Shown here: one piece after another, positions 1 through 64,000 of the stretch
How positions within the stretch are numbered: position 1 is the stretch's first letter
How the letters are laid out: each line of letters starts with the position of its first letter
NCBI GenBank assembly: GCA_000697475.1
Contig: JNEU01001098.1
Span: forward strand, 149,897-213,896
Direction of reading: 5' to 3'
DNA from: Lichtheimia corymbifera B2541
Lineage: Eukaryota; Mucoromycota; Mucoromycetes; Mucorales; Lichtheimiaceae
DNA length: 64,000 bases
The notes under the pieces: generated by a model
The model's input: the letters and a program-made list of their open reading frames with translations, nothing else
Database searches by the model: none
Told to the model about the DNA's origin: nothing
Program-made: the position numbers and the translations under genes

Positions 1-1503
1 ACCTTTTTTCCCGCCTACATGTGACTATGTGGACAAGCTTACAGATTTTGACACTACTTTTTCCCGCTACTCAAGGTACGCTGGTTCATCCAGTAACCTC
101 ACCAATTCCATTTTCCCATCCCCATTGAGCTATGTCAACAATAGCTTTTCTTGTTGGGATCGTTTGTTTGTGGGAGGTTTGTACCACCTTTCATTTTGCA
201 CATTCCTTTAACTCCTGTACGCCCGTTTATAGATCAGCAATGACACATCACGCCCTATTTCTTGCTCAACAAGTAATGATGGATAAGCAATAATGCTTCC
301 TCCTTTCAACATGAGTCCTTTTAGCCAATCCTCGGCCATCACTCGTGACACTCTTGGATCCATGCACTACCCATCTTTTATCTCGTCCTCCTAAGCCAAT
401 GCAATGGTATCAACAATGACACTTTTTTTTATTTGTACACGCGACCATGTAGGTTGAGGCATACTTTTCGACTCATGTTGTCTACCGCCTGTCACTCGTG
501 ATACTCTTGCATTCATGCATTGATCCCTAACAAATGTCATTTCTTCCCTTATCGTGAGCTTGTGCGAGGGATCCGATAGGTGCAATATAGATGACTCATT
601 GTTTTATTTTTCTGTACTCTATGATGGTGTGAGGAATGATGCATGAATGACGGCATAATTTTTCTGCGCCAACGTAGGACCGCGCTAGTTGAGACACGAT
701 ATAAAATATGGGGTACGACCCATCTTTGACATGTTAGACCACCTTTATCTCTCACTCTCTCACTCACACACACGCATCGTCTTCGAGGGGTTTGTATCGT
801 GTTTTCATCCATGTTGTGCTTCTTCATGTACTCATTGCAACGTGTCCATTCTAGTTGGTGGTCCCCTCGCCTTGTTGTCCGGCCTTATGTGCCTTCTCTC
901 TGGCCTTGTGGGTTCTCTGTGGCCCTGTGTGCCTTCTCTGTGGCCTTGTGTACCCTCTCTCTATGCTCGCTTCTTCTCTTTACTTGCTTTTTTATGGATA
1001 TCCAACGTGCATTCGCCAGTCAGCTGTTATGTGAATCTTGTCTCATGTAAACATTCAACATATCATGCTGATCTGGGTTTGTACGTCACTTGCTGTATAT
1101 GGCGTTGTACCTTCGGGAGAAGCCTCGCTCATCCTTACATGGGTAAGTCGATCATGAAGGGTCACGTTTATTATGAATACTAACAACATTTCATTATGAC
1201 CAATCCAATCCTTTGCCTGTACTCCTTCCCATCCTCTTGCTGGCCCTTCTATATTGGCTTTCTTTACCTGCTATTCCCATTACCATCACTTGTACCTTCC
1301 CTTTTCTTTGTATACTATTGTACATTTATTGATATACCGACAATAGATAGTCTACTAATGCAATAAAAGATGGGTGCCTTTATTCAGTAAAAGTTGACGG
1401 GATATTCAATTTGCGCTCAAGAAAAGCAGGCTTGGAAAGCTATGTATGTATGTAACTAACTGTCAGATCCGATATTACCTCCCTCAACCAATCCATCACT
1501 GCC
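1..1503. other. Intergenic, no supported gene
   Basis: No reading frame here has convincing coding character. The stretch holds pyrimidine-rich DNA, degenerate direct repeats around 340-640 and a short tandem repeat at 881-962. The right part will include the 3' untranslated region of the minus-strand VAMP7 gene that ends at 1504. Confidence 0.5.
881..962. repeat. Imperfect 21-bp tandem repeat, about four units
   Basis: Four successive units beginning GGCCTTRTGT and ending in a CTCTCTG-like pyrimidine tract lie head to tail; one unit is 19 bp instead of 21. The 21-bp period keeps reading frames open across it, which explains long but unconvincing frames there. It looks like a minisatellite. 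Confidence 0.6.
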
Positions 1504-2537
1504 TTACGAACCTGGGAATCCACACACAGAAGTTGCAATAAAGTACGCAATCACCTATTTGAAAGCAATCATAAGTCTCATGCCGATGGTTCTTTACAAA
1601 AGACACTTACAATCAATAGTAAGATAATCATGGTAACAATCTTCATGTTCTTCCACCACATGGAGCGCTATTATGATAGTCGGTGGGGGTGAGCCTTTTA
1701 CCATGCCACCAATGTCCATCCATCCATACGACTTACCTTGACTTGTGTACTACGTTTCTTAAAGCCAGATGCATGTTGGTTAAGGGTATCGGTCTTGTCC
1801 ACAAGCAATTCAATGCGTTCTCCTCGCTCGAGCACGCGTTCTATATATATCAATGAGTGGTTAGAATAGCATGATAGAGGGAATTGGATAAGCTTACCGA
1901 TATTGTGGACCATCACATCCTTGACTTGTTCAATTTCACCATGGACTTGCTTCAACCTATCAGCACTTGGGTTGGAAGAAAAGAATTCCTTGAATGATAT
2001 TAGAGGAGTTGCTATGGTTGCTGCATGATAAACCTGTTTACCATTTGCTTGGAGAGCACACGGGAGAATTCATTCAGACCATATGGAGGGGCTTCTAATG
2101 CACGATCCTTGCCATATCGCTCGAGAAATCGTTCTTTGATATCTTGCAAGAAAGCAAAGGGAATACGACGACCAAAAGAATCATCGGCCATGCACATATA
2201 AGTGAGACCATCTTCACAGATATAGTGGAACAAGTGGCTATGACGACGACGAGCTTGCTTAGTGGATATCATAAGACGTTTTGTATAGTTTACAGTACCT
2301 TCCATAGACATAAGTAAGCTTGGAATTGGTTGGGGGAATCTTTTCGAGAATGGCCTGGGTCACTATGCATGCCGAAAAAGTGTCGTGGTGGTTATGGAGG
2401 GAGTAATACTGTGTAGGTACGTGGTCGCCTCGTTCCACGCTTTAAATTTGCTTGCCTTGTCCAAAGTTTCCATTGCTGTTGGTATGTTCAGTAAGAACCG
2501 TGGCGCCATTGGCAACAACAGCATAAATCAGTGACAT
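1504..2537 (-). CDS. VAMP7: VAMP7-like longin R-SNARE
   Basis: R-SNARE for fusion at the vacuole/lysosome or late endosome, anchored in the membrane by its C terminus. Seven exons read on the minus strand: 2456-2537, 2299-2362, 2042-2237, 1898-1988, 1737-1840, 1611-1667 and 1504-1554, giving 214 residues, close to the usual 220. The N-terminal longin domain (about 1-115) starts MSLIYAVVANGATVLTEHTN and continues through LTYVYG and FHYIC. The SNARE motif (about 122-182) has the zero-layer arginine in VLERGERIELL. It is followed by MWWKNMK and one transmembrane helix (about 189-209). The first intron starts with GC instead of GT (donor CAAG/GCAAGC); the acceptor chosen restores the VTQAILEKIP segment of the family. 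The next gene upstream, SFT2, is also a traffic gene. Confidence 0.93.
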
Positions 2538-2711
2538 TGCAGGAGAAGAAGTAGTAGTATCAGAAATAAAGGAAAGAAAGTGTCGGGGCGGTGGTTTATT
2601 CTCTCTCTCCTCCGTCCTATTAAACCACATGGATCCAGCCTCTTACCATGTGAGCATTACTATCCAGACCACATCCATGTTCACAACCTTTTATTATTGT
2701 ATGTAGTACTA

Positions 2712-3699
2712 TTATATAGGCAAAAGAGATGCTGCTTGTCGTCCCACATAGGCTGATCCATAACGCAGTGTCGCCACACCACCTGGAATGTATGATCCAA
2801 AATACCTGCAATAGGGTGGGTTCATTGTGAGTATATGTATACATTCATATATATATATACTCCTCCTCCTCTTACCAAACAAGTGCAACAATTTGCAGGA
2901 TGGCTGAAATGATTGTCAAGATATAACTTCTTGCCTAATAATACGGGTTACCAAACATGGATCAATCCATCCCACCTCTGCTTCTCATCCGCTTACCCCC
3001 AATGAAAAGTACAAGGTCATTGCCATGGTGCCAAGATAGGATATAGTGAATGGGAGTCGTTCTACAGACATCATGTGACGGATATGTGCCATAGGACCTC
3101 GCAACATGGCAATACTGATCAGAATCAATATACTTCCCACTATCCATCCTCCATCAGTCATCAATGAAACGATCGAATGCATATATCATGACGTACATGT
3201 AAATGTTGCTGCAAATTTGCCGGGGAACAAGGGAACCATGGGTATGAATAAAAAGAATGCCTATTATTATCATGTTAACAATGATGCATTGTGTGTGTGT
3301 GTGTGTGTGTGTATGCAGATCACTCACCAGGAAAAAGCATGCGATGCCCAATGCAAGACATAAAGCAAAGGCCATAACCCGCTATATATACATGATAACT
3401 CTCAGTTCGTTGTATACTCTCAACGAGTCCATGTTGCTACTTCTCACCTCGACTCTTGACATTTGATACCATGGTTCTTCTTCTTCTTCACCATTCAGAT
3501 TAAGAGGGATATAGCCTTGGACTGTATTGGAGACATTGGAAAAGACGTTGGATGCTGAATCGCGGAATGCTGCGAATGGATTGCTGTTGCCACCACTTGA
3601 TGGTTGGTTGTCTGAAGGTAAAGATATGCGAGGTGAAGAGCGTGAAAGGTTGAAACCACGTAACGACTCTCGAAAGTTATTTTGCAACTGCTCGCTCAT
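2712..3699 (-). CDS. SFT2: SFT2-like Golgi vesicle transport protein
   Basis: Small four-helix membrane protein of the Got1/Sft2 family, which acts in traffic into and through the Golgi. Exons on the minus strand: 3448-3699, 3328-3381, 3197-3260, 2997-3139, 2876-2934 and 2712-2805, giving 221 residues. An acidic-polar cytosolic N terminus (about 1-80) is followed by WYQMSRVERVMAF, the family entry to helix 1. The hallmark MLRGPMAHIRHMM and ERLPFTISYLGTMAMTLYFSLG follow, and the end reads SYILTIISAILQIVALVWY. An upstream in-frame ATG at 3726 would add nine residues; 3699 was chosen because MSEQLQ begins the conserved-looking part. One intron contains a GT microsatellite at about 3289-3311. Confidence 0.9.
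3289..3311. repeat. (GT)n microsatellite inside an SFT2 intron
   Basis: A run of GT dinucleotides of about 22 bases lies in the intron between exons 2 and 3 of the SFT2 gene, just downstream of that intron's donor on the minus strand. Confidence 0.85.
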
Positions 3700-4972
3700 A
3701 TTGGGGTCAACGCACACAAGACTCAAGAGGATTTTACCACTCTTGGCAAGCGAAGGCTATTATTCATCCCAGCTCGATTGGCTCGCGCTGTGTGTAACGC
3801 TGTTGTCGTCGTTGCCATGAGACATCCATTCCATCCCATCCCACTACTGTCAGCCTTATATGTGATTGAGCAACCGTTTTATATCCTGTAATGGTGATGA
3901 TACATCAATAAATAAGATTGTCTACATACATACTATAATATGAGCTATTGTAGATGGATTGCGCCATTCATCATCCCGTCGTATGACATCCTCCTTCTCC
4001 TCTTCAGTGGATCCTATTTTGTCACACACACGCACACGCACATATGCACCCATTGGCAAGATGCTGCAATGCTTAGTGATTTGTATGCTACTTTAGGAAT
4101 AACGCAATTGCATTGCATCGATAAAACGGACCAAGGGAAAAGCGTCAAAAAAAAAAAAAAAGATGGCACCGATTTCCAGGTCTGACAAGATTGGTTGATT
4201 GTTGCACATGAGTGGTGTGGTGGTTATTTCACATCTATACCCGCGCATCTATATCATTACCCCACAATTCAAAACTATGGCCTGAGACATGGAGCTAATA
4301 CGAAAAGTAAAATTGAGTGATCCCGAGTACAATTTTTCGTCCCATCTTTTGTGTCTTTGTTTCCCCGCTTGATCCCTCATCAATTCCCCATGTCCCATCA
4401 TCCATGACTTTTTCCCCACCGTTTATGCTCGTGTGTGAATCTCTCAAAATATATCAAAATGGTTTATCTTTCATTATAGACGCCAGATAAACAAGATAGC
4501 GTCATGGGACACAGAAACTACAAAATTGGAATGTGAAAAGAGAGGTTACACAGGGGCACATGTCCCATACTACCGGAAGAAACGGGTCAATTACCCACGA
4601 CGTCAATCAATTGTTATCAGCTAATAGATTCCATGGAAACCGTAGTGATGCAAGAAGAGAGTACAGGCAGGACATATAGAGATGGGAGAGTGTGAATGGA
4701 TGTATGCATGGCAACGATTGACCCATATCATATCAAAGGGGAGGGAGGGAGATAGGATAGCGCGGTATAATGATAGACTCAACAAATTCCCAGATAAACA
4801 ACGATAAGAGACATCGTGGAGCGAGAGAGAAGAAAGCGGAATAGCGTTTGTCCCGCTACAGTGGCAAGCGGTGGTGGTGGCGGGCGGAGGGTGTGTTCTC
4901 ACGCACCACCAAGATGGTGGAGAAACCTGATCAAGAGCAGTTGCTTGTGAAACAACCCATCCTCCTTTTCCT
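3700..4972. other. Divergent intergenic region
   Basis: This 1.3-kb gap lies between the start of SFT2 (minus) and the start of the plus-strand gene at 4973. It holds short CA runs near 4023-4040 and an A-tract at 4148-4161. It must carry both promoters. No coding region is supported; the minus-strand frame at 4621-5034 is antisense to the next gene's start and shows no family signal. Confidence 0.5.
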
Positions 4973-7119
4973 ATGAACACTTTTACACCAGTCGAGCCAA
5001 ATGACCCTGCTGGCGATTGTCTATTGAAAGCCACGCTACTCGGGAGATATTATCCAGCACAAGCAGACGATATTCTGACCGATGACGAGCTGCTAGATCT
5101 CTTTCGCATTATCAAGCAGATTCTGAAGAAAGCCCCAGACACCGATCGCATTGCAAAGTTACTATTCTGCATCACATACGCTCTCGGTGACAATGTCAAG
5201 TTTGCCAAGCCGGTGCATGAAGATCGTATTCTTTTCCGAGATTATATGAATCACACAGCTGGACCTGGCATGGGTGTCATACAACTGACACCTAACAGCT
5301 CTTGTTGCCACTTTGTCAATGGCTTTCACGATGACCCGACACAGGCACCGCCGCCTCAACCCCACACTGATGCTCGCTGGCTCGATGCATCTACTGCTGC
5401 TGCTGCTGCTGCTGCTGATTCTCCTTTTACACGTCTTTTATCATCAGTCAACTGTTTAGACAGCAATCCTCATCCTATACCACCACCACCACCATCCTCA
5501 TCATCTACTACTACTACTACCACTGATATTCATCCACCTCCACCTCCACCACCACCGCAATCACATCATATGGCAAGTAGTAGCAGCAGTAGCAGCAGTA
5601 GTTTTCCACCTTCTTCTACTTGTACAAGTGATGATGCCATGGCTGATAGCTTTGCAGTACGCTCATATACCAATTTCCAATCTCTTTTACAACAACATCA
5701 TCCACCACCACCACCACCATCACAACAACAACAACAACCTGGATTAACACCTCCACCACAACAACAACCTGATTTTGCAGCTGCACGATATCCACACCTT
5801 CAGACATTGCTTGGTGCTGCTAATGCTAGTGGCATCTCAAAGACGCCTGATGAAGTATTGATGGAGCCAAAGCAAAGAGGATTTTATTATCAAGATGGAC
5901 GTATTTCTCGAGAACCAGCTTTATTACAACGCTATGCTGAGCAAGGAGTACTTACACAAGCATCACTTATGCGCAAGAGGAAACGGCAATTACCTGATAA
6001 TATGAATTATCCTTATGAGCTTGCCACATTGCCAGCATCTGTCAAGAAACCAAAGATACCTCATCGACATGGCGAATTTGAACAAAGACGTATGATGCTG
6101 CTACTATATTACTTTTTTGTTGTATGACAAGCTCACGTGGGTTACTGTTTATAGGAGACGAGATCATCAGTCGGATGAGAAGCATCACATTATCGGATCT
6201 GGAACAAAAAGTAGCACGATTACCTGATGATTTTACATTGGCTATTGAGCAAGCACCTGTCAACTTTGAAGTGGATCCATCTCGTAAACCAGAGCAAGCA
6301 GCTGACTTGCTTGAACCTGCTCTACGTATTCTCACCACCCATTCCAACATGAAACCCCATCTCGACAATGGCATGAATCAAAATGGCATCTATTACAACA
6401 GCGATTATTTCCGACTCTATTTGGCATTTGTACAATTCCAGAAATGCTTTGCTGCTTTATTCCCAAGTGAAGTGGTCCCCATCCCGGATGATAATACTAG
6501 TAGCGCTGAAATCAACACGGGCGAACGGGATCGTGATCGGGAACGCAACACCAACATGAAGGCCTATCGTGGTTGGTTAGAGCCGCTATTGACAGAAACC
6601 AATTGGGCTGCTTTTCGACGTAATATCGTGGTGGGTGAACGCATGATGCAGTTGACCAAGGTGGTGGGTCAAGGCGTCTTGTTGATGACCAAGGAATTGA
6701 GTGGATCAAAGCTGCACCTCACCTTTACCAACAATGAATGGGATGAATTCATCAACGGCCTCAATGCTGGTAAATGGGATTACACCATCAAATGGGAAAG
6801 CGAACCTCCCCTCGAACGAACAAGTGAGAACGAGAATCAATCAAAGCTGGTTATTGAATTACAACGCAAGTTTGCTACACGACACTGGTTTCGATCCGAT
6901 GGCATGCTCGTGCCACCCGAAGAACGACGCATCTCTTTACGAAGCAGCATTGCAAGCTCTTATCCAAGCTCATCCACCACTACCACCACAGTCACTCCCT
7001 CCTCCTCTACTACTACCCCATCAACAGCAGCAACAGATACAGACACCACAGCAAACACATCATCTGCTGGCAATGATGACAAACCCACTAGTAATAGTAG
7101 CCAAAACACTGATACTTAA
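4973..7119 (+). CDS. Uncharacterised Pro/Gln/Ser-rich protein
   Basis: I do not recognise the family. Two exons, 4973-6089 and 6155-7119, give 693 residues; the join restores QRRDEIISRM and removes a non-coding-looking stretch with a clean GTATG...TATAG intron. Residues about 1-105 look globular and helical (YYPAQADDILTDDELLDLF). A disordered region of about 150 residues follows, with Ala, Ser, Pro and Gln runs. A second ordered part contains basic clusters (MRKRKRQLP, KKPKIPHRH) that could be nuclear localisation signals. A third (about 370-600) contains YRGWLEPLLTETNWAAFRR and a region resembling a folded helical domain. The C terminus is a Ser/Thr-rich tail. A nuclear regulatory role is only a guess from composition. 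Confidence 0.8.
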
Positions 7120-7527
7120 TTTTCGCTCTTTATATAAACTAATGTACTCGTATATTACTACAATGGAATGTGCCAACATTTGACAACCAATTAACATTCT
7201 CAGGGGGGAAGAGCGGGAAGGCATATATATACAACTGTGATGCGTTTAGAGTTTCCTTAGCAATGAATGAACACTATCACGTCCACAAAGTATCTCGGCG
7301 AATTTTTTAAGGACCTTCGATGTCGTTCTCGATTGCATTTTGATCTTGATAAATCAATTCTGGAGCGAGGGGGGATGGAGAATAAGAACATTAGATCTCT
7401 CCCTCTCCCTCTCCCTCTATTTATATTACATGTTTTAAGCAGTAGATGCTTCCGATAACACACCACATGTACAATATAAAGAATATAACCGCTTGACTTT
7501 TTCTATCCATCTCTCTCTCTTTCACTT
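7120..7527. other. Intergenic region upstream of bZIP gene
   Basis: About 400 bases between two plus-strand genes. It contains a pyrimidine CTCTCC repeat at about 7398-7422 and an AATATAAAG element 50 bases before the next start codon. No other structure seen. Confidence 0.5.
7475..7480 (+). promoter_or_regulatory. Candidate TATA box of bZIP gene
   Basis: TATAAA lies 48 bases before the ATG at 7528, a plausible distance for a fungal core promoter followed by a CT-rich leader. Confidence 0.4.
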
Positions 7528-8112
7528 ATGGATCACCATGCCAAAATCAATTGGGATCTAACAGCTGATACCACCAACATCACCCCCTCATCTTCATCTT
7601 CATCCAATCATATGAGCGATTCATCAACCATGCCTTCATCATCATCAGCGACGAACGATCCACCACTCTCTGACTGCCAACGAACTCGCGTATTAGAACG
7701 AAACCGTGCAGCAGGTAGTAATCCCTCTTGGCACCACAGCATGATGCAGTAGTATATTGACTAGTATACAACAGCTGCTCGATGTCGTCAACGTAAAAAG
7801 CAATGGATAGAAGATCTAAAGACGCGACATGAGGAACTCAAAGATCGAAATCAATGCTTATATCAAACACGTACCCACTTACAAAACCAAGTCTTTAAGT
7901 TGAAAAATGAACTTTTGCTCCATGAAGGGTATCCTTTTGCTTCTATATGGTTGTCGTCGTTGACACTGACTCCCTTTCTTTTTTAAAGATGCGATTGTCA
8001 AGCCATTCAAAGTTATATTCAAACGTCTCTTATGAAAGATGCTCTAGAGCAAACCAACAATACCATGCCTAATGAATTCTCTCAGCAATCTCAGCATCCA
8101 ACATTTCAATAG
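7528..8112 (+). CDS. Atf1/CREB-type bZIP transcription factor
   Basis: Small DNA-binding protein of 154 residues from three exons: 7528-7714, 7775-7928 and 7989-8112. A Ser/Thr-rich N terminus (about 1-50) is followed by the basic region ERNRAAAARCRQRKKQW (about 56-72), which has the asparagine, alanines and cysteine-arginine typical of ATF/CREB and fungal Atf1 proteins. A leucine zipper follows (about 75-113), then HEGCDCQAIQSYI, the Cys-x-Cys segment often found after the Atf1-type zipper. The long stress-activation domain of S. pombe Atf1 is absent, so this is a short form, perhaps a dimer partner or modulator. DNA targets (CRE-like sites) are inferred from the family. Confidence 0.88.
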
Positions 8113-9381
8113 ATCCTCCCATCATATAAAACGGAATTCGCCTTTTTGCTATTCCACCCAAATTTTTTTCCGTGTTTATATTCTTAGTAGTTTCATATGC
8201 ATGATCCTTGTGGTACCTGTGATGATGACATCAACCCATCTATGTATGTACATGCCCCGGATTTGCTCTTTGAAACTTGGCTTGGTGGTGTTGGGCCATC
8301 AATTGTAGTAAAAAGCCCCCATTTTCTTCTTTTGTACGTCGATAGCCGTATTATAAATCATGCATGAGACCCCCATCATTACCCTTCCTCAAGATCCTTC
8401 ATTCATGATGTTAAGCTTTGTATTGGAGAACACACATGTCTATATGCTACATAGCACCCAACCATCGTCCATTTACATCTAAGCAAAAGTAGAAGCGGCT
8501 TGCATGACACAATTCACGTGGCCAATTTTTTTCACGATAGATAGACGTTCAATACACATTTATGGTGACATGGTTGATTACTCGATGTTCTACTGTCACG
8601 ATCCAATTGACTTGCTTGACCTGATGGTGTGTGTACCGTCGTCGTCGTGAGCAGGGTTGAAATGCAATACTCCGGCGTACATACTACAATGGTGGTGTTG
8701 TTCATTCCTGGTTGTATTGACAATGACAGCCTTTCATATACATATAGAGATATTGGATCGTCACAATGGATCGACGGATGTTATTATGAAAAGCATCGAA
8801 GAATAACAGGATGATTATTTGCTTTCAAAGCTGTCGACCACATTCTTGACACATGTTGGTTCTACTTTTGGTAGTGCTTTACGAAATATTGGATCGCATG
8901 CTCATGCTTAATCTCACCCATACCCCTTAGGAGTGTAAAATGAGTCAGCACGCATGAATCCTTGTCATGACTTTTTATCCAAAAAGAGTTTGCTTATCTC
9001 ACTTTTTTTACCACCACCACCACCACCACCACGCTTCCCTCCTCACTCGTTGTTTGATATTTTATATATTTTATATTTCTCTCTCACTGACAAATCAAAG
9101 AGACTTATGACTAACGTGGGAGCAATGCAGGGTTGGGAACAAGGATGAATGTTTGACAAGAAAGCTATATTGATTGGATGATACCATTGGGGCAAGACGA
9201 GTGGGGCAAAATGGCAATATAGATTCCCCCGATTCCTGGCTGGGTGGCGACAGTGGGTTTTCTAAAAATGGTCATTTCCCGCTTACACGCATCTGCAGGA
9301 ACAATAACTACTCTTGACTAAGACAATATAAGCTTGCAATCCTTTCTTTTCTTTCTCTTCTCTTACCAAGCATCCCATAAT
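8113..9381. other. Intergenic, no supported gene
   Basis: About 1.3 kb between two plus-strand genes. It holds a CAC repeat at about 9012-9033 and the promoter of the monooxygenase gene. Frames here are short and without family resemblance. Confidence 0.5.
9328..9333 (+). promoter_or_regulatory. Candidate TATA box of monooxygenase gene
   Basis: TATAAG lies about 50 bases before the ATG at 9382 and is followed by a CTTTTC-rich pyrimidine leader, the usual arrangement in this window. Confidence 0.35.
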
Positions 9382-11651
9382 ATGACAGGAAAGACAGCTG
9401 CCGTTATTGGAACTGGGTATGTATGCATGCATGATACAACAATGGGTCATCCGTGCTGAACAAAGAAATCTTCTTGTATAATAATAGTTTCAGTGGCCTT
9501 TGTTCTGCTATTCGTCTTAAACAAGAGTTGAATATCAAAGTCGATTTGTTCGAGATCAATACAGATGTTGCAGGTACCTGGCAGAATAATCGATATCTCG
9601 GTGCTGCGTGTGATATCCCAAGTCATTTGTATTCGCTCTCCTTTGAACTTAATCCAAGTATGTCGAAGCGTCGCGACTTGTCTTCTTTTCCTAACATTCC
9701 CCCAATTCAGAATGGACGTCTCATTACAGCGGCCAATCCGAGATTCAAGCCTACCTTAGCAATGTGGCCAGGAAATATGATCTCTACAAGCAGACACGAT
9801 TCGAGACCGAGGTGATAAAGACTGAATGGGACGACCGTCGCAAGCAATGGCTTGTGGAATGGCGTAGTGTGGTCAACCACCAAGTGACAGGAGAGGCCTA
9901 TTACGACTTTGTGTAAGTGTCATATCATCCATAGAGAGCGAGAGGGTTGACTGAATCCAATCAATCAATCAATAGCTTTGCTGGTTTGGGCCCTTTGCGT
10001 ATTCCCAACGTACCCGCAGAATTCAAAGGCTTTCAAGGCACCATTGTGCATACCACGGAATGGGATTCATCCATCGATTATACAAACAAAAAGGTGGCTG
10101 TCATCGGCAGTGGTGCTTCGTAAGTAACAGAGAGAGAATGAGAGAGAGTCTATTGTATATGGATGTGTAGTAACACAAGAACCTTTCAGTGCTATCCAAG
10201 TGATTCCAGAGTTACGGAAAGTTGCATCCCACGTGTATAGCTACCAGCGTACACCGGCATGGGTTGTACCACGCGGTAAGTGATGAAATCGCCATTCTTT
10301 GTGGCCAGTAAGATTAAATGTTATTATGCATATAGATCAATTCACCTATCCAAGAATCTTCAAGTTCCTGTTACGATGGGTGCCCTTCCTTATCCGCTTT
10401 TATCGCAATTTCCTCTATCTTCAGGTACCATTATTATTCAATAATGCTGAAAAAGTGACTCGCAAACTCACCTACTACTTGTGTGCCACAGCATGAAATC
10501 TACTATATCATCTTTGGTTACCCCAATTCCTTTGTATCTCGGCGGATCACTGCTTTTATGAAAAAGATCTTTGCTTGGCGTCTCACTCGTGCAGGCCGTC
10601 CTGATCTTGTCCCTGTTCTCACACCTGGTACATATATACATGCCATCCATTTTTCTTCAAAGTTGACTAACGTACTTCTCTTCGTAGATTATAACATTGG
10701 TTGTAAGCGTATCGCCAAATCAGAGAATTTCTTGGAAGCCTGTGCCAAACCCAACGTCACCATTATTCGATCCGGCATTGACCAAGTGAAAGGAAGAACA
10801 CTGGTGGATAAGGATGGTCATGAGACAGAGGTGGATATCCTGATCTTGGCTACAGGATTTGACATTAGGGGATTCACCGGAAACTTGAACAGTAAGTACA
10901 TAGTAGCCTTTTGGCAGGAGATGTTGATGATCACTAATATATAATATCATCCATGTTATACATAGTACGAGGAAGGGATGGTAGATCCATGGCAGAGGAA
11001 TTCTCTCGAGGCTTCCCCAAGACTTACAAGGTAATGTAACTCTTCTTCATCATCATTTTCTAGTCGCTAATCATTTAGTAATAGAGCGTATGCGCATCTG
11101 GCTATCCAAATTTCTTCTTACTCTTGGGCCCTTCGTCAGGTCTTGGCCATAACTCAGTGGTGACAATGATTGAATGGTAGGATGGATGATTCAATGTACT
11201 ACTCATGATACTTATACAACGTACATAGCCAAGTAGAATTTGCCATCAAGTGTATCAAGCATATGCAAAAGAAAAAGGCAGCTGCCATTGAACCCAAGGA
11301 GTCGGCTGTCGATGAATTCGTTGGAAAGTTGAAAAAGAGCTTTGATGGCACTGTTTGGACTTCAGGTTGCAAATCGTGGTATATGAACGAGGAAGGACAG
11401 GTAAGAAAGCATCTTTTTTTCATTCACCTTCAACAGCTTTATTGACGGTACATTCTGCTTTTTGTCAGCCTTATGCTCTTTGGTCAGGTACATGAATAAT
11501 GCGACTTTTGGATCAAAATCTTGCAACGACTAACGAATGCTCTGTTATAGGTACCATCACATCCTATTGGTGGGCTTTACGCAAGATCCAGGGACAAGAC
11601 TTTGAACTCCATAAAAAAGACCAGTCCGCACAATTACCATCATCCTTGTAA
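9382..11651 (+). CDS. Flavin-dependent monooxygenase, Baeyer-Villiger type
   Basis: FAD/NADPH monooxygenase of 504 residues. Thirteen exons: 9382-9416, 9488-9657, 9711-9912, 9976-10119, 10190-10275, 10336-10424, 10492-10627, 10688-10891, 10966-11030, 11085-11176, 11229-11400, 11469-11487 and 11551-11651. The first dinucleotide-binding motif is GTGFSG (10-15), split by intron 1. [11 protein letters not shown] (155-165) fits the Baeyer-Villiger fingerprint F-x-G-x3-H-x3-W. A second Rossmann motif VIGSGASA (about 180-187) should bind [15 protein letters not shown] lies in the C-terminal half. These enzymes oxidise ketones to esters or lactones, or heteroatoms; the substrate cannot be told. Exon 12 is only 19 bases. 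No secondary-metabolite genes flank it, so a catabolic or detoxifying role is likelier than a cluster role. Confidence 0.9.
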
Positions 11652-11942
11652 ATCATAGAAATGTTTCTTATGTCCAAGAGTACCTAAGCAGCCTCTTTAT
11701 TAAATATCCTCTATTGATAATGCCAATCATAAATAACTTTGTTACATATGAATCAATCAATCACTTTACTAGGACCATGTCTTTCATCACTACAAGTATG
11801 ATACAACTGCCATCTATAATATATGTGGCTGGCTTTTCTTTAATTTTATCCTTGTTCAAAGGGGATGGGGGAAATAGCATTGTGAACCTGCACACGCGAT
11901 AGCTTGGAGGGTGTTTGGGAAGAGAGGGAATACAATGTCGAA

Positions 11943-13405
11943 TTAACGACCACTACTACTACTGCTGCTGTTGCCGGCTCCACCTGTGTTTGGTGCTGGT
12001 GTACTTAGCATGATTTCAACGGCACGATTCAAATCATTCCTTGACGATGTCACAGCTCGTATAATGACTTCTCGTGGATGATCGGGAAACATGGTCATAA
12101 GAACGGATGTGTGTTGCTCTGATGGTGGTTCCAGATCAGGATTGGATGATCGACCCGTAAACGTATCAATATATTCCTATATCCAGTGTTTGTCACAACT
12201 AATCCTTTCACAAGTACCAGATACGGCACACTTACCCTAACACCTTCCACACTAGGTCGATTCGTTGTTGTCGTAGAAGTTGTAGAAGAAGAAGAAGATG
12301 GAGGATTGTTACTCGTTTGTCGTCGATTCCGAAGCCCACTGGCAGCGGATGTCATTAAGTTGTTGATAGCAGTGGCATCGCCCGTGGTTTCATTTGGCAT
12401 GGTTGTAGAAGATCGTGGTATGGGGCCTGAAGCCAATGATGATTCCACCAAACGAGATGTCCATGACCGAATAAAAAGTGGGAAACGCCATTGTTTTATG
12501 TTGCCAACATCCGATCGATATAATGCGCCCACCAGTAATCCGCATACTGCTGGTACCAATGTTGAAAAGTATTGTGAAAGCATCATCTACCATAAATGCA
12601 ATGAGCCCTTCTTTCCTTTTGAGCCCAACATCATGGTTCATGGATTGTACCTGAATAGCGGGGACAAATACAAAGGTCTTATCATTGAAGGTAACACCAA
12701 AGATTCGAAAACGATAAGTGACAGGGATCATGCGATGGTATTGATAAAGAGCTGAAAAGATGATGGCATACCTAACAAGCACATTAATCCATTATTCATC
12801 ATGAATCGAGCCGACTTGGGGGGTAGGATGGACAAGATACTCACGGACCACCTGGGATTTTGCGGAAGCCCAGTCTTGCACCCGACACCAATGCACCAAT
12901 CTCCAAGAACGTGGCAATCAATAGTGTCACAAACATGAATGCCTATGGTGATGAATGTCAATCAATCGACTTTTCCTTGGATTCCCATCCTCAATGTAAC
13001 CTATCCGTACCGCATACTTGGCACTGCCAAATTGTCGTTCGATAACACGCATGGAATACAGTAACAATAGTCCAAAAAAGAGCTCGCCCGAGTTGGTGAA
13101 TGCACAATGCGAAGTAAAAAGACGCCAAAACTAATAGTCAATAAGTAACTCGCATATTCATATATGCATCAAAGACCAATAATACCTGATGATGAATGGT
13201 GATATGAGGACTGAGTTGAAGGTGAAAGATCTGCTTCCAGTTGAGAATCGATGCGAGCAACGAGCAACTGCCAATGAAGAGCATCAGGAACTTGGTCACC
13301 GGCACATTGTAGAATCCTTAGAGAATGACAAGTATGAGCACCATTGAATAGTCGAAAAACAAGCGAGGAATGCTGCCACGTACCAGATGGCCCTACAGCT
13401 TGCAT
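11943..13405 (-). CDS. UBAC2/Dsc2-like rhomboid pseudoprotease with C-terminal UBA/CUE domain
   Basis: ER/Golgi membrane protein of 358 residues from seven exons: 13384-13405, 13186-13316, 13011-13130, 12845-12942, 12651-12771, 12236-12586 and 11943-12176. The start MQAVGPSGFYNVPVTKFLML matches the UBAC2/Dsc2 opening. Hydrophobic segments between residues about 14 and 195 form the rhomboid-like fold, with no rhomboid Ser-His pair seen. A Ser/Thr/Asn-rich linker follows. The C terminus (about 305-340) reads LMTMFPDHPREVIIRAVTSS, an MFP-containing UBA/CUE ubiquitin-binding helix bundle. In fungi such proteins belong to the Dsc E3 ligase (SREBP activation, membrane protein quality control); in animals UBAC2 acts in ER-associated degradation. 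Which applies here is not resolved. It is convergent with the monooxygenase gene, 291 bp apart. Confidence 0.87.
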
Positions 13406-13653
13406 CGCGTGTGGAGAAGAAGAGAAGAGTGTGCAGGTTCCGCATAACCGAAAGCCCGGCGTGCAATTGACTCTAATGGTGACACACACCCTCTGCCTTG
13501 CTGTCAACCATTCATATCAAATGGCTTGTAATATGATATAATGCCACCGATCTAAGATAGAGCTTTACACGCATAATAATAAAGGAACATACTTATGTCA
13601 CCTACAAAAAATCACCCTTCTTCTAAGTGCAGGTGGATTGATGTAGGGAATTG

Positions 13654-13703
13654 CTACGGACACCCCAAACACCTACCATATTAAGCCTACGGGACACCCC
13701 AAG
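13654..13703. repeat. Short direct repeat beside fold-back element
   Basis: The motif CTACGG(G)ACACCCCAA occurs at about 13654-13668 and again at 13688-13702. The second copy overlaps the left end of the inverted-repeat element. Confidence 0.6.
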
Positions 13704-14050
13704 TTACTTAGCCTATATAACATAAACAATGATCGAAGTTCATTATCCTCGTTCATCATGCACCTTACTTTATGGAGCCGACTAGGCGCTAATAACTGGC
13801 CAAGTCAACCCCTTTACTAGATCCAGTAGTATTAATAACTTGTCGTGTGCAGGACAACAGCGTTTATTATTATCATTTGATCTAGTAAATGGGTTGACTT
13901 GGCAGCTATAATTACCATTGGACCTAGTAAATGGTTTGACTTGGCCAGTTATTAGCGCCTAGCCGGCTCCATAAAGTAAGGTGCATGATGAATGAGGATA
14001 ATGAACTTTGATCATTGCTTATGTTATATAGGCTAAGTAACTATTCCCGT
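13689..14050. mobile_element. Fold-back (MITE-like) element with long inverted repeats
   Basis: Two arms of roughly 140-150 bases (about 13689-13840 and 13905-14050) are near-perfect reverse complements. The outer ends read ACGGGA and TCCCGT. Both arms then contain AGTTACTTAGCCTATATAAC, the CATCATGCACCTTACTTTAT segment and GGCGCTAATAACTGGCCAAG, with only a few mismatches and small indels. The spacer side carries an extra copy of the TTTACTAGATC / GTTGACTTGG segment (about 13877-13903). There is no coding capacity. It resembles a non-autonomous DNA transposon or fold-back element; a clear target-site duplication was not found, so the exact ends are provisional. Confidence 0.75.
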
Positions 14051-14099
14051 GGATTTATCAGTTGTTGATTTTCCATCCCTTCGTCGACTCAGTACTTCA

Positions 14100-14260
14100 A
14101 GAGCAAGATGCTTAACCACTTTATCCGTTCGATCTATCATGACGACAATTCTCACGCCCACTCACATATAAACAAGGCTGTTGTCGCCAACATCATCATA
14201 CGCCCTTTCTTTCTACTTGTATTCATACCATCATCAATGGCCTTTGGTAAGCCTCAAGGA
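14100..14260 (+). pseudogene. Possible duplicated leader fragment of the gene at 15248
   Basis: The segment around 14170-14210 (ATATAAAC-AAGG-TGTTGTCGCC then CATCATCATA and CCC) resembles the start of the membrane-protein gene at about 15236-15276. At the equivalent of that gene's start codon it has CTG instead of ATG. The frame continues into a hydrophobic signal-like stretch (FFLLVFIPSSMAFG) and then stops. It could be a decayed partial duplicate. The similarity is short, so confidence is low. Confidence 0.3.
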
Positions 14261-14293
14261 GGATGGTCTTTATGTATGTGGTCCCCAAAATGA

Positions 14294-15235
14294 TGGTATA
14301 CATGCATTCATCTATTATATAGCTCACTTTATTGCTCTATAACTTGAGATGCTCATTGCTGGCTTAATGACATTTGGCTGTGGTCCTTGATGATGGACCC
14401 TTTGTGGTAAGTATAACTATCATTATTGATGTATGTTATTAAAAGGATGCCTTGTACACTTGTATATAAGCAAAAGGCAATCTCAGTCTGATGGGAAATT
14501 GATAAGTGTACTTGTCCCAAATTACCCTGCCACTGTTGCGATCAGAAACTTGAGAACAAAAAGAAATCTTAGACAGCATTTACAAAAGAGACATAGTAAG
14601 TAAGCACCTGTGGTTAGAGACTCCTTCCTCCGTGTCCTCATTCTAAGAGTGTTCAGAGCTCTCTTTTGACTTCGATCCAAACAATCAGATCGTATTTACT
14701 GCAACGGTAACTAAGGGTTGTTATGCGGTATCCATGGAATTGTTTTTGACAATGCTTTCTCTAGGAGGCAGCCGTTCTTAATATTTGTGCGTGCTCTCCA
14801 AGGTCTTTTCAGACACAGGGTGAATTAAAAACACACTTTGAAGAGCACCTTGTTGGGAAGCCGTCAAATCACCACCATGGGAGGGCTTACTATTTGCACC
14901 ATGTCTCTTGCACCACCATTGATTCAAACCGCCATACCAGGGGAGGCTTGATTGCTGATATCAAATGTGACTCGATCATCCTCACTGCTTATACCGAACA
15001 CGCTACCAACACCAAGAGTAGATTGACAACATGGTAAGTCACCTTTATAATAACGGGGATGTGCATTAGGCGTACAAGTGATTAACTTCTTTGATAGATC
15101 TTTTATCACCTGCCCTAATTTAGCCAATGTACATGCATATGTAGACAACATTGCGCCCCATCACTTTATCAGCTTTTGAGTCAATTTATCAATGCACCAT
15201 CCCCAACAGACAGAAATACCCACGCCCACAATGTA
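14294..15235. other. Gene-poor stretch, nothing identified
   Basis: No convincing coding region, repeat family or RNA gene was seen between the possible leader duplicate and the orphan gene at 15248. Confidence 0.4.
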
Positions 15236-15247
15236 CAATATAAAAGG

Positions 15248-16019
15248 ATGTTGTCGCGGTTCATCATAATCCCACTCATCGCTTTCGTCTGTCTGTCTTC
15301 TTGTCTTGCTTACAAGGTCATATTTCCAAGGTTTGTGTGTATATCACTTCTTGCAACCCTGTGAATAAGCGCTGATCCTTGGGTTCATTCACAGGTTTTC
15401 TTTGTTTCCCTGCTCTCATTGTTGTTGTCGCCCTCATTGTGATATTGGATTCTTATAAACAGGTAAACCTCGATCATGTTGCTTGATGAGTCACTACTCA
15501 TACACGCCACCTTGTTACTTTTGACATAGCCGTCTCTCCGTGAAGCATCTGCAAAGTTGGTTTCGGTACCATGGTCTACGTCTGGTGCTGAAGTTGACAT
15601 GGCACAACCTCCCGTTCAGTCTTTTCAGGTTCCGATGGCGGCAGAAGGGGAATGGTGGTGATTTAACGGCTTCCAAGCGCAACAACATTCTCGCTGTCAA
15701 ATTCGTCAAATTCAACGAGGAAGCGTCCTGGAATGAGTATGTCGGAGCAGACGACACCAGTGGTAAGTCTGACAGCCTTGGATCTTTAGGCAGCCAAGAG
15801 TGTCGATTCAAAACCTCAGTTGGACAAGCTGTTGCACTGATCAACAAGCCAAAATACCTGAAAAGCGATATGGAGAAGCTGGCGGATAGCTATGTTCTTC
15901 GCGTGCCTGACAACCCTCTGTTGAACACCGAGGATCGTGCTATTTTGGATCGTTATTTAGAGGATGAACGCAACCACACTAGTTCTAGTGTAAGATCGTT
16001 AAACAGCTCCAGTTTTTAA
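15248..16019 (+). CDS. Orphan membrane protein, hypothetical
   Basis: Not recognised. A model with exons 15248-15338, 15395-15462, 15530-15628 and 15678-16019 gives 199 residues. It starts with a hydrophobic leader (MLSRFIIIPLIAFVCLSSCL) and then a second hydrophobic segment (FPALIVVVALIVIL), so it would be a membrane or secreted protein. The rest is polar, with VKFVKFNEEASWNEYVG and SYVLRVPDNPLLNTEDRAIL. A GTAAGT at 15763 may start a further in-frame intron of 57 bases. The end is doubtful: a coding-looking frame at about 16068-16221 could be a last exon replacing the Ser-rich tail. A TATAAAA element lies only about 10 bases before the ATG, which is too close for a normal core promoter. Confidence 0.45.
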
Positions 16020-16565
16020 TACTGGGCAATGAAATATGTCGATGCTTCTGACTAAAGACGCTACATGTGCCAACGCTCACCGACACACATTCAAAGATGA
16101 CAAAGGTGACCGGGCTTCAAAGTATCAAGCGCACCATGGTCACATCCAACTACAAAACGAGAATTCGGGTTTGATCAACGTGCCTCTCGAAGAGACTGGC
16201 ATGAAGAATCCCAATGTTTGATAGCATCGTTATTAGTATACACCGATTTTTGCCCCACTATCATTCCATCATTGTATTAAAACGACGTCTTTATTCAAAT
16301 ATATAACTAAGCTTTGAGACGCTAGAAACTTCACTTGCGATCCTTCTAATGACGCTAAGGAAACTATGCATTACAGTGTCCCAGGGGATATCACTGTGGT
16401 TGGAGGTGATGAAAAAAGAGCACTATTTAATGCATCCATCGGTGGTATCACCTGAGTTCTTGAGACACAAAGGAATATCTTTTCTTTCTTTCTCTCTCTC
16501 TTTCGCTGTCTATCACACGCACACACAAACACGCACGCACACACAAGCACCACGCACACAACGGA
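16020..16565. other. Intergenic with possible 3' exon of the orphan gene
   Basis: A frame at about 16036-16221 ending LINVPLEETGMKNPNV looks partly coding and may belong to the upstream gene through an unresolved intron. CA-rich DNA at 16516-16560 lies in the leader of the next gene. Confidence 0.35.
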
Positions 16566-17197
16566 ATGTCCAGCAGAAAGAGTAAATCGAAGCCAGCTAT
16601 ACAACACGATCCAGAAGCACAACAACGCCATTTGAAACGCCAGCTTGATTCCCTGGAACGAGACAACCATGAATCTCTCAATGACGTTGAAGGACTTATT
16701 AGCTTAGCATTGGCACAACAAGAAGACGATGGTATGTGTGTATTTCTCACCATGTGGATTCCTTGCTCATGCCGACGTGTTTGACGCCTACGCTATAGTA
16801 CCCAGCAGTCGTAAAAAGAAGCACAAAGCGAGCAGGGCGAATATCCATTCCGTAAAGACAAACTTGAATGTGCTTATCGAGGATGCTGTGAGTAGCTATT
16901 ATTATCCATCAAGAAGCACGCGTGCTAATCATGGTGTTTATAGCGGCTCGATACGTTACCACCTCATGTGCCATCCTATTTGACATGTGCTGCAGCACCA
17001 TCACGTTATCCACCCCGACATTTCTGTTCAGTGTGCGGTTTTCAAAGCAATTACAAATGCCTTCGATGTGGTATGAAATATTGCTCGGTCAAATGTCTGA
17101 GAACACATCAGGAAACTAGGTAAGAAGCTTTATTTCCATGACCAAAAGATGATAGCTAACTGCTGCGGCGATCAGATGCTTAAAGTGGACCGCATAG
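16566..17197 (+). CDS. VPS71: VPS71/ZNHIT1-like SWR1-complex subunit, HIT zinc finger
   Basis: Subunit of the SWR1 (SRCAP) remodeller that places histone H2A.Z in nucleosomes. Four exons, 16566-16731, 16799-16887, 16944-17119 and 17176-17197, give 150 residues, the usual size. The N terminus is basic and helical. LPPHVPSYLTCAAAPSRYPP precedes the HIT zinc finger. Its cysteine/histidine ligands are in FCSVCGF, YKCLRCGMKYCSVKCL and RTHQETRC. The protein ends RCLKWTA, the conserved family end. The last exon has only 22 bases. It is convergent with CWF19, with stop codons about 250 bases apart. Confidence 0.95.
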
Positions 17198-17445
17198 TAC
17201 AACGACGACATACCCGCGGAAAGACGTTTTATCCCATTCCATACATTCGGCGCCCTCTTTATCCATGCACCCTCCCAATGTGTAGTATCAGATTACAGAG
17301 AAAATGTTTTATGTACATAATAAAAAGGCCACTGTGTAAATATGCAAAAGGATCTTGGGTAAATCGAGAGAAAAGGAAAGCATCATTGCGCTCAGTCCAA
17401 CAAAAAGTTAAAGAGCGGCGCGTGTTGAATTTTTTATATAGATTT

Positions 17446-19822
17446 TCACGTGGGTAGCGAAGCTGTCCAATCCCATTGCTCCCAATCCTTCAAAAACGCT
17501 TGTTGCCGAGGTCGATTCTCGCTGTAATGGTAGTACTTTGGTTTTCTCCACCGCTCGGGGCCAATGTCAAGCATACCCGCGATCGTTTCTTTGCCAAACC
17601 AATAGGGGAATTCCTTTTCATCTTCTATCACATGTCCGTAACTTGACTCAAGACCACACCACACATGGAAGTAGGGCAAATCCTTGACGAGTGATTTACG
17701 GATGCCACGGTCTGTGGTATCAATAACTTTCTTGTGCTGAGACCATTCTTCATCCACAGCCAACATGGCTTCCTTGAAGTAAGCAGGGGCTTGTTCAAAA
17801 GTACCATAGGGAACAGGGATGGCTTCAATCATGGTGTGGCGGTGTCGATGCTTATTCATGCTGGTTTCCATAAATATGACACCACATCCTTGTTCATTAA
17901 ACATCTGTAAAAGGCATTTTTGAAAGTTCTATGGGGGTGTTCACACGCTGTCAGACCACCAATATAATCTCATGGGTTACACACATCACAAAACTTACTC
18001 TGATTTCATCCCAAGCATCATCGTCTAATTCAAGAGTTGAAGTGACATGTTGCACAGGCACAATCATGCAATGACCAGGAACGAGCTCTTGAACATTGGG
18101 AAGGGCAAGATAAGTCTGCAATCCAAGAGAAATCACAGCGCACTGAGGGGGACTGCCATCTTGATAACAGAAACGACATTTTTCCAAAGCACTTTGTGTC
18201 CGCTTATAATCTACGTACCCCAATATCAGATTAGAGAGCGAGAAAGAGAGGGAGAGGTTAAATGGAAATATACATACCTCGTACAGCGTGTCGCATTTTT
18301 TGCTCTTCTGTGAGACCTTTCCTTGCCCCCATCACCTCTGCTTTTTCATCCATGTAATCCAGGTCATTCTAGAAATGGTCAAGTTAGGATACACATAATA
18401 AGCTCGACAACACACAGACCCTCTTCCTCCCTTACTTCAAAAGTAGCATCTGTCACGATTTTGTTTGCAAACTCCAGATCCATATTACTTGTTGCACGGC
18501 TCCCAGCCTTTTCTTGTCGCACCATATCCATGAGCGTCATACTATCATCCACGGTACCATAACGAAGTCGTTCACCCGTCTTTGGATCATGCGTTCCTTT
18601 GAAACGTTCCTTATTCTTGCCCTTGCGGTCTGAGCTGATGGTACCGTCATTCTTGAGAGCATAGTCATAGAAGCGTCCTTCACTATCGACGGTGGGTAAA
18701 ATATGCACCATTTTTCCATTCTGATCCTATTTAAATCTCACATGTTATTTTCTCTTTTTGCTGCGATCCAAAATTGAAGACATACCTGTTGCTCAGCACT
18801 TCCATTTTCTGCTGCTTCGAATAATTTCACTTGACGCTCGTACTCTTGTTCCAGTTCCTCAGCATTGTCTTTACCCATAAGCTTCGCCTTTAACATGTCA
18901 GCGTTCAATTTGTTGAGCTCATCACGTGTCATGACTCGTTCGGAATGAGTAAAGGCTTGGGGCATCTCATGCTGAGTGATGATCACTGGTTTGGATGATG
19001 AAGTCGTATCCACAGATGATAAAGGAACGGGTGATGGTTGAGGAGGAGCTTGTTGTTGTGGTGGTGGTGGAGGAGTTGTTTTTCTACGTTTCACTTGTCG
19101 TCCAAATTCATCCACATCCTCTGGTCGTCGGAATGATGCCGATGACTTTTCAGAGTCGGTGTATACAAAACGTCGTCCTCCTCCTCGGTCATTATCGCGA
19201 CCATCACGTCTCGATCGATTGTTCTTGTTGTCCAGGTATTCTCGTTCAGCCAATGCTTCATTCAGCTTCTCGATGGATCCATAACGTTCCAATCCCACAT
19301 CTTGAACACTGCGTTTTTCATCTTCCGCTTGCTCGATAACACGCTTCAACTTCATCATACGCCATTTGGATCCAGCATCACCGAATTGTATCTTTGGTTT
19401 CTCAGCAGGATATTGATCAACCGCCATCCCAGATCTCAAGTGTGGATTAAGCTCTCGTTCACTGATGTATGGCTGCAAATAAAATAATAAATCACGTGTC
19501 GCATAAAAGATGGTTATTCATTCCTTGTACTCACCTGATCAGGGTCGATCTTGGGTTTCTCATCTGGCTTCTCGCGTGCCGTTCCAAGGGATCCAAAGTC
19601 AAAGCCGTCATTGACCATCCAGGCTTCACGTTGAACAGTCGAGGCAGGTTGTTGCTGCTGCTTTGGTGGCGATGTGGCTGCTGTTGGTTCTGATGCGCCT
19701 GCTTCCACCCACAATGAAGGATCGTTGTAGTCGATGGGTGAGTCATCGTGATCGTGGTTTCTGGACTTTTTGTGTTTCTTGTGTTCCTTCTTTGACTTTT
19801 TCTTGTGCTTGTGGTCGCCCAT
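17446..19822 (-). CDS. CWF19: CWF19-like spliceosome-associated protein (CwfJ domains)
   Basis: Nuclear protein linked to late spliceosomes and intron-lariat turnover. Six exons, 19535-19822, 18786-19472, 18436-18726, 18278-18368, 17999-18210 and 17446-17904, give 675 residues. The Lys/His-rich N terminus (MGDHKHKKKSKKEHKKHKK) is followed by PYISERELNPHLRSG and a charged middle with a Pro/Gln run. CwfJ C-terminal domain 1 contains KCRFCYQDG and the HIT-like LVPGHCMIVPVQHV. Domain 2 starts at residue about 523 with MFNEQGCGVIFMET and includes PYFHVWCGLESSYGHVI and FPYWFGKETIAGML. All introns fit phase. It starts 586 bases from the divergent perilipin gene. Confidence 0.95.
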
Positions 19823-20408
19823 GACGTTTTGTAGTAGTGCTGAAACAAGTATCGCTCGATAAAGCCAAGCGTTCCAAAGCAGGTGAATTGCAATCAACTC
19901 CGCGTACTAGAATTACCATCCACCCACCCACCCACCAAGCCATGTGCCGTAGCTCCAAGTAGAATTGTTTGTAATATACCATAAAGAAGACTTGTCGACA
20001 ATTTTCATATGCCTATGATACAATGCAAATATTGTTGTTGTACGGATGATAGGAGGTGTGGTTATCATACTCGTTGGGTGGCAATAGAGTTCACATGGAT
20101 GTCACAGCATGGTTCACGGGTTTTGTCTGATGTTGATCTATTATCTTGCTTTTAAACAATCTCAGCAAGCGCATGCACTGACCACAGGGTGAGACCCCAT
20201 CCTTTTGCATGTGAAAGTGAAGAGAATGATAACCATCAATGACAGACTCGTTGCATGCATCCTGATTTGGCGACTTGTCACGACCACTGTGTTGCTTCAC
20301 TAGCCACAAACATCTTATATAAAAAGTTGGGGCTACTTTTTTGTTTGTCTTGTTCTCCTTTCTTTTTCTTCTTTCTCAAGTTATCCCTTGCCTTTCTTTT
20401 TCATTAAA
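19823..20408. other. Bidirectional promoter region, CWF19 / perilipin
   Basis: This shared 586-bp upstream region contains a CCCACC run at about 19920-19936 and the TATA element of the perilipin gene. Confidence 0.5.
20315..20324 (+). promoter_or_regulatory. TATA box of perilipin gene
   Basis: TTATATAAAA lies about 85 bases before the ATG at 20409 and is followed by a CT-rich leader. It is the strongest TATA element in the window and fits the highly biased codon use of this gene. Confidence 0.6.
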
Positions 20409-21325
20409 ATGACAGTCAGTAAGTATCTTACACCACCACAATCCTTATCATCCATTACGTATCTCAATTCCTCCTTGCATACAAAAAAAAAAAAGAGAGA
20501 GAATCATTCTCTTCTTTTCTCTCTCCCCCAACATTTAAAAGCATATGATAATTATGTATCGGATATTGATCATTGTATTCCGTATTGATAGAGACTACCG
20601 AGGAACAAAAACGCTTTGTTGAGCGTGTGGCTTCTCTCCCTTATGTTCACGACAGCTTTGTTTATGCCAACGAGACTCGTCTCGGCCGTTTCGCCAATTC
20701 GACTTTGACCAACCTTGCACAAAATCAATCGGTCCAAACGGCTTACAACAACTACTTGCAACGTCATGTTGAGCGTGCCGATGCACTTGGATGCCGCTCG
20801 CTTGATCTTATTGAGGAAAAGCTTCCCGTTTTAACCAATGTGGTTGAATCCCGATCTGGCCACGTGCGCGCTATTGTTACCGACCGCCGTGCCAAGCTTG
20901 CCGAGAGCTTGGATTTGCTTCAAAACACTTTACGCCAATATGCCACTGCTGCTTACAACTTGAAGGATAAGGATCATCAACAAGTGGCTCAACACTGGTT
21001 CCAAGAAGTTGCTTCTCAAATCAACAACCAGTTGGCTTCTGTGGTCACTTATCTCAAAGACCAACCCAACATTCCCGATTGGGTCAAGGGCCGTGTTCTT
21101 TCTCTTGTCGACATTGCTTCCAAGCAATACGAGTTGGTGCGTGAGCAATACAACCGCAAGGATATCTCCAACATTGAAAAGGCTCGTGTTGTTGCCCAAG
21201 GTGTCCAGGAACAAGTATTGCCCGTCCTGCAAACAGTGCACTCCCAACTCTTGTATTACACCTCCGCCAAGGCTGAAACCCTTCGTTCCTACGTCAAGTT
21301 GCCCGCCGTTGTTGCTTCTCACTAG
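20409..21325 (+). CDS. Perilipin-like lipid-droplet protein (CAP20/MPL1 type)
   Basis: Coats lipid droplets and regulates access of lipases to stored lipid. Exon 1 (20409-20418) has only ten bases, ATG ACA GTC A; exon 2 is 20592-21325. Together they give 247 residues starting MTVKTTEEQKRFVERVASLP. The perilipin-type amphipathic helical region covers most of the chain, including DALGCRSLDLIEEKLPVLTN and LKDQPNIPDWVKGR. The size and layout match fungal CAP20/MPL1. Codon use is strongly biased to C-ending codons, as in the ATP synthase gene, which suggests high expression. The 173-base first intron is the longest resolved one in the window and is T-rich; the downstream frame has its own possible ATG at 20573, so the spliced start is inferred. 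Confidence 0.88.
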
Positions 21326-22028
21326 ATGATATGAAACATGCACTATCCTCCTTGCAAGTAAGGTTTTACTGTGTACCAATATCATCATCATGAAGGCTTC
21401 CTTCCTTTTTACTACACTCCTTATCAAGTCTGACCACCATTAAAGCGTCTTTTCTATATCTTCATTTATATCTATTATACTGCATTTCATTACTCTATTC
21501 ATTGCATCATTAAAAGTTTATTGATTCACGTGTAACCACCGCTGCTCAACAATGGGAAAAATGGGGTAGTTACATATTATTGCATGCATCTACTTTTACA
21601 ACCCTGAGACACACCAATGGTACGCCGTTGAGTAGCCAAGTGACATTACCTTATTATGCATGATCTGTGGTAGGTGAATGGTGTATGAATGATGTTTGTT
21701 GTTTTTACTGCTGCCTGGTTACAGTGGCTACAACAAGAGCACGTGATAATGGCACCTTGGATGTTACTTTTTGATCATGCTACTGGGTGTAATAATATTC
21801 GGTGAATAGGCAATGAAAAGCAAAAAGTTGAATTTGACCGAGAATGTATGGATGGAGGTGGATGAATGATTTGTACGTAGCCAGGCAACAGCACAGACGC
21901 GGGGGTAGTAATAGCGATTAATTGTGTGAGTGAACAACAAGTCACGGCGACAAGGGTAGCCAAGCAAACAACTGGGGGTGCTCTCCTAAAATTTTGAGTG
22001 CCCTTTCAGCTTTTCAACTGCCTCGATA
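21326..22028. other. Intergenic, no supported gene
   Basis: About 700 bases between the perilipin and ATP synthase gamma genes, holding the 3' end of one and the promoter of the other. No repeat or RNA gene seen. Confidence 0.5.
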
Positions 22029-23295
22029 ATGTTGTCCACCGCATCACGCATTGCCGTTCGTCCGGCCGTTAAGCCTTTGAGGTAATCGTCGTTCTCAACT
22101 CGCACATCAATCTGCACGACTTGCCATTGCTTTATCCTCTCTTAATTGACACGTCGCATTGACTCGCATCTTGTTTACATAGCCACGGTGTTCAGGCCCG
22201 CAACATGGCTACCCTTAAAGAAAGTAAATATCGTTATCATCGATGCTTTTATCGCGTATCTTGCATGTGGGATTAACGTGTTATCTTTTTTTCTACTAGT
22301 TCAACTTCGTTTGAAGTCTGTTCAAAACATTGAAAAGATCACCAAGTCCATGAAGATGATTGCCTCTACCAAGGTCAACAAGGCCCAACGTGGTATGGAT
22401 GCCGCTCGTGCTTTCGGTGCTGCTTCCAACGGTAAGAATGATGGGATGGATAAGAGAGGGTGTGAGAAATGACATGTCGACATGGTGCTAATCTTCTTTT
22501 TTAGCTCTCTTTGAGAGTGCTGAGACTAAGGCTGCTGATGACAGCAAGACTTTGGTTGTTGCCTCTTCTTCTGACCGTGGTTTGTGCGGTGGTATTCACA
22601 GCAGCGTTTCCAAGGCCACTCGTCGTGTTTTGGAAGGACTCCCTGAAGCCGAACTCGTTGTTCTCGGTGACAAGCCCAAGGCTCAACTTCAACGTGTCGC
22701 CAAGGAGCGTATCACTCTTACCTTCAACCAAATTGGCAAGGATGTCCCCACCTTTGCTGAAGCCTCTTCTGTTGCCGATATCATCAAGCGTGAGGGTATT
22801 GAGTTTGACAGCGCCAAGATTGTCTACAACCAATTCAAGTCCGTGATTGCTTACGAAGCTGACACCATCCCTGTCTACTCTGAGGAGGTCTTCAAGAACT
22901 CTCGTAAGTGGGGAGAGGATGAGGATGATCGGGGATGAATTATCCATGAGACTGTTATTGACATTGAACCTATGTAGCCAACTTTGCCGTTTACGAAATT
23001 GAGGATGATGTTTTGGCCAACCTTCAAGAATTCACCTTTGCCAACTCCCTCTACTGGGCTATGGTTGAAGGCTATGCCTCTGAAATGTGTGCTAAGCGTG
23101 CTGCTATGGAGAACGCTACCAACAACGCCGGTGACATGATTACCAAGCTCACCATGACCTACAACCGTGGTCGTCAAGCCGTCATTACCAACGAATTGAG
23201 TAAGTGTCAAATGCTCGTGGATGGGTGTGTATATAAAATCATGTTGCTTACGCGTTGCTATAGTCGATATTATCACTGGTGCTTCTGCTCTGTAA
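22029..23295 (+). CDS. ATP3: Mitochondrial ATP synthase subunit gamma
   Basis: Central rotor shaft of F1 ATP synthase in the mitochondrial matrix. Six exons, 22029-22081, 22183-22223, 22300-22431, 22505-22903, 22978-23199 and 23264-23295, give 292 residues. The N terminus [16 protein letters not shown] is an Arg/Ser-rich mitochondrial targeting peptide. The mature N-terminal helix reads [20 protein letters not shown], followed by [13 protein letters not shown]. The C-terminal helix contains [14 protein letters not shown] and ends [13 protein letters not shown], all hallmarks of the family. Codon use is strongly biased (GCT/GCC, AAC, AAG), as expected for an abundant protein. Confidence 0.97.
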
Positions 23296-24218
23296 ACAGA
23301 TCGACTGATTCGGAAAGACAGAGTCTTTGTAATAAATACAATAAATCATTTACACACACACGAACGATCACACTAGACACGTATGCCTGATGCCATTTGT
23401 AAAGTTGCAATAAACACTGGTATGCTGATCCCCCATAAACGTCTATGTCAGTGCAACGGAACACGCCATTTGTTTTGTATATGCAAAATGTGTGCACCTG
23501 TTGACCGAGGATTGGTATGCGTAGAATTGGTTGGTGCGTCTAGGATACGCGTGACCATTGTACTCCATTTCACTGAACTGAACTGGTGACATAATGCCAT
23601 GCATAATTAAGGTCACTATCAAGTCATGATGCTTAAGGAAGCGTGAAGAGAGAGAGAGAGCTAGCAGTAATCAAGTGAGCAGCAGGTTGCATCTCTCGGT
23701 AACCATTGAAATGTTAACAAGGAAAAGAGGGGTGATAGAAAAGATAGAGAGAGTGAGCAAATGCAAAGAAATTACTTATTTTAGATATAACTCTACTCAT
23801 CAGGTCAACTGGGGGAATTTCTGTTACCAGTCGTTGTGGGAGATTTCGTTGATAGAAGGAAAAGGAGGAGTGACCAAATAGCCCATAGACATGGGTTCAG
23901 ATCATCGGCTCGGGAGGCTATTGAGCATTCCGATACGAGCGTACAAAAAAACTCAACATAGGACGATCTAGACTATTGGTGTCAAATGATATGCGACTCT
24001 TTACGTATTACACCTTGTCATGCCTTTGGAATAAATTAGGCACCCTATCTCGCGAAGCATATCGTCAAATGATGCAAATGGCCAAAGATCAGCACGGAAG
24101 CAACCGATGGATGGAATGACAGCATAACGTATGTACCATGCTGCATATAAATACCGCTTGCTCCAAATCTTCTTTTTATATAACACACATCTTTCCTCTC
24201 TTCCATTTACACATAGCA
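23296..24218. other. Intergenic, upstream region of zinc-finger gene
   Basis: About 920 bases with a GA repeat at about 23648-23661. No coding region supported. A TATAAATA element lies at 24146. Confidence 0.5.
24146..24153 (+). promoter_or_regulatory. Candidate TATA box of zinc-finger gene
   Basis: TATAAATA stands about 66 bases before the ATG at 24219. Its position argues against the in-frame upstream ATG at 24138. Confidence 0.5.
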
Positions 24219-25391
24219 ATGAATAGTTATCTCATTCATACATCCCTTCCTCAAGACTTTGTCTACCCAACATCTGAATACATGGTACCAAGCAACAAGT
24301 TTACTGTCGACGACATCGAACCACCCATGACTGGATATATGCCATGCACAACTACTGGATCCATGGATCCACTGAATGTATCAGCAGCACCATTGCCACC
24401 ACAAACGCTTCCACCGAGCAATGCTGATTTCTTTATGGCACCTCCTCTTGAAATGACATGGCCACTCTCTGCAACCGGAACGAGACCCGAGGCACTGCCA
24501 ATGCACCAGGCGTATAGTTATTATCACGAGACATCTCTTGTAAGCACATATGACAGACATGTCCACTAGACTTGCACATCATCTCACGTATACGTCGTAT
24601 CTTTTTTTCTTTTTCGCGATCACAAGAACAATAGCATCCCAAACCTTGGGGCAACACAAGCACCTTATGCTGTAAGCAATAGCATGATGGCTCCTCCTCC
24701 TGCTCCACAAGCACCTCACCCCTCAATGCTACCCACTACACATGTTCACGTTGCTGCTGGTACACCTGCTATTGCCAACTGTGTTGGTGGCAAGTTCCGA
24801 TGCCGATGGCTACATTGCCAAGTACGCACATCCACTATTGAAGAACTTACAATCCATATCCGTGATGATCATGTGGGCAGTGGTAAACCAGCTTATTTTT
24901 GTTATTGGGCTGGTTGTCCTCGTAGTCGTAAACCTTTTACAAAGCGACACAAGATGCACAACCATATGCGTACACACACAGGCGAACGACCTTTCCAATG
25001 CCATATCCAAGGATGTGGCAAACGTTTCTCAAGACCAGATTCGCTGAGTACGCATATCAAGACGCATTCCAATATCCGCCCCTACCACTGTAATGTCCCT
25101 GGCTGTGGTAAATCTTACTTCCATTCCAGGTCATTACGAAAACATACACGCTCTCATCAAGAAGCTGCTGCTGCTGCTGCTGCTGTTACCACCACCACTG
25201 CCAACAAATTGACTTCATCATCTCCTTCACCATCATCCTTATCATCATCTCCTTCAGTATCTACTCCCGCCATTGGATCCTATGTTGTACCATCAAGGTC
25301 TTCGGAGATGCACTTTGCCTTACCAATAACAACATCCAAAGCAGCATCCAATGCCACCACCACAACGCTTCCATTGCATACACTTCATTGA
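24219..25391 (+). CDS. C2H2 zinc-finger transcription factor, GLI/Zic-like finger array
   Basis: Putative nuclear DNA-binding protein of 361 residues; exons 24219-24539 and 24627-25391. The first half is Pro/Ser/Met-rich and probably regulatory. The finger array is at about 153-270: an unusual first finger (CRWLHC...HIRDDH), a second of the wide GLI type (CYWAGCPRSRKPFTKRHKMH), then two classic fingers with the linker THTGERPFQC and CHIQGCGKRFSRPDSL, and CNVPGCGKSYFHSRSLRKH. The spacing with two or four residues between the cysteines resembles the GLI/GLIS/Zic group. An Ala run (GCT repeats) and a Ser/Pro-rich tail end the protein. The target genes are unknown. Confidence 0.88.
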
Positions 25392-27295
25392 GTTTTTTTT
25401 TATTCTTCTTCTTCTTTTGTTTATTCTTTTTTCTCGTTATTCTTGTTGCTGCAGGCCAGCTAAAGCCCGTTGATTCGCATGTCCAATATAACAATAAACA
25501 GCTACTACAAACATTCACATGTCTCTTAAACTTTCTTGCATCGGTCCCTGCTTACAATGGTAACGCGAAAGAATCCGAGATAATATATATCACGTCGATC
25601 ATGTGCCATCTTCGGATAGTTTTTTGTCCTACATGCTAGTTGAATGAATAACAATCGGCTTTGGGAGTTGCGTGGTGGGTGGCAGCAATGATGTATGTGT
25701 GACCGTAAACCCTTTTTTTTCCTCTTTTCTCCCCACGCCATGTTATTATAATACTCGGTGCATTCCTTTTTGTGATTTATTCAGTGTTCGGAGGATGGGA
25801 TGTGCGGGTCGTGTGATCATCAGGTACCGCCGTGACCCATATTGCATGTCGTACATCAGAGTAGAATATAGCCAATGCTAAAGTTGGAGTTGAGGAGGAG
25901 GAGGATTTCATCGGCATGGTCAAAAAAGGGAATAGTTGATGTTTCTATTGAAGAAAAGCCCCACCACCCAAAGACACGAGCGAGCACATGACAGCCCTCC
26001 CCCCTCCTCTCTCTCTCTACTAGCATATGTTATAATGTGAGAAGGGGTCCGTACCTCCAATTGTGCCTGTGATACAATACACATTTTAGAAAAAAAGATG
26101 CACCTATCAAGGCGAATGCCGATGACGCGTTGTGATGTGGATGGGGGCTTTCGTTTCTATGACTGTGACATTTGTACATCGCTTCACACACACACAATAT
26201 ATCGTCATCATCGGTTCGTGCATCCGATGCTTGCCGTTGGGTGGACTGTGCGACCCTGGTTGTACAGGAAAGACTTTAATGAGCTCATCATCGTCTTCAT
26301 CTTTATTACAAACAATCAAGCACCAATGCTATTGCGTGGTTCGTGTTATACATGCATCATGCATAGGTTATGTCGGCTGATTTGAGATAAGATGGGATGA
26401 TGATGATGATCATCATCGTGAATGATGGTAGTAGTAGTCCTCGTATCTATGTACCATAGAGTCATTCACTAGCTGCAGTGTAATCACAAAAACGAGAATA
26501 CGAATGACATCGTAGTAAGGGCGGAGCTCAATAACTGGGGGAATTGATCAAATGAGAGCAGCTGCCATAAGAACGTGGGGTCAACAATAACGTGATCATG
26601 TATGTGTGGTGTGCTGTGCTGCTGATTTCGTGCAGGGAAGGTGTCACGCACAGACTTTAAAAAGTGGAGTGAGGCTAAAGCCCTGTCCCTGGATTTGAAA
26701 TATTCCACTTGCATGACCAAAAACTTGTTTGATGTGGGATCATCCCAATGTCAGGTGAATATGGTTTATTATCATTGTATTGGTGCACTACTCTATGATT
26801 TGTTGTTGACATGTTCTTCTATGTAACCCACTCTTGCCTTCTCAATCCAACCCTTGGAAGCTTTCGAGAAGGTCATCTGATATATAAGGTTTTGGAAGGC
26901 TGATTGGTTCGAGCAAGCTTTGTCATAAACAATGTGTGTCAACCTTAAGCTTTGCTGAAGCGTCAGTGGTGTCGATACGTACACAAATACTGCTCATGTG
27001 TGCGTGTGTGTGTGTATGTGTGTTGTGCTGTGTATGCTGATGTTGTTGTTGTCATGGCAATGATAATAGTCGTAGTCGTAGTATAGTAGTAGTAATAGGG
27101 CCCCCATCCAACTATAACTGTAATCTCAAACACAAATACGGTGATCATGCTCCGAGCCGAACCGAGGCTTTATGTATGTAGGTGGATGGGAGGTTTCAAA
27201 ATGCTGATGGTTGCTGTTGTTGCTGCAGCTGCAGGGTATAAACACGGACGCGTACACACACACACACACCATATTTCACTTGCACCATGGGTTTC
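25392..27295. other. Long intergenic region, no supported gene
   Basis: Nearly 2 kb with poly-pyrimidine DNA at 25391-25440 ending in an acceptor-like GCTGCAG, GATGATGATCATCATC palindromic DNA near 26398-26415 and GT/TG repeats near 27000-27030. Frames here lack family similarity and have mixed codon use. It may contain long promoters or non-coding transcripts, but nothing can be named. Confidence 0.45.
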
Positions 27296-28646
27296 TTAGT
27301 TGTTGCCTTGTTTCAATCGCGTCAAAAAGTCAAATGGCTTGGAGCTGATACTTGATTTAGGCTTGTTGTTGGCTGGATATTCAATTTGGACTCCTAGGAT
27401 TGTGCGACAAAACTCATGTACCATGGATCGTATAAGCTCGTGACGCCGACGTGCTGCTGTGGTAGCTGCAGATGGATCGGTGTTGGTGTAAATAAGGATA
27501 TGTTGGCGTTCGATGTATGACATGAGTTGGTGAATAGCACTATTGCGGACATCTTTGCTGTAATGTGTAGTCAATTCACCTAGGAAACATGGGTCAGCGA
27601 TTTGTATATATCCATCATCATTGGCCTTGTACATACCACAATTTTCGACCATGGATTGAAACGTGTCAGTGGTAAGGAATCTCATGTAGCTTGATTCAAG
27701 TAGGCCATAAACAGCACGCTTGGCAGCATCAAAACAGCCATCCAATTGTCTTTGCTCCAAAGCACGTGACACTGTGCGTCTTACTTTGTCGTCAAAGTTG
27801 ACTTCGAAATGGCTGTTTCGTGTCAAGTAGGTGCTATGGATATGCTGTGCAGTTGCCAATTGCTGAACAAAGGTTGTATAATGAAAGGATTCATATTGCT
27901 CGACTTCAATGAAAAAGAACTGTGAAATAAAATGATGTCAGTCAAAAGAAGCGGAGGTCATCATCCATTATCCACCCCTTTCCCCTTTTTCTTAATGTTG
28001 TACAACAACTTACCAAGTTCTCACTGCTGTACTCTTGAAGCAAATGATATAAAAAGTAACAAAGCGGTGTCTTGGATTGCAATATTGCTTTGAGCCCTTC
28101 TCTTTGAATCTCCTTGATACAAATATCCAAAGGTGCCTGTTCACCAAAGAAATGATCGAGCTTTTTGGATGACTTTGCTGCTTTGATCTTGTACGACCGG
28201 TGTCCTTCCACGTGCTTCAGGGTAGCCATGGCTTCAGCAGCAGCATCGGCAGCTTGTGCAATGGAATCAATGGGAGTGCAACACGATGCGAGATCGTTTG
28301 AAATGACAGCATGAGGAGTGGTGGCACGTCGTGGTCGATAAAAGTAGTCTTCGAGTGATGCAGTGTTGTTGGTGTTCTCTGGTGTCAAGGGTGCAATCGA
28401 GCTCATATCCACTGCAGCGCAAGGAGATGCTGGAATAGACATGGGAGGAACAGAAGAGAAAGGCGCGAGATCGTTATCAGCAGCAGCGGAAGCCGAGTAG
28501 CGTCGGGAAGAAGATCTGCTGTTAATACTACTACTGTTTCTTATCGACTTTGGTGATAGCAGTGGATCAACAACAGCTTCGGTGATATGAAGAGAAGAGA
28601 TGTCGATGGGCGAAGTAGAATGTGTAGCAGTAATAGAAATATCCAT
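27296..28646 (-). CDS. RGS-domain protein (G-protein signalling regulator)
   Basis: Predicted GTPase-activating protein for a heterotrimeric G-alpha. Two exons, 28014-28646 and 27296-27919, give 418 residues. The first 160 residues are Ser/Ala-rich and probably disordered. The RGS box starts near HFFGEQAPLDICIKEI and reads GLKAILQSKTPLCYFLYHLL then EYSSENLFFFIEVEQYE, the helix with the conserved Glu-Asn. It ends with AKRAVYGLLESSYMRFLTTD. Between them lies an insertion typical of fungal RGS proteins. There is no DEP or transmembrane segment, so it is unlike Sst2 or Rgs7 types. The position of the join (ENL/FFF) is supported by the unbroken RGS motif. Confidence 0.88.
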
Positions 28647-29476
28647 TTTGTTATGTAAATACAATGCAAACAGGAGTCGCAAAGAAACAAAGAAATGGGT
28701 GTCTTGCAGTAGAATAATGAGAGGGAGAAAGACAAAGAAAGATACCAAAGAGGAGAAGGAAAAAGGGATGTGTGAAGAAAGTTTATAACTTTCTTTTGTG
28801 TTTTCAGGGATCGCCGTTTATCATTGTCGCTAGTATATCCACGTTATGTCGTCAATGTATGAAACTTTTTCGTAGCCCGTGGTTGCAGCCTTCAATCACT
28901 GAAACTAATATTCTTCAAACACCTACCACGCGCGTCAATACTGCAGATATTTCATGACAAACATGTAACTTTTTCCATCGAGAATGACCCATATCCTTCG
29001 ATGAACGCGGGGTATCAGATCGTAAAAGTTATTATTAAGGAGGTGTCTAGCCACGTTCTCACACACACCCTGTCGCACGGATCAGAGTTCCCCAGCACGA
29101 TCTTCGGTATCAGATGGGGTGACAGCTTTGTTAAACGCGCGCTCACCACCACATCGCCTATACTCATATCCATGTATCACCCGCCTATACCCATATCCAC
29201 CATTCACTGGTAAAATAGGTGTATCCTACTACCATGTTGGATGTCATATCTTTGGCTATCTACAAGACTTTTATTCATAAAAGGCATGGACAGCAGTAGC
29301 AGGGGATGCTTGTAATATCGGAGCAAGTACAAATCTAAATGACCCGACGTACGTCTTTTCGATTTTTCTCTGTTATCTATTCTCCTCATCCACCCTCTAC
29401 ATACGCTTCGTTTTGGCGCATGCCATGAGGAGGCATTTAAATTCAATGATGTAAAAGCTATACTAAGCCAATATTC
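28647..29476. other. Intergenic, with short direct repeats
   Basis: Contains two copies of CGCCTATACYCATATCCA at about 29155-29172 and 29182-29199, and related GTATCAGAT segments at about 29011 and 29107. No gene supported. Confidence 0.45.
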
Positions 29477-29656
29477 CTATGTTTGACTTTGACACTCGCC
29501 CAATAATGTGCAGTTGCACATCCCGCGAATCGTCACAACCCCATCATCGCGTTTGGGTCCACCAGGTTTCTCTTCATCGAAAATCGAGATGATTTCATCG
29601 TTTCCATGGCTTGTTTGTTGATCACCTTTTTTTTGTTCTGAGACATGTTCACTCAT
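29477..29656 (-). CDS. Possible 59-residue peptide
   Basis: A short frame starts MSEHVSEQKKGDQQTSHG, continues IISIFDEEKPGGPKRDDGVV and ends with a cysteine-containing tail, MCNCTLLGECQSQT. It has sensible codon use and no hydrophobic segment. A TATAAAA element (29671-29677 on the minus strand) lies only about 15 bases upstream of the ATG, too close to drive a transcript that includes it. The frame may therefore be part of a spliced gene or spurious. The family is not recognised. Confidence 0.3.
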   Translation of the reverse strand: MSEHVSEQKKGDQQTSHGNDEIISIFDEEKPGGPKRDDGVVTIRGMCNCTLLGECQSQT

Positions 29657-30031
29657 GCATCAAATTACGATTTTATACCCCCTTTGCCTTTTGTACAACC
29701 GTATTAGACATCTCACACAAACCCGGTAACACGTGCACATGTTCTCTAGCCATGTTGTGCTACATAAAACAATAATGCGGGGAACAATCAGCTCGACCAA
29801 AGGGGCGAGATGTGTGGGAATTTGAGAAAAAACAAGTAATAACGTACCATACGATGTTAATTTGGGTTGCAAGTCTTTATATGAGAAAAGCAAAGAGATG
29901 AAGAAAAAATATACAAGTCGATTTGTTAGGAAGCTACATAGAAGCGATTTTCTAGATGTACAAATTCATATGTGCGTGTGTGTGTGTGTGCGATGGATGT
30001 AAAGTGATGGTAAAGAGTAAATGGATGCTGT
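29657..30031. other. Intergenic, no supported gene
   Basis: About 375 bases; holds a GT microsatellite at about 29972-29990 and the 3' untranslated region of the aminotransferase gene. Confidence 0.5.
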
Positions 30032-31535
30032 TTACAAGGACTTGGTGGCAGCTTCAATACTGGCAAGAACCTTCTCAATAGCGAGGTCGGTCTCTTCCTT
30101 GGTGATGTTGAGAGGAGGAATAAGACGAAGAGTCTCATAGATGGAGGTGGTCAAGACAAGGGTGTCAAGCTTGAAGGCTTCGCTGGCAACCTTGTTGGCA
30201 TAACCAGAGGGAGCGTTGAGGAATTCAATACCAAGCATCAAGCCCAAACCACGGATATCAGCGGTGACGCCCTTGGGGAGAATGGAGGGAAGCTTGGAAC
30301 GGAAAGCAGCGTTGAATTGTTCAGCACGGGCGTTGCAGTTTTCCAAGATCTTCTCCTCTTCAAAGACCTCAAGAGTGGCCTTAGCGGCAGCACAAGCAAC
30401 AGCGTTACCAGCATAAGTACCACCCATGGATCCAGGGGGTTGACGGTCCATAAGCTCCTTACGAGAAACGATAGCAGACAATGGGTAACCAGAAGCAATA
30501 CCCTTGGCCATCACCATGATATCGGGAACAACATCGTAGTGCTCAACAGCAAACATCTTGCCAGTACGGCCGAAACCAGATTGGACTTCATCACAAATCA
30601 AAAGGATGCCGTACTTGTCACAGATCTTGCGAAGACCCTGGAGGAAGCCTATAAAGGGTAAAATTTTATGTCAATGCCCATGTCATTCGTTACACGATGC
30701 CCACGCGTGGATTGTATATATGTACAATCACGATTCCATGGGTCATCCATCCCCTTGTCTCTTTGTTTCCAATGTACTTACTCTTAGGAGGAGCAACATA
30801 ACCACCTTCACCTTGAACGGTTTCAATCAACATGGCAGCAGTATCCTCAGGAGCAGAGCGTTGCTTGAGAAGGATTTCAAGTTGGTTCAAGGATTCTTGA
30901 GAGCACCATTCAGCATCAAACTTTTGAGGATCAGCACGGTGAGCAGCCCATTGCTGGTAGTAGGGGAAAGGTGCAACGTGGACACTAGGGATCAAAGGAC
31001 CAAAGCCTGCACTGTAGGTGGTCTTGCTGGTGGTAAGAGCCATGGTACCAAAGGTACGGCCGTGGTAAGAGCCTTGGAAGACAATGACGTTTTGACGCTT
31101 GGTGGCCTGACGAGCAAGCTTAAGAGCAGCCTCAACAGCTTCGGCACCAGAGTTCCAGAAGAAAAAGGTATCCAATTCAGGAGAGGGCATCTTGGGTTGA
31201 AGCTTCTCGATCAAATCGAGCATAGGCTTGTGCATGAAGATGTTGACTTGACCATGGGACAAGTTGGCAGCTTGTTCCTGTACAGCCTTGACAACCTTGG
31301 GGTGAGAGTGACCTATGGCCCTCATCGTCAGTTATCACTGACCCATTGAACAAGATAAAACACGCTTACCAGTGGAGGTGACACCAATACCAGTGGTGAG
31401 ATCAAGATACTTTTTGCCATCCACAGTCCAAACATAAGCACCTTGAGCACGCTCAATAACCAACTCGGTGCTGCGACCGATACCTCTGGCAATGTGTTGC
31501 TTGCCGAATTGGAAAAGCTTTGAAGAGGCCGACAT
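30032..31535 (-). CDS. Class-III aminotransferase, 4-aminobutyrate (GABA) type
   Basis: PLP enzyme that moves the amino group of GABA or a similar omega-amine to a 2-oxoacid. Three exons, 31370-31535, 30782-31312 and 30032-30648, give 437 residues. Features: the N-terminal AQGAYVWTVDGKKYLDLTTG, the PLP-phosphate region FFWNSGAEAVEAALKLAR, FQGSYHGRTFGTMALT, the aspartate in LLICDEVQSGFGRTGK, the PLP lysine in MAKGIASGYPLS, and GGTYAGNAVACAAAKATLEV. The length fits the family's bacterial GabT-like branch (about 430-450) better than mitochondrial GABA-T. No clear targeting peptide is seen. Acetylornithine or ornithine aminotransferase activity cannot be excluded from sequence alone. Codon use is highly biased. 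Confidence 0.88.
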
Positions 31536-31683
31536 CAGTGATAAAAAATCGAAATGAAAAAGAAAGACGGGTGGAAAAAAGAAAAAAATGCACACAGCAG
31601 GTAGTTTTATATGTGAGCTTGAAGTCCGACATTTGTCAGCTGTGTCCAATCGGGTTGACATGCTGAAAGCTTGTTACCCACGT

Positions 31684-34660
31684 CTATCGGCCGACTGTCC
31701 GACTACTATCGCTGTTTGCAGCAACATCACGGATAATGCCCGCAATAGCCGTTCTTTTGCCACCTAGTTCGTCTATCTGCCACACCGCATCGTCTGGTTT
31801 TTCCTTCTATAAAATCACTCATTGTTAGTACAGGAAATACCTCGCTAGAATCTCATTTCATATATACACTTACCAGCAAGATATCCTCAAAGATTTCAGT
31901 GTTGTTGATGCACACCTCTGCAGAGTGCAGTAAATAAACCCCGCAATCGTAAGCGTTCTTTTGTCGTGGGACCTAGAAAAGGTGGGGTAAACCATTAATA
32001 ACATACGCTAAACCATGTTCCACCAATCCTTGTTGTTATGTCATACCTCTGCATGGACAATACGGGCACTCTTTACGTCTTTGTCATTGAGGTTGAGCCG
32101 ATGCTTTGCTTCACACTTTAACCACGCATTCAATGTCTTTGCAGCGCGCATATGCCTTCCTCCCATTGAATCCAGAATAAATATCCGTGTGCTAATATCA
32201 AGTTGTTTTCTATTAGCAACCTTTACCAATACCTTTCTCTCTCATGCGACTACTTACACTTGCTCACTATCTTGTTCGGTGCATGCTTGAGGATTGACAA
32301 TGATCATAAAGTACCAATGCAAGCTAAACATACATAGGACAGTCAATGGATCAAGCTTATCTCCAAATTTGCATTCCTACTCCACTTACTTTTCATTGAC
32401 CGGCACAAGTAAAAATTTCTTGCTAAAGACATCAACCTTCCGTGTCCAGCGTTTCACATCCTCGTATGGGTCACCTCTATAGATGATATGTGTGTGTCAA
32501 TACCGTCCATATACTTTACTTGCTTGGTTTTAGTATACCTTCTGGAATTTGATAAGCGTTCGTAAAAAAAGGAACTGAAAATGTAGATTTCATCGGCTCT
32601 TGTTCCGGATTGATCCAGCAACCTGGAGAAGGAAAGTTACACATTAGCCATCACGCATCTCCCTGTTTCAAACCATAATACACTTACCACCGGAGATAAA
32701 ATTCAATCAAAGTATCATTGAGGAAATCATCCTTCTCGAGTCGATTATAGTCTGCAGGGTATAAGATAACACCGCCTGAACCGATGGGTGGATATCGACA
32801 CATGCTGTGTGAGAGTTATTAGTAAATGCAGGGCGTATTACTATTATTCTCTACTTACGGTTGTTCTTCTTCGCTGGCGGTATGAGTGGTTTGTACAGGG
32901 ATTGCTTGGTCATCAGAATCTTCATCGATGCTGATACATAATGGCTCTTGTTTTGCTGCTAAGCGTCGTGAGGATCGTGTGGCAGACTGGGTATAGAGCT
33001 TGCCTTTGGTCAAGCTTCGTTTCTTTCTGGTGACAGTCGTCGTCTTGGCATCTTCAGAGTATTCATTATCATCCTCACTCTTGCTCCTTTGTTTCTGCTT
33101 GTTGTTGTTGCTGCTGTGGTCTTGTTTTTTCTTTTCATCCTCTTGTAGCCAATGGATCTCTTCCTCCTTTCCAGAATCCTCATCATCCAAATTGGGTACA
33201 GAAATACCACGTCGTCGCAATGCTGGCTCTTCTTCATCACTATCAATCAGAGTGACCTTGCCTGAATGCTCTCGTGGTGGTTGTGGTGCCTTTGAAAACA
33301 TCGATGATGCGGGTGATTTGAAAGCATTGAATTTGCTGGATGAAAACCGAGGACTGTCTCTTAGATCGCGTGTAGGCCCATTGTTCAACAAATGGTCCAT
33401 CTCTTCATCCACTGACATGAACACAGCTTTCCCAATACGATCAATCGACTCACTGCGTCTTCGTGATGATTCGCTTTGAAATAGTTCAGGCGACCGTGAT
33501 TCCCTTTTTTGCTTCTTGTGTGGTTGAAAATCATCAACATCATCATCACGCAATATAATTCCATGGCCGTTGCGTCCGTGTTTTTGCTTGGAAAAAGTCG
33601 CTTCTTGTTCAAATAATGTAGCTGGAGAAGGTGATCTTTGGTTGTCTTTGTGTGTGGATGAGGGTGCTGATTGTTCTATTCTTGGTGGGGTTCTGAGGCT
33701 AAAAGGCGAAGAGGAGGATAATGGATGTTGTTGTTCGTGATCACTGCTGTCGTCGTCAATCACCATGAGATCTTTTTCATTTGATGTCGATTTGCGTGCC
33801 TTGTTGCTGCTACGAGGTGTGCTGGTGGATGAGGATGGATACAATGTAGGTCGTTTGCTTGAAGTCTGTTTGTTGTTGTTCCGGGACCTGAAATGATCCA
33901 CATCACTGCCTTCACTATCGGATTCAGAGCTTAAGATAATATCTTCATTGCTGTGTAGCCGAGGACGTGATCGTTGTTGGTTGTGCTTCTTGTATCGTTG
34001 CGATGATGATGATGATGCTGAAGGTAATTCTCGATGGGTATTATCTCGATAAGATCCACTGGATTGAAGACTGGAATCCCTCGATTTGAGTTGATGCACC
34101 TTTCTGATAGGGCGGTTATCACGTTGATGATGATGAGACTGCAGCGTGTTATTCGTCCTTCCACCATTACTACCGGAAGTTGAAGATGGATAAGGTCCAG
34201 GAGTTGATTCGAGAATGGCACCATGCGAACCATACCTTTTGGGTTTCACGCTCACTATACGATATCAAAGTAACTCTTAATGCACTGTATATCAACCATA
34301 CTATATCCGTGCTTACCACCACGAAGATTGGAAGGAAGGTGGCCTCGAACTTCTGTGGCCTTTCTCATAACTTGTCCAGAAGTAGGATCGTTCTACGCAA
34401 TGACAGATCAATACTATTTCCATCCTTGAAAACACTCGACCTAACTTACATAGGGTACGGGAATGGGGGTTCCTCCTTTCGATTGGCTCGTCTTTCGTTG
34501 AACTGGAGGAAATCTCTGTGGACTGTAATCAGATTTGGATAACGACGATCCCTGTCAAAAGTAAAAAGTGCACGTGTACGTCTTTAAGTGGCATTGTTCA
34601 AGTCGACAATAAAGGACATACCTGACTGGATATTGATCTAGACTTTGGTGGTTTGAACAT
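31684..34660 (-). CDS. ULP2: Ulp2/SENP6-7-like SUMO protease
   Basis: Cysteine protease that trims SUMO from nuclear proteins. Eleven exons: 34622-34660, 34450-34551, 34317-34392, 32859-34254, 32688-32804, 32539-32622, 32390-32476, 32258-32323, 32047-32191, 31874-31972 and 31684-31806. They give 777 residues. The first two thirds (about 1-535) are disordered, rich in Ser, Arg, His and acidic patches, with basic clusters fit for nuclear import. The protease domain (about 538-740) starts YPPIGSGGVILYPADYNRLE. It has the catalytic histidine in NLHWYFMII, the aspartate in FILDSMGG, the oxyanion glutamine in PRQKNAYDCG and the nucleophile cysteine in YDCGVYLLH. WTRKVDVFSKKFLLVPVNEN marks the Ulp2 rather than Ulp1 type. 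All joins keep phase. Confidence 0.93.
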
Positions 34661-34869
34661 GAGGAGGAAATGGGGAGCGGCAACCTCTGGGATTACAAGA
34701 GAAGGAAACAGAGAAGAAGGGAGTGAAAAGTGTGTGATGCATGTGTGTATGTGGATGCCACATTTGCCAGAATACAAGATAACGTCACGCAACTTAGTAT
34801 TATTATCATGCAGTAATCCACCTTTATTTACACCTTGATGATATAAAGAATATTGTATTTGGTTGTCGT

Positions 34870-36699
34870 CTAGAATTCGAATGTCTCATGATGAAAGTCA
34901 AAGCCATGACGTACTGCCTCATTGATCACAGTATTCATAAATGATATTGATCCACACGCGTGTACCCATACGCGTTTAGTATCCTCCTCCTTCTCTATAT
35001 TATTTAAGCATTGCACAATATCAGGGCGACATCCTTGGATAATGCTGCTCCCAGGTATATGTTGCGTAAGTTTCATGCATCGACTCGTGTCCTTTTCGCG
35101 TGTCAGGTGAATAGTCATGTTGACTTGCACAGCCGATAATGATGGATACGTTGCGCATTCCTTAAGAATATCTACAAATGGCTGTACCTCGTCTACATAT
35201 TACAAATAAATGCATCAGAGAATCTGCATCATCGGATCAACTACATGCACTGTACCTGCAGTTGTTACAGACCAAACAAGGTACACCTTGCGTACAAAAG
35301 ACCGCCTTGTTATTTGCTGTACACAATCCTTGAGAATCGTTAGGGCAGGTGTAATACCAATGCCAACGGCAAATAATACCACTGTGTGGTAATCCATATA
35401 GTGCAACCTTGGTCCATAAGGCCCATCCACTCGTAAGTCAAGTGGATTATCGTTCCTTGCAGTTTGCATCAACCGCTGAGTACCATCACCAAGCACTTTG
35501 ATATGGAAGGATCCAAACGATGGCTTTTCCTGATAATTGGATACCGTCATTGGATACCAGTCCGCGTGATGTTCTATCCAGGTACGCACCCTACGGTGCC
35601 AGTGTTTTGGTTCTTTGCCATGATCATTGTTTGGTGTGAGGAACGCGGTAAAGAAATATTGACCAGGGCGAAAACGTTGTAACCCGGGATGTTGGAACTT
35701 TGCATGAACGATCTTTTCATGATATTGCTCCACATGAACAAGATTGCATTGTTGCCACCAGGAATGATATGACCGTAATAGCCTATCCAGGACCCAAAGC
35801 ACGGTAGGAGGATATAAAAAGTAAATACAAGACCACTCATGCCACATGGCACCACCTGTGGCAACGACAATGCCAATAATATGCCAATAATAAAACAACC
35901 GGAAGAAATGACGTCGAATGTAGTAGATCGATGTTGCAAACAGGATGATGTATCCAACCAAGCTTAGGGTCCCTGATGTATACTCTTCATCCTTAAAGAA
36001 TGCGTCATGGAGGCTACCTTTTCCATTTTCCCAATATCCATACCAGCTAAATCATTGTCAGCTTTGGTTAACACAAACAAGCCGGGCGCATTGTTTTGGC
36101 ATTACTACTACCACTTACGCTCGGTAAACCACGTGTAGCACAGTTTCTGCCAAGCCCAACCTTGCACACCAACGATGAAATGGAATCAATTGCTCAAAAC
36201 TGAGCCCACACAATGCTGTAATGATCGAATTGCGTGTGCCTAGCACCATGGTAAAGCTGAAATTGGCCATGCCTACGTACATCATACGTCGATCCAAGAT
36301 ACCAATGATGGGCCACTCGTAATGATCCATCAGTGGATGTAGTTTGAATGGTGAAAACCATATAAAGACAATGTTGGCAATGATGAAAAGACTCATCCCA
36401 ATTAAATGTTTGGTGGATATCATCGTTGCGATATATGGGATCGTCCTTGAATGCTCGAGTGGTCTCATCCAGTGATTGAGAATCTCAAGGGGAGGTCGTA
36501 TACTGGTATCACTATCTCGTCGTTGTCCTTTGATATATCGCCTCCTCCTCCGTTTTTGTTGTTGCCAGCGCAAAAATAACGTCATGCATCGATTGAGTTG
36601 GTATAAAAGAGAATAACTGAGAAAGACAGCCCAGCATACTAGCAAGTACAAGTAGCCAGCCTTGTGAAAATCAGCATTTGGATGAAGCTCCGTGGGCAT
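34870..36699 (-). CDS. FRE-type ferric-chelate reductase
   Basis: Plasma-membrane flavocytochrome that passes electrons from NADPH through FAD and two haems to extracellular ferric or cupric ions. Three exons, 36119-36699, 35256-36046 and 34870-35192, give 564 residues. About six or seven transmembrane helices cover 12-300. Bis-haem histidines stand in H-x13-H pairs: HRWCARLGLAETVLH and HIIGIVVATGGAMWH. The FAD motif, usually HPFT, reads WYPMTVSN here. The NADPH site shows GIGITP and the late HACGS (usually CGP). The N terminus MPTELHPNADFHKAGYLYL lacks a cleavable signal. The neighbouring small membrane protein upstream could be related to metal uptake, but that is only proximity. Confidence 0.9.
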
Positions 36700-37010
36700 G
36701 TCACGTATGTAAAAAAAGTAGTATTGTAAGGTAAAGAGGTTAAAGAAGGGTAAATGATCAATGTGATAATTTTGGTAGAATAGGCCGCAATCCCCCGGAT
36801 ACTAACGCTCCCCGATTTGTTTGCTTATCAGATTTGGTTGACCCTGTGGGTCGATCATGAGATATAATGATCGTTGGCATCATCAACCATGAAGAATCAA
36901 AGTATCATCTCATTTCCCCCACCTCCCTCCCCCAAACGATCAATCGCATTTTCTTGGCGTTTATATTTTATGCTGTATGCTTGTATGTATATGTGTTCCT
37001 AATGTAGCAA
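36700..37010. other. Intergenic region upstream of ferric reductase
   Basis: About 310 bases between two minus-strand genes, holding the reductase promoter. No recognisable GATA-type iron-response site array was identified by eye. Confidence 0.45.
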
Positions 37011-37568
37011 CTATGATTGTGTAGTTATCAGATCGCCGTGGCTTGCTTTTGTAAGGGCGCCATAAACCCCGGTTGCCGTTACAATGGTGGTATCCTTGGC
37101 CAACAGGCCTACCGTTTCTTCATTATGCTGTTGGCTGTTGTATTCCATATCGACTTTGTCGTTTTTATCCAGGTGGTCCTCGCATGCATTAAGAAGATAG
37201 TTTGTTAACATGAAACAAAGTGTGATGACGCTAAAAAGGTACGCAAGTTTCCAATTCATCAGCAATGGTAAGGTGTCATAGATTTCTCCAAGGCGAGGTG
37301 GCTCTGAAGGATAATCAGGAAGGGATGGCTGAGGATTTATGGGTGATTCATTCAATAGAATCTGCTATAAATGTCAAAAGAAAAGTAGTTAATACGGACC
37401 TCGGTAGCAGTAGTCTCTATACATGCCCCTTATAAGCATTACATTATCATGGATTGCTGGTTGGTTGGCATATGCTGGAAGTGATAAAAGTGCAAGAATA
37501 GCAAATAGTATAAAAAAGACGTTGCCACTGGGCATGGAGATAACAGGAGGAAAAGAAGACAATGCCAT
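37011..37568 (-). CDS. Small signal-peptide membrane protein, hypothetical
   Basis: Not recognised. Exons 37443-37568 and 37011-37364 give 159 residues. A hydrophobic leader (NVFFILFAILALLSLPAYA) looks like a signal peptide. A Pro-rich lumenal/extracellular segment (about 48-75) follows, then one transmembrane helix (LAYLFSVITLCFMLTNYLL). The polar tail (about 100-159) contains EETVGLLAKDTT. The intron was placed at GTAATG...TTATAG because it is the only one keeping both halves in frame. A second ATG at 37535 is possible. It stands directly upstream of the ferric reductase in the same direction, so a role in metal or redox biology is conceivable but unsupported. Confidence 0.6.
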
Positions 37569-38997
37569 GATACCATAATCTCAGCTACCATATAAATTCG
37601 GGGTCGGTGTCGTCATGGGAACCTTTTGATAGCGCTCTTTATGCGTAGCCTCACGCAACCCGAAATGCCGACATCGAACGTCGATCGCGACTCTCATGCA
37701 CATAGCATGCAATAACATGGCAATCACGGATCACCACGACAACAACAATGGCTACCATTCATCGCTGGATCCACCCGCTTTCGCCTTTATCTATTACAGC
37801 AAACATTGGTCACCCTCATTCTCTTTACTTTGGGAGCATCCACACCAGCAGCTTTGTCAACCACTATCCATGTCGTCATTGTTCGAATCATCACCATCCA
37901 TCACCTATGACAAAAAGCCATCGCTTTAAGCTCCTCGATCTTTGTTACTCAAACTGATCTCTTGTCTTCTGCATTGGAATCTCGATTTACTCGTGTAACT
38001 ACAACTTCCCATTTCAATTGTAAAAGCGAGTGTGCGCTTAGTTGGAACATCCAGCAGTGCATATGACAATATCAATAAAGCATATACATCCGCACACAAA
38101 GCCAATCACTCTTGAGAGATCTCATGCGTCAAGTCTGGAAGAGGATGGGAGGTCTTTATTCACTGAGCCAACTTTTAACAACACCACCAAAGCACTACTG
38201 CTGCTATAATAAAAAAAGCTGACGGGGGCATGGGCTACGAATTGCATCATACGCCAGCATACGTAAAGTAAAATATTGCTTCTATTTATGAAGATAACAC
38301 ACACGCACACACACACACACATGTGGTCGCACCAGTGGCTACGTTTGTATTGTTGTGGGAATGGGCGTCATGCATATGGCAAGAAAAACAAAAAGTTGAA
38401 AGATAAAAAAGTAGGAGCTATGCAAAAGTGAATGCATGCTGCGTGGGAAGAAGGAGAGTGGGGAAAAAGAAAAAAAGGTTGTGCTTTGCAGCAGTGACAG
38501 TGCTCTGTACTCTGATGGAAGGAACGTGCGTGGGATGAAAGAGAGGAGCCTATATACTTTTGGCTGCTGCTGCTGTCAAGGCATATAGGAAAATCGAGGC
38601 ACTATAAGATGCACACTATAGATGATAATAATAAACCCACGCACAGAGCAAGTATTGTTGTATGGTTGTCATCGGATGTCTTGTCAATGTGATCTCGTCA
38701 GGCGAACACTACATAGTAGTTGTTGCCACACGCTAGTGCGTAGCGTGTGGCACTACTTGCTCCGATGATCCCGATAGCTGGTTGAAGAAGATACCACCAC
38801 CAGCACGGGCCTCATGGTCGTTTTGTTGTTTTGTTTATGGATTTGGGTTGGTTGTGGTTTAGATGCGCGTGTTGTTGCTGAAACACAAATGTCAAGCAAC
38901 GTGGTTCTGGGTAGCCGCAAAGATCACCACTTGACGCCTTTCTTTCCTGTTCTTCTCAGTTTCCATTTGATTTTTGCACCCGCACTGCGCCCAGACC
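37569..38997. other. Long upstream region of zinc-finger gene
   Basis: About 1.4 kb with an AC microsatellite at about 38299-38320, a CTGCTGCTGCTG run at about 38563-38574 and a strong hairpin at 38714-38757. Frames at about 37696-37957 on the plus strand have no recognisable similarity. Confidence 0.5.
38714..38757. promoter_or_regulatory. Perfect 11-bp inverted repeat (hairpin or palindromic binding site)
   Basis: TGCCACACGCT (38724-38734) and its exact reverse complement AGCGTGTGGCA (38742-38752) flank a seven-base spacer. An outer AGTAG/CTACT pair extends the symmetry with a small bulge. It lies about 250 bases before the start of the C2H2 gene. It could be an operator for a dimeric factor or a transcribed hairpin. 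Confidence 0.6.
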
Positions 38998-39833
38998 ATG
39001 TTGTATGCTACACCATCCCAACCCAAGCAACAAAGCGATCCTCATGCTTCTACTACTAATCAACCACTGCAACAACGGCTTCGTCAACGTTATCACTGTG
39101 AGTGGTCAGATTGTGGAAAATCCTTTGTAAGGCGATCCGACCTCGCAAGGCATCAACGTATCCATACTGGTGAACGACCTTTCCGGTGCGATTGGCCTGG
39201 ATGCAATAAGCAGTTTATACAACGTTCTGCTAAAAACGTGCACAGACGTACGCATACAGGAGAACGGCCACACGTGTGCGAATTGCCATCATGTCAGCGT
39301 TCTTTTAGTGATGTAAGGGGGAGGATAAAAGATAAAGATAAAAATATATCTTTGTATTCATCTTTTTGGATATTGTTTAGTCGTCCTCATTGGCACGACA
39401 TCGGCGTATTCATAGCGGATTTCGGCCATACCATTGCCGCATGTGTGAAAAATCATTCACTCGCAAGACCACGTTGTCTCGACATGAAAAATATCACATT
39501 GAATGGTAATGTAGTATCATCATGATGACCCATGTCTTTTCGTATTGATCAGCATTTTATATATATAGGTCTGATGAGACAACGCATCACCACCAGGTGC
39601 CTGATGTAATATCAGCAACCACCACCACAACAACAACAGAACATGAGCCAGCCATGACAATGTCCTTTATACCACCATACCATCCATTTGTGTATCAGCC
39701 ATTACCATCACCCACATCACCCACAACATCAACGCAGTTGCCATCATCATCATCATTTGCCACAAATATGGCAGTGCCTCCTCTTCAACGCCGGTCCGCT
39801 TTTACGCCCGTCATCCCCGCTTGCACACGATAG
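38998..39833 (+). CDS. C2H2 zinc-finger transcription factor, four fingers
   Basis: Putative DNA-binding regulator of 234 residues. Exons 38998-39312, 39381-39505 and 39569-39833. A short Gln-rich N terminus is followed by four tandem fingers (about 32-145): [57 protein letters not shown] (spanning intron 1) and [17 protein letters not shown]. They are joined by TGERP-type linkers. The tail is Thr/Pro/Ser-rich. The first three have the wide C-x4-C spacing. The intron at 39313 falls inside finger three, and its removal restores a complete finger, which supports the model. Target genes are unknown. Confidence 0.87.
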
Positions 39834-39917
39834 GGTTACCAACAAGAAAGAAAACTTTAATTCCCTTATTGTCGCTCTTTTTCTTTGGATCGCCTTTTTT
39901 TTTGTGAATTGCTGCTC

Positions 39918-41241
39918 ATGACATTCGACTTGCCATCAGCTGTTCGTATACAAACGACACCTGGCAAAGGTCGAGAGTTTATTGCCACCAAACATATCTC
40001 AGCCGACGAGTCTCTTTTTCGTGTATAGTCATCCTTCCATGTTATTGTATACAGTATTCCCCCTCCCCATGCACACACATACACTCAGATATATATAGGC
40101 TCTTTATATTCATTGCATCTATGCTTTTCTTTCTGTTTTCTTTTTAAACCATGGTAAATAGGTATACCCATATGCAGTAGGCAAGTGTCATTCATTCTTA
40201 TGAAGAAGAAAGGGGGAAAAGGTATTTGGCCAACAATGAAACTGATGATGGATTGATTTGGGCAATATGTTGCATGTGGGGGATGGAAAACAACTAGGCA
40301 TCTTTGAGAGTTTCCGTAAACGAGTATGCGCCTATTGCTCTTGTCCGCACCCAACACGTTCGTTCTCGATGCACTGCAAGGCATGTGACCAGGTCTATTT
40401 CTGCAGCAATGCATGTGCCGATGCATATTTACCACATCACCAAAACGCTTGGATTTGTACAGCCTTACGCAAACTCGCCTCGCTCAAAAAAGTTGGAAGA
40501 CATGAAAGAAGCATTGCACAGCTCGTTTTACTCGTTCATTGGCAGCGGTCCTGTGAATTATCGCCTTTTGATACCAACCACGACCAAGTCGATGCACTCG
40601 AATCACACTACCTTGACTGGGACGAGAGTCTCAAGGAGGATTATCGCCGTGTTTTGACATTTCTCGAATCCCACTTACCTGGACAACCATCATCCTTGGA
40701 TATTATGCACCTTGTCTCACGTATCGAATCCAATGGATTTGGTGTCCATATCTTGAACAAAAAGGAACCTGTGGGTCGAGGTAGGTAGCAATTTATAAGC
40801 GAGCTAAGGGAGGGAGAGAGGGAGGGACTGATGATGGCATGTATAGCTTTATTTCCTGTGGTATCCCTTTTTAACCACGACTGCAATTGCAATTGCGAAG
40901 CCGAGCAACTTTTACACCATGATGGCATAGAGGAGGAAATGCAAAAGCACACTATTGAGAATCCCGACGATGGCACGGTCAGTGTATCCATGGTTTACCC
41001 AGATGTGTTTACTCGACCACGTGGAATGTATCGTGTCATGGAAATACGAACTTTGCGCCATGCTGAAGCTGATACACCCCTCACCATTTCATACGTCGAC
41101 ACCAGTCTTCCTGTCGCCGCTCGTCGCAAAAAGCTCTTGGAAGATTACTTTTTCGAATGCACGTGCACACGATGTGAATCAGAATTATTACTTGGTAGCA
41201 GCAAAAAAGCATCTAAAAAGAAAACGAAGAATAAAAAGTGA
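39918..41241 (+). CDS. SET-MYND domain protein, putative lysine methyltransferase
   Basis: SMYD-like protein that should transfer methyl groups from S-adenosylmethionine to lysine. Firm exons are 39918-40020, 40298-40780 and 40847-41241, giving 326 residues. A 15-base micro-exon at about 40167-40181 may add five residues; phase allows both. The split SET domain starts IQTTPGKGREFIATKHISAD. The MYND zinc finger (about 43-85) contains CAYC, CKACDQVYFCSNAC and HHQNAWIC. The second SET half has VSLFNHDCNCN, the substrate/cofactor motif usually NHSCxPN, and ISYVD. The post-SET cysteines are in FECTCTRCESE. A Lys-rich tail ends it. It is convergent with TAF1, 137 bases apart. Confidence 0.82.
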
Positions 41242-41378
41242 TGTTGTTGTAAGGCTAGTTTATTATAGATCAGCTTCCATGACGATGATGACGATCTATT
41301 TGTATGGTACAGGAATCGAATGGGTTGTATCAAATTGTAGATGGGGGGATTTCTTTACAGGAGTTGGGTCTCTTTGTT

Positions 41379-44300
41379 TTACTGGGATGCAGGATTGTTG
41401 TTGTTGTTAGTGGTGGAGCCTTGCATAGGAGATGATGCTGATGGTGGTGCTGGAGGAGAGGTTGCTGGTGTTGATGCGGAAGAGGAAGAGGGAGGTAGTT
41501 GTTGCCCATTACCACCTGCAGCAGCAGCAGCTACAGCAGCAGCAGCCGTTGCATGGCTAGCATTGTTATTGACAATATGGAACATGGGGCAGTTTTTGTT
41601 TGTCTTCATATGGCCGAGCTGTCCACAATTGCCACAACGTCGCATAGCACCCTCTCGTTTGCCACGAATCAATCCAAGCACAGGATTCTCAGCCAAAGCT
41701 GCTTGCTTAGCCAATTGTCGTTGTCGTCGTCGTTCAGCGTTGCGTTTGAGCTTAGCCAGACGTTCTTGTAAACGTTTCTTCATTCGCTCGTTCTTCTCAG
41801 CATCATCCGTGGGTCGTAGAGCTTCCACGCTAAAAAGATTAAAGATATACATGTAAGCTTATAATGCCATCAGGGAGTTTTTGAGCATTTACCTTGTTGC
41901 TTCCTCCTCAATCATCTGTCGTTGGCGAAGGTATGATTTAATCACCACAGGATCCCGAACCACTTCCTCTTGCCATGCTTTTTCTCCGTTAGGCTGTCGA
42001 ATCAACCGGCGAATCACAAGATGCTTATTGGGATTATTGTTGACATGGTAGCTTGTTCGTGAGCCGACACTGCCTGTTACTGAGATATCATCATCATCCG
42101 CTGCTTCTGATTGTGCTCGCTCGAAACGTCGGCCATATGGTGCGGGAGATGCAGGCTGTAAAATAAAACTATCATCAGCTTTCCGATATCACTCATTTTA
42201 CTTCCATACACTTACCATTGGGCTTCCCACATGAGACAATGATTCGCCTTCGTTGTCATCATCAGTTTCCTTATCAGATAATTCAGGCTCCTCTTTGGAT
42301 GTAAGTGCATCAAATTGTGCTTTCCAAATGCGTGCAATCTTTGATAACCATGTATCAGTAACAAAATCATAACTCCTCCTTATCATATGCACCATACCTC
42401 TTCTCTGTAAATCTGTTGTTGTTCAGCAACATTGTACCGGTGAGCACTCTTTGGTCGAGCTTCAATTTGGGCTATAGTAGTTTCATATTAGCATCCCTCC
42501 TTCAAGATGCTTATCCATATAATCTTACCAAGTTTTTCTTCAGCTGATTCACCAGCACGTAAGAAAATATCCTTCATGGAAACACGAATAAAGCTGAAAC
42601 CTTCGCCACGACCTGTTGGATCACCAGCACCATAGAGCTTAAGCATGGCTTTGCCCTGACTAGCATTGATAAAGTTGCGAGTGGCAAACCAAGGTGCGAG
42701 TTGCTGCTCCAGTTCGAGTTTTGAATCACCTTCGCCGACTTCTTCATCATCACCCACGTCGCCATAACCCAAATCTTGCAAGTGACGTTCACCCACCAGC
42801 ATGCTCTCGTGCAAGCACACCATTTCAGGGGTCACCATTTTGCGTAAATCTTCTTCACTAGGTGGATCACCGTTACCACGCACTTTCCAATAGCCACCAC
42901 CACCATCCTTGCTTCGTCGATGTAATTCAAGGAACTCTTTGAGTCGCTGGCGAATTTGCAACGTTGTGTACTCGGGGAATCGTGCTGCTAACTTGTTCAT
43001 CTTGAGTCGCTGCAGTGGGTTCTTTTTGATCATGCGATAGGCGATCACTTGCAAACGGTTCTTGATCGTGGTTGTCACCTTACGTGAATGAGGTCCAGGC
43101 ACTTCTTGTACAGGATAGGTTTGACCCACAAGAAATACAGCTGGGATCTCCCGGATGTAGTATCGAGTGTGTCCCTTATAGGTGCTGCGGACAAATAGGA
43201 AATCGGTATGCTTAACGTCGTGGCGGAAAAGTGGTGCACGGATCAAGTTGTTGTATAACACGGGTATCGTTTGACCAGGCTCCACATTGCCGAAATTCAT
43301 AAAGGGAGATGTATCACCAATGTCAAGCACAAAAGGTTCGCCAATATCAGACTAACATTCAACAATGAGCATGTGGACATTGTTATATCATGATGATGAA
43401 CTTACAGTTGGAACATAGTCATCCTTTGGATCGTTCTTGCGATAATAATTGATGATCAGCGTGCCCATGCCTGCATTGGATATGATGGGAGGATGTTGTT
43501 CCTAAAGACCAAGCTGTGTCAATATACATGGATGGCTCATCTCGTTTTCCATCTACTTACTGAGAATTCAAGCAACACAAATGGAGCAGTATCCTTGAGA
43601 GATAAATCCTTGGTGGTTCGCATGGCATCCACGTATCCTCTTTTCTTATCCTTCTTTTTCTTTTTGCAGACTTTGACTCGAGAGAAGGTGATATCTGAAT
43701 TGAGAGGCACTGGGAATAAGGGTCGATGGAAGGAACGAAGCTCTGGTTTTGAAAGTCGAATCTTATACTATAGAGACAACGTTAGTTACTCATTGTCATA
43801 CCATCCATGCAACAAGCATTTTACTAACCAGAACAGGGTGTAATTTGAGAGCCGGCAATGCATGCTGCACCACGAGTTCACCGAGTGTTTGTCGTACACG
43901 TACAAGACGACCCGTGTAATGGGATTCGTAGAATTTGTCATTGGACAAGTTGAAACGGCTGATGGGTAGCTTATTTTGAGGTTCATCAGTGCTGACAATC
44001 ATAGGAATCTTGGGCAAAGGCTTTGGTAACGGCTTTCTTCCCTTCTTGACTTGTTTGGCTTCGACGACACGTGCCTTTTCAGTCTCCACCTTCTCCATGT
44101 CAAACAGCATGTTGGGGTCATTCAAATCAAGGCTGATCTTCATATAAGCTGGATTCGGCTTGGGTCGGTCCCATATAATGGCATCGAGCCATTCACCATC
44201 CGATAATTGCTGATTGATATGCTTGGATACAACCGACTACGATGTTGATTAACCTTTGCCCATCAAGATTAGAGAGACATCCATTACTCACCTCAGACGA

Positions 44301-45073
44301 CGTTGAAGGTCCATCCACTGATTCCCTATACTCATTGCATCATCAGCCTCTTCATTTCTCTTTTTCTCCTTTTCTATTCCTCGATCTTACCAATTCATAT
44401 CATCCTCGTCGCTATCCCCCCAATGGATATGATCTTCCCATCTTTCCAACATGATTGAATGATATAATTTATTGTTCTCGATATCTTGTGGTGGTCTTTC
44501 TGTGATCGACTGTTGAATAACTCAAAAAGTCAGCAACCTTCTTCATTCATCAAACACACACAACCCTTCATTTGCTCACCATCTCTTCTCCTTCATCCGA
44601 TCCATCCGAACTTTCAACATCGCTTTCACCAAGGGGCTGTGAGTCATCGAGCGACATGATCTCCAGTTTCCTTCGTTTGGCAGCTGCTTTGCCTTGATCC
44701 CAGGATCTCTTTTTGTGTCGATCTTTGATAGGTCGAGTAAAGAGCGTTTGCTGATCACGTTCTACTTCGTATTCGTACCCATCACCAAATATCACTAATG
44801 ACATGCTTTAGTATGTGTATATAACCCTTTGTTTCCTTCCTTCCTTACCTCGCTTATTTTGTTGCAATCGAGATGTCGCCTTTAACTTGGTCATAAACAA
44901 TTCGGAGAACTTTAGCACTTTGTCCTTTTCAAATGCTGGGAACAATTCTTTGATATCCACTTGTTTTGTTGATGATACAGGAGCGGTCGCGGATGATTGT
45001 GGGAGCATCATCGAGAACTGTGTTGTTGTTGGCAATAGATCATCCAAGACCTCTGATTTGACTGACACGTAGG

Positions 45074-45104
<31 letters not shown>

Positions 45105-45564
45105 ATACTCGTCTTCGTCCTCTTCGTCATAGTCATCGTTGACAGCTCGTAGTCGTGACGTTGACTTGGAAACAATGTTCATACCACGTTCATAATATTT
45201 GTCTGAAAAGAGCTGATCGTCAGGCACAGCTTCGTTAAAGTCTGAATAGTCGACCGCATCGCTTGCATGCAGAGTGGGTTGCTGTTGTTGCTGTTGGATG
45301 GCTGAAGATTCGTCTGCTTCGTCGTCGTATTGATCATCGTCACCACCTTTTACTGTTGCAATGCCAAACGTCTCTGCGTTGAAAATTTTGGACATGAACT
45401 TGGAATCGACATGCTGCAGTGATTCTCGCAACTCCTGTAAAAAGAGAGCAAAAGTTAGTATGCCTTCACAATGAGAGATCAAGTCAATGCTGTACCTCAT
45501 CGAGATCGTTATCTAGCCGTCCTTGTTCGTCAACATTTCCAAACAAATAGCCAGCAAAAGACAT
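41379..45564 (-). CDS. TAF1: TFIID subunit TAF1, fungal type without bromodomains
   Basis: Largest scaffold subunit of general transcription factor TFIID. Thirteen exons: 45496-45564, 44849-45434, 44580-44794, 44391-44509, 44292-44325, 43829-44236, 43561-43767, 43406-43501, 42529-43351, 42398-42471, 42216-42338, 41893-42155 and 41379-41829. They give 1155 residues. The start LFGNVDEQGRL is the TAND-type TBP-binding end. An acidic, Gln-rich stretch follows (about 60-140). VIFGDGYEYEVE and ERWEDHIHWGD precede the large central TAF1 domain (DUF3591, about 560-870), with PFMNFGNVEPGQTIPVLYNN and VGQTYPVQEVPGPHSR. Near the C terminus a zinc knuckle reads CGNCGQLGHMKTNKNCPMF. The tail is Ala/Ser-rich. 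There is no bromodomain, as in yeasts. Exon 5 has just 34 bases. Confidence 0.94.
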
Positions 45565-45825
45565 TTTGGTGGGGTGGGGTGGGGGAGTTGTGTAGAAGTG
45601 AAAGAAATAGAGACAGAGAGCTGAGAAAGGAAAATGAGAGAACGCCCAGCTTGGATTTTTGACACCTCCCGAATGGCGCAGCAACCCGCGCAGCGCATGA
45701 AACAGATACTGCTGTTTAGATGAGAAACATTCACATGATTCATTATAAAGGGCACTTAACCAAAGTTATGCTTATGATCAATGATGATAATAGATTTAAT
45801 GGACCACTCATAAAAGATACAATAA

Positions 45826-47385
45826 TCATCCTTCTTTGCTTCTCATACTATGATGGTATAATAATATCCAATCACGGACATGCAAACTTATTCCCAACAA
45901 CTGCTTTGCACTCCACTTGCGGAAAAGAATGGTGTCTTGAATAGGTTTGGAGAGGTAATTCACCATCAACTGAGCGACTTGTTTCAATTCGAAGACTTGA
46001 GTGTATCCAGAAATGTCGATGAATTCCTTGGTCTATTATTATTATTACCCGTCAATGACATGAAATTCCACACCACCAGCACCGCCATCATACCCAAAGA
46101 GGACTTTTTCTTGCAATGGAACGGGACAAATAAACAGCAGCAGCAGCAATCTTGGATGGCAGAATGTAAAGAAAATGATGATCGACACAAGAGATCTCGA
46201 TAAGGTACTGGGCAATGGCGAATGTGATTCGATCGTAGGGTTGATCCTTGATAATTCGACGCCAGAATTGTAATGGATTTGGATAAGCGAGATTGTAGTC
46301 GATGATCTCCAGTATATAGCGTTCAGCTACATGTACCTCCCTTTCCGTATAATCATGACCAGCAAATCCAACAAGTTGGGCAACACAAGGGGTCACGCCT
46401 TGTTCATATTTGCACCCAATAACAAGAGAAGTGATAATGACCAACGACAGATCATCCCTTGGAACCGGATACCGTGATAGAAATCGATCTGCAATGTTGA
46501 TGGACAAGTAGAGTGTCTCGGGTCGTAAACGAAATCGTGAGTGTAAGGCAATCATCCAATTCATAAGTGAGCTTCGAGTATCCCAATCAAAGTCTTTTCG
46601 ATGGCAGTTTGCATAATCTTGTTCTGGGAGGATCTTCAGCTAAAAGATAATAGGATGATTACTATTGTGCCCATGCTATTCCACTACCACCGTACCTCAA
46701 TCTCTCGTAAATGTTGATATATATCATGCTCGTATTCTACCACGGATGGTGCATTGATCCAACCCATTTGATTCTTTGCACATGCAAATGGTTCCTTTGG
46801 ACGATGATGATGGTTGCTGTTATCATTGTAATCAAATACTTGCAGTGGTGGAACTCCTTTATCATATAGCCTTGTTCGTGACCGAGTCTCGATTGATGAC
46901 GATGATGATGATGCTGATGGTAGAGAATAACGTGGGCGTAAATGCTCTGGAAGCTGAATGGGAAGCACAGGAAAAGGTTGCTGATGTCCACCATTTTCCA
47001 ATCGTCGACGCTTCTTTTGTGATGTTTGCAAGGATAGATCATTAACACCGTGAGGAGGAGTTGGATCAGTGGATATCGACTTGTGCTTATGCTGTGTCTT
47101 TTGCTGGGTGTTGCTTGTATCGCCTAACACAGGCCGTAAAGTAAAAGGTGCCTTGCTTCCCTTGTAATTGAGACGTGTAGCAGTAGCAATCATTGACACT
47201 CCTCCCTCAAATGGACCATTTTCATCAACGACAGTAGCACCAGTGGTAGTCGAGGACTTGTTGTTGTCTGCGATCTATACAATGCAAAAGCAGAATCTGC
47301 AGTCAACACATGTCAATTGCAACGAGGACTTGAGAGGGGAGCGTGTTTAAGATATAACAACCTTGGAGCGAAAACTGTATTCCAT
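45826..47385 (-). CDS. B-type (mitotic) cyclin
   Basis: Regulatory partner of a cyclin-dependent kinase in the G2/M part of the cycle. Exons 47362-47385, 46696-47274, 46094-46639 and 45826-46032 give 451 residues. The first exon codes only MEYSFRSK. The N-terminal 200 residues are disordered and basic (QKKRRRLENG); no perfect destruction box is obvious, though RPVLGDTSN resembles one (RxxLxxxxN). Cyclin box 1 includes LMNWMIALHSRFRLRPETLY and ADRFLSRYPVPRDDLSLV. Then come GCKYEQGVTP and AERYILEIIDYNLAYPNPLQ. The C-terminal cyclin fold contains PSKIAAAAVYLSRSI and ends FRKWSAKQLLGISLHVRDW. It lies 261 bases downstream of TAF1's start in the same direction. Confidence 0.9.
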
Positions 47386-47865
47386 AAAGAGATAGGAAGA
47401 AGGATCACAGAATGATAATGAATGAAAGGAAAAAGTGCATGAATGATCCCCGCACGTGAATGATGAACCAAGCATTGATGCCTGCCTGCTTGTAAATGTT
47501 CCTAATGAATGAATGACCCGATCATGTGCCATTTGATCTGCTACTATGGCCGCTGATGTAATTCCCTCTCCTCATCATATGAACAATCATCCCACTCCTT
47601 GGTCACACCCTATATAACGTCAATACGTTACACGACCTGAAGCTACTCCATTGCGGAGAAATCGATTACACTACTACAATGAAATATATGATTTACTTTA
47701 CAAGGGAAGCTGATTTAATGATGATATACACATACTAAAGGAATGAGATGCAAAGAAGAAATAAACAAAGTATAAAGGTGATTGCGTGTGTGTGTTGGTG
47801 TTGGTGTTTGTGTGTGAAAGTATGATAAGAATTAGGTGTGAATGGAGGTGGGGATGACACCCTTT
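47386..47865. other. Intergenic, cyclin promoter region
   Basis: About 480 bases between cyclin start and the end of the deaminase gene, both on the minus strand. Contains a TATATA element near 47611-47616 and a GTGTGTTGGTGTT-type repeat near 47790-47815. Confidence 0.45.
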
Positions 47866-49115
47866 TTACTCAAAGGGAGTCTTAGGGTGCTCAGCGGAAG
47901 TTGGGCTACGCAATTGCTTCACGCCGCCTATAACAAAGTATCCCTATGTTAATCATCATGTTCCTTTCAACCAGCCAAGCATGGACAATGGACTTACCCT
48001 GAAGACCAAGGTTCTCGGCACCGATGAGAGAGTGATGTACGTGTTCAATAGACTTGAAGTATTTGACGGTCTATGAAAAAGAAGATGATGATGGGGTAAG
48101 TGATCCTGTGAGGAAAAAATTTTCCAGGGTTTTTTGCTTGTGTTACCTTGACATGTAATTCAAGGGTCGCGTCCTCGTCGCACACGATGAGACCCTTTGG
48201 ATGCATCTGCACAGCAGAGACGGTCCACATGTGGTTGACGCCTTCTTCGATACACTTGGAGAGAGCAATTGACTATAGAAAAAGACATGGGGTTGTTAAT
48301 GTTTACGTCATTTGGAAAAGCGAGTATGTGTGTATGATGACTTTACCTTATGAGCACCAGTGATGATGATGCACACCTCACGAGCATCCATGACCGTTCT
48401 ACGCAGAAAAAGCTATGAGTCTCTCTCTGTCGCTCCGAGCAAAAATTCTTTCTCCACACTCTTTTTTTTCCCAAACTTACGCAACACCGACAGTGAGAGC
48501 CAACTTGGGCACCTTGCTGATATCACCATCAAAGAAACGAGCATTGGCAAGAATGGTTTCATAAGCCAAGGTCTTGACACGTGTGCGAGAAGTAAGAGAT
48601 GAACCAGGTTCGTTAAAGGCAATGTGACCATCAGGACCAATACCACCCAAAAAGAGCTCGATACCACCCACACGAGCAATCTCGGCTTCATAGCGCTTGC
48701 ATTCTTCGTCCAAATCCTCAGCATTGCCATCCAAAATGTGAACATTCTCAGGCTTGATATCGACATGGCTGAAGAGGTGGGTCCACATGAAAGAATGGTA
48801 TGATTCAGGATGATCACGAGGAAGACCAACATATTCATCCATGTTGAAGGTCACCACATGCTTGAAGCTGATTTCACCAGCCTTGTAAAGCTCAACAAGC
48901 TTCTTGTAAGTACCAATGGGAGAAGAACCAGTAGGAAGACCAAGGACAAAAGGACGTTCGGCGGTAGGCTTGTATTGACGAATACGCTCCTTGATGTAGT
49001 TGGCTTTTGTAAAAAAAGAAAAGATGGGTTAAGATATGAAGAAGATGCAACATGTAATGGGCTTACCAATGTAGGAGGAGACTTCCTCATAATCTTCACG
49101 GATGATCAATCTCAT
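47866..49115 (-). CDS. NAG1: Glucosamine-6-phosphate deaminase
   Basis: Cytosolic enzyme converting glucosamine 6-phosphate to fructose 6-phosphate and ammonia, the last step of N-acetylglucosamine use; relevant to chitin recycling. Exons 49067-49115, 48481-49003, 48347-48398, 48147-48272, 47998-48070 and 47866-47927 give 294 residues, slightly above the usual 266-289. The start [20 protein letters not shown] matches the family. [16 protein letters not shown] binds phosphate. The catalytic aspartate lies in FNMDEYVGL, and the Asp-His-Glu set in [32 protein letters not shown] and [16 protein letters not shown] follow. Codon use is strongly biased. In yeasts such as Candida this gene sits in a GlcNAc catabolic cluster; no such partners are visible here. 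Confidence 0.95.
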
Positions 49116-49196
49116 GGTGTGTGATTTTGTTTAGGGTATGGAAAAGTGTAAAGTAAAAGAGAAACCGGTAAAGAGAAGTGAGAGGAGATAAGGCGC

Positions 49197-49204
49197 TTAT
49201 ATAA
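49197..49204 (-). promoter_or_regulatory. TATA box of deaminase gene
   Basis: TTATATAA, symmetrical, about 82 bases upstream of the ATG at 49115, matching the spacing seen for the perilipin gene. Confidence 0.5.
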
Positions 49205-50450
49205 GGGTAGGGCTAGCAAAATGGAAAGTCCCTTGGAAACCAGCCAGGTGCCCGTCATCTCATCACACCCTGTGATGATTACCTAACTGGGCCCTGATAC
49301 ATCTGAAACCCGTGTCACTTGTTTCCCCATCCATACTCAGATATCACCCTCATTGGTGATTACATAACTTTTGTCTGGGACCCTGGAGACCTGACTCATC
49401 TTTGGTGCTGTCCCTTTCTTCGTTGTCAGCCTGCCATTCACCGCACGCACATCTTTAGCTGCATCTCATCTTCTCCGCAATGTGTGTACACACGCACACT
49501 TTACCACCGCCAAAAGAAACACCACAAAGTTCCAAAACCAGACCCTGTTTAGCCGGTGGTGGTGTGAAATATAGGGTCCTGTGCTCCCCTCTCACCTTTT
49601 TTTTCCCTCACCCCATCAAACCAATTACCTGCATGCGTGTGTGTCTGTGCCACTGATATTTACACAAACATACATGACTGTACAAGTGCATTACAACTGT
49701 TTTCACCTCATGAAATTGTATCGGGGTGTTACACGTCGTCGCTATACAAGGAAAAGTAGGGCCCAAAGGGTCGACTGATGATGATGCGGACCTCAAAGCA
49801 AGTATGCCCCCGCCAAGACGACAGGTTTTTTTGTTTTAGCTTCATGTTGAATGACGAAAAGAACCGCCAAATCGATTACGTTGGCACACACACACACAAC
49901 ATCATCCCCCAAACCTTTCTTTCGTCATCTTTTTACTTTAAGGTCATGATTTCTAATGCGATGCGCAGTTTTTCAGTAACGAGCAATAATAAACTTTCCA
50001 TGGTTATTACACGGCACTACATCACCATCATCAAGCAACAGTAGAAGTAGTGAAGGCAAGAACCTCCATACAACTCTAATTTGATCATATTTTACAGGTA
50101 GCTAGCTACCATTCCATCCTTAGCAAGCAGGTAGGAGGACGACACAGCGGCATTGTCGATGTATTTATGAGACCGCAATACGATTAGCCGTTTCCTCTCC
50201 GAGATTCAGGTATGACGAAATGGGAGTGTGTTGTGTGCGTGTGTGTGTGTGCCCGCTAAAATACAACGTGGGCTCATTGGTGTAGCATGAGATCGGATGT
50301 GATAAGCCGCTGTTATTAAGATAGCCATTCCTCATCATCCTCGACCACAATCACCACCGTCATTGTCACTATTATATTACTCTCTCTCATATTCCATGAT
50401 GATGATATATGATCCTTTAGTTTCTCTTTTGTGATCGTTTGACATGTGAA

Positions 50451-50456
50451 TATAAA
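50451..50456 (+). promoter_or_regulatory. Candidate TATA box of lipase gene
   Basis: TATAAA about 105 bases before the ATG at 50560, the best core-promoter candidate for this gene. Confidence 0.35.
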
Positions 50457-50559
50457 CTAGCTTTCCGTATTTGGTACTTGGGTTTCAGCGGGGCTTGGGC
50501 TTCGTTATGCACCACATGCTGCTGCTGCTGCTCTTCCAACAAGCTGCTTCTACACGACC

Positions 50560-52411
50560 ATGATTCCAATCTCTATACCAATCCTTGACCGGCTTACATT
50601 TCGTGACTATCAGAGGTATCATGTCTCTTCATTGGCAACATTCGGTTCCCCCATGACTAACCTGGAGTCATCCAGTCTGATATTTGCAGTCCTCTTTTTC
50701 GGCTTTGAAAGCCTTGTGCGCATCATTGTCACCATTCTGCCGTCCTTCATAATCCGAAGCATCGATGTGTTTATTGCAAGGTATGTCTTGATGCTTGTTA
50801 CAAGCAGCGGAACATGGTATTCAATAATGTGGATATAGTGCATTCCCATGGTTGTCAAAACTTGAAAGTGAGCCTCACGTGAGCCCTCTTGAGAAAGCCG
50901 AGTCTTTTGATGAAATGATGCGGTTTTGGTAAGGATCACCATGTGTGTGTGTGCATGAAGATACATGCAAGCTTACTTTTTCGTGTGTTCCTGCATAGGA
51001 AACGATACAATTTCGAGCAGCACGTGGTACGAACCTTGGATGACTATCTATTGTGTGTTCATCGTATCCCATCCATCAAGTCTACGGACCGCTCTTTACC
51101 GCCTGTTGGAAAAATGATCGAGAGCAAAGCCCATCGTATCCAAGTCATTGACAATCTCGAATACTTTGATGAACAATTTCCTCCAGTGAACAACAACAAC
51201 AACAACAACACCAATCGCCCCGTCGTCCTCTTGTATCATGGTTTCTTAATGTCATCTGAAGTCTGGATCTGTAATGTGGATGAGCATCGCAACTTGCCGT
51301 TTATCTTGGCTGAACGTGGATACGATGTATGGTTGGGCAATGCACGTGGCAACAAGTATAGCCAGAATCATCTATGGAGGAATCCACGCCACCAGAGCTT
51401 TTGGGAGTTTTCAATGAATGAATATGCGATGCGTGATTTGCCGGATGTTGTAGATGTAAGTCTAAGAGCAGGACGTGATAAAACAATTTCACAGCTAACA
51501 GGCGTTGATCTATAGTATATCTTGGAGAACACAGGCGCACCCAATTTGACATACATTGGCTTTTCACAAGGCACAGCACAAGCATTTTCAGCATTATCCA
51601 TCAACCCTTCCTTGAACCGCAAGGTCAATTTGTTCATTGCCATGGCACCCGCTACGACACCTAAAGGACTGCACCATCCTTTGATTGATGCATTCGTCAA
51701 GGCCACGCCTTCTGTCATTTATTTACTTTTTGGTCGCAAGACGCCACTCAAATTGGCCCTCTTTTGGCAACGTGTCATTTCACCACCCATGTTTGTCAAG
51801 GTCATTGATAGCAGTGTGGGTTTTCTCTTTGGATGGACCGGTTGCAACATGACTGCTGAACAAAAGCTCGTGAGCTATCAACATCTATACAGCTTAACCA
51901 GTGTTAAGTCGCTCGTGGTAAGTGAAATGATGTTGGGATCTTAAACAGCAAGCTAATCGCTGTGTATATATAGCATTGGTTCCAAATCATTCGAACAGGC
52001 CGTTTCCAAATGTTTGATGAGTTACCAAGTCGTCTACCCTACCATACATCGAATGCTGTCATGGATCACGTGCCTCCCCGTTTTCCTACCAAGCAAATCA
52101 AAACACCCATTGCTATATTTTATGGTGGATCCGACTCATTGGTGGACTTTAGTGTCTTGGCAGCTGATCTACCTTCACCTTTGGCATATGTCAAGGCTAT
52201 TGAGAGATGGGAGCATCTGGACTTTTTATGGGCCGAAGAAATCGAGAATGTCGTCTACCCAGATATCTTGAAATTGCTCAATCATTTCAACCCACTCGCC
52301 AAAAAGATCAACAACAACGATGAACAAACGGTTGCCGATACTGGCGTTGACATGGAACCTAGCCAAAGTAATACAACGAGTGACCGTAGTGATGTTAAGC
52401 AAACAGCATAA
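50560..52411 (+). CDS. Membrane-anchored alpha/beta-hydrolase lipase (steryl ester/acylglycerol type)
   Basis: Likely hydrolyses steryl esters or triacylglycerols at lipid droplets or the ER, as do yeast Tgl1/Yeh1. Exons 50560-50780, 50839-50928, 50999-51455, 51516-51917 and 51974-52411 give 535 residues. A hydrophobic N-terminal hairpin (LIFAVLFFGFESLVRIIVTI and on) anchors it. The AB-hydrolase-lipase motif follows: DDYLLCVHRIP, the oxyanion segment VVLLYHGFLMSSE and YDVWLGNARGNKYS. The nucleophile serine lies in YIGFSQGTAQ, the acid in FYGGSDSLVDF and the histidine in WEHLDFLW, so the triad is complete. An Asn run (codons AAC) is inserted near residue 185. The stop lies 65 bases from that of the convergent KCH gene. 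Confidence 0.92.
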
Positions 52412-52476
52412 CAAATATATACGCCGTAAACCGATATATCTTTATTGAAATGGGTGATGAGGAGGAGGTTGGAGGA

Positions 52477-54233
52477 TTAAAAATAGTTGTTATGATGGTT
52501 ATTCGGATGAGGGACAGGTCCAGCTGCACGATACCCAGGAGAAGGTGATGAAATGGTCGTTGTTGTATAAGAGTATGGAGTTGAAGGTGTTAATGTGGAG
52601 GATGGAGGAGTGTAAGGAGACGACATGACAGGTGTAGGAGGAGCAGGAGTAGGCCATTGTTGGCGATGTGGCTGATAAGGCGATGATGATGGGTATTGCT
52701 GCATCTCGTAATAGGGTTCGTCGTTATAATACGAATGAGGCTGATGCTGGTGATGAAACGAAGGTGATGAATAGTTGTTGTAGTACGAAGCTGGTTCATA
52801 CACTGGCTCTGGAGGTGGCGCTATTTCAAGCTTAACATCGCCTCGATATGGCTCAGCGGCTGCTGTCTTCAATGGCCGAGTATCATCATACATAGTAGTA
52901 TCTTCTTCGGTTGTTGACAAGAGTTGAAAGTCATCGGCATCTTTGGCCCCTTTTCGCATCTTTTTGGCTGCCTTGGCTGCACGTTTTTCTTGTTCTCGTA
53001 ACCGCTTTCGTCGTTGCTTTTCTAAGATTTCAGTGATCCTAAAAAGACAAAGAGAGTTATAAACGATTCATTTCGCCAAATATAGTACAACACAATCAAA
53101 ATTAGGAGATTTCACCTACCTTTTATCAATCTTATGGCAGCAATATTCTTTGAGGTTGCCTTGGATCTGACAAAACACTGGGATATACAAGATACATGCC
53201 AAGAAGAGTTCGATCATTGACAATGCCCAGATCAGGCATGTAAAACCCATCAAAATTAAAGCAACACGCTGTTGCCAGTCTTTTCCATATGCGTCCCAGT
53301 CATCATCGATATGGAAACTCCCTATTAACCAGCAAGATCAGGTGCTTTGTTAGCCAAAGAGATTGTGTCATACGTCACATCCATCATCATCCACCATACC
53401 ATTCACGGTCCAAGCGGACTTGAGTAATGCAGCCACAGTGAATGCAGCAATGATCTGACGTGGGCTTTGTGCAAACAATAGCTTTTTCCATCCTGCATTG
53501 ATTTGTGTCGTAAGTATGATGATGTTCTCCTCGACCTGGTTTAGGCTGCTCCTTTTTTTTTCTTGTAGTACCTTTAAGTGTGTAAAAGACAAAGAAAGCG
53601 ACTGAATCACTTGACTTTCGCGAGCTGTTGATTTTACGAAACAAACAAAAACGACCAAAGTTTTTGACAGAATGGTAGCGGTATGCCATAACGTTGGTCA
53701 CTGAGAGCGATATATACTGCGATTTGAGAATCTTTCGAAACTTGAAGAAATCCCATGCAAGCAAAAGAAACGATAAGATGATACAGGCAACATAGATCCA
53801 TTTGCTGATATAAAGGGGGATTTTCGGTGCGACTGATAATGACCATTGCTGGTGTTATAGATTGTTGAATGAGTTATCGTCGTCATCTACGGGTATTGGT
53901 TCACTCACGTCAAATGCAAGGAGAATTACGGCCGTCCATATATCAGCGATATATGTTGCTACTGAAACGATGATCGAACAAAAGAGGATCAGATACCTGT
54001 TTGGGTTTAACTCGTACGCATGAATTTATTGTAGCTTCATTTTTCGCTTTCATTCTCACTCACCGCAACCCATTATAGCATGAACCCCTACGAAATTCAT
54101 CGACGTCGATATAATCCCACTTGTGATCTTGCACAAGTTCTCGCTTCCATTTAGGTCCTGTTTGTGTTTGGATGAATTGCTGCGCCCGTTGTTGAAGGAT
54201 CCTACTGGTCCTGTTGGCCTTATTGACTGCCAT
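52477..54233 (-). CDS. KCH-type fungal potassium transport protein
   Basis: Plasma-membrane protein of the fungal KCH family (yeast Kch1/Prm6), linked to potassium influx that triggers calcium signalling. Exons 54064-54233, 53909-53996, 53572-53848, 53400-53492, 53120-53321 and 52477-53038 give 463 residues. Family marks: WKRELVQDHKWDYIDVDEF, TYIADIWTAVILLAFDQW, SQYISLSVTNVMAYRYHSVK, SDSVAFFVFYTLKGWKKLLF, AQSPRQIIAAFTVAALL and KEYCCHKIDKR. Hydrophobic segments suggest about four to five transmembrane helices within 55-265. The C-terminal third is cytosolic: a basic helix (EKQRRKRLREQEKRAAKAAK), then a Tyr/Pro/Ser-rich disordered tail. The family name rests on remembered motifs. Confidence 0.85.
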
Positions 54234-55215
54234 TATAATTATATGAAAGGAACGTGAGGGGGTATTGGGGAGATATAACAAGTGAAAAAGCAAAAGAGAG
54301 GGGAAAGAAAAGAAAAGCAAATAGAGAATAAGGTGTAGAAGGCTAATATTGCTGTGGCACGTTGGTGCTACGTTGACTCCGGTTTGTGTAACGACAACAA
54401 TTGTCACAGCAAATGTTGTCGTCTCCCCCTCAAAAAAAAAAGTCGCCGCTGATGGTAATGTGTAGCATCTTGGACCTTGTCAAGATGATATGAAGATGAT
54501 GGATACATTCAAGTATATATCATAGTGTGTCTTGGATATTAAAGTGTATATTGAGCAACACGAGACTAGACTAGTGGAGGTGGTGTAGATGATGTAGTTA
54601 TCCTGCGATCCGATCAAGGTAATATCGCATGTCGTGGGAGCCCCAAAATCAAGCGCAGACAGGGCTGATGCTATGAATAACCTGTAGCATAGCCATTCAC
54701 CTCGTTGCGTAACTCCGCATAAACGTTTTATTCACATCCATAGTCATTCATGGTAATGCTGTGTATTTATTGGCACGTGGAAGCATTGCATTTTGCAAAT
54801 GGTGGCTATTCTTCATGTTCGTGTAATAAGTTAGAACCTTTGTGGGATTCTAGCGCTGAATGTTTATTTTAATATATTGATTGTGATATGAATAAAGAAG
54901 TACAACATAATGAGCGATGGGAGCATTGTTGTGGATAAGCAAGCAGGATCAAGGTGATAATGGATAAAGACAAACAAAGCAAACATGAGGGAGGGGGAGG
55001 ATTGTTGCACAACAAGCGTCAGCAAATTCTGATGTCAATGTCCCTGATACTGCATTGTGGCGTATTCAACTGTGGTTCTATATTTGGAACAAAGGCACTG
55101 AGCGGGCGGCCGAAACGACAAATTCCGAGTGTACGTGCACCAGCCCTTTTGACCCCTTTTACCTTGAAACAATCCTTTACCACGCACAACCACCACCACC
55201 TTCTCCTTTCATTTT
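54234..55215. other. Divergent intergenic region, KCH / formin
   Basis: About 980 bases shared upstream region with an A-tract near 54433 and no supported gene. Confidence 0.5.
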
Positions 55216-58200
55216 ATGTCAGACTTTTTTGATAAAATTGGAAGGCGTTGGTCAAAAACTCCAAGTACCGGTTCTTCTTCGCGTCCTACCGACGATCGTT
55301 CAACATCGCCCACTTTCTCATCAGGTATTTCGACTCTCTGAAACCAGAAACTATTTTCGTGTATCAACTGAAACCTGGCTTTGGCATCAAGGACGGCAAT
55401 CGATCGATAGTCGAAGACACATGGATGGTCGACAGTCAATGGACTATGGCAGCTCGCCCTTTGCGGCCATGCCACCTCCTGAACAGATTAACGACATGTT
55501 TGAGCAAATGCTGGCAAGTGTCCCTTGCTCCTCTTCTTGTTTATTCACAAAGGCCTAACATGGAACATGCAATAATAGAGTCGACGTGGTATTCGAGACG
55601 AGCAACAATACAAGGCCATGTTGGAATGGGACGTTGAGAAAAAATGGCTACTTATCAGCCAGGATCCAAAGGCAGAGCAGCTTGCATCAGGTCGAAAAAC
55701 AGCACTTGACGATAAAGATCCCGATGCACCACCGCCGCTTATCAATGTTCTCGCCGAGAAAGCAGGGGAAATGTGGTCTGCAACTTGGGAACACGGCAGC
55801 CGACGTCTTGAAAAACATCGCATGTCAGCACATCCAGGTCGACTTGGTCCACCAACCAATATCAGCCCTTCAAGTAGTACTGGCCTTAGCACGAGTGGTG
55901 TCCCTATTTCTCAACCCGGTCCCGGTGCATCCACTTTTTCAGACCTTGATCGTTATTCACCCGAGTTTTTCATTCGCAAGTTCATGGAAGCTGATTTACG
56001 TGCTGTCACACCTGCGTTGGTGGATCATCTCACGGTAAACTTAAGAACTCGGCCCATTGAGTAAGTGTGCTGCCAAGGAAAAAGTTGGATGGGTACTTAC
56101 ATACTTCAATAGTTGGGTCATCAAGTTCATTGATCTCAAAGGTGTCTATGTCTTATGCAATGGCCTTACCTACTTGAATCACAAAACAGAAAGGTATGCT
56201 CTATTTAGACCAATCCACCATCTTGTTCATTCACTAATTTTCACATGCTTTAGAAATGAAAAGACTCTGGAGCTTGAAATTGAGGTTGTCAAATGCATCA
56301 AAGTGCTTATAAACACACGCGTAAGTATTTGGATGATGGGATGGATACAAGAGAGAATGAGGTCTAATCATCTTTATTAGTGGGGTGTCCGTGAAGTGAT
56401 TGCGAATCCAAGCTACATCGAATCCATCGTTTATTCCTTGGTGTGTCCTCATTGGCAGACACGAAAGTTCGTGTGCGACATGCTTTCCTTCATATGCTTG
56501 TGCGAGAAGCCCGTTGGTCATGGTCACGTTTTAAATGGATTTGATTCACTAAGAAGTCATCGTGGTGATCTGGGACCTTTCAATGCATGGATCAAGGATT
56601 TGGAGAATACAGTGGATGGTCGAGGAAGGATGGGATCACTTGTTGGGGCTAGTGATGACTTGAAAAGTCTTGGCGTTTACAATGCACCCGATAGCCATTT
56701 GATGGAATATGCGGTAAGTTCTTAAACACTTGGATCATGCTGTGGGGAGAGAGAGGAAAGGAAGGTCGCTCATATATAACTTTTGGTAGTTATCCAACAT
56801 GATGCTGATCAATATCATTGTCAACAAAGTACCAAACGAGGTGCATGAACGGATCCACCTTCGAAATCAGTTAAATGCTGCTGGCATGCTTCGTGTTCTG
56901 CCAAAGCTTGAAAGGCTCGACTATCACTATCTCAACAAGCAAATCGACATGTATAGAGCAGCTGCAGAGAATGATCAAGAGGATGCTTTTGGAGACGAAT
57001 TATCGGTTTATTCAGATATATCACAACCCAACGAGCTTTTCGACCTGGTAATGGATAGCATTGCTGAAGCACCAAGAGCACAAGATCATTTGATCTCTAC
57101 ACTACGAAGCATGTTAATCATCAAAGGGGATTCTGAAAACAAGTGAGTGTAAAGTAATGGATAGTGATAGCTTGAATATTAACCTCTCTCTTTATTAGGA
57201 CCCATTATCATCGCATGATCAGCGAATTGGTGCACCAGGTTGTTATGGATCGACGTGGCAGTGTATCAGCGGCAGATTTCAGCTCTACATTTGGTGTCTC
57301 GGTTGGCAATCTCATTGAAAAGTTCAGCGAACTCGATCGCTTGCATGAAATGGAGGCCGAAGCATCCGAGGTTCAGGAACGAGCTATTCGACTTGCTGCA
57401 GAAAACAAGGAATTGAAGTTGGAATTGGAGCACTGGCGTTCACAAGCAGGTGGCCAAGCTTCGGTACCACCCCAAGAATCCTCCAGCGTATCACGACGTA
57501 AGTTTACATGGGATGCGATAAGAAAAGGTAGCTCAACGTTAGCATTAAAGGATCCCGGATGAATATGAAAATGGAATTGGCGTCCTTGCGAGCACTACTC
57601 AAGACCTCCAGAAATACCATTACGATGCTTCAAGAGAAACTCAAACAATATGAGGATGGATCCGATGATCAACCTGTCAGTAACGGCTTGGTGTTAGGAA
57701 ATGACTGGAAGATGTCTGGAAAACACAAGTTGGTATGTACTCTTTGTATTTAACGTGGATCCTCTTATTGACTTTTTGTGTTATAGCCTATGCCCACTAC
57801 AGCAGATAACAATCAAGCCAACATAGGTCCTGGTGGATTTATTATTCCTGGCACAGTTCCACCTGCTACGTCAACATCGGAATCAGATTCTCCAAAACCA
57901 TCATCAGCACAAAACACACAAACGGATGAGATGACATCAACAGAGGGTAAGATCCATCTAATCTTGCTATAGTCAACGACTAAACATTGTCTTGGATATA
58001 TTAGATGTAACACCAGAACCATCAACAACCGAACCAAGTAAGTGAAATCAGACGTTACCAATGTAGGCTTAGATCCTGATCACCTCTGTATATAGGCACG
58101 CCCAAACCATCTTCAGACATACCTCCACCGCCACCACCGCCACCACCGCCATCTGGTATGTATTATTTTTCTTCATATGGCTATACAGAGTGGTATCTCA

Positions 58201-60910
58201 TATTCATAAATCTGCAGGTATTGCTTCTACGCCTTCTTCAGATTCATCAGCTATACCTCCACCCCCACCTCCTCCTCCGGTTTCAGGTAAATCTTTGCAT
58301 GTAAGTTATATTGGATCATGGGATTAAACTTGCTTAAATCCAGGTTCTGTACCTCCACCTCCACCGCCACCGCCACCGCCGCCACCACCACCACCACCAG
58401 GTGCAGGTAATGATTTGTACGCATTGATGTCAAGATTAGATTTAACGCATTTGATGTTGTAGGTGGCATTCCTCCACCTCCTCCACCTCCTCCACCGCCA
58501 GGTACGACTTTTTACATCACTGCCGACTCCATTTCACTCAACTTATATTTATATTATAGGTGGTGCTATTCCTCCACCTCCACCGCCACCACCGCCACCA
58601 GGTATGGTTTTGCGTATTACTGCCAACTTTGTTCATTTGATCTAATATTATATTATAGGTGGTGCTCCTCCCCCTCCACCACCACCACCGCCGCCGCCAG
58701 GAGGTGCAGGTAAGGTGTTCAGTATGATACCTACTCAGTAATACTAACATTTAACATAGGTGGTATTCCTCCTCCCCCTCCTCCACCACCAGGTAAGTTG
58801 TTGATCATCCTGTGTATTATACAAAAAGCGACTAACATCCATTTGAAGGAGGTCCAGGTGCTCCACCACCGCCACCACCACCACCAGGTAATTGAATAGA
58901 GCAACTTTTTCATTGGATGTGTTACACTCACACTAGATTTTTAAATAGGTGCCAAAGGACCCAATGCACCTAATGCACCCCTTGCTGGACCTCTTCGTAA
59001 GGAGTTGCGCCATTATCCCAATACCAAACTCAAGAACTTGCAGTGGCAAAAACTGGATGCCCGTGGTGTGGACAAGACGATTTGGGTCCTTGAGACTGTG
59101 GATGAAAATGGCTTGGAAGATGCGCTTGATGAAGCGGGTGTCTTTTCCAAACTTGAAGATCTTTTCCCTGCCAAGGTCAATTTGTTCTTTGAAAGGAAAC
59201 TCAAGGCCAAGATTGAAGAGCGGAAGGATGCAGTGAAATTCTTGAGTAAAGAAAAGAGCAGAAATATCAGTAAGTGGTGCTATGAAGGATACACACAGGA
59301 CATGGCACTAACTCAAATGATTGATGATTACACACAGATTTGGCCATTTTGCCCAAGATTAAGAATATGACCTTCAAGGAAGCTCGACGTCAATTATTGC
59401 AATTGGACGAACAGCTTTGCACAGAGACATTCATCAGCAACTTGATCGCTTACTTGCCGAGCAAAGACGATGATACGCGTACCATGGAGAAATACATGAA
59501 GGAATCGGACGAGAAACGAGCTGAATTGGATTATCCCGAGCAGTTCACTGTAGAGGTATATAGGGCATACAACGATGAATTCGATCGGGTTATTGACATG
59601 ATGGATGGTAGATGGCATCAATCTACAGATACGAACCACGTCTCCGATTCATGCTTTTACGCATTCAATTCTGGGAAAGATATGAACAGCTGCACAAGGT
59701 ACACAAAGCTCACAATGGGTGGTATAAGCGAGTGTGTATGTTCATATATCAATATTCATTGTAGAATATGTCGTTGGTATTGGATGTTTCTGAATCCCTG
59801 CGCAATTCTGAAAGCTTTAGAGAATTGCTAAGTGTAAGTGGTATAGGGCTTTACGGATTTGCTGTATATAGCTGACATGGTTTTTAGTTGATCCTTCTTG
59901 TTGGCAATTTTATGAACGCACAAAGTCTTCAAGGTGGTGCCTTTGGTATGCGTATTTCTAGTATCAACAAACTTGCAGACACGAAGGCATCCAATGTTTC
60001 CTCGCTTACTTTATTGCACGTATTGGCTGGTGTTACACGGCGACAATTCCCACACCTTCTTGAATTTTTGCATGATCTCAAGGATACGGGACAAGCTGCT
60101 CGCAGTATGTTGAAATTATCACGAATTGGAAAAAAGGAGGTCTAGTTCTAACCTTTTGAATGGTAGTTATGGTGAGCATCAACGACTTGGTGCAGCAATA
60201 CACTGAAATGCGACAAGGTTTGAAGGAGTTGACGCTTGAGCTTGGCACACAGTGGCAGCCTGAGGACACGACGCTTGAAGAAGGTGATTGCTTCCGTGAT
60301 GTCATGACTGAATTCCGGGATGAAGCATCCAACAAATTCGAGGACTTGCAAACGGTGTACATCAACATGGATGCCAAGTGGAAGGATGTCATGGTGTATT
60401 ATGGCGAGAACCCCAAGGTTATGCGACCTGACGACTTTTTCGGTGTATTTGCCCGATTTGTCAGTAGCTGGAAGGATGCTGCGATCGCTGAAGAGAAACA
60501 CACTCTCAAGCTAGAGCGAGAAGAAAAACGACGAAAGGAAGAGGAACTACGTAAGCAACGTCTTGAAGCCAAACGCCAAAAGCTTGCAGAGAAGGAAGCT
60601 GCTGAAAAGGAACGACGCACTGAGGATGTTGATTTGAGCGAAGGTAACTTGGACATTGAAAATAGGTTACACGATCCATGCAATTTACTGATTTTCTTTT
60701 GCGTTCACCCCTTTTGTAGAAGGAACAGGTACTGAGGACGATCGCAAGATGATGGATAATCTTTTGGCCAAGTTGCGATCGGCTGATGCCGAACCCACTG
60801 TACCACGAGCCCGACGCCGTCGCCAGCGAACCGAGGAACAAGAACAAGACGTGCGAGATGATGATGTACAACTTGCTGAGAATCTCCTCAAGAGTCTTCA
60901 ATCAGACTAG
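55216..60910 (+). CDS. Diaphanous-related formin (Bni1/SepA type) with multi-exon FH1
   Basis: Actin nucleator of hyphal tips and septa, activated by Rho GTPases. Twenty-six exons: 55216-55324, 55392-55513, 55579-56060, 56113-56193, 56254-56320, 56381-56713, 56790-57142, 57199-57497, 57551-57732, 57787-57946, 58005-58037, 58096-58155, 58218-58286, 58344-58406, 58463-58501, 58560-58601, 58659-58709, 58760-58792, 58849-58887, 58949-59269, 59338-59555, 59612-59698, 59765-59833, 59888-60104, 60167-60643 and 60720-60910. They give 1398 residues. GBD/FH3 spans about 70-560 (PEFFIRKFMEADLRAV, WVIKFIDLKGVYVLCNGL), then a coiled coil (about 570-670). FH1 (about 745-875) is all polyproline. FH2 (about 885-1290) starts LRHYPNTKLKNLQWQKLD and holds LLVGNFMNAQSLQGGAFGMR. 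A basic DAD-like end follows (LAKLRSAD, RARRRRQR). Intron 2 uses a GC donor. Confidence 0.93.
58096..58887 (+). repeat. FH1 array of eight symmetric polyproline exons
   Basis: Inside the formin gene, exons of 60, 69, 63, 39, 42, 51, 33 and 39 bases follow each other, separated by introns of 50-62 bases. Every intron lies in phase 1, so all exons are multiples of three and start with the G/GT or G/GA split glycine codon. Each encodes one block of 8-16 prolines, usually led by Gly-Ala, Gly-Ile or Gly-Gly-Ile. Exon plus intron together form a repeat of about 95-125 bases. Confidence 0.9.
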
Positions 60911-61053
60911 ATTATTTATACCTTTGTAACATACTATTACTGCTGTTTTTTTTTCCATGAGCCAAGAAATTGTTTCATACATGTAATCCATCTTGTCACA
61001 TATAAAAGGATACCTTATCCATGTACATCATTTATTGTTGCATTCATATACTA

Positions 61054-62035
61054 CTACCAAGATGTATAGCCACCGTCGACCACAATGTCTGTGCCAGTCA
61101 TGTAAGCAGCAGCATCGGAAGCAAGGAATACCACAGCACCTTTAAGCTCATGTGGTTTGCCCATTCGACCAAGCGGTGTCTCAGCTTCCCATGTTTGCTT
61201 TGTCTTGGTGCCTTGTTCGCCCATTTGACGGATGTTTTGTGCATTCATGGCTGTATCAAAGTAACCAGGAGAAATGGATGTAACACGAATGCCATGTGGA
61301 GCCCACTCACATGCAAGCGATTTTGTCAATTGATGCACAGCCTTTGTTTTCATAAAGACACAACAATCAGATCCTTTGTCTTTTTTTCCTTTGTGACAGC
61401 ACTTACAGCTTTGCTAGCATTATAGGGTATATGAGTTTGCGGTCGAGTGGCAACGTGAGCACAAATGGATGCAATTGCAATGATTGAACCTTGAATACGT
61501 TTATGGATCATGTGCCTGGTATGTAGTGTGTAAGCAAAAGACCATCCAATTCGATCACCAACATCATACATACTTTGCCGCTTGCTGCATACAATTAAAC
61601 GTGCCAGCCACATTAACATCCAAGATCTTGCGAACGCCCTGAGCTGGATAGTCGAGCGATGGGCATACATGGTTTATGCCGGCTGCTGTCACAAGAATAT
61701 CGATTCGGCCATGATGCTCCTCGATTTGATCAAAGACTCTGGCAACCTCTTCTTTGTTTGTCACATCACATCCCCAGCTGCTTCTCTTGACTTTGCATTC
61801 CGTTTCAATCTTTGAAACAGCCTTTGCGCCGTTTTCAGCTTGTAAGTCTATACATACAATGTCGGCACCTGCTTCAGCAAGAGCAAGCATCATCTCGTAG
61901 CCTAATCCCTGTGCCCCTCCCGTTACTATTACTTGCATTTTAGCTTTTGAATTGCATGCATTATATATACAGCTTACCAACAGCGACTTTTCCTTGAAGC
62001 GAAAGTTGAGAAAATACATGGGCGGATGCAGTCAT
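61054..62035 (-). CDS. Short-chain dehydrogenase/reductase (SDR)
   Basis: Classical NAD(P)-dependent SDR of 268 residues, from exons 61978-62035, 61574-61925, 61407-61515 and 61054-61341. The Rossmann motif VTGGAQGLG (about 20-28) is joined across intron 1. DIVCIDLQ ends with an acidic residue at the cofactor position, favouring NAD over NADP. DILVTAAGINH holds the structural NAG-like segment. The catalytic serine lies in IIAIASICAHV and the Tyr-x3-Lys in YNASKA. VTSISPGYFDTAM and MTGTDIVVDGGYTSW close the fold. Sugar-alcohol (mannitol or sorbose) or polyol dehydrogenases share this layout, but the substrate cannot be fixed. The stop lies 143 bases from the formin stop, in convergent orientation. 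Confidence 0.92.
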
Positions 62036-63286
62036 TTCTTGTTTCTTTTAGTTTTGGATAGTAGAAACTGATAGCATCTACAAATCCTTATCTTTTATAA
62101 GCTTGTGTGCAGTAGCACGATTCCCAGGACACGCTTGAATCAAGCTTTTTATGTATTCCGTAGGTGGGATAAAGTTGTGCTGTTTCCGATATAGGCGCAA
62201 TGTAAAATAGTTCTGCCAAAGGATCATAGAAAAAAGGTTTTCTGTATTTTCGGACATCTAACTAATAATGCGCATAGCTATAATACTTACTGTTCCTTTC
62301 GAAATGATACGTACAAGTGAGATTTACCAGTTTTTGATAATCGGTGTAATCCCAAACCCTATGCATTTACTATAATGGAGTTTGTTAGCAGTATCACATA
62401 TACTATATTAGCCGACCGTGGGATCAACCACTAGCACCAATTCTTCCTTCAGAGCTAGAGATCACCTTTGTTAATAAGGAGTTAAAGCGAGCTGCACACC
62501 ACAACAAAGATACCACAGACCGTCAAACAATGATCCCACTGCCTGCTATAAAATAAGAATGCATGTTGGCGACTTCATTGTGTGTGGATATTTGATGGCC
62601 AAGATACTGGGTCTGGTCGCACCCAACGGCTTATTAATATAACTAATTCTCCTATTGTGTTCCAGCGATATTATGCAGATGCTGGTATGCGGTAGAAAGG
62701 CATGTCGCCTGAAGAAAGTAACACATGCACACACGACTAAGAAGCATTTCTTGAATCAAGTCATACCAAACGTGCTTATTAATACAGCTGATCCTGTGTT
62801 CCAAAGGACTACTATATTATACATTTATCAATTTCATCCAACCTGCTTGCACTATCATCCTCTTGACCAACATTGGTTATGCAGCTCGACTTCCTCCTAC
62901 ACCCAAATGTGGGTGTGGAGCCATTAGTGCCTTACTACATATACCTTGACCCCACATCTTCATTATTGGGTGTTGATTACTTACGTACCTTCCTAAAGGC
63001 AATCATCAACATTATCCGTTTGTGCAGCAACCTGCCAAGGACGCGTTTGCGTAACCACCACGTATCATTTCACTCAAGACTTTATCTTCCCGTTAATGCA
63101 TCGACACCATCCAGTAGGAAAAAGCAACTTTATTATCTTTGCAAATACAAGCGCCTATTTAAACCTGTGTACAATCCTAAGAACTACCACGACTGCCTAT
63201 CGTGTATCAGCATATAAACAAGGAAGCTTTATTTAACGAATATAATATGACAAAAGGAACAAAAGCGTCTCGATACAATGATGTAG
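62036..63286. other. Intergenic, no supported gene
   Basis: About 1.25 kb of AT-rich DNA. A plus-strand frame at about 62873-63217 has no recognisable similarity. Two loosely similar segments around CTTATTAATA and TGTGTTCCA occur near 62630 and 62777. Confidence 0.45.
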
Positions 63287-63679
63287 ATGGTCCAATCTCG
63301 CTGTCCGACCTTCAAATTTCTATCCTCCCGTTCATTCCAGAACCCAACCAGTGGACCATGTAGAATCAGCGGGTATCGTTGTACCATTGTATTCTTGGTT
63401 GCTGCTGTCATAAGCGTCTTCATCTCCACCCATGATCGCAAACTAGTTGCTGTGCGTCCCTTGATCCAACATTCCAATATCATCCATGCCAACAAATCGC
63501 CTTTCGTCAAAGATAAAAGCCCACTCGACAACACCATCCAATCCATCATTGTCCCCAGCCGTATCCACGTGGTACGATCCATTGTTCCTGCTGACGATGC
63601 GCCAAGTAACCAAAGCAACATTCCAGGATTCCTCTTCACTGCACTTGATTCCATCCATCAAATCCAATATGTTGGTTAA
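63287..63679 (+). CDS. Possible single-pass membrane protein, hypothetical
   Basis: A 130-residue frame with C-ending codon preference similar to the expressed genes in this window. It starts MVQSRCPTFKFLSSRSFQNP, has one hydrophobic helix (CTIVFLVAAVISVFI, about 38-52) and a polar remainder (NKSPFVKDKSPLDN, VPSRIHVVRSIVPA). There is no known family, no intron evidence and no clear promoter. The opposite strand is also open over 426 bases, so a spurious frame is possible. Confidence 0.3.
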   Translation: MVQSRCPTFKFLSSRSFQNPTSGPCRISGYRCTIVFLVAAVISVFISTHDRKLVAVRPLIQHSNIIHANKSPFVKDKSPLDNTIQSIIVPSRIHVVRSIVPADDAPSNQSNIPGFLFTALDSIHQIQYVG

Positions 63680-64000
63680 AGATAGCCATGTGATCGCTGC
63701 TGATATGCTCCCTTTTCCATCCAGCTGCTGATCTATCGCATTCTTGGTCTTCCGTCGTAGCTCAACCAGGTGAAGATTGCTTATATTGCAGTGAGTTCGA
63801 TAGCAGATATGACATCCCATCCATTGTAATCAGTATGTATCAAAGCATGTTACTGCAAGTAACTTGAGACAATGAAGTAAAGATCTGGTAATAGCAACTG
63901 CTGCTACGTTTGGTCCTGGCAGAGGAGTGTGCAAGAGCGCGTGTGTAGTAGTAGAGTGACAAGGCTGTGAACGCTGTTCGAGACAATGAAGTAAAGACCT
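63680..64000. other. Window end, short direct repeat
   Basis: The stretch to the window edge has no supported gene. The 18-base segment GAGACAATGAAGTAAAGA occurs at 63866-63883 and again at 63980-63997, so the second copy runs to the window edge. Confidence 0.5.

Follow-up and report, generated by a model that had tools for sequence, protein, structure and literature searches.

The window, by which we mean the whole 64,000-nucleotide stretch of DNA analyzed here, comes from a mucoralean mould, probably a Lichtheimia, and contains a diaphanous-type formin gene whose FH1 domain is predicted to be spread over eight consecutive mini-exons (exons 12-19) of 33-69 nt, each encoding one polyproline run of 8-16 residues (Table 1). 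We consider it probable that this FH1 domain is an old modular array, constitutively spliced, that was present early in a formin subfamily and perhaps grew in part by duplication of exons together with their introns. Each module would consist of one phase-1 symmetric mini-exon carrying a polyproline block and usually a Gly-rich linker. The block of each module would be expected to bind profilin, and the FH1 domain, itself expected to be disordered, would hand profilin-actin to the FH2 ring as in other formins. All eight blocks would normally be included in the protein, since the FH1 introns are most likely spliced constitutively. The frame symmetry of the exons would allow whole modules to be gained or lost over evolution, and regulated exon skipping would not be expected.

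The open-frame model of the gene comprises 26 predicted exons encoding 1,398 residues plus a stop codon, with the domain order GBD-FH3-FH1-FH2. A Pfam search of the predicted protein matched three families, namely FH2 (PF02181, E=3.4e-75, residues 895-1279), Drf_GBD (PF06371, E=9.2e-40), and Drf_FH3 (PF06367, E=2.8e-34). DAD was not among them; the C-terminal tail reads MMDNLLAKLR followed by a basic stretch, which may be DAD-like. The eight polyproline runs lie directly before FH2, as expected of a diaphanous-related formin. Comparison of the FH2 domain with solved sequences gave 19 distinct matches, of which Diaphanous 1 was the best and which also included Cdc12 and Bni1. The same series of GBD, FH3, polyproline FH1, and FH2 is found in the fungal diaphanous-related formins SepA, Bni1, and Cdc12.

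Table 1. Position and coding content of the formin gene, its FH1 mini-exons, and two similar introns in the window.
Feature	Position	Strand	Length (nt)	Phase	Content	Basis
Formin gene	55216..60910	+				open-frame exon model; Pfam FH2, Drf_GBD, Drf_FH3
Exon 11	58005..58037	+	33	1-1	VTPEPSTTEP, without polyproline	exon model
Exon 12	58096..58155	+	60	1-1	10 Pro	exon model
Exon 13	58218..58286	+	69	1-1	8 Pro	exon model
Exon 14	58344..58406	+	63	1-1	16 Pro	exon model
Exon 15	58463..58501	+	39	1-1	10 Pro	exon model; donor motif
Intron 15	58502..58559	+	58		resembles intron 16	core alignment and shuffles
Exon 16	58560..58601	+	42	1-1	10 Pro	exon model; donor motif
Intron 16	58602..58658	+	57		resembles intron 15; retention would bring in an in-frame stop	core alignment and shuffles
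Exon 17	58659..58709	+	51	1-1	11 Pro	exon model
Exon 18	58760..58792	+	33	1-1	8 Pro	exon model; donor motif
Exon 19	58849..58887	+	39 (30 if start 58858)	1-1	8 Pro; block closest to FH2	exon model
Exon 20	58949..59269	+	321	1-1	FH2 begins here	exon model; Pfam

A first-pass annotation of this DNA had described a formin FH1 whose frame-neutral exons each hold a single polyproline block and had placed all introns from 57947 to 59337 in phase 1, which makes exons 11-20 symmetric. Both descriptions hold in our gene model. Introns 10-20, which make up this interval, are 50-68 nt long, and all 11 have GT-AG boundaries and lie in phase 1. Because phase 1 is found in just 4 of the gene's 14 remaining introns, the series is not random. 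The phases of the FH1 introns are nevertheless not independent of each other, since a Pro-Gly unit whose junction reads CAG|GT repeats along the domain. The same annotation had named retention of the intervening segments in cDNA among the outcomes that would count against it. If retained, 7 of the 11 introns bring in an in-frame stop and the other four (introns 12, 15, 18, and 20) are not a multiple of 3 in length; hence, the segments between the FH1 exons cannot be coding. The splicing of the FH1 region is predicted from DNA, and junctions 22-25 in FH2 alone are matched by the spliced-looking sequence of a relative (P0055). Two boundaries have alternatives: the acceptor of exon 19 could lie at 58849 after AAG or at 58858 after CAG, 9 nt apart and both in frame, and within exon 14, at 58401, GTGCAG is a further in-frame donor candidate, though a weak one.

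Among six paralogs in the same genome, one (C414) has phase-1 polyproline mini-exons. It contains five consecutive exons of 51, 66, 63, 48, and 102 nt, all of phase 1-1, the last three of which encode polyproline. Like the window gene, C414 thus has consecutive symmetric FH1 exons, and the two genes fall in one FH2 clade (support 100/100, 15 of 37 tree rows); a narrower group with the window gene has a modest support of 83/95. C414 differs in that it has only three polyproline exons, one of them with two blocks, and in that two of the three end in C|GT. In each of the remaining five paralogs, all runs of at least six prolines fall within one open stretch. Four of them (C300, C324, C201, and C317) fall outside the window FH2 clade, and the fifth, C400, forms a long branch whose place is uncertain. 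In C317, which groups with a Lichtheimia ramosa protein named 'Cytokinesis protein sepA', a single open stretch encodes eight blocks (68 prolines), in contrast to the split FH1 of the window gene. Given five unsplit paralogs, one of them with eight blocks, splitting of FH1 is not needed for function. The 37 rows of the FH2 tree include two incomplete sequences (P0013 and P0035), C414 at 48% filled, and C400 minus its first piece, which has two stops; P0012, P0079, P0081, and P0083 are left out.

To ask whether this layout is a general habit of the genome, we counted by pattern the donors that directly follow polyproline runs. Four Pro codons and CCA followed by G|GTANG in phase 1 matched three times, each time in the window gene, with no match for the reversed-pattern control. 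The phase 1 pattern with C|GTANG matched once, in C414 (three reversed controls), and a phase 0 donor after polyproline matched once, on C421 (two controls). Neither a phase 2 donor after polyproline (five controls) nor prolines followed by Gly, one further codon, and a donor (no controls) was found in the genome. A plain eight-proline pattern had 574 genome matches but gives no clean denominator because these overlap and some among the matches listed are homopolymer C (C106 and C126). We also considered an introner-like origin and rejected it. A genome search, which skips simple repeats, with the sequence that runs from the end of exon 15 through intron 16 to the beginning of exon 17 returned three matches, all in the window gene and none elsewhere.

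We then turned to 145 homologues, listed from three protein searches with 8,000 candidates scored in each. As the first-pass annotation had anticipated, block number varies among related gene models: the window gene, Halteromyces, and Gongronella have eight blocks, Apophysomyces six, Pilobolus seven, and Sporodiniella nine, with Spinellus (one block) as an outlier from this range of 6-9. Four of the 145 homologues (P0006 from Pilobolus, P0079 from Rhizopus delemar, P0081, and P0083) contain the string PPP-R-K, which is consistent with read-through of an intron beginning C|GTAAG and so with a phase-1 break that follows the polyproline. These four were kept out of 26 pattern matches, and 22 with G-K or G-M were set aside by eye; the latter are probably ordinary linkers, and G-M could also be read-through of GGT-ATG. 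An odd insert between blocks in P0002 (Apophysomyces) was considered as a read-through intron and left uncounted, being shorter than a normal intron. In P0072, an out-of-frame upstream stretch may be an intron and was likewise left uncounted. The first-pass annotation knew of no other fungal formin with this arrangement, a view that gives way to C414 and to the read-through candidates from Pilobolus, Rhizopus, P0081, and P0083, which point to the same kind of split. The layout, which we take to have been present early in the subfamily, is shown by gene sequence for two paralogs and, for the other Mucorales, which are known here from proteins, suggested by read-through. Since G|GT junctions dominate the window gene, whereas C|GT is seen in two polyproline exons of C414 and in the four read-throughs, common intron positions across the subfamily are not proven. 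Among the papers listed by literature searches, in one of which 'formin' also matched 'forming', none deals with mucoralean formin gene structure.

Growth of the array by exon duplication, an idea raised in the first reading, found moderate support in the introns and the codons but not in the linkers. Introns 15 and 16 are identical in 35 of 52 aligned core columns, a score reached by 3 of 20,000 mononucleotide shuffles. When the last 16 nt are removed, 121 of 20,000 shuffles reach the score, so part of the likeness comes from the AT-rich tail. Introns 2 and 18, a pair for which no likeness was expected, have an almost equal z (3.98, compared with 4.06 for introns 15 and 16), although their score is lower (7.5 vs 13.5). 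In addition, CCT is the first Pro codon in seven of the eight blocks (5 of 100,000 within-block codon shuffles), which could partly reflect splice-site context. Joint duplication of an exon and its intron is the probable origin of at least one module. Linkers, on the other hand, showed no greater likeness within a species than between species when six species were compared: a difference as large was obtained in 1,026 of 5,000 label shuffles (36 linkers of up to 12 residues; longer ones, among them the odd linkers of P0002 and P0006, were excluded, and P0056, P0079, and P0004 left out). This speaks against a recent, species-specific spread of modules.

It is possible, though a good deal less probable than an old array grown by duplication, that introns repeatedly entered a CAG|GT proto-splice site recurring in the Pro-Gly repeat, without any exon duplication. 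AG|GT is indeed formed after splicing at six of the eight junctions downstream of exons 12-19 (those of exons 13-17 and 19), and introns other than 15 and 16 are hardly related (mean z of 0.51 over the 55 pairs among introns 10-20, compared with 0.17 over 245 other pairs). Such insertion fits poorly with the likeness of introns 15 and 16 and the shared CCT start, and the five unsplit paralogs have similar repeats without such introns.

The first-pass annotation had also suggested that FH1 is tuned by alternative splicing, with skipping or inclusion of mini-exons setting how many profilin sites there are and how far they lie from FH2, and hence elongation speed. All eight FH1 exons are frame-neutral, and FH1 tracts are described as binding profilin and delivering profilin-actin (PMC11773026; PMC12263155). 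No FH1 isoform was found among the 145 listed homologues; few of these are members of the window gene's subfamily, and no transcript of a close relative that spans FH1 is among them, so that the evidence for absence is weak. Donor strength in introns 10-20 is no lower than in the remaining 14 introns (on average 3.0 vs 3.07 of 4 positions matching AAGT at +3..+6). With lengths of 50-68 nt, the introns are compatible with intron definition, a mode of splicing in which exons are rarely skipped. According to the L. corymbifera data in PMC4133162, only 2.2% of genes have verified alternative splicing, and >75% of the events are alternative donors or acceptors. We therefore regard tuning by mini-exon skipping as improbable, and slightly more so a regulated version that includes the in-frame alternative sites 58401/58407 and 58849/58858 and in which growth stages use different formin speeds from one gene. 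Least probable of all is that splitting guards polyproline DNA against replication slippage or RNA/DNA structure, an earlier suggestion: Tandem Repeats Finder does pick out polyproline arrays, at 58125-58151, 58351-58399, and 58470-58496, but C317 keeps its blocks unsplit, and its longest pure CCA run is 5 codons compared with 6 in the window gene.

The window gene is a natural case in which every functional unit of an actin-elongation domain has a frame-neutral exon to itself. With unsplit paralogs in the same genome, it offers a clean setting in which to ask whether exon structure affects the evolution of FH1 block number. Consecutive symmetric exons with one repeat unit each, as in predicted exons 12-19, are the mark of modular repeat-exon genes of the titin PEVK and elastin type. 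Elastin and fibrillar collagen, although unrelated proteins, are likewise encoded by arrays of symmetric exons, every one of which carries repeat units. The PEVK region of titin resembles the window FH1 in that many short, highly repetitive exons, described as hard for gene finders, encode a proline-rich region (PMC6469411). It differs in belonging to an unrelated animal protein and in having many alternatively spliced isoforms, as described in the same source, whereas none is known for the window formin; were isoforms found, they would represent a fungal counterpart of titin-like length tuning. Among the database models of related formins, some, such as P0057 and P0060, start inside FH2, and P0079 ends in FH1. 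These partial models suggest that the layout breaks gene prediction and that the subfamily may be under-annotated.

The formin gene of the window (55216-60910, plus strand) was modeled as 26 exons that keep an uninterrupted frame over 1,398 residues plus stop. Since the predicted protein carries Pfam matches to Drf_GBD, Drf_FH3, and FH2, its domain content identifies it as a diaphanous-type formin. When its FH2 domain was compared with solved sequences, we obtained 19 distinct matches, with Diaphanous 1 at the top and Cdc12 and Bni1 below. Intron 2 (55514-55578) appears to be of the GC-AG type (GCAAGT...TAG).

The first-pass annotation described an FH1 domain built from eight frame-neutral mini-exons, and the anatomy that we found matches this description overall and is worth recording. 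In the gene model, the mini-exons are exons 12-19, each with a single polyproline run (10, 8, 16, 10, 10, 11, 8, and 8 residues, in order). Introns 10-20 are all in phase 1 (11/11), hence exons 11-20 are symmetric, compared with phase 1 in 4/14 of the remaining introns. All 11 are GT-AG introns of 50-68 nt; seven hold an in-frame stop, and the length of each of the remaining four is not a multiple of three. On this model, the segments between the FH1 mini-exons are introns, and the FH1 encoded by this formin gene is modular, with one block per exon. The layout is comparable to that of the titin PEVK exons (PMC6469411). Such a gene structure in mucoralean formins was absent among the matches listed in our literature search, which left most subscription journals outside its scope.

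Elongation speed is set by the number and position of FH1 blocks, and it was proposed from the sequence that skipping or including mini-exons could tune the domain. For splicing to act in this way, exons would have to be skipped. Donor strength is about equal for introns 10-20 and the other 14 introns (3.0 vs 3.07 of 4 matches). RNA support is indirect and confined to FH2: the database protein P0055 (332 residues, 95% identity to the window protein) runs continuously over the sites of introns 22-25. Its source is a contig of 1,145 bases with the tag lgn, presumably assembled from public reads. Because retention of the window's introns 22-24 would bring in stops and that of intron 25 a frameshift, P0055 looks like the spliced transcript of a close relative. 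Three protein searches, with 8,000 candidates scored in each, returned no comparable spliced sequence over FH1. FH1 polyproline tracts are described as binding profilin and helping to pass profilin-actin to the FH2-held barbed end (PMC11773026; PMC12263155). For L. corymbifera, verified alternative splicing affects 2.2% of genes, and more than 75% of the events use alternative donors or acceptors (PMC4133162); the word "formin" does not occur in the main text of that paper. On present evidence, splicing-tuned regulation is unlikely. Candidate tandem in-frame donors lie 6 nt apart at exon 14 (58401/58407) and candidate tandem in-frame acceptors 9 nt apart at exon 19 (58849/58858); if splicing varies, these seem likelier candidates than exon skipping.

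FH2 matches were found in seven genes of this genome (contigs C300, C324, C201, C317, C400, C414, and C370), which are spread over several distinct groups. We read the FH1 regions of the six other genes, working from the region itself instead of a full exon model for the five unsplit paralogs and counting runs of at least six prolines as blocks in these. Each of the five has its runs in a single open stretch: eight in C317, four in C324, three in C201, and one each in C300 and C400. The FH1 of C414 is split into exons of 51, 66, 63, 48, and 102 nt, every one phase 1-1, with polyproline confined to the last three and two blocks in the 102-nt exon. A 37-row FH2 tree places the window gene together with C414 in a 15-row clade (100/100), with C300, C324, C201, and C317 outside it and C400 on a long branch of unsure placement. 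C317 clusters with a Lichtheimia ramosa protein named cytokinesis protein sepA (100/100; 77% identity over 518 residues). Because the window gene and C414 share a clade, with the eight-block C317 unsplit and outside, FH1 splitting in this genome tracks subfamily and not block number.

As to the origin of the array, introns 15 and 16 are identical at 35/52 aligned core columns. Their score was reached by 3/20,000 mononucleotide shuffles (121/20,000 without the last 16 nt), and they rank first among the 300 pairs of 25 introns (z 4.06, score 13.5); the runner-up in z, pair 2/18, reaches 3.98 but with a lower score of 7.5. The first Pro codon is CCT in 7/8 blocks, a count reached by 5/100,000 within-block shuffles, compared with only 1/8 in unsplit C317. 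Splice-site context may contribute to the CCT start. Taken together, the intron likeness and the shared start codon point to common descent of the FH1 modules. Linkers showed no excess likeness within versus between six species (1,026/5,000 shuffles), and the FH2-proximal linkers of the three eight-block genera are GGPGA, GGPGV, and GGPGA. From these similar linkers, the eight blocks in three genera, and the lack of excess within species, we read the array as probably old and positionally conserved, not fast-changing.

Other Mucorales were compared through proteins, from which putative introns were deduced. Four of the 145 proteins (P0006 from Pilobolus, P0079 from Rhizopus delemar, P0081, and P0083) have a polyproline run followed immediately by R-K and then by non-FH1-like residues or the model end. 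This would correspond to read-through of a phase-1 donor (C|GTAAG, giving CGT-AAG). In P0083 the pattern occurs twice, with "APGGPGV" and nine prolines in between, consistent with a single block on a phase-1 mini-exon.

Block counts (at least five prolines) in related gene models range from 1 to 9, and eight is common to three genera. Some of these models start in FH2 or end in FH1, and mini-exons may have been missed in them. The counts are eight in the window gene, Halteromyces, and Gongronella, six in Apophysomyces, seven in Pilobolus, nine in Sporodiniella (outside the tree), one in Spinellus, and four in the incomplete Rhizopus model P0079. The zero for R. delemar P0056 is an artefact of a position filter that skipped an FH1 before residue 400, where several runs are present. 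Among the models of related formins, P0057 and P0060 start within FH2 and P0079 stops inside FH1; mini-exons may have caused these breaks.

We consider an old modular array with constitutive splicing the probable reading, our confidence being slightly reduced by the modest support (83/95) for the narrower group with the window gene inside the 15-row clade and by the position of three of the four read-through rows (P0079, P0081, and P0083) outside the tree.

Other genes and matches in the window
Feature	Window position	Strand	Evidence
Weak perilipin-like match	20570-21325	+	23.9 bits, under the curated cut-off of 33
C2H2 zinc-finger protein	24570-25391	+	PF00096, E=2.6e-12
Ferric-reductase-like exons	35215-36801	-	PF01794, PF08030
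DUF3591 domain; presumably a TAF1-like protein	42488-43351	-	E=4.3e-115
Short-chain dehydrogenase	61564-62031	-	PF00106, E=2.5e-29; directly downstream of and convergent with the formin gene
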